NCBI GenBank assembly: GCA_030739855.1
Contig: JASLYJ010000001.1
Span: 70,998 to 103,796, forward strand
Reading direction: 5' to 3'
DNA length: 32,799 bases
Source: Alphaproteobacteria bacterium
GTDB lineage: Bacteria; Pseudomonadota; Alphaproteobacteria; UBA11136
Shown here one piece after another: positions 1-32,799 of the stretch (its first letter is position 1; every line of letters begins with the position of its first letter). The notes under the pieces are model-generated. The model did not search any database, was not told the origin of the DNA, and saw only the letters and a list, made by a program, of their open reading frames with translations. The translations under genes were made by a program, and so were the position numbers.

Positions 1-344
1 TTTTCTGCCGCCACAACCGTAGTCAGGACATATTTCTTTTTTTCCAACTCCTCGCGACGCCAGTTATTACCCTCGAATCCCACGACAAAGAGCGCACCTA
101 GAATCACCAGCACACGCGTCGGCGCGACTACACCCATGGCCTCGACAACAAGATTCAGCAACAGCAAGCCAGCTGCAAGCATAGCCCCGTGACGCCACAT
201 GCGGTGCCAACAGGCCCATAGAACCGTAAACAGCATTGCCGTCCAGCAGAACCCTTCTCTGAGGAATGTGGTTCTTTCCATTTTTTCTTTTTCCAGAGCA
301 AGAAAAGGCGACTGGAGCTTAGTGTGGACTGTGTAGATCTGCAT
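1..344 (-). CDS. DUF2628 family membrane protein, C-terminus truncated by window edge
   Basis: Manual reverse-strand translation from ATG at 344 gives MQIYTVHTKLQSPFLALEKEKMERTTFLREGFCWTAMLFTVLWACWHRMWRHGAMLAAGLLLLNLVVEAMG..., open to the window edge; absent from the ORF track. Resembles the small DUF2628 protein next to his genes in alphaproteobacteria. Confidence 0.75.
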   Translation of the reverse strand, partial: MQIYTVHTKLQSPFLALEKEKMERTTFLREGFCWTAMLFTVLWACWHRMWRHGAMLAAGLLLLNLVVEAMGVVAPTRVLVILGALFVVGFEGNNWRREELEKKKYVLTTVVAAE

Positions 345-405
345 GAGCACTGGTCTCTGACGTATCATTCCTCCGGGTCTGCGTGCCCGAAGGCAGAAGG
401 CGGTG

Positions 406-993
406 CTACAGGCTGCCCTTGGTGGAGGGAATCTCTCCGGCGCGGCGCGGGTCAATCTCCGCGGCCGTGTATAAGGCGCGAGCCAGCCCCTTGAAACTGG
501 ATTCGATGATATGGTGGCTGTTGGTTCCATAGAGATTTTCCACATGCAGCGTGATGCCGGCATTCTGGGCAAAGGCCTGGAACCACTCTTTGAACAACTC
601 AGTATCTATGTCGCCCACCTTTGGTGTGGGAAAACTTACTTTCCATACCAGAAGGGGACGGTTGGATATGTCCAGCGTTACCCGCGTCAGGGTTTCGTCC
701 ATAGGTGAGAGCGCAGAGCCATAACGGCAGATACCCTTGCGATCACCAAGGGCCTGGGAAACGGCCTCACCAAGGGCAATTGCCGTATCCTCTGTGGTGT
801 GATGGAAATCGATATGCAAGTCGCCCTCAGCTTTTACGGTAACATCCATGAGGCTGTGGCGGGCAAGTTGCTCCAGCATATGATCGAGAAAACCGATGCC
901 GGTGGCGATGTCTGAGACGCCGGTTCCATCAACGTTCACAGTGACTAAAATATCGGTTTCTTTGGTCTTGCGCTCTATGGTTGCCTGACGCAT
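406..993 (-). CDS. hisB: Imidazoleglycerol-phosphate dehydratase
   Basis: [34 protein letters not shown] and [19 protein letters not shown] motifs. Start likely at [14 protein letters not shown] (993), not 1050. Confidence 0.95.
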
Positions 994-1096
994 AGGATCG
1001 CTTTCTTTCCGGCATGTAATCAAGGTCTCATACCTAGCAGGATCGGTCATACAGCGCCAGAGATAAGGACTTACGCCTGGAAGAAGAATCTCTTTT

Positions 1097-1693
1097 TCAG
1101 CCTCCCCGCTTCCGTTTCAGCAGCACATAAAGTGCACCGTTCCCGCCATCGCGTGGCTGAGCATGGCAGAAAGTAAGGATCAGGTCACGGTTGACCGGAT
1201 CGTTGAGCCAGTTCGGCACCGCCTCTCGCAGCACGCCCGAGCCACGCCACCCTTTCGCCACACCAGCCCGTTCTCCCTTGCCGGTAATCACCAGAAGACA
1301 CCGCTTTCTCTCGTGGGCAGCTTTTTCTATGAAGGAGTCCAGTGCCTGCCGCGCCTGTGTCTGTTTGAGCCCGTGCAGGTCTAGTTCCCCTTCGATGGGA
1401 AGTTGCCCGCGCCGCAAGCGGTTAGTGGTACGGCGGTCTATCCCAGCTGTCTTGCTGGTTCCCCGTTCGCAAAACACCTTCTCTTTATCCAGAGGTGGTG
1501 AGAGAGACTTTATGGATGGTTTCTTCGATGGGAACGATGATTGGGATTCAGCCTGGGAGGCTTTCTGTTTAGGTTTGGTCTTTCCAGAGCCGGATTTTCC
1601 ATTCTTAAACAAAGGCTTCACATTGTCGGTAATGGTTTTCCAGAGTTGTTGTTCCCTCTCGGAAACAGGTCGTTTGCCGGAGGATCCTGTCAT
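1097..1693 (-). CDS. Smr/MutS2-type domain protein
   Basis: Smr core [21 protein letters not shown]...[31 protein letters not shown]; 4-bp overlap with upstream mltA. Confidence 0.9.
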
Positions 1694-2937
1694 TGGTCTT
1701 TCTCCCTGGCGCGGGCCATAGGATCGATGCTCTTGGGAAGCAACAGGAAATAGCGTCCCGGTTGGTTCATGAGCCCTGCCTTGTGTTCGGCATCCTCACC
1801 AAACCCCCAGAAAAAATCGCCGCGTACCGGCCCCTGTATAGCACCACCAGTATCCTGAGCTATCACCAGGCGACGCAGGGGACGGCCGTGATCGAAAGAT
1901 CCGGCCATTCCCACGGCAGGCTCCGTGGTGTCAAGCCACAGCGGAACACCCAGGGCCAGAAAAGTGTTGTCAACGGCAAGGGAACGGCCTGGAGCCAATG
2001 ATACCCCATGCGCACCCAGCGGGCCGGTTTCGGGGTTCAGGACTGGAAGCTCGTGGAAGAAGATATAGGAAGGGTTGGTTTCCAGAAGCTTTTCTGCTTT
2101 TTCGGGATGAGTCTTAAGCCAAGAGCGAATGCTTTGCATCGATACTTCCTCGCGCTTCATTTCGCCGTAATCAACGAGTTTGCGCCCGACGGAAACATAG
2201 GAATGGCCGTTCTGTCCGTCATAGCTCACCCGCGTCACACTGCCATCATCAAGGATGACTCGACCCGAACCCTGGATGTGAAGAAAAAACGCATCTACCG
2301 GGTCGTCCACCCAGAGTAGTTCCAGTTTCTTTCCACTGAGAGCACCTTGGTTAATCTGCGAGCGGGACTCGAAGGGAACCAGCTGGCGATCTCTTACACG
2401 CCCGGCGATGCGACGTCCCCACAAGTCATCACGGAACAGCCCAAGATTGACAGTAACGAGATCATTGGGACGGCGATAGAGCGGCACCCGATAGCGTTCA
2501 GAAGGTGTCCGCGAACCGTGAAGTTTTGCTTCATAATAGCCAGTAAAGAGGCCCTCTCTTTCATGGTTATTAGAAACCATATAAGGCTGAAACCAGTGTT
2601 CGAAAAATGCCCGGGTAGCGTTATTGTTGTCTTCTGCAATTTCCTTTGCCGCCATGCATGGCGCCCTCCAGTCGGCAATCGTGCCAAAAGAAATGGCTTG
2701 CTTTCCCACAGACGGCTGGTTGCGATAAAAGGGCTCGGCATCCTGTCGAGATTTAAGAGTAGTGCAGGAACGCAGGAATGCCGGAACCGCCGCCCAAAGG
2801 ATATCCTCTCCCCATCCTGGAAGCCTAGAAAACGACGCGGGGCTGAGGATGAGACGGTCGGGAAGGGGCTGGGAGGGAGGACAGGCTGTCAGAACTAAGG
2901 AAACAAAGACGGCAAGAACACCCGCAAAACCCCGCAT
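1690..2937 (-). CDS. mltA: Membrane-bound lytic murein transglycosylase A
   Basis: LFTGYYEAKLHGS, FLHIQGSGRVILDDG and IAQDTGGAIQGPVRGDFFWGFG motifs; lipoprotein-like N-terminus. Confidence 0.92.
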   Translation of the reverse strand: MRGFAGVLAVFVSLVLTACPPSQPLPDRLILSPASFSRLPGWGEDILWAAVPAFLRSCTTLKSRQDAEPFYRNQPSVGKQAISFGTIADWRAPCMAAKEIAEDNNNATRAFFEHWFQPYMVSNNHEREGLFTGYYEAKLHGSRTPSERYRVPLYRRPNDLVTVNLGLFRDDLWGRRIAGRVRDRQLVPFESRSQINQGALSGKKLELLWVDDPVDAFFLHIQGSGRVILDDGSVTRVSYDGQNGHSYVSVGRKLVDYGEMKREEVSMQSIRSWLKTHPEKAEKLLETNPSYIFFHELPVLNPETGPLGAHGVSLAPGRSLAVDNTFLALGVPLWLDTTEPAVGMAGSFDHGRPLRRLVIAQDTGGAIQGPVRGDFFWGFGEDAEHKAGLMNQPGRYFLLLPKSIDPMARAREKDQ

Positions 2938-2941
2938 TACA

Positions 2942-3661
2942 TTAATTCTGGCTGCGTGTTTCCACTAGGGTCCAATTGGGATCGTGGGAACGAAGATTTC
3001 GCGAAAACATCCAGATATCTACCATCTGAACAATGTGTTCCTGGTCGCCGCTGATGATTTCCCCTTCGGTGTTTCGGGTAACGCTGATCTGATCGGATAT
3101 GAATTTAACGGTTAGGGTAGCGGTGTGTTCGCGAAGGCTAGCTTCGAGAATCTCCGCATTGTTAAGGCTTACTAGAGTGCTTTCAAGAATTTCCCCGGAT
3201 TCCTCCCGTTTCCTGATAGCCAACATGAAATCGTCATAAACCTCGTCACTAAGAAGGGGGCGAAGGGTGGGCTTGTCCCCAGCGGCAAAGGCTTCAAGAA
3301 TCATCTCAAAAGCCGCTGCCGCTCCCTTCAGGACATTATCGATATCAAAGTTTTTGTCGGCAATCTGGATGTCTCTAAGCCCGATGATGGTCTCTTTTTC
3401 ATCAGTTCGTTGTAATTCTTCATCTTTCCTGGCCATATCTTGTTTAGAAGAGGGGTCTCCGTCGGTAGTTTTATAGTCACTTCCGGAAAGCTGGATGATG
3501 TCGTCGCTTTGTTTCTCTTTATCCACTATGTCGCGACCAAAAATTTCGGGCGGGGGTTTTTCATGGCCAGTGCGCCGACCTAGGGCCTTACGCAACTGCA
3601 TGACCAGGAACGCCGCCACTAAGCCCAGAAACAGAATGTCAAACGGAAAGCCGTCGCTCAT
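2942..3661 (-). CDS. Tim44/TimA-domain protein
   Basis: N-terminal TM then a Tim44-like domain (AAAAFEMILEAFAAGDKPTLRPLLSDEVYDDF...VDIWMFSRNLRSHDPNWTLVET); conserved position next to mltA and fxsA/secB. Confidence 0.88.
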   Translation of the reverse strand: MSDGFPFDILFLGLVAAFLVMQLRKALGRRTGHEKPPPEIFGRDIVDKEKQSDDIIQLSGSDYKTTDGDPSSKQDMARKDEELQRTDEKETIIGLRDIQIADKNFDIDNVLKGAAAAFEMILEAFAAGDKPTLRPLLSDEVYDDFMLAIRKREESGEILESTLVSLNNAEILEASLREHTATLTVKFISDQISVTRNTEGEIISGDQEHIVQMVDIWMFSRNLRSHDPNWTLVETRSQN

Positions 3662-3858
3662 AATTGTGTCTTCCCGACAGCTGTTGTCCTCTAGAATGTT
3701 GTCTGGTTTTCAAAAAGTCCTGTTCTTCGGCCAACGGCCCATTGACCCGCAATTGCGTCCGAAGAAATGATTATGATATCCGTTGGCTTTAGGTGTCCTT
3801 TGAAAACACGTACGCATTCTCCCTTCCTAGATAAGCCGTTGGCGGAAAAAGAGCAAGT

Positions 3859-4479
3859 ATGGCTTTCTTAATTCTCTTTGCTTTCCTGTTCCTTCCGTTG
3901 GTGGAAATTACCTTATTTATACTTGTGGGTGATATTCTAGGTCTAGGAGCGACCATAGGGCTGATTGTCCTGACCATGTTAGGCGGTGCGTGGCTATTGC
4001 GCCATTTGGGATTCACGGCCTTGCGGCGTCTGCGGGCGGATCTTGCCAGGCAGGAATATCCCGGGGTGGAGCTTTTCAACACCGTTTGCTTTTTCACCGC
4101 CGCCGTGCTTTTGATCCTTCCTGGATTCTTTACAGACATACTGGGATTTCTGCTTTTTATTCCCGGTCCCAGGAATGTTCTGAGGCGGACGCTTCTTCGC
4201 TATCTCGTTTCATCGGGTGTTGTCTTCGTACAAGATGATGTCTCCTTCCACAATGGGAATGGCGGGCACTCGTCTGGCGTCTTTGATGACGACGATCCCG
4301 GAAGGCGGCATCCCCCCGGTGGGGACCACATCATCGAAGGTGAATTCAAGGATCTGACCTCTCAACGAAAGAGGCCGGACACAGATGCCCCGTCCCTGAC
4401 CAATGCACGAGATCAAGACAGAAATGGGGAAGAATCCATCGAACATTCTGACAATGACGAAAAGCCGCCTTCTTTTTGA
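3859..4479 (+). CDS. fxsA: FxsA family membrane protein
   Basis: FLFLPLVEITLFILVGDILGLGATIGLIVLTMLGGAWLLR...LPGFFTDILGFLLFIPGPRNVLRR; syntenic with secB. Confidence 0.88.
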   Translation: MAFLILFAFLFLPLVEITLFILVGDILGLGATIGLIVLTMLGGAWLLRHLGFTALRRLRADLARQEYPGVELFNTVCFFTAAVLLILPGFFTDILGFLLFIPGPRNVLRRTLLRYLVSSGVVFVQDDVSFHNGNGGHSSGVFDDDDPGRRHPPGGDHIIEGEFKDLTSQRKRPDTDAPSLTNARDQDRNGEESIEHSDNDEKPPSF

Positions 4480-4645
4480 GCCTTCCTACGGGATTCAAGG
4501 TTGGCTGCAAAGAAGCACCACGCGTTGTTGTCCCCGACCCGGTTGCCAGGAACGGTGTTCCATGCTAGCCACAGAGAACTTTTTACGATCGGGACGTGGC
4601 TGGCGCAGCGGTCCGATTCTTGCCCCCCAGCCGGGAGTGTTTTTC

Positions 4646-5182
4646 ATGACAGACAAAAAACCCAAAGCCAAGGACCAGACAAATGGTGGGGGAGATGGAA
4701 AAATATCCGTTGAAGGTACCAACCAAGAGCTGAGAAGCCTTCCCATCACTATTCACGCCCAGTATCTGAAGGATTTGTCCTTCGAGTGTCCCAATTCTCC
4801 GGCGGTACTGATCAAGCAAGAACAGCCTCCCGAAATCAATGTGGACCTGAAGGTAAATGCCGAACCCGTGGCTGACTTTAAGGAAAACAGCTACGAAGTC
4901 TCTGTCATTATCGTTATCAAGGCCGAGTCCGCAGACGGCACCGCCTTTATTTCCGATTTGACCTATGCCGGTCTTTTCACCATTGAGGGCGTACCCGAAG
5001 ACTCTCTTGAGCCGGTTCTTCTGATTGAATGCCCGCGCCTTCTTTTTCCCTTCATCCGGGCCCTTATCGGCCAGGCCACCCGTGACGCCGGGTTCCCGCC
5101 GCTGATGCTCAATCCCTTTGATTTTGCGGATCTCTACCGGCGTAACAAGGCCGCTGCCCAGCCGGCAGCGGGCAATGCTTAG
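4646..5182 (+). CDS. secB: Protein-export chaperone SecB
   Basis: ITIHAQYLKDLSFECPNSP, ECPRLLFPFIRALIGQATRDAGFPPLMLNPFDFADLY. Start reassigned to MTDKKPKAKD at 4646; the ORF-track extension to 4403 overlaps fxsA. Confidence 0.95.
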   Translation: MTDKKPKAKDQTNGGGDGKISVEGTNQELRSLPITIHAQYLKDLSFECPNSPAVLIKQEQPPEINVDLKVNAEPVADFKENSYEVSVIIVIKAESADGTAFISDLTYAGLFTIEGVPEDSLEPVLLIECPRLLFPFIRALIGQATRDAGFPPLMLNPFDFADLYRRNKAAAQPAAGNA

Positions 5183-5241
5183 GTGCGGTTCGCGAATTCT
5201 TGTAATAACAAGAGAAAAAAGTCGTTCTTAGTGTTTACCCC

Positions 5242-5952
5242 TTATTGATTCCAAAGGGGGGTCTCCAAAAGCGCGAGCATTTCCTCATGGGCCGTCAGTT
5301 CCTCGGCTCTGGGAGCATGGGGGCGTGGCGACCTTACGGAAGCAAGAGAAGGGGGCGAAGTCTGGTCGCTCTTAGTGGGTGGTGTTTCTTCTTCCGCGTT
5401 CATAGCCACTTTGTTTTCGCCCCCCAAAACCAAGTCGTGCTGGTGGCCGCCGATTAGTTCCAGGTAGATTTTAGCCAGAAGTTGGGAATCAAGGAGAGCG
5501 CCGTGTTTTTCTCGAGCGCTGAAATCAATTCCAAGACGGCGGCACAGAGCATCTAAGCTTGCCGGAGCACCCGGAAACTTCCTGCGTGCGAGAATCAACG
5601 TGTCGATGGCGCGATTCTCAGAAATTTTCGGCCGTCCACAGGCCACCAGTTCGACGTTGAGAAACTCAAGGTCGAAAGCGGCATTGTGGATAATGAGGGG
5701 GTCGTCCCCGACAAAGGCCAGGAAAGTGTCTGCCACCGCACTGAAAATGGGATGGCCGGAAAGAAATTTTTCCGACAAGCCGTGAATTTCATAGGCTTGT
5801 GTCGGTACGTCTCGTTCGGGGTTTATATAAACGTGAAATTCCTCGCCGGTTGGAAGATGATTGATGAGTTCGATACAGCCGATTTCCACCACACGGTCCC
5901 CTTTAGCGGGGTCCAGTCCCGTGGTTTCAGTGTCCAGAACGATTTCACGCAT
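5242..5952 (-). CDS. dnaQ: DNA polymerase III epsilon subunit
   Basis: MREIVLDTETTGLDPAKGDRVVEIGCIEL, IHNAAFDLEFLN, KHGALLDSQLLAKIYLEL. Confidence 0.95.
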   Translation of the reverse strand: MREIVLDTETTGLDPAKGDRVVEIGCIELINHLPTGEEFHVYINPERDVPTQAYEIHGLSEKFLSGHPIFSAVADTFLAFVGDDPLIIHNAAFDLEFLNVELVACGRPKISENRAIDTLILARRKFPGAPASLDALCRRLGIDFSAREKHGALLDSQLLAKIYLELIGGHQHDLVLGGENKVAMNAEEETPPTKSDQTSPPSLASVRSPRPHAPRAEELTAHEEMLALLETPLWNQ

Positions 5953-5973
5953 AGGTCAAAGACTCTCATATTT

Positions 5974-6570
5974 TCATCGGATCAGTCTGACCACCCGGCG
6001 CAGCTGACGCAAGGTACATCCGCGATCAAGGCCCGTCTGAACGATAAAATCAGCACGGCCTCTCTTTTCTCTGTCAGGCATTTGGCGAGAAAGGATAGTC
6101 GCCAGTCGACCCCGGGTCATGCCGGGACGGCGAAGGGCCCGCCTCTCCTGAATGAACGACGGCGCTGTCACCAGAACTGTAGTGTGAAGATGGTCCTCAG
6201 CGCCTGTTTCAAAAAGGAGGGGAATATCAAGGAAGACAAGTCTCTCCCGCCGCATTGCCATGCACAGGAGAAACGTGGCCTCAGAATCATGCACCAGGGG
6301 GTGAATTAAGGATTCTAGTTGGTCTAACAATGCGAAGTTATTGAATACGCAATCTCCCAGGGCCGATTTGTCGACTTGGTCGTTCTTGACGACTTCGGGC
6401 ACGACTCCAGAAAAAGCTTTTTTTATAAGAGGAACTGCCTCGCCTCCTGTCTTCATCATCTGACCAACAGCCTGATCGGCCTCATGCACGGGACAGCCCA
6501 GACAACGAAGAGTCGTTGCTGCCGTGGACTTACCCATACCGATGGACCCAGTCAGTCCGGCAATAATCAT
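5974..6570 (-). CDS. coaE: Dephospho-CoA kinase
   Basis: IAGLTGSIGMGKSTAATTLRCLGCPVHEADQAV; LDIPLLFETGAE. Confidence 0.95.
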   Translation of the reverse strand: MIIAGLTGSIGMGKSTAATTLRCLGCPVHEADQAVGQMMKTGGEAVPLIKKAFSGVVPEVVKNDQVDKSALGDCVFNNFALLDQLESLIHPLVHDSEATFLLCMAMRRERLVFLDIPLLFETGAEDHLHTTVLVTAPSFIQERRALRRPGMTRGRLATILSRQMPDREKRGRADFIVQTGLDRGCTLRQLRRVVRLIR

Positions 6571-7436
6571 GTCGCCCCTCTCTCGCGGAGGTCGGCCTCT
6601 AAAACCGCACGCAGTTCCTCGCTGATTTCAGGTGAGATCCCGAACCACGCCTCGAAAGCTGGTCTGGCCTGGTGAATAAGCATGCCCAGTCCGTCCACCA
6701 CAGGATTGCCACGCGTCTGTGCTGCGCGCAGCAAGGGGGTTTCCAGCGGTGCGTAAACAATGTCGTATACTATGGTCGTTGCAGGAAGACGTTCCAGGGA
6801 CAGCTCCAACGGTAGATGGCCGGCCATCCCCAAGGAGGTGCCATTGACTAAAAGCGCAGCCTCGGCCAGGGCGGTTTCCCTGTTTTTCCAGGAGACGGGA
6901 ACAATGGAGGAGCTAAAAATCTGCATTAGCTCTTGGATTTTTTCTTCTGTGCGGTTTACGAGCCGTATTTCCTTGACGCCTTCTTCCAGAAGACCCGCGC
7001 AGACCGCCCGCGCCGCACCGCCCGCACCAAGAACCACCGCGGGACCCTCTGGACTCCATTGAGGTGCTTGTTCCTTCAGGTTTTCCACAAAACCGGTGAC
7101 GTCTGTATTGCGCCCCTCTATTGTGCCGTCGGAATGAAAGATTACGGTATTGACGGCACCTATGCGCCGTGTCGTTCCGGACGCTGTGCCCCCCATTGTC
7201 ATTATGGCCTCAAGGGCGGTCTGTTTGTGAGGAACGGTGATGTTAACACCCGAAAAGCCCCGTTCGGGTAATTCCGCGAACGTTTGGGAGAATGCTTCCG
7301 GCGCCACCGCTAAAGCTACATAGTCACCATCAATCCCGTACTGTTTTAGCCAAAATCTATGAAGCAGCGGCGAACACGAATGGGTAATGGGCCATCCTAG
7401 CACACCAACATGCACGGATTTTTCCGTAGCCATCAT
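6567..7436 (-). CDS. aroE: Shikimate dehydrogenase
   Basis: VLGWPITHSCSPLLHRFWLKQYGI, GVNITVPHKQ, VLGAGGAARAV; 4-bp overlaps with coaE and maf. Confidence 0.95.
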   Translation of the reverse strand: MMATEKSVHVGVLGWPITHSCSPLLHRFWLKQYGIDGDYVALAVAPEAFSQTFAELPERGFSGVNITVPHKQTALEAIMTMGGTASGTTRRIGAVNTVIFHSDGTIEGRNTDVTGFVENLKEQAPQWSPEGPAVVLGAGGAARAVCAGLLEEGVKEIRLVNRTEEKIQELMQIFSSSIVPVSWKNRETALAEAALLVNGTSLGMAGHLPLELSLERLPATTIVYDIVYAPLETPLLRAAQTRGNPVVDGLGMLIHQARPAFEAWFGISPEISEELRAVLEADLRERGAT

Positions 7437-8038
7437 GTCTCCAAGATTCCCTGTGAGCGGAAAAATTCCAAAAGAGGAAAAAGCGGAAGGCCCAGTGTGG
7501 TGAAAAAATCCCCCTCCACCGAGAGAAAAAGCTGACTCCCCAGTCCTTCAAGCTGGTAAAGCCCTGTGATGCAAAGATTTTTCTCTCCTTGAGTTTGCAG
7601 ATAGAAATCCATGAAATCTGCGCTCAAGATTCGCATAGATAGAAACGCTCGGTCGCTATAGGTCCAGATCACCTGGTCGTCGCACGCGATGCTGACGGCG
7701 CTTATTAGGCTATGTGTTTTTCCACTTAAATCCCTGAGTTGCCGCCACGCCTCAGCCACATCCCGTGGTTTGTCAAACCTTCGCCCCTCGCATTCGAGAA
7801 TTTGGTCGGCGCCGATCACCAGCAGGCCGGGATTGTTTTCCGCAACATCACAGGCCTTGGCCTTGGCCAAAGCCAGGGGAAGGGCGTCCCCATCCATGCC
7901 ATCGGCTGTCAGTTTCTTCTTGAGTTTTTCTTCGTCCAGCAGGGGCTTGATTGTTTCAAACGCTATGCCAGCATTAGCGAGTATTTTTCTCCTAGTCTCG
8001 CTGGAAGAGGCCAGTGCCATCGGACGTAAAACAGCCAT
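7433..8038 (-). CDS. maf: Maf family nucleoside triphosphate pyrophosphatase
   Basis: LASSSETRRKILANAGIAFE, VIGADQILECEGRRFDKP, ITGLYQLEGLGSQLFLSVEGDFFTTLGLPL. Confidence 0.93.
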   Translation of the reverse strand: MAVLRPMALASSSETRRKILANAGIAFETIKPLLDEEKLKKKLTADGMDGDALPLALAKAKACDVAENNPGLLVIGADQILECEGRRFDKPRDVAEAWRQLRDLSGKTHSLISAVSIACDDQVIWTYSDRAFLSMRILSADFMDFYLQTQGEKNLCITGLYQLEGLGSQLFLSVEGDFFTTLGLPLFPLLEFFRSQGILET

Positions 8039-8040
8039 CC

Positions 8041-8859
8041 TCAGGGGTTACCCTCCCGACGCTGAGTATGATGCTGAAGAACAATGGTAGCTATCTCCTC
8101 TATAGATTTACGCGTACCGTCAATGACCGGCCAACGATAGCGAGTAAAAATTTTTTGAGCGTTAACTATTTCCTTATGGACCGTCTCGATATCCGCATAG
8201 TCCGTTTCTTGATCTTGATTTAGAACATCAAGACGGTTCTTTCTAACCAGCGCGAGATGTTTTGGGTTTTTGGTCATTCCAATAATCAAGGGGGCTTTGA
8301 CCTTGAAAAGTTCTGGTGGTAGAGGATAGCCGGGGACCAAAGGAACATTAGCCGCGCTGATTCCTCGGTTGGCGAGATAAAGACAGGTGGGTGTTTTCGA
8401 GGTTCGGGAAACACCGACGAGGATTACGTCAGCTTTATCAAGGTCGGCGACGGATTGACCGTCATCATGGGCCAACACATAATTCATGGCCTCGATACGA
8501 TGGAAATATTGCGCATCCAGAATGTGTTGGTGTCCTGGTTTTCGCTGGCTTTTTAGGCCGAAAAACTTACTCATAGCGGTGATGATAGGGTCCAGCGCTG
8601 AGAGACAGGGAATATCGAGATCTATACATGTTTTTTCGAGGTGTTGCTGAAGTTGCCGGTTCACTACGGTGTAGAGAACCAAGCCGGGCTTTTTTTTAAC
8701 CTCCTTAATGACTTTGCTAAGCTCGCTTTTTGTCCTCACCAAATTCCACACGTGTTCTTTGGGTTCCACGCTTGGAAACTGGACAATACACGCACGCGCA
8801 AGTTTACCAACGGTTTCGCCCGTAGCATCAGATATCAGGTGAAGGTGAAGCGTCTCCAT
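8041..8859 (-). CDS. ppsR: PEP synthase regulatory protein / bifunctional kinase-pyrophosphorylase (DUF299)
   Basis: LHLISDATGETVGKLARACIVQFP, VDLDKADVILVGVSRTSKTPTCLYLANRG, VPLVPGYPLPPELF; the RP001/CC0001-type neighbour of alphaproteobacterial oriC. Confidence 0.93.
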   Translation of the reverse strand: METLHLHLISDATGETVGKLARACIVQFPSVEPKEHVWNLVRTKSELSKVIKEVKKKPGLVLYTVVNRQLQQHLEKTCIDLDIPCLSALDPIITAMSKFFGLKSQRKPGHQHILDAQYFHRIEAMNYVLAHDDGQSVADLDKADVILVGVSRTSKTPTCLYLANRGISAANVPLVPGYPLPPELFKVKAPLIIGMTKNPKHLALVRKNRLDVLNQDQETDYADIETVHKEIVNAQKIFTRYRWPVIDGTRKSIEEIATIVLQHHTQRREGNP

Positions 8860-9260
8860 GGCAAATAACGTCTGTTAGTGGTTTGTGAAAGGTGGGGGTA
8901 ATCGGATTTAAATAAGATCCTGCTGTACATTTTCCCCGTAAGAAAATTTTTTCCTATTATTAATCCCAAAAATAAAACACACGTTTTAATTTCAATAATA
9001 TCCTTAATATCTTCATTCGATTCCTTTTTTTCCCACATAATTCACTTTTTTAAGACTATTCGAATATACTCTATTCCCTTGTTTTACACCATAAAGTGGC
9101 ATTTTATTCCCATCAATTTCAATATCATCTCTATTACTCTATATCGAGAGTATGAAATGTGGAAAAGTCAAAATCCCCAGTTTCCACAGGGATTCACTAC
9201 TACAACTATTTTTCTTTTAATTTATTTATTGTTTATATAGCTCAGTATAAAACGATCTTT
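8860..9260. other. oriC: Putative chromosomal replication origin region (oriC)
   Basis: About 400-bp AT-rich non-coding gap between divergent ppsR and hemE; DnaA-box-like sites TGTGGAAAA (9158-9166), GTTTCCACA (9180-9188) and TTTTACACC (9082-9090); long A/T tracts 8940-9060. The location matches the known Caulobacter/Rickettsia origin locus. Confidence 0.72.
9158..9188. repeat. Inverted pair of DnaA-box-like motifs
   Basis: TGTGGAAA (9158-9165) and TTTCCACA (9181-9188) form a perfect 8-bp inverted repeat with a 15-nt spacer, just upstream of the hemE start. Confidence 0.6.
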
Positions 9261-10337
9261 ATGACATTAAAGCAAAAGACGAAACACACTTCTTCTCCCT
9301 CTAAAAAACCTATTCTCCAGGTGCTTAATGGGAAGAGTTTGAATCCACCTCCCTTTTGGTTAATGCGTCAAGCCGGACGATATCTTCCTGAATACCGAAA
9401 AGTTCGTAGCCAAGTAGAAAATTTTCTAAATCTTTGTCTCACTCCGAAACACGCCGTTGAGGTGACGCTTCAACCTATCCGGCGTTACAATATGGATGCT
9501 GCTATTCTTTTTTCAGATATCCTTATGGTACCTTATGCCTTAGGACAGAATGTGGATTTTAGGAAAAGCGAAGGACCGGTTTTAGAAAAGTTATCTAATA
9601 TTTCCAAGTTCTGTGATTTTAATATTGAAACTTTTCATCACTCCCTCGGACCGGTGTATGAAACTATTAACTTAGTAAAGGAAGAGCTGGACAATAATAC
9701 GACTCTAATCGGTTTTTGTGGAGCACCGTGGACAGTAGCTACTTATATGATAGAAGGAGGTAGTACTCGTGATTTTACTCGAGTAATGTCCTTTGCTCGT
9801 TCACAACCAGAGGCGTTCCATGGTCTCCTTTCCATTCTTATAGAAGCTTCATTTCATTACCTAAATAAACAGATAACTTCCGGAGCAGAAGTTATTCAAA
9901 TTTTTGATAGCTGGGCCGGTGTTTTGAATGAAAAAGAATTCCGGCAATGGGTTATCAAGCCCACAAAAGAAATTATTCAACGGCTTCATGTGCAGCATCC
10001 CCATATACCTGTCATCGGTTTCCCCAGACAGGCAGGACCGCTTTACACAGACTACATAAAAGAAACTGGTGTGACGGCTATAAGTCTGGACCAAACGGCT
10101 TCTGTTGCCTGGGTAGCCAAGAACATTCAACCGCTCTGTGCAGTTCAGGGGAATCTTGATCCCCGCGTGCTTGTTGCCGGTGGAGAGGCGATGCAAGAAT
10201 CTCTGCAGGAGATTCTTTCAACCTTAGGAGAGGCGCCCTTCATCTTTAATCTTGGTCATGGCATATTGCCGACCACGCCGCCGGAACATGTGGCCGAACT
10301 AACCGCTTGTATCCGCTCCTGGTCCCAGAAAACCTAG
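9261..10337 (+). CDS. hemE: Uroporphyrinogen decarboxylase
   Basis: PPFWLMRQAGRYLPEYR, FSDILMVPYALGQ, GFCGAPWTVATYMIEGG, FDSWAG, GNLDPRVL, FNLGHGILPTTPPEHV. Start chosen at MTLKQKTK (9261) rather than the in-frame upstream start at 9159. Confidence 0.95.
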   Translation: MTLKQKTKHTSSPSKKPILQVLNGKSLNPPPFWLMRQAGRYLPEYRKVRSQVENFLNLCLTPKHAVEVTLQPIRRYNMDAAILFSDILMVPYALGQNVDFRKSEGPVLEKLSNISKFCDFNIETFHHSLGPVYETINLVKEELDNNTTLIGFCGAPWTVATYMIEGGSTRDFTRVMSFARSQPEAFHGLLSILIEASFHYLNKQITSGAEVIQIFDSWAGVLNEKEFRQWVIKPTKEIIQRLHVQHPHIPVIGFPRQAGPLYTDYIKETGVTAISLDQTASVAWVAKNIQPLCAVQGNLDPRVLVAGGEAMQESLQEILSTLGEAPFIFNLGHGILPTTPPEHVAELTACIRSWSQKT

Positions 10338-10364
10338 GGGGCATACCGCAGGGACACTTGGGGA

Positions 10365-11423
10365 ATGACTCGGAAGAAAATCGCGGTAGTGCTTTTTAAT
10401 CTCGGAGGTCCTGACAATAGAGACTCCGTCAAGCCGTTCCTCTTCAATCTTTTCAATGACCCAGATATCCTGGGCATATCCTGGCCCCTGCGCCCGTTGA
10501 TCGCGGGCCTTATTTCTTCCTTACGAGCGCCCACAGCACGAAAGATCTATGCCCACCTAGGGGGCAGCTCCCCACTTCTCGCCAACACCAAGGCCCAATC
10601 AAATGCCCTTTCTCGCCTGTTGAACGAGGAAGAAGATGAATACCAGGTTTTTGTGGTCATGCGCTATTGGCATCCAAGAAGCGATGAAACCGCGCGGCAG
10701 ATTCAGGACTTTGCACCTCACCGCATAATTCTTCTTCCCCTCTATCCGCAATTCTCAAAAACCACCACAGGATCGTCCTGCAAAGATTGGAAACGGGCCG
10801 CGCGAAAAATAGGACTGGATGTACCCACAACGACCATCTGCTGCTATCCCACAGTGCCTGGACTGATCGCCGCGCAGAAAGAACAGGTGAAGCAGGCCCT
10901 GTGCGGACTTCAGCTAGACAGCGCGCCGCGCAGCCGACCGCGGGTCCTGTTTTCCGCCCATGGTTTACCGAAACGCACGGTGGCTGGCGGCGACCCCTAT
11001 CAGTGGCAGGTAGAACAAACGGTAGCGCGGATCGTGGTTGAGCTTAAAGACACGCCAGATGTGCCGGATTTTGACGGCATTGTCTGTTATCAGAGCCGGG
11101 TCGGACCGATGGAATGGATTGGCCCCCCCACCACGGGCGAACTCACACGTGCGGGCAAAGACGGAGTGCCGGTCATTGTGGTCCCCATTGCCTTCGTTTC
11201 AGAACATGCGGAAACTCTGGTGGAGCTCGATGTGGAATACCGTCGCTTTGCTCAAGAACAGGGCGTGACAACCTATATACGTCTTCCCGCCGTCGGAGTC
11301 TCTGCCCCCTTTATTGGAGCCTTGAAAGATTTGATAAAAGAGGCGGCGGGCAGTGACACTTCCTTGCGTTCTTGTGAGGGTTTGCGACTCTGCCCGCAAG
11401 AATTTGCTCATTGTTTGCAATGA
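10365..11423 (+). CDS. hemH: Ferrochelatase
   Basis: VVLFNLGGPDN, PLYPQFSKTTTGS, LFSAHGLPKRTVAGGDPYQWQVEQT, FVSEHAETLVELDVEYR. Confidence 0.94.
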   Translation: MTRKKIAVVLFNLGGPDNRDSVKPFLFNLFNDPDILGISWPLRPLIAGLISSLRAPTARKIYAHLGGSSPLLANTKAQSNALSRLLNEEEDEYQVFVVMRYWHPRSDETARQIQDFAPHRIILLPLYPQFSKTTTGSSCKDWKRAARKIGLDVPTTTICCYPTVPGLIAAQKEQVKQALCGLQLDSAPRSRPRVLFSAHGLPKRTVAGGDPYQWQVEQTVARIVVELKDTPDVPDFDGIVCYQSRVGPMEWIGPPTTGELTRAGKDGVPVIVVPIAFVSEHAETLVELDVEYRRFAQEQGVTTYIRLPAVGVSAPFIGALKDLIKEAAGSDTSLRSCEGLRLCPQEFAHCLQ

Positions 11424-11439
11424 AGGAAAAGAAGAAATT

Positions 11440-11889
11440 ATGATGGAATTCTTGGTCGAGCTCTACCAGTGGAACAAAGCGCTGCATATCATCGGAGTAA
11501 TTTCTTGGATGGCGGCGCTTCTCTACCTGCCGCGGCTCTACGTTTATCATTGTGACGCCGAACCAGGGTCCCAGGTTTCGGAGATGCTTAAAACCATGGA
11601 GCGGCGGCTGCTCAAGGTGATCATGACTCCAGCCATGGTTTTTGCTCTTATCTTCGGAGCTCTACTGCTGTTAACGTCTGGCATGGGGGGTTGGGGTACG
11701 TTTTGGCTGTACCTGAAGCTGATCTTTGTAACAGGGCTGTTACTGTTTCACGGTTTTTTGGCGCGGTGGCGCAAAGAATTTGAGATCGATGCCAACCGGC
11801 GCCCAGCCCGCTTCTATCGTGTCGCCAACGAAATTCCTACGTTGCTGATGATCATCATTGTCATCTTAGTGGTGATCAAGCCGTCTTGA
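11440..11889 (+). CDS. hemJ: Protoporphyrinogen oxidase HemJ-like membrane protein
   Basis: NKALHIIGVISWMAALLYLPRLYVYH...LKLIFVTGLLLFHGFLARWRKEF. Start at MMEFLVELYQW (11440); the longer ORF from 11353 overlaps hemH. Confidence 0.92.
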   Translation: MMEFLVELYQWNKALHIIGVISWMAALLYLPRLYVYHCDAEPGSQVSEMLKTMERRLLKVIMTPAMVFALIFGALLLLTSGMGGWGTFWLYLKLIFVTGLLLFHGFLARWRKEFEIDANRRPARFYRVANEIPTLLMIIIVILVVIKPS

Positions 11890-12132
11890 TGCCACCAAGA
11901 AAACAAACCTTAAGCGCAACCTGAGGGAATCTTTGTTTGACTTGATTTCTTCTGTCGGGTAAGTCACAGAGGATCTTATCCGATATTTGCACCCCCCACT
12001 TGCTTCGGGCTTCTCTCGCAAGCCCCTCCATCTCTGGACGTTCGCAGCCGACAGTCTGGCAAAACCCTACCCTTCGGCGCTTCTTCGTCTCCTTCCAGCC
12101 TTTCTTTCTGACTCTAGCATCAGAATCGAACC
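11890..12132 (+). promoter_or_regulatory. C-rich, G-poor 5' leader of rho
   Basis: Non-coding leader with C/T-rich stretches from about 11991 to 12130 and a hairpin GGGCTT(12007-12012)/AAGCCC(12020-12025). Confidence 0.4.
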
Positions 12133-13389
12133 ATGCATCTTCAAGAACTTAAGTCCAAACCCCCAGGTGATCTGCTCGCTTTTGCCGAGGAGCTGGAAAT
12201 AGAAAACGCCAGCAACCTGCGCAAACAGGACATGATGTTCGCTATCCTCAAGAGGCTAGCAGACAACGACACCTCCATTTACGGAGATGGTGTCCTTGAG
12301 GCGCTTCAAGACGGATTCGGTTTTCTGCGCTCCCCAGAGGCCAACTATCTTCCTGGTCCTGGCGATATTTATGTCTCGCCAAACCAAATCCGCCGTTTCG
12401 GACTGCGCACCGGTGATACTGTAGAAGGAGAAATTCGCGCACCCAAAGAAAGCGAACGCTATTTCGCACTTCTCAAGGTCAACAAAATCAATTTTGCAGA
12501 GCCGGGAAAGGTCAAGCACCGCATCAATTTTGATAATCTGACCCCGCTTTATCCCGAAGAACATCTGCAAATGGAAATGAAGGACCCCACCCTGAAGGAT
12601 CCCACCGCACGCATCCTCGATCTGATTACGCCCATGGGGAAAGGACAGCGTGCGCTCATCGTATCGCCCCCGCGAGTGGGCAAGACCATGATGTTGCAAA
12701 ATATCGCCCATGCCGTCACAGCCAACCATTCCGAGGCTTATCTCATCGTCCTTCTTATTGACGAAAGACCCGAGGAAGTCACCGATATGAAACGCTCGGT
12801 AAACGGGGAGGTTATCAGCTCCACATTCGATGAACCCGCCACGCGCCATGTACAGGTGGCCGATATGGTTATTTCTAAAGCCAAACGTCTTGTGGAACAC
12901 AAGCGCGACGTGGTGATCCTTCTCGACTCCATTACCCGTTTGGCACGAGCTTACAATACCGTGGTGCCAAGCTCTGGTAAGGTGTTGACAGGTGGCGTTG
13001 ACTCGAACGCTCTGCAGCGGCCAAAACGTTTTTTCGGTGCTGCCAGAAATGTAGAGGAAGGGGGGTCTCTCACCATCATCGGCACGGCCCTGATTGACAC
13101 CGGCTCACGGATGGATGAAGTGATTTTTGAGGAATTCAAGGGCACTGGCAATTCAGAGATCATCCTCGATCGCAAGCTGGCCGACAAACGCACCTTCCCC
13201 GCCATAGACGTCACCAAGTCGGGCACTCGAAAGGAAGAGCTGCTTGTGGACAAGGATACACTGGCAAAAATGTGGGTACTGCGCCGAATTCTCATGCCTA
13301 TGGGGACCACTGATGCCATGGATTTCCTCATGAGCAAACTGAAGGAAACCAAAACCAACAGTGATTTTTTCGATTCTATGAACAATTGA
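12133..13389 (+). CDS. rho: Transcription termination factor Rho
   Basis: [85 protein letters not shown]. Confidence 0.97.
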
Positions 13390-13426
13390 TTAACAAACTA
13401 AGAACAACTCACACCCGGATCGCAAT

Positions 13427-13894
13427 CTAGAACACTAACTGCCCCTCTAAACTCAACAGTTGCTGTTTGGTAGAGGCCCCCTCTCCGCCAGTAAAACCAC
13501 CCAATGTGCCGCTCTTCCTTATCACCCGATGACAGGGAATTAAAATGAGGAAGGGGTTTTTCCCCGCTGCCATTCCCACCGCACGCGGTGCCGTGTACAG
13601 CTCCCGAGCGATGGAGTCGTAACATCTGGTTTCCCCAAAAGGAATTTTGGCAATGGCCCGCCAGACGGATTGCTGAAATTGAGTTCCTTGAGGTTTGATG
13701 GGAAGATCAAATATCCGGCGTTTTCCTTGGAAGTATTCTTCCATTTGCTGTGCCGCACTTTTCAACAACGGACTGAAGGAAGCGTTGACGGGTTGCTTAG
13801 GCCCCTTGGGACACCAAGTTACGGCGGAGATCAAACCGGCTTGTTCTCTGATCACAAGCATGCCCGGGGATATATCAAGGACGATTGCATTCAT
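13427..13894 (-). CDS. ogt: Methylated-DNA--[protein]-cysteine S-methyltransferase
   Basis: Active-site motif LILIPCHRVIRKSGTLGGFTGG; FQQSVWRAIAKIPFGETRCYDSIARE. Confidence 0.93.
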   Translation of the reverse strand: MNAIVLDISPGMLVIREQAGLISAVTWCPKGPKQPVNASFSPLLKSAAQQMEEYFQGKRRIFDLPIKPQGTQFQQSVWRAIAKIPFGETRCYDSIARELYTAPRAVGMAAGKNPFLILIPCHRVIRKSGTLGGFTGGEGASTKQQLLSLEGQLVF

Positions 13895-14199
13895 GACAGT
13901 ATGCCTTCAAGACAGTCTTTCGGCGCCCTAGTATCAGTGACCGAAGACAGGCAACTCGAGGGGCTACAGACGTAGGCCGTGGACTTCGCGCTGATCATTT
14001 CCTTTCCATTTGGCGGATGAGTGGCTGGCCGAGCACCCAGGTCCTCGTAAACGCCTATCGCTATATTGGGCAAAGAGAGAAGGGCGTCTCAACCTTAAAA
14101 TTCCCGGGAACGCTTATCTATGCTTGTCCTCGCAATGGTTTTACTCCCACCCATATGATAGATTTACCTGGTATGGTCCCGTGAAATGACCCATCCCTA

Positions 14200-15651
14200 G
14201 TGACGACTCAAACCATATACGCGCCTTGTAGTGGCCGGGGACAGGCCGCTATCGTTGTGATCCGCCTCTCTGGGGGTCAGGCAGGGACGGTAGTGTCTGC
14301 CCTCACCGGCGGTGAGCCGCCCCCTTCCCGTCAGGCACGACTGCGGCGGATATGTGATCCTGTCTCGGGAGAGGAAATCGACCGCGGCTTGGTAGTCTGG
14401 TTCCCCGCTCCCCACAGCTTCACCGGGGAAGATATGGCGGAGTTGCACCTGCATGGCAGCGGAGCTGTGACTGCGCGTATCATGGAGATTCTTTCCCAAC
14501 AGCCACACATGTGCCTAGCTGAGGCCGGTGAGTTTACCCGGCGTGCCTTTGAAAACGGGAAAATAGATTTAACCTCGGCGGAAGGAATCGCCGACCTTGT
14601 AGCGGCCGAGACCGAGGCCCAGCGCGTCCAAGCTCTGAGGCAGATGGAAGGGGCTCTGGGGCGGCACTATGAATCTTGGCGCTCGAAATTAGTCACAGCC
14701 CTAGCACATATGGAAGCCGGTATAGATTTCTCCGATGAGGACCTCCCCCCTCGCCTCATGGCACGGAATTTTGACGATATTTTGATGGTTTATAATGAAA
14801 TAACACAACATCTTGATGATAAATGCCGGGGTGAACGTTTGCGTGAAGGAATTTGCGTCACCATTTTAGGCCCCCCCAATGTAGGGAAATCTAGCCTGCT
14901 CAACGCTCTTGCACAAAAAGACGCAGCCATCGTAACGTCCACCTCCGGCACTACGCGGGATGTGATTGAGGTGCATCTGGACCTCGGCGGCTATCCCGTG
15001 ACCCTAGTAGACACAGCGGGGCTGCGTGCCTCCACCGACGAAGTTGAAAATGAAGGCGTACGCCGCGCCGTTGAAAAAGCCCGCAAGGCCGACATAAAAC
15101 TGGTAGTGATTTCTCCGGATGTGTCGCCCACTCATTGCGAAGAAGCCTTGCGATTCTGTGATGGGGAGGCGTTGCTTCTTCTGAATAAGAACGATTTGCT
15201 TCCCGATTTTCCCGAATTTGAATTTCCGCTGGGACGGCAAAGCTATGAAACTCGGGGAAACATTTCCATGAGCGTCAAAACCGGCGCCGGCCTTCCCCAA
15301 TTGTTCGAATGCCTTGAAAACCGCTTCCGCGAATGGTTTTCCCACCTTTCGTCAGAAACTCCAAGTCTGACCCGCCACCGCCACCGCCAAGCCCTGGAAG
15401 AATGCCAGGCTTGTCTAGCGCGAGTCCTCGACAGAATGAAAAGTGAGGCAATTCCTGAAAAAACAGCCTTTGCTGGCGCGGACGGCGCCTCTCTTGACCA
15501 CGCTTCTACGGCGCCGCAGGGGCCCGTGGATGGGGAGCTGGCGGCTGAGGATTTGCGTCTAGCCACGCGGTGTCTCGGGAGGATTACCGGGCGTGTGGAC
15601 GTGGAGGACGTTCTGGACGTGATTTTCAGTGATTTCTGTATCGGAAAATAG
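14200..15651 (+). CDS. mnmE: tRNA modification GTPase MnmE (TrmE)
   Basis: TIYAPCSGRGQAAIVVIRLSG, GPPNVGKSSLLNALAQKDAAIVTSTSGTTRDVIE, C-terminal CIGK; GTG start. Confidence 0.96.
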   Translation: MTTQTIYAPCSGRGQAAIVVIRLSGGQAGTVVSALTGGEPPPSRQARLRRICDPVSGEEIDRGLVVWFPAPHSFTGEDMAELHLHGSGAVTARIMEILSQQPHMCLAEAGEFTRRAFENGKIDLTSAEGIADLVAAETEAQRVQALRQMEGALGRHYESWRSKLVTALAHMEAGIDFSDEDLPPRLMARNFDDILMVYNEITQHLDDKCRGERLREGICVTILGPPNVGKSSLLNALAQKDAAIVTSTSGTTRDVIEVHLDLGGYPVTLVDTAGLRASTDEVENEGVRRAVEKARKADIKLVVISPDVSPTHCEEALRFCDGEALLLLNKNDLLPDFPEFEFPLGRQSYETRGNISMSVKTGAGLPQLFECLENRFREWFSHLSSETPSLTRHRHRQALEECQACLARVLDRMKSEAIPEKTAFAGADGASLDHASTAPQGPVDGELAAEDLRLATRCLGRITGRVDVEDVLDVIFSDFCIGK

Positions 15652-15695
15652 ACCTCCATGTGTTGCGACCAAATACGGACAGATTTTTGCGGTGG

Positions 15696-15711
15696 TGTTG
15701 CACGTGAAGCA
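15696..15711. promoter_or_regulatory. parS: Degenerate parS-like site
   Basis: TGTTGCACGTGAAGCA matches 14/16 of TGTTTCACGTGAAACA; lies in the mnmE-mnmG intergenic gap. Confidence 0.5.
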
Positions 15712-15806
15712 GTAAGCTCGACTCCTCATTTTTTGAGAAGAAGTCTTCTTTTCGCAAAGATAGATAACAGAAGCAAAAATCCACGGCTAAGGCCGGCAAT
15801 CTTATC

Positions 15807-17714
15807 ATGATCAGCCCGAGAACCGATTTTGATGTGATCGTAATAGGTGGCGGCCACGCCGGCTGTGAGGCGGCGGCGGCGGCGGCGCGTATGGGCGCGC
15901 GCACGGTTCTTATTACCCAGCGGCTGGACACCATCGGAGAAATGTCCTGCAATCCCTCCATAGGCGGCCTTGGAAAAGGGCATCTGGTAAAGGAAATCGA
16001 TGCGCTTGACGGGCTCATGGGGCGCGCTGTCGACCGTGCGGGGATCCAATTCCGTATTCTCAACCGCAGCAAAGGGCCCGCCGTACAGGGACCCAGAGCC
16101 CAAGCCGACAGAGAGCTATATCGTCGGGCTATGGTTAATCTGCTTTCTAGCCAGCCAGGCCTAGAAATTTGCCAAGGTTCGGTGGAAGATTTGCGGATTG
16201 AAGCCGGGAGGGCCACACCTTCCCGCGTAACCGGCGTGGTTCTGGATGGTGGAATCGCGCTCTCTGCCGCCGCAGTGGTTCTCTCCACGGGCACCTTTCT
16301 GTGCGGCATGATTCATATTGGCGACAAACGAGTCGCGGCAGGGCGATATGGCGACGCCCCGGCGCTTGGCTTGTCCCAGCGGCTTGAACAGGCTGGATTT
16401 CGGCTTGGCCGGCTTAAGACGGGTACGCCGCCGCGGATCGACAATCGCACTGTGCGGTGGGAAGGACTCCAGGTTCAGAGGGGCGACGACCCACCCCGAC
16501 CCTTTTCCACCATGACCCATTCCATCGACACACCACAGCTACCGTGTCACATCACCACCACTACGGAACAGACCCATACGGTGATCCGCAACAACCTCCA
16601 CAAGTCGCCTCTTTATTCGGGTCGGATCGAGAGCAGCGGACCCCGCTATTGCCCTTCTATCGAAGAGAAGGTGGTGCGCTTCGCTGAGAAAACCGGACAC
16701 AGGGTTTTTCTTGAGCCCGAGGGATTGGATAGTGACACAGTCTACCCCAACGGGATTTCCACCTCGCTTCCAGAAGAGACACAAGAGCACTTTCTACAAA
16801 CCATTCCTGGACTCGAAATAGCGCGAATAGTCCAGCCAGGATATGCCGTTGAATACGATTTCGTGGACCCTAGGGAACTGCGGCCTACCTTGGAAGCTAA
16901 ACGCATACTTGGCCTTTTCCTGGCCGGACAGATCAATGGCTCCACCGGCTACGAAGAAGCTGCAGCCCAGGGCTTAATAGCAGGGATCAATGCGTCGCTT
17001 TCCATCAGCGGCGCTCGTCCATTTCTTCTCGACCGGTCCCAAGCCTACATAGGGGTCATGATTGACGACCTTGTCACAAAGGGCGCTTCCGAGCCCTATC
17101 GTATATTCACGTCGCGGGCCGAATACCGCATTCGTCTTCGCGCTGACAATGCCGACTTACGTCTCACTCGTTTGGGAATGGAAGTGGGCTGTGTGTCCAG
17201 TGCTCGTGCTCGCGTCTGCGCTGAAAAAGCATCTGCTCTCGAGCACGCCCGTGCGCGGCTTGATCAATATCATGCTACGCCCGGTCAGCTTGTGTCTCTG
17301 GGCCTGGAGGTGGGGCGTGACGGAAAGAAACGAAGTGCTTTCCAATGGCTGACCTGCCCCGGCATCACTCTCAAACAGCTAGCGGTCCTTTGGCCGGAAC
17401 TGGAAGAAATTACGGCAGCAGTGGCGGAACAGGTGAAGATTGATGCCACCTATGATGCTTATCTCAAAAGACAAGATGCCGACATTCAGGCCTTTCATCG
17501 GGATGAATCCTTACGTCTTGATCCCGACCTCGATTTTGGTTCCATCGGGAGCTTGACGACAGAAGCACGGGAAAAACTCAACGTCGTGCGTCCCGCGACC
17601 CTTGGCGCTGCCGCCCGCATTCCTGGCCTTACCCCGGCGGCGATTATGGCCTTGCTGCGCCATGTACAGCGTCGGGAAGACGGAGACCTCGGGCCGGCCT
17701 CGCGAAAGGGCTAG
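15807..17714 (+). CDS. mnmG: tRNA uridine-5-carboxymethylaminomethyl modification enzyme MnmG (GidA)
   Basis: [88 protein letters not shown]. Confidence 0.97.
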
Positions 17715-17820
17715 TTGAGCACGGGAAGGGACCATCTCCCAGAGGGGCGGAGGCGGGCCAGTCACCGGGAGAGTTGTTTCTGAGGGCTCTTATTTATTCT
17801 TTTTCTCCATACCAGATATT

Positions 17821-17844
17821 GTATATATATATAAATTATCCACA
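17821..17844 (+). promoter_or_regulatory. Perfect DnaA box (TTATCCACA) preceded by a TA-repeat tract
   Basis: gTATATATATATAAA (17822-17835) directly followed by TTATCCACA (17836-17844) in the mnmG-rsmG gap. Confidence 0.55.
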
Positions 17845-17906
17845 TGAACTAGGATGTCTTTCAGACGAAATTGCCCTGAGCATCATAAAAAGATAGAAAC
17901 TCCCTT

Positions 17907-18560
17907 ATGGAGCGACAATCCACCATGTCCCCACAAGCCTTCGCTGAGGCACTCACTGTTTCACGTGAAACATTGGACCGTCTTTGCTGCTACGGAGCGC
18001 TCTTGGAAAAATGGCAGAAGAAAATCAACCTGGTGAGTGCGGATACTCTTTCCGATCTGTGGCGACGACATATGCTGGATTCAGCGCAGCTTCTGGCCCC
18101 TGTAAACGCCCTTGAGACAAAAAACCCTGTAATCTTTGATTTGGGAAGCGGGGCGGGCTTCCCGGGGATGGTTCTTGCTATCATGGGTGCGGGCGAGGTA
18201 CATCTGGTGGAAAGTGATCAGCGCAAATGTGCCTTTCTGGGGGAAGTGGCACGGGCAACGGGCACCACCCTAGCCATTCATGATTCCCGGGCGGAAAATC
18301 TTTCTTCCCGGCCGGTGGACATCGTTACAGCCCGAGCGCTGGCGCCGTTGCACAAGACCCTTGGCTATGCTGAGCTCTTATTGGGAGACAAAACCGTCTG
18401 TTTTTTTCTCAAGGGCCGTCATGCGAGGGAAGAATTGACCCAGGCATCAAAAAAATGGAATATGCGAGTAGAAAACATTCAAAGTCTTAGCTCCCCCTCT
18501 GGAACCATCCTGAGGATCGACCATCTGGCCCGGAGGCCTTCGGGAAAAAGAAATAAATAG
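17907..18560 (+). CDS. rsmG: 16S rRNA (guanine527-N7)-methyltransferase RsmG (GidB)
   Basis: NLVSADTLSDLWRRHMLDSAQL, VIFDLGSGAGFPGMVLAI, VESDQRKCAFLGEVAR. Confidence 0.95.
   Translation: MERQSTMSPQAFAEALTVSRETLDRLCCYGALLEKWQKKINLVSADTLSDLWRRHMLDSAQLLAPVNALETKNPVIFDLGSGAGFPGMVLAIMGAGEVHLVESDQRKCAFLGEVARATGTTLAIHDSRAENLSSRPVDIVTARALAPLHKTLGYAELLLGDKTVCFFLKGRHAREELTQASKKWNMRVENIQSLSSPSGTILRIDHLARRPSGKRNK
17957..17972. promoter_or_regulatory. parS: Perfect parS centromere-like site for ParB
   Basis: TGTTTCACGTGAAACA, the exact 16-bp palindromic consensus, within rsmG codons for VSRET and about 0.6 kb upstream of parA. Confidence 0.95.
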
Positions 18561-18570
18561 AGGCGAAAAC

Positions 18571-19362
18571 ATGGAAAACCAGATGACGCAGATCATGGCT
18601 ATCGTCAATCAAAAAGGAGGGGTGGGAAAAACTACTACTGCCATAAATTTGGCCACAGCCATGGCTGCTACCGGCAAACAGGTTTTGGTCATTGATCTCG
18701 ATCCCCAAGGCAATGCCAGCACCGGACTTGGTATAAGCCAAAAAGACCGACAATTTAGCAGCTATGATCTGCTGATTCGGGAAACTTCCCTAGAGCACGT
18801 CACTACCTCCTCTTTCGTGCCGGGCCTGGACATTGTTCCCTCTAATATGGATCTCTCGGGTGCGGAGATTGAAATGGTAGCCCTTCCCAGGCGCGAATTT
18901 CGCTTGCGCGATAACCTCTCTCACGCTGTCGACGATTATGATTACGTACTGATTGACTGTCCCCCGGCGCTTGGTTTTCTCTCTCTCAACGCCCTAACTG
19001 CGGCGCACACAGTTCTTGTGCCCCTGCAATGCGAATTCTATGCCCTTGAAGGACTGAGCCATCTCATGCGGACCGTAGAGCGTGTCAAGCAAAACCTCAA
19101 TCCATCCCTCGAACTACAAGGTATTGTGTTGACTATGTATGATGGACGCAACAGCTTGTGTGGTCAGGTGGCGGAAGATGTTCGGGGGTTTCTTGGTGAC
19201 AAAGTCTATGACACGGTCATACCTAGGAATGTGCGGGTCTCGGAAGCTCCCTCTTACGGAAAACCGGTGCTACTTTACGACCACCGTTGTGCCGGCGCCA
19301 AGGCCTATATTCATCTCGCAGGCGAAATGTTGCGGCGGGAAAACACCAATAGGGCCCGGTAA
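18571..19362 (+). CDS. parA: Chromosome partitioning ATPase ParA
   Basis: IMAIVNQKGGVGKTTTAINLATAMAATGKQVLVIDLDPQGNASTGLG. Confidence 0.96.
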   Translation: MENQMTQIMAIVNQKGGVGKTTTAINLATAMAATGKQVLVIDLDPQGNASTGLGISQKDRQFSSYDLLIRETSLEHVTTSSFVPGLDIVPSNMDLSGAEIEMVALPRREFRLRDNLSHAVDDYDYVLIDCPPALGFLSLNALTAAHTVLVPLQCEFYALEGLSHLMRTVERVKQNLNPSLELQGIVLTMYDGRNSLCGQVAEDVRGFLGDKVYDTVIPRNVRVSEAPSYGKPVLLYDHRCAGAKAYIHLAGEMLRRENTNRAR

Positions 19363-20265
19363 GTGAACACGGAAAGAGAAGAGAGCAGGAAACGCAAGCT
19401 AGGCAAGGGACTCTCCGCGCTTCTGGGCGACGATGAGGGGGCTTATGCCGAACTTGCTGGCCAGGGTCATTTTACCAAAACGGTTCCCATTGAATTTATC
19501 CACCCGGGAAGGTTCCAGCCCCGGCGAGTGTTCGACGAGGTGGAAATTTTGGGCCTGGTAGATTCTATCAAAAAGCAAGGAATCATCCAGCCGATCCTTG
19601 TACGGCGCCATCCCGATAAACCGATGGCTTATGAAATCATCGCCGGGGAACGGCGGTGGCGCGCGGCGCAAAAGGCGGAGCTGCACGAAATTTTGGTCAG
19701 CATCAAGGATCTCAATGATAGCGAATCACTGGAGATCGCGCTGGTGGAAAATCTACAACGGCAGGATCTTAATCCCCTGGAAGAAGCTGAAGGCTATCAG
19801 CGACTCATTGACGAATTTTCCAATACCCAGGAAGACCTCGCAAAAACCGTGGGCAAAAGCCGCAGCCACGTAGCTAATACGCTGCGCCTGCTAAGCCTTC
19901 CTGACAGCGTCAAGGAGATGGTGGATAAGGGAAAACTCAGCGCTGGCCATGCGCGCGCTCTGGTGGGGGTGAAAAAAAACGAGGCCTTGGCTAAACAAGT
20001 AGTGAAAAAAGGCCTAAATGTGCGCCAAACGGAAGCCTTGGTGCAGACAGAAAGTAAAAGGACACAATTAAAGAAAAACAGGGTGGAGACGGCAGGAAAA
20101 GACCCTGACACCATTGCCGTGGAGCGGGAGATGATGGCTCTACTGGGCCTAGACGTCTCCATTACCTATCGGGAAGGCAGGGGCGGACGTCTCACCATCC
20201 GCTACCAGAGCTTAGAACAGCTGGAAGACGTTCTCGAGCGCCTCAGCCATGAGCCCCGCCATTAA
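19363..20265 (+). CDS. parB: Chromosome partitioning protein ParB
   Basis: RKLGKGLSALLGDD, NPGRFQPRR-like HPGRFQPRRVFDE, AGERRWRAAQKA, VENLQRQDLNPLEEAEGYQRL, HTH KTVGKSRSHVANTLRLLSLP; GTG start. Confidence 0.96.
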   Translation: MNTEREESRKRKLGKGLSALLGDDEGAYAELAGQGHFTKTVPIEFIHPGRFQPRRVFDEVEILGLVDSIKKQGIIQPILVRRHPDKPMAYEIIAGERRWRAAQKAELHEILVSIKDLNDSESLEIALVENLQRQDLNPLEEAEGYQRLIDEFSNTQEDLAKTVGKSRSHVANTLRLLSLPDSVKEMVDKGKLSAGHARALVGVKKNEALAKQVVKKGLNVRQTEALVQTESKRTQLKKNRVETAGKDPDTIAVEREMMALLGLDVSITYREGRGGRLTIRYQSLEQLEDVLERLSHEPRH

Positions 20266-21311
20266 GCCTGGGACGGCGGCTTTTTGGGGGTTGCCTTGAC
20301 CGCCGATGCCAGCGCTAGCAACGTGCGGTGACAAATAGTTTCGGCAGGAAAGCCCGTTGTCTTACAGTCACGCTCGGCATCCATGAGCCGCTGTAATGCG
20401 CTAGACGCACGTTCCGGTGACCACAGGCGAAGCTGAGTGCGGAAGGCACTCTTTACTTTGAAAAAGAGAGGCGGCTTGAGCCCAGAGATAGCACAATCGG
20501 CGGTTAAGCCTTGGGCTATCTGGCCGCTCACAAAATGCAGCCGTCGGAAATGGCCAGCGGTCCACCGGAAAAGCTGGACCGGGGAAACGCCTTCGAGAAA
20601 AACCCGCTCTAGGCTTTTCTCCAGAAGCGCCACATTGCCACTTCCTACCGCATAGGCCACGTCATCTAAAGACAGGACTGAACTGTCGGCGGTACAGGCC
20701 ATGGCGTCATCTAGCGTCACCGTTCCCTCGTCTGCTACATAAAGGGCAAGTTTCATCAGCTCAGCACGAGTAACACTCCGGTCCGTACCAAGAGAACTGG
20801 AAAGATAGGCCAAGGCTGCCCGTGAAACAGAAACACCATGATCCCGCAGGATCTCCTCAATAACTGAGGCAAGCCCAGCGCCTTCATCCCCATAACAGGG
20901 AAGAGCCGCGGCCAGGGAAGAGTCTTCGAAAGCCTTGCGCAGGCTGGAGCGAGCGGAAAGCTCTTCGGCTTCAACGAGGATCAGGGATTCTCCCACGGGA
21001 TCGGAAAAAAAGGATTTGAAAACAGGGGTTAAACTATCCACTGCCTTGCGGATAAAAACTACGCGGCTTCCCCCGATCAGGGAGAGAGCCGCGGCTTCAT
21101 CGGCTAGGCGCGCTGAATCGTTCGCTAGGGTTTCCCCATAGAGCGCGGTGCAGCGAAAGGGATCAGACAAGTCCTCGCCCAACACATTGCGGGCGAGGAT
21201 CTCGGTACGTTCGCGAACCAGTCCGCCATCGGGCCCGTAGACCAGAATTGCCCGGACAGCACTGTCCGGCTGTCGAAGAAAGGAGGCAATCTGGGCGGGC
21301 TTGATTTTCAT
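20262..21311 (-). CDS. holA: DNA polymerase III delta subunit
   Basis: MKIKPAQIASFLRQPDSAVRAILVYGPDGGLVRERTEIL; RFFWTAGHFRRL-type region; conserved parB-holA-lptE-leuS order. Confidence 0.9.
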   Translation of the reverse strand: MKIKPAQIASFLRQPDSAVRAILVYGPDGGLVRERTEILARNVLGEDLSDPFRCTALYGETLANDSARLADEAAALSLIGGSRVVFIRKAVDSLTPVFKSFFSDPVGESLILVEAEELSARSSLRKAFEDSSLAAALPCYGDEGAGLASVIEEILRDHGVSVSRAALAYLSSSLGTDRSVTRAELMKLALYVADEGTVTLDDAMACTADSSVLSLDDVAYAVGSGNVALLEKSLERVFLEGVSPVQLFRWTAGHFRRLHFVSGQIAQGLTADCAISGLKPPLFFKVKSAFRTQLRLWSPERASSALQRLMDAERDCKTTGFPAETICHRTLLALASAVKATPKKPPSQA

Positions 21312-21329
21312 GGGATCACCACCGACTTG

Positions 21330-21932
21330 TCACCGCGCCGTCTCTTCTTTCCGTTCCAGGCGTTTTTGCTTTTCTTTCTCTTTGTTCCGTTTGATCCAGT
21401 ATTTCCTCGCAGCCTTGTTGCCTTCAGGGTCGCTGGAAAAGAGAAGGGAAAGACGCAACTTAATATCCTGGGCAATGGCTCTCAGAGAATGGTTCATGGC
21501 ATCTTTCTTCGAACTCAGGGTAGCGAAGTCGGAATCAAGAATGTCATATCCACTTGTTGCCCCGCTAGTGCCGCTCAATATTTTAGCTTGGTCACTTGTG
21601 CGAAGTAAGGAATAGGAAGCCATTACTTGCATAATCGCTCGCGTGGCACGGTCATTGCGGCGGATGCCTAGATTTCTGATAGAAGATTCCACGGTTACAT
21701 CCAACATATAGGAAAGATGTGTAGATTGGCCTTTTGGTGTTAGCTGGTCCATCAGCATATTTTTCAAAATTTGCCCTTTGCGATCTGCAATGTTGTGGAT
21801 CTCTATGGTCGCCAGTTCGGGCTGGGTGTTTTGCTTTCCCTTTAGGTAAAGGGGGCTAAAGCCGCAACCAGAAAGAAGCGCAACAAGAACCAACAAAGAT
21901 GCGGTTCGATGGAAATGTCTAAGCCACCACAT
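21330..21932 (-). CDS. lptE: LPS assembly lipoprotein LptE
   Basis: Lipobox [11 protein letters not shown]; secreted small protein adjacent to leuS and holA; starts inside the end of leuS (14-bp overlap). Confidence 0.82.
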
Positions 21933-24492
21933 TGATTATCCTATTTGCGACAACGATAACACGACGCACCGGCTTGTCACCCACCACGCGGGAAACTTCC
22001 GGTAAGTTTAAGGCCGCTATTTCGGCCATTGCCTGATCGAGGTTGCGGGGAAGCTGGATGGTAGCACGAAGTTTGCCGTTGACCTGTACCGCTACCGTCA
22101 CCTCCTCATCCACGATAAGGCTAGAATCCGCCTCGGGCCAGGGACCGGCTACGAGCATTTCGGTGCGACCAAGAAGGGCCCAGAGCTCTTCAGCAAGGTG
22201 GGGTATTATGGGAGCAAGCAGGCGGGCTACGGTTTCGTAGCCTTCGCGCAGCACCCAGCCAAGGGCCGCAGCGTCACTTCCGGCATCCTCGCTGGTCTCC
22301 AGCGCAAAAAGATGATTTGTAAACTCTCGTATTCTCGCCACGGCGCGGTTAAAGCGGAATTTTTCGAGATCGGCGGTGACGGTGGCGATGGTCTTGTGGG
22401 CGAGACGTCTAGTTTCCAGCGCGGCGCCAGTGATGTTGTAAGGTGGTCCGGCGGCTACGGCAGCGAGGGGAACCGGTGGTTCGGTCATCATGCGCCATAG
22501 TTTGTTGAGATAGCGCCAGACTCCTTCTGCGCCCGTTTCTGACCATTCAATGTCGCGCTCAGGCGGACTATCTGACAACATAAATAACCGCGCTGTATCG
22601 GCACCGTACTTCTCAATAATGGCTGCAGGATCCACCACGTTCTTGCACGATTTGCTCATTTTTTTTATGCGCCCAACGGTGACGGCGGAACCATCGGAAG
22701 CTCTCACAAGGGTTCCATCTTCGCGGCGCTGGACGTCATCGGGAAAAAGCCAATCCCCCGTCTCATCGCGATAGGTTTCGTGACAGATCATGCCTTGGGT
22801 TAACAGGCTCACGAACGGTTCCTTGACTCCGCCATAACCGCATTTAAGAAGCGCGCGGGTAAAGAAACGAGAGTAGAGAAGATGCAAAACGGCATGCTCG
22901 ATGCCACCGATATACTGGTCCACCGGCATCCAGTAATTCACGGCCTCACGGTCAAAAGCCGTTTCCGCATAGGGCGAGCAGAAACGGGTAAAATACCAAG
23001 AGGATTCAAAAAAAGTGTCGAAAGTATCGGTTTCCCGCTGAGCTAGTTTTCCACATTCCGGGCAGTTCGCGTCTTTCCAGTTAGGGTGGCGTTCCAGAGG
23101 GTTGCCAGGCTGGTCGAAAGAAACATCTTCGGGCAGCGTTACGGGAAGGTCTTCTTCGGGTACCGGGACAATGCCGCACTCGCCGCAATGAATCACAGGA
23201 ATGGGACAGCCCCAATAGCGCTGGCGGGAAACTCCCCAATCCCGGAGACGGTACAGGGTAACGGCTTCGCCTTGGCCGGTTTTGGAAAGACGCGTGATGG
23301 CCGCTGTGACGGCCTCATTTCTTTTCAGCCCGTTAAGGAAGTCGGAACCTATCATAATGCCGTCGCCGGTGACGGCTGTATCTCCGATTTCGAAAAGCTT
23401 ACCATCAGGTGAGACCACGGGAATCACCGGCAGAGCGTATTTGTGGGCAAACTCCAGATCGCGTTGGTCATGAGCGGGGCAGCCGAAAATAGCACCGCTA
23501 CCGTACTCCATTAACACGAAGTTGGCCACGTAAAGGGGTAGAGTTTTCCCCTTCAAGAAAGGGTGATGGATTTTTATTCCAGTATCGTAACCTTCTTTCT
23601 CAGCTGCTTCGATGACCGCTTCGCTGGTACCAAGGGCATGACATTTATCAATAAATTCAGATAATTGTTTGTTTTTGGCCGCAAGCTCAGTAGCGAGGGG
23701 ATGGTCTGGTGCTATGGCGCAGAAGGAGGCGCCGAACAGAGTGTCGGGGCGAGTAGTAAAAACTTTAAGCCGGTCGTCACGCCCTTCAATGGCGAAAAAC
23801 ACATGGGCACCTTCCGAGCGGCCGATCCATTTCTCCTGCATCAGCCGGACCTGATCGGGCCATGCTTTCAGCGAGGCTAGGGAATCCAGAAGATCGTCGG
23901 CGAAATCAGTAATGCGCAGGAACCATTGATGCAGTGTGTGCCGTTCCACCGGTGCGCCCGAACGCCAACCACAGCCGTCCACCACCTGTTCATTGGCGAG
24001 AACCGTCTGGTCTACGGGGTCCCAGTTGACCAGCGATTCCTTACGATAGGCAATTCCCTTGGCAAGGAAATCGAGAAATATTTTCTGTTCATGGCGGTAA
24101 TAGCTGGGGTCGCAGGTGGCGATCTCCCGCGACCAGTCATAGGACAGTCCCATGGATTTAAGCTGGTCGCGCATGCTCTCAATATTCTGCCGCGTCCATT
24201 GGCTGGGTGGCACCTTGTTTTCCATGGCTGCATTCTCTGCAGGCAAGCCGAAAGCATCCCATCCCATGGGATGTAGCACGTTAAATCCCTGTGCTCGCTT
24301 GAACCGGGCAACTACGTCCCCCAATGTATAATTACGCACGTGACCCATATGCATGCGGCCCGAAGGGTAGGGAAACATCTCGAGTACATAAAATTTGGGA
24401 TGCGACGACACGTTATCTACGGCAAAACAAGCGCCTTTTTCCCAGGCGCGCTGCCATTTTTTTTCCGTTTCCTTGAAGTTGTAACGTGTCAT
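21919..24492 (-). CDS. leuS: Leucyl-tRNA synthetase
   Basis: [30 protein letters not shown] (HIGH) and [12 protein letters not shown] (KMSKS). Start at [17 protein letters not shown] (24492). Confidence 0.97.
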
Positions 24493-24659
24493 CTCGTAAA
24501 CCGGCTCTATACACACAGGCACGAATAAAAACGTTCCGATATGGAAGCGACACTTTCCTTTGTCTGCACCCCAGAACTGGAAGCTGGATCATAGATGGGA
24601 AGCGTCATGAACACCACAAGGTCACTTTTGTTTACAGGAACGTCCTCCACATTCTTCGC

Positions 24660-25358
24660 CTAAGGCGCAGAGAGCGGGACTGTAGGCTTCTCAAGGACAA
24701 ATCCTTCAATAGCGGCGATCCCGGCTGCGCCGCTTTGGGAGAGGCGGCGCACATTGCCGGTATGAATACCGCCTAGGGCATAAACCGGAAGCGGTGCGCC
24801 CCGCGCTAGCAGGGAAAATCGCAAAGGCCCCAACGCGCTCCGACCGGGGTGACTGGTGGTGGTAAAAACGGGAGAAAGCAGCGCAGCATGAATTCCCAGG
24901 CGCGCCGCCTTTTCCAATGCAGCACGGGAATGGGCGCTAACAGTGAATATCCTGCGTGGCGGGAGCCGGAGCAAACCACCCGTTATTTGTGCCGGAGTAC
25001 GAAGCGCCACTTCTGGCAGATGAAGACCGTGGGTGCCGAGATGCAAGGCAAAATCCACATCTGTCCGATTTGCCACGGCAAACAAAAGATGTGCTCTGCG
25101 CCGGTGGCAAAGCTCTAGGAGTCTTCGGGCAAGGGGACGTCGTTCGGGATTATGGTAATCTCGCAACAGAACGGCGGCACCTCTGGGCAGGGCCTCGACG
25201 ACGGTAAGGCTTTGATTGCGGTATTTTTCATCAACCACCAGAATAGACCGAGGCAGACGGCTAGCGTCACGCGTGTTACCCTTCACGCAGGCGCGCCGCG
25301 AAAGGGCGGCGGAAAGATACGCTAATTTTTGGCATAAACCGCAAACGCCTGCTGTCAT
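24660..25358 (-). CDS. ThiE/TenI-like thiamine phosphate synthase family protein
   Basis: VANRTDVDFALHLGTHGLHLPE, TVSAHSRAALEKAARLGIHAALLSPVF, PVYALGGIHTGNVRRLSQSGAAGIAAIEGF. Start at MTAGVCGLCQKL (25358). Confidence 0.82.
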   Translation of the reverse strand: MTAGVCGLCQKLAYLSAALSRRACVKGNTRDASRLPRSILVVDEKYRNQSLTVVEALPRGAAVLLRDYHNPERRPLARRLLELCHRRRAHLLFAVANRTDVDFALHLGTHGLHLPEVALRTPAQITGGLLRLPPRRIFTVSAHSRAALEKAARLGIHAALLSPVFTTTSHPGRSALGPLRFSLLARGAPLPVYALGGIHTGNVRRLSQSGAAGIAAIEGFVLEKPTVPLSAP

Positions 25359-25466
25359 GGGTTTCCTTCTTATCCGGCGACGGGTACCAGGAGGGCTTTG
25401 AAAGAAATACGGCTTCAAATTCTCTCCTTGCAGTTCGGTAGCGCCCTCCTTAATGGTGCTTGTGTT

Positions 25467-26177
25467 ATGATAGAACGCAAACCTCAAACCGGGGGTGCCA
25501 CTACGATTCTTGAAAATCTCCGGATCGTAACAGAGGGAATCATTTCCATGGCGAAAGCCGCTGGTCGTGATCCGGATGCGGTGACCCTAGTTGCGGTATC
25601 AAAACTCCAGGATAAAGGCAAGATCCGTCAGGCCCTCGATGCGGGTCACCGGGTTTTCGGTGAAAACCGGGTGCAGGAGGCCAAGGCGAAGTGGTCGCAC
25701 TTCAAGGGTGATTATCCCGACCTCAAACTACATCTTATTGGCCCCCTGCAGACCAACAAAGCCCGCGACGCCGTGCGTCTGTTCGATGTTATTGAGAGCC
25801 TGGACCGGCCGAAACTGGCACGCACCCTGGCTGAAATCATGAAGAGAGATGGTCGACGTCCCGATTGTTTCATCCAGGTCAATACTGGCGAGGAACCGCA
25901 AAAAGCAGGTGTCCTTCCCGCAGATGCTGACGCCCTTATTTCTACCTGCCGCGACGAGCTGGGGCTACCAGTGACGGGACTTATGTGCATTCCTCCTCAG
26001 GACGAGGAACCTTCGCTACATTTTGCCCTGCTGGACGACATTGCTCACCGCAACAGGCTTGCCTTCCTGAGTATGGGAATGAGCAATGACTATCCCATTG
26101 CCGTACGTTTCGGCGCCACACATGTACGCGTGGGCACAGGTGTTTTCGGCCCCCGTCCAGCGCCGACTGTTGTGTGA
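25467..26177 (+). CDS. yggS: YggS family PLP homeostasis protein
   Basis: VTLVAVSKLQDKGKIRQALDAGHRVFGENRVQEAKAKW, LHLIGPLQTNKA, QVNTGEEPQKAGV, LSMGMSNDYPIAVRFGATHVRVGTGVFG. Confidence 0.95.
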   Translation: MIERKPQTGGATTILENLRIVTEGIISMAKAAGRDPDAVTLVAVSKLQDKGKIRQALDAGHRVFGENRVQEAKAKWSHFKGDYPDLKLHLIGPLQTNKARDAVRLFDVIESLDRPKLARTLAEIMKRDGRRPDCFIQVNTGEEPQKAGVLPADADALISTCRDELGLPVTGLMCIPPQDEEPSLHFALLDDIAHRNRLAFLSMGMSNDYPIAVRFGATHVRVGTGVFGPRPAPTVV

Positions 26178-26195
26178 GCGGGTTTTCTTTTGGCT

Positions 26196-26771
26196 CTATT
26201 CACAGGCCCGGATATCGATTCCCGTGTTCGGCGCGACGGCGGCGAGAATGTCGAGAACATCACTGCGGGCCACGGTAACGCAGCCTTCCGTGGGGGTATA
26301 ATCCGGTGTTGCCAGATGAAGAAAAATGGCACTACCCATGCCGTGGCACACGGGTGCGTCGTTATGGCCGATGACCACGATCACGTCGTAAGCTTCATCC
26401 TCACGCCACAGAGTTTCACAATGCCCTCTATGGGGAAGAGTAACGGCTCGGTTGTAGCCGGGATCGCCGGGGTCGTCGCACCAACCGTCCTCTGGTTTTA
26501 GGGGGCGGATGGGAAGAATGGTCCGTGGCGCATCAAGACGGTCGGGACGATAGAAAACCCGGCGCAACGGAAAACGCCCTGCGGGCGTGGTGCCGTCGCC
26601 TTCGCGTTTGTCGGGGACGACCCCGCCCCGCCCTAAGGCACAGTTGTAACGAAGGTCGCTAAAAACTAAAGTGCCTGTCCGGCTCCCGGTAGTGTCGGGG
26701 ATGACTACCATATCCATGACCGGAGTATAACCATCGGTAGCCTGCCGCCACCAGAAGGCAGTTGGGGACAT
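26196..26771 (-). CDS. L,D-transpeptidase (YkuD) family protein
   Basis: VVIGHNDAPVCHGMGSAIFLHLATPDYTPTEGCVTVARSDVLDIL, matching the YkuD catalytic HX...(S/T)XGC(V) signature. Confidence 0.85.
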   Translation of the reverse strand: MSPTAFWWRQATDGYTPVMDMVVIPDTTGSRTGTLVFSDLRYNCALGRGGVVPDKREGDGTTPAGRFPLRRVFYRPDRLDAPRTILPIRPLKPEDGWCDDPGDPGYNRAVTLPHRGHCETLWREDEAYDVIVVIGHNDAPVCHGMGSAIFLHLATPDYTPTEGCVTVARSDVLDILAAVAPNTGIDIRACE

Positions 26772-26868
26772 GTTCTAGACAAAAGGAAAAAACTACCCTT
26801 TAGCTAGTGTTGTGACCGCTCTTTTGTCCGCTTCAAAAAAGATTTCGGAAACAGGCGCCAAAAGAGAA

Positions 26869-28137
26869 TTATAGCATGTGGCCGCCACGTCGGGCTTTGG
26901 TCTGCAAGTAGGTTTTATTATGGTCGTTGGCGGGGAAGATATGGGGCACCCGCTCTTCCACTGTGATGGCGCACCGCTCCAGCGCCGCCACCTTGTGGGG
27001 GTTGTTGGTGAGCAGCCGCACACGGGAAAAGCCCAAGTCGCTAAGCATTTGGGCAGCTGCCGAAAAGACGCGTTCATCAGCCTCGAAACCAAGCTGTTCA
27101 TTTGCCTCAAAAGTGTCGAAACCGTGGTCTTGTAGACGGTAGGCACGAAGCTTGTTTACCAACCCGATGCCTCGGCCTTCCTGGGTCAAATAGAGCAGAA
27201 TGCCATTGCCGTTTTCGACGATGGTAACTAACGCCCCGTGGAGTTGTTCGCCACAGTCACAGCGCAAACTTTCCAGAAGGTCTCCGGTGAAACAAGAGGA
27301 ATGAATCCGCGTCAGAACAGGCTGCTTCGGCGCTGGGTTGCCGATGACAATGGCAAGATGTTCCTGGTTGCCATTCTCGGGGCGATAAACATGAATTTTG
27401 GCCTTTTCGGTCAACGCTAGCGGCACCCTAGCTGTAACTACGGGAACGAGAGTGCCGTCAGAAGAACCGCGGCTAGCCAGCACATCTTCTGCGCAAACCG
27501 TCAGCAATCCGGCGCTTAGCGCCCATTGTTGTGCGAGCTTAACGAGATCGTTTCCCTCGGCGTCGAAAAGGGAGACGTCCAAAGGGACCGTCACGCAGGC
27601 TGGTAACAGACAGGCTATCCGGGCCAGGGCAAGCGATGCATCATAGATGCTGCCGGGCTTGGCCGGTGTTGCGGGAAGGTGGGCAAAGGGACCCGCTGCC
27701 TCCTTGCTGGTGGGATCGGCAAGCCCGGCCAGAAGCTGCGCATCGAAATCCGTGGGCAGGGGAAGCACGAGAATAGAATTAGCTTCCAGTTTCTTGTCCT
27801 CTTTTGCTCTGCTACCCATAGCGGAGGAAAGAATCAGGACCTCGCCGCGGCGCGCCGTCAAAATTAGGGAGGCCCGCCCTTGCGGCGGTATCTTCGGCGA
27901 GGATGGAGCGGGCGCTAGTGTCAGGAGTCTCTCGAGGTCGGCATTAGAAACGGTTTCCGCCGCCTGTACCAATAAGGCAGCAGCAGCATCTTTTGTTGCG
28001 TCTGCAAGAAGAAGGACGGGGATGCCCCGCCGCAAGTCGGCAACGGCGCGTTCCACGGCAATACCACTATGTGCCGTCACACCGGCCGTTGAAGTGACGG
28101 CCTTTTCTTTGGAGGACTCTTTCGGTGACTGCGACAT
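26869..28137 (-). CDS. ribA: GTP cyclohydrolase II with divergent N-terminal domain
   Basis: RIHSSCFTGDLLESLRCDCGEQL (zinc-binding), YLTQEGRGIGLVNKLRAYRLQD, RLLTNNPHKVAAL; N-terminal ~190 aa resembles a degenerate RibB-like domain. Confidence 0.92.
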   Translation of the reverse strand: MSQSPKESSKEKAVTSTAGVTAHSGIAVERAVADLRRGIPVLLLADATKDAAAALLVQAAETVSNADLERLLTLAPAPSSPKIPPQGRASLILTARRGEVLILSSAMGSRAKEDKKLEANSILVLPLPTDFDAQLLAGLADPTSKEAAGPFAHLPATPAKPGSIYDASLALARIACLLPACVTVPLDVSLFDAEGNDLVKLAQQWALSAGLLTVCAEDVLASRGSSDGTLVPVVTARVPLALTEKAKIHVYRPENGNQEHLAIVIGNPAPKQPVLTRIHSSCFTGDLLESLRCDCGEQLHGALVTIVENGNGILLYLTQEGRGIGLVNKLRAYRLQDHGFDTFEANEQLGFEADERVFSAAAQMLSDLGFSRVRLLTNNPHKVAALERCAITVEERVPHIFPANDHNKTYLQTKARRGGHML

Positions 28138-28422
28138 GGCTGTGTTTTTATAGTAAAAATTCTTCTTTGGGACCGGCAGACACGTCTACGCCACATCATC
28201 CTGGATATGTAGGCAAGGGTAAACCGGTGGGAGCCAAAAGGACTATGCACGCAGGTAGTGCCGCGTCAAGCACTCACCCGGCCGCCGTCGTTTTTCTGCG
28301 CTGTGCTAGGTGACCCCGTGACTCCATCTGTTCAATTTTTCCCTGGCGGATGGTCTCGCCAGGACTAGGACATCGTGATATATAATACTCTGGCAAAGCG
28401 GAGGAAGTGGGCGTTTGGAGCC

Positions 28423-29112
28423 ATGGCGGCAGCTAAAAAAATCCTGCTGATGGAAGATGACGTTACCTTGCGGCAGTTGCTTTCCGAACAGTTGGAACTG
28501 TACGAAGAATTTTCTACCACCGAGACTGACTGTGGGAGCAAAGGTCTGGAACAAGCCCGTTCCGGCCAGTTTGATGCGATTCTGCTCGATGTGAGCCTTT
28601 CGGACACGGACGGGAGTGAGGTCTGCCACCTCATGCGCCAGTCCGGGGTCAAGGTCCCCATCATTATGCTGACAGCGGTTGACACCGACGCCAATACTAT
28701 CCTTGGCCTTAATGCTGGAGCTAATGACTGTGTCTCAAAACCTTTTCGTATCGACACTCTGCTGGCTCGGCTCCGGGCCCAATTGCGCCGGCACGAACAG
28801 AGCAAAGACGCCGTTTTTACTATCGGTCCCTACAGTTTTAGTCCCAGCGCCAAGATGCTTCAGAACAAGGAGGGAGACCACGAGATCCGCCTAACCGAGA
28901 AGGAGACGGCGATTCTGCAATTCCTTTGCCGTGCCGGCAACAAGCCCACGGACCGCGATGTCCTTCTCAACGAAGTCTGGGGCTACAACACTGGTGTTAC
29001 CACCCACACCCTGGAAACTCATATTTATAGGCTACGTCAGAAGATAGAGGAGAATCCTTCCGAGGCACGGATTCTCGTCACCGAACAGAGCGGGTACCGA
29101 CTCATTCTCTAA
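28423..29112 (+). CDS. OmpR/PhoB-family response regulator
   Basis: Receiver KKILLMEDDVTLRQLLSEQLE...ILLDVSLSDTDGSEV...KPFRIDTLLARLRA plus winged helix LTEKETAILQFLCRAGNKPTDRDVLLNEVWGYN...HIYRLRQKIEENPS. Start at MAAAKK (28423). Confidence 0.92.
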   Translation: MAAAKKILLMEDDVTLRQLLSEQLELYEEFSTTETDCGSKGLEQARSGQFDAILLDVSLSDTDGSEVCHLMRQSGVKVPIIMLTAVDTDANTILGLNAGANDCVSKPFRIDTLLARLRAQLRRHEQSKDAVFTIGPYSFSPSAKMLQNKEGDHEIRLTEKETAILQFLCRAGNKPTDRDVLLNEVWGYNTGVTTHTLETHIYRLRQKIEENPSEARILVTEQSGYRLIL

Positions 29113-29119
29113 AAATTTT

Positions 29120-29170
29120 GCTGGCGCGACGTTCTGCGAGTAAAGAGAAAACGCCAGCTTTGTTCTTTGA
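29120..29170 (+). terminator. Possible terminator downstream of the response regulator
   Basis: GCTGGCG (29120-29126) / CGCCAGC (29152-29158), 7-bp arms with a 25-nt loop, followed by TTTGTTCTTT. Confidence 0.45.
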
Positions 29171-29181
29171 ATGGTCCTGAT

Positions 29182-29400
29182 TTAAGGTTTCATGTCCACT
29201 ACAACCGGCACATGATCAGAGGCGCGCGCCCGGTCTCGCGCTTGGTCTAGCACCTATGCACCAGTAAGAAAGCCGTGCAAGGACTCATTCGCCCAGACAT
29301 GATCCAACCGCTGCCTACGGTTACTCTTTCTCCAGTCCCGGGTGCGATGCCATGAATGGGGGACTTTCCGGGAGACGTAGGGAAGAAATAATTTAGACGA
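29182..29400 (-). pseudogene. xthA: Decayed C-terminal fragment of exonuclease III
   Basis: Reverse-strand frame reads ...SWHRTRDWRKSNRRQRLDHVWANESLHGFLTGA*VLDQARDRARASDHVPVVVDMKP*, matching the ExoIII C-terminus (W..RN.G.RIDHLLLSP....SDHxPV) with an internal TAG and no N-terminal domain. Confidence 0.78.
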
Positions 29401-30133
29401 TGACAACAGCAATCTCACCCACACCGTTGATCCGCCCTTCCAGCCGGTCTCCACGATACACAGGACTTACACCCTCCGGCGTTCCGGTGAAGATAAGATC
29501 GCCAGGACGCAAGGTGGCAAAACGCGAAAGAAAGGTGATGATCTCGGGCACGCTCCAGATCAGGTCCGATAGGTCAGCCTTTTGGCGTGGCTCGCGATTC
29601 ACGGTAAGCTCGATAACGCCCCGCTCTGGATGGCCACAGTGGGAAACGGGAGCAAGGGCGGAACAGGGTGCGGCGTTGTCGAACCCCTTCGCCATGTCCC
29701 AGGGCATCCCCGCCTTTCGGGCTGCGGTCTGCAGGTCACGCCGGGTCATATCCAGCCCTACACCATAGCCAAAGATACAACTCACAGCGTGGGCGCGAGG
29801 AATGTTGCGGCCGCCATCCTTGAGTGCCACCACCAGCTCCACCTCGTGGTGAAGTTCAGTGGTTTGCGGAGGATAGGCAAGATCGACCTGGCACGATGCG
29901 CCGTGGGCATCACAGGCGGGCAAGAGAGAATCCGAAGGCTTGCGGAAAAACACAGGGGTGGCACGCTTGGGGTCGGTCCCTATCTCGCGGGCATGAGCCG
30001 CGTAATTCTGTCCTACGCAATAGATGTTGTTGACGGGAAACAGCAACTCTTTGCCATCGGCCTCGTCTTGGCTTACCGGTAGCCTAGTGTGGGCTCCCGG
30101 CTCGAAGACATATGCGGTATTACGGGAGGACAT
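29393..30133 (-). CDS. Fumarylacetoacetate hydrolase family protein
   Basis: NIYCVGQNYAAHAREIG, PVFFRKPSDSL, LHHEVELVVALKDGGRNI, AVSCIFGYGVGLDMTRRDLQ, GDLIFTGTPEGVSPVYRGD. Start at MSSRNTAYVF (30133). Confidence 0.93.
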   Translation of the reverse strand: MSSRNTAYVFEPGAHTRLPVSQDEADGKELLFPVNNIYCVGQNYAAHAREIGTDPKRATPVFFRKPSDSLLPACDAHGASCQVDLAYPPQTTELHHEVELVVALKDGGRNIPRAHAVSCIFGYGVGLDMTRRDLQTAARKAGMPWDMAKGFDNAAPCSALAPVSHCGHPERGVIELTVNREPRQKADLSDLIWSVPEIITFLSRFATLRPGDLIFTGTPEGVSPVYRGDRLEGRINGVGEIAVVIV

Positions 30134-30471
30134 AACGGGCCGCAGAGTGGCCAATCTTTCAAGAGGCCGCAATGGCAATCTTCACATGTCGGAAAAAGCA
30201 AGACAGAATCATCCAGAAGAAAGCCGGCTGGCCGGGGGGTGACTGGATGCCCGAGCCCCTCGTGGGATGCCGGGGTGAGCAGGGGAACCAGCCTGGCACT
30301 TCAAGGCCTTCAATATGGCCTTAAATGCTTCTGATGTGTAGGTAGAGTCGACTAGGGGACGACTCAATATGCCCGGCGGCAAACGAGGAGAGAAGAAATA
30401 GGCCCGTCTTTGGGCAATCCATTAAGATAGGGTTAAATAAAAGATGTAAAATTAAGAGGTTATCAAAATAG

Positions 30472-30518
30472 ATGGAAAAAAAATCTAATATATAGAATTT
30501 TATTATACATATTAGATT
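30472..30518 (-). terminator. Possible AT-rich terminator for lolA
   Basis: AATCTAATAT (30482-30491) / ATATTAGATT (30509-30518), perfect 10-bp arms; on the minus strand the hairpin is followed directly by an 8-nt U-tract (A8 at 30476-30483 on plus, partly in the stem). Confidence 0.45.
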
Positions 30519-30619
30519 AAACCCCTCACCCGCCATGTCGTAAGGATATGATTCAACATATTTTAAGTGTTGTTTTAGTGTCAAAGCCGGAGCCGGACGC
30601 TAAGTCCTAGGAAAAGAGG

Positions 30620-31360
30620 CTACTTGTTGAAGGGAATGTAGAATTTGCTGGGGTCTTCAAAGACAAAAAGTTTATTGTCCAGCTCCATTCCGAATCGAGC
30701 ATCGTGCAGCGCCACTGTAGTGACGATGCCCTGAGAGTCGGTCACGGACCACTTGCGCAGGACTAGTGGCTTGTCGGAGAACGTCAAGGCTAGAGTTCCG
30801 GTATCGGGGTTATTGCTATCTGTAAGGTTCAGGCGCAAAACACCGCGAGCCCGGGAAAAACCGGAAACCTTCACATCGCTTCCGAGATTAAGCTTGCTGC
30901 GCAAAAGGACGCCTGCCAGGGTGTCGTCGAGACCGATGGTGTTGGCAGACTTAAGTGTACTATCGTAGTAAATTAGGTTTTTCCCGTCGGCAATGATTTG
31001 CAGGGGAACTGGAGGATTATAATTAACCCGCAGCTTGCCTGGCCGCGAAAGGTACAACCAGCCCTCGGCCACGCTGCCCTGCGACGTGATTTGGTAAAAA
31101 CGGGCGGTCATGGTGGTTATGGCGTCGAGATAACTCTCGACCCGGGCAATGTCTTCCTTGTCGGCCTGGCCGAGGATCGTAGGCAGGGTGGCTTCCTTTA
31201 CGGGCGGGGGTAAAGGCGCGGTTTTGCCAGAGGTCTCCGGCGCCAGCGCCAGAAGGAAACAGATAAGCGGAACAAATATGAACAAACGCGACGTCAAACG
31301 CTTCTCCCCTATGATTCTTATAAGATTCCTTTGCAGCAAGAACATGGCGCTAGGAGCCAT
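30620..31360 (-). CDS. lolA: Outer-membrane lipoprotein carrier LolA family protein
   Basis: YLDAITTMTARFYQITSQGSVAEGWLYLSRPGKLRVNYNPPVPLQIIADGKNLIYYDSTLKSANTIGLDDT; hydrophobic N-terminus; adjacent to ftsK. Confidence 0.9.
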   Translation of the reverse strand: MAPSAMFLLQRNLIRIIGEKRLTSRLFIFVPLICFLLALAPETSGKTAPLPPPVKEATLPTILGQADKEDIARVESYLDAITTMTARFYQITSQGSVAEGWLYLSRPGKLRVNYNPPVPLQIIADGKNLIYYDSTLKSANTIGLDDTLAGVLLRSKLNLGSDVKVSGFSRARGVLRLNLTDSNNPDTGTLALTFSDKPLVLRKWSVTDSQGIVTTVALHDARFGMELDNKLFVFEDPSKFYIPFNK

Positions 31361-31369
31361 CCGGTCGGG

Positions 31370-32799
31370 TCAGGAGCCTCCACCGTTGTGACCGAAGGCT
31401 AGGACCTCCCGCTTGCCCACATGGTTAGCGGGCCCGATGACGCCTTGTGCCTCCATTTGTTCAATTAGTCGCGCTGCCCGGTTATAGCCGATCTTCAGGT
31501 GGCGCTGGACGAAACTGGTGGATGCTTTGCGTTCCCGGCATACCAGGGCCACCGCTTGATCGTAAAGGGCGTCGCCGCCCTCACTGTTTCCTGCCTCACT
31601 GCCGCTAAGCTCCGCCTCCAGCGCGCTCTCATTGGTCACGCTATCCACATAAGAGGGTTCGCCCTGGGATTTCAGATACGACACCACAGACTCCACCTCG
31701 TTATCGCTGACAAAAGGCCCGTGGACACGGGTGACGCGCCCGCCTGTTGCCATGTAAAGCATATCACCCTGTCCGAGGAGATGTTCCGCTCCTTGTTCGC
31801 CAAGGATGGTGCGGCTGTCCACCTTCGACGTGACTTGGAAACTAATTCGAGTTGGGAAATTGGCCTTTATGGTGCCGGTAATCACGTCCACCGACGGGCG
31901 TTGGGTAGCCATGATGATATGGATCCCCGCTGCCCGCGCCATCTGTGACAAGCGCTGGATGATGGCTTCGATGTCCTTGCCCGACACCAGCATGAGATCA
32001 GCCATTTCATCTACCACCACCACGATGAATGGTATGGGTGACAGGTCAATGTGCTGGTTCTCAAACAGGGGATTTCCGGTTTCAGGATCGAATCCGGTCT
32101 GCACCTTGCGCATGGGGATCTCGCCCTTGGCACGAGCCTTCGCCGCACGCTCGTTGTAACCGGCAATATTGCGCACCCCCATGTGGGACATGAGGCGATA
32201 ACGGTTTTCCATTTCCAGCACGGTCCACTTCAACGCTACTACGGCTTTTCTCGGTTCCGTCACCACGGGGGTCAGAAGATGGGGAATGTCATCGTAAACA
32301 GAAAGCTCAAGCATCTTTGGATCAATAAGGATGAGTTTGCAGTCGTCCGGTGGGAGGCGGTAGAGCAGGGACAGAATCATGGCGTTGATAGCTACCGACT
32401 TGCCGGATCCGGTAGTGCCCGCTACCAGAAGATGGGGCATGCGGGCAAGATCGACGATTACCGGCACGCCGCTAATGTCCTTGCCCAGGACCAGCGGCAA
32501 CTGGGTGGTGGTCTTCTCATAGGGTTTGGATTCCAGAAGCTCCCGCAGAAGCACCGTTTTCCGCGTGGCGTTAGGAAGCTCAATGCCAATGGCATTACGG
32601 CCCGGAATGGCGGAAATACGGGCGGAAATGGCGCTCATGGAACGGGCAATGTCGTCGGCCAAGCCGATAACACGGCTGGTTTTGGTCCCAGGCGCTGGCT
32701 CCAGTTCATACAGGGTGACAATGGGGCCGGGCCGCACCTTTATGATAGCACCACGGATGCCGAATTCATCAAGAACCGATTCAAGAAAACGCGCATTTT
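31370..32799 (-). CDS. ftsK: DNA translocase FtsK, partial (N-terminus beyond window)
   Basis: [67 protein letters not shown]-terminal gamma domain. The frame continues past 32737 to the edge as [31 protein letters not shown]. Confidence 0.97.

Follow-up and report, generated by a model that had tools for sequence, protein, structure and literature searches.

Closest described origins

In Caulobacter crescentus the chromosomal origin (Cori) occupies the 404 bp gap between hemE and CC_0001 (PMC1914354), and the Rickettsia prowazekii origin lies in the AT-rich 384 bp gap between RP885 (hemE) and RP001 (PMC1914354, Table 1). In both cases the boundary genes are hemE and a COG1806 gene. Criteria for such hemE-type origins of Alphaproteobacteria are available, and the experimentally known ones have the same flanking genes as the locus described here (PMC1914354). 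Cori also contains the weak W-box TCCCCA (PMC4285127), and has a linked parABS system and raised AT content (PMC4468827). CtrA and IHF sites were reported at the R. prowazekii origin according to the title of a reference in PMC4468827, while CtrA sites were not seen in most other origins (PMC4468827).

A second relevant system is the basal unwinding system (BUS) of B. subtilis and other bacteria, which consists of a DnaA box, a spacer, 3'-GAT-5' repeats and AT-rich DNA, in this order, with a stronger upstream and a weaker downstream tandem box (PMC8287927; PMC6669920). DnaA-trios have 3'-GAT-5' as their consensus (PMC6669920), and DnaA-trio systems have been reported broadly, including Proteobacteria (PMC8287927).

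The locus considered here is a part of the window, a 32,799 bp stretch from the draft genome of an uncultured alphaproteobacterium whose relatives include MAGs labelled Rhodospirillaceae. The initial annotation proposed a candidate oriC between ppsR and hemE. Synteny, sequence conservation restricted to the hemE end of the gap across the class, a change of GC skew in the contig, skew switches in two relatives and a unique parS nearby all point to this gap, which is very probably the chromosomal origin where DnaA would bind, unwind DNA and initiate replication. It is thus a predicted origin of a known kind in a known location: the place, gene order and type have already been established for the class (PMC1914354).

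The ppsR-hemE gap

The AT-rich gap of about 400 bp between leftward ppsR and rightward hemE was placed correctly by the initial annotation. It is 401 bp long, within the range of about 380–620 bp expected for a hemE-type origin, is bounded by both hemE and the COG1806 gene, and has 30% GC, compared to about 51–58% in most of the 2.5 kb blocks of the contig. No other 400 bp of the whole 103.8 kb contig (C21 of our assembly, G000) have a lower GC content. Its length is nearly the same as that of Cori, and it also shares the W-box, linked partition system and raised AT content with Cori, a likeness drawn from published descriptions of Cori. Unlike Cori, the gap has neither CtrA sites (at most one mismatch allowed) nor TGATCCACA G-boxes. 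It resembles the R. prowazekii origin in boundary genes, size and AT-richness and differs, as far as the cited reference title tells, by the lack of a CtrA site and in that its two candidate IHF-like sites, located in AT-rich DNA, each have one mismatch. Features of the locus are listed in Table 1.

Table 1. Predicted origin, its elements and neighbouring genes (window coordinates)
Feature	Position	Strand	Remarks
ppsR (DUF299/COG1806), left boundary gene	8041..8859	-	NF003742, 334 bits
Predicted oriC, ppsR-hemE intergenic gap	8860..9260		30% GC, flanking genes as in known origins
Predicted DnaA box TTTTCCACA (TGTGGAAAA on +), left arm of inverted pair	9158..9166	-	conserved
W-box-like weak DnaA site TCCCCA	9174..9179	+	identical to the W-box consensus of C. 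crescentus (PMC4285127)
Predicted DnaA box GTTTCCACA, right arm of inverted pair	9180..9188	+	class consensus nTaTcCACA
Weak tandem DnaA-box-like site GGATTCACT	9190..9198	+	class consensus GcATCCACT; box identity by similarity only
DnaA-trio-like repeat CTA-CTA-CAA-CTA	9197..9208	+	bottom strand 3'-GAT-GAT-GTT-GAT-5'
Putative DNA unwinding element, 42 bp	9209..9250		86% A+T, immediately follows the trio-like repeat
hemE, right boundary gene	9261..10337	+	TIGR01464, 400 bits
Exact parS TGTTTCACGTGAAACA	17957..17972		inside the start of rsmG (gidB), beside parA-parB
parA-parB, chromosome partition genes	18571..20265	+	AAA_31; HTH_ParB, ParB_N

The hemE frame could be extended to a GTG at 9159 (+). 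Its match to the HemE profile would then start at residue 52, which favours the ATG at 9261 as the start codon. The gap separates dnaQ-coaE-aroE-maf-ppsR from hemE-hemH-hemJ-rho-mnmE-gidA-gidB-parA-parB; this is the hemE-ppsR location which the initial annotation had compared to that of Caulobacter and Rickettsia, and the order of the two boundary genes is indeed the same (PMC1914354). Divergent ppsR adjoins hemE in 34 of the 38 other loci compared. Searches of the window for tRNA genes and Rfam families found none. The SecB reading frame of the window (4403–5182) has about 107 extra residues ahead of the SecB match (residues 108–255), and a later true start is probable.

GC skew and strand bias

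GC skew of the contig is negative in the first 72 kb, flat further on and positive in the last 14 kb. The skew, whose cumulative form was named in the initial annotation as a check, does change sign around the gap with a significant change point (block-permutation p = 0.005), but the location of the change is resolved to no better than about 20 kb (about 72–90 kb): the gap, at about 80 kb, is bracketed by the CUSUM change point at 71 kb, 9 kb away on one side, and by the cumulative minimum at 84.6 kb, 4.4 kb away on the other. The assembly has 1.41 Mb in 109 contigs and is 88% complete; its skew is therefore read at the contig scale. To the left of the gap 52 of the 70 long reading frames point leftward, and to the right there are 10 in each direction. 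KOPS-like octamers of the contig show no polarity.

Two relatives with long contigs have their switches at hemE. In the complete genome G012, negative skew extends to hemE and gives way to positive skew in the 5 kb step from 3,605,001, with the hemE start at 3,605,147. Beyond hemE it is weak and locally mixed, the local cumulative minimum being 11.5 kb further on, and the opposite switch is found between 1.52 and 1.70 Mb, approximately half a genome away. In G044 the local cumulative minimum (654,513) is within hemE. Skew is unclear in two other single-contig genomes, G057 (with one masked stretch) and G031.

Conserved core of the gap

The window gap was aligned with those of three order relatives, two from the same genus and one from the same family. 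The strongest conserved block covers positions 9158–9208 and reads TGTGGAAAA GTCAAAA TCCCCA GTTTCCACA G GGATTCACTACTACAACTA. This core is the decisive feature of the gap; it was described in part by the initial annotation, which missed the more diagnostic W-box, weak tandem box and DnaA-trio-like repeat. The left arm of the inverted pair is kept at the same position in all four order members and in much of the class, and ATCCCC at the W-box position is conserved across the class. Measured from start to start, the arms are spaced by 22 bp in the window and in two other loci (L038 and L010). The weak tandem site shares two bases with the first trio, and the trio-like element itself is CTACTACAACTA. 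For an uncultured lineage, the likely origin is thereby narrowed to about 100 bp.

The three boxes named in the initial annotation are all present, yet, taken alone, they are weak evidence for an origin. One of them, TTTTACACC at 9082–9090, is not conserved in relatives and therefore is a poor box. Chance levels were obtained from 1000 dinucleotide shuffles of the gap. A single site with at most one mismatch to TTATCCACA is reached by 16% of shuffles and is not significant, so we rejected the box count alone as origin evidence. Six sites with at most one mismatch to TTWTNCACA, with 1.5 expected, are significant, being reached by 0.3% of shuffles. Neither the inverted TGTGGA..TCCACA nor a box followed by CTACTA (TCCACA..CTACTA) appeared in any of the 1000 shuffles. 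As had been noted initially, an exact TTATCCACA is missing from the gap; so is TTAA-N7-TTAA, also when one mismatch is allowed. Several boxes are nevertheless there, in the form of the conserved inverted pair and the W-box. The term "weak boxes" of the initial annotation is slightly unfair to TTTTCCACA, an exact fit to TTWTNCACA. A terminator-like hairpin (9171–9195) was considered and rejected; the relatives do not preserve its right arm, and we treat it as a by-product of the boxes.

The core has the BUS order of elements, including the stronger and weaker tandem boxes. The published rule demands a DnaA box with at most two mismatches, a 0–16 bp spacer and at least three contiguous NAN trios on the proper strand. 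On the conserved strand we found a box with two mismatches, an 8 bp spacer and, unlike the BUS minimum of three, two contiguous trios followed by a broken third (GTT) and a good fourth (GAT). Because of the broken third trio the element is not filed as a formal BUS member, only as one that may work like BUS. The one formal match in the gap runs leftwards from 9158 on the opposite strand, in a part not matched by the relatives.

The broken trio and the difference of the gap boxes from TTATCCACA could be taken as marks of a former origin, an ancestral sequence kept in the gap after initiation had moved elsewhere. We consider this scarcely credible: genus and order have retained the core while the rest of the gap diverged more, and the contig skew still changes sign near the gap.

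TTATCCCCA, a W-box inside a DnaA-box frame, recurs in many ppsR-hemE gaps of the class (loci L012-L047), often about 150–250 bp from the ppsR start. These recurrences are possibly a second conserved cluster of weak sites.

The core in other genomes

A 28-base pattern, the order consensus of the core, was run against 116 whole genomes, allowing three mismatches at most. Ten genomes matched, with one site each, always 61–371 bp upstream of hemE and on the hemE strand; the reversed control pattern gave no matches in the 116 genomes. Six of the ten belong to other families of the class, and in our assembly the pattern occurs once. Most of the matched gap sequences had already been inspected, so these counts are not a blind test. 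Applied to 35 held-out loci of the class (210 kb), a profile HMM built from just the four order members had 15 matches (E <= 0.1), each 30–239 bp upstream of hemE. After iteration, a partly circular step, 19 of 38 loci matched at E <= 0.01, with one extra match elsewhere and none in shuffled loci. At this threshold about half of the class loci thus have a recognisable core, and the hemE-side conservation extends well beyond Caulobacter and Rickettsia.

The class consensus of the core is TGtGgAnAA-N6-ATCCCCgnTaTcCACAGGcATCCACTACcACta. We give about even chances to the proposal that it is a class-wide origin-opening module of Alphaproteobacteria, composed of an inverted pair, a W-box, a tandem weak box and an interrupted DnaA-trio, which may serve as a one-motif oriC marker for draft genomes and operates without CtrA control in this lineage. 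A literature search of limited coverage found no description of this class-wide core. Should the core prove to be the opening module, an interrupted DnaA-trio would be in use at alphaproteobacterial origins; a motif of such specificity would also help to locate origins in draft genomes and support read-depth estimates of growth rate.

As the core is found just upstream of hemE and on the hemE strand in every genome where it was detected, and DnaA also regulates genes, it might instead be a DnaA-controlled promoter or operator of hemE, with the origin located elsewhere. The gap does have one sigma-70-like site on the + strand, which is no more than expected by chance. We regard this explanation as improbable, since GC skew switches at hemE in both G012 and G044, the flanking genes are those of known origins (PMC1914354), and the strongest part of the core, a box followed by a trio-like repeat and an AT-rich stretch, has the architecture of an unwinding region rather than of a promoter. 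An origin and a hemE promoter may coexist in the same gap, so promoter activity alone would not be decisive.

CtrA, DnaA and the proposed course of initiation

Many members of the class have CtrA orthologues with 55–87% identity to the Caulobacter CtrA query. The best CtrA-like protein of our assembly is 38% identical to it. No orthologue was found in this genome and in G001 and G003 (best hits of 36–38%, assemblies 86–88% complete), while G002 of the same genus has one with 70% identity; this patchiness reflects either patchy loss or gaps in the three assemblies. Together with the lack of CtrA sites in the gap, it suggests that the predicted origin is not controlled by CtrA. This is not a proof, as the assembly is 88% complete and G002 has the orthologue. 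CtrA sites are optional for the class, being unseen in most other origins (PMC4468827). A single DnaA of about 478 aa is encoded by the assembly, on contig C48; it carries the motif GNRDHTTVMHA and gives the usual match to domain IV.

We infer the following course of events from the order of the elements. DnaA would bind the inverted box pair (9158–9188), spread over the W-box and the weak tandem box towards hemE, and load as a filament along one strand of the trio-like repeat. The adjacent AT-rich stretch would then open, helicases would enter the opened DNA and two forks would leave in opposite directions. ParB bound to the nearby parS may segregate the new origins.

Partition genes and other candidate sites

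The exact parS is 8.7 kb from the core and has no other exact copy in the 1.41 Mb assembly; in the related genome G001, too, this gene region contains an exact parS. Another palindrome resembling parS, but with two mismatches (TGTTGCACGTGAAGCA), is located at 15696–15711, 2.3 kb before the exact one.

The dnaA-dnaN locus is the origin site in many bacteria, and a perfect TTATCCACA beside a TA repeat is present in the mnmG-rsmG (gidA-gidB) gap (17715–17906), which is also included in the flat-skew region of the contig. Either place might be thought to house the origin instead of the ppsR-hemE gap. Neither matches the core pattern; on the contig with dnaA (C48) there is a single near-box in 6.8 kb, and none of its gaps reaches the AT content of the ppsR-hemE gap, and the perfect box is absent from the same gap of G001, for which reason it was rejected as a rival origin. 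An origin at one of these sites is accordingly very unlikely, and the ppsR-hemE gap remains the preferred location.

The perfect box (17836–17844) and the adjoining (TA)n run are upstream of rsmG-parA-parB, and possibly belong to a DnaA-controlled promoter of the partition operon. Two reading frames in the parB-leuS interval, 20262–21311 (-) and 21330–21932 (-), code for products of 349 and 200 aa with no Pfam match; judging by their position, these may be diverged holA and lptE.
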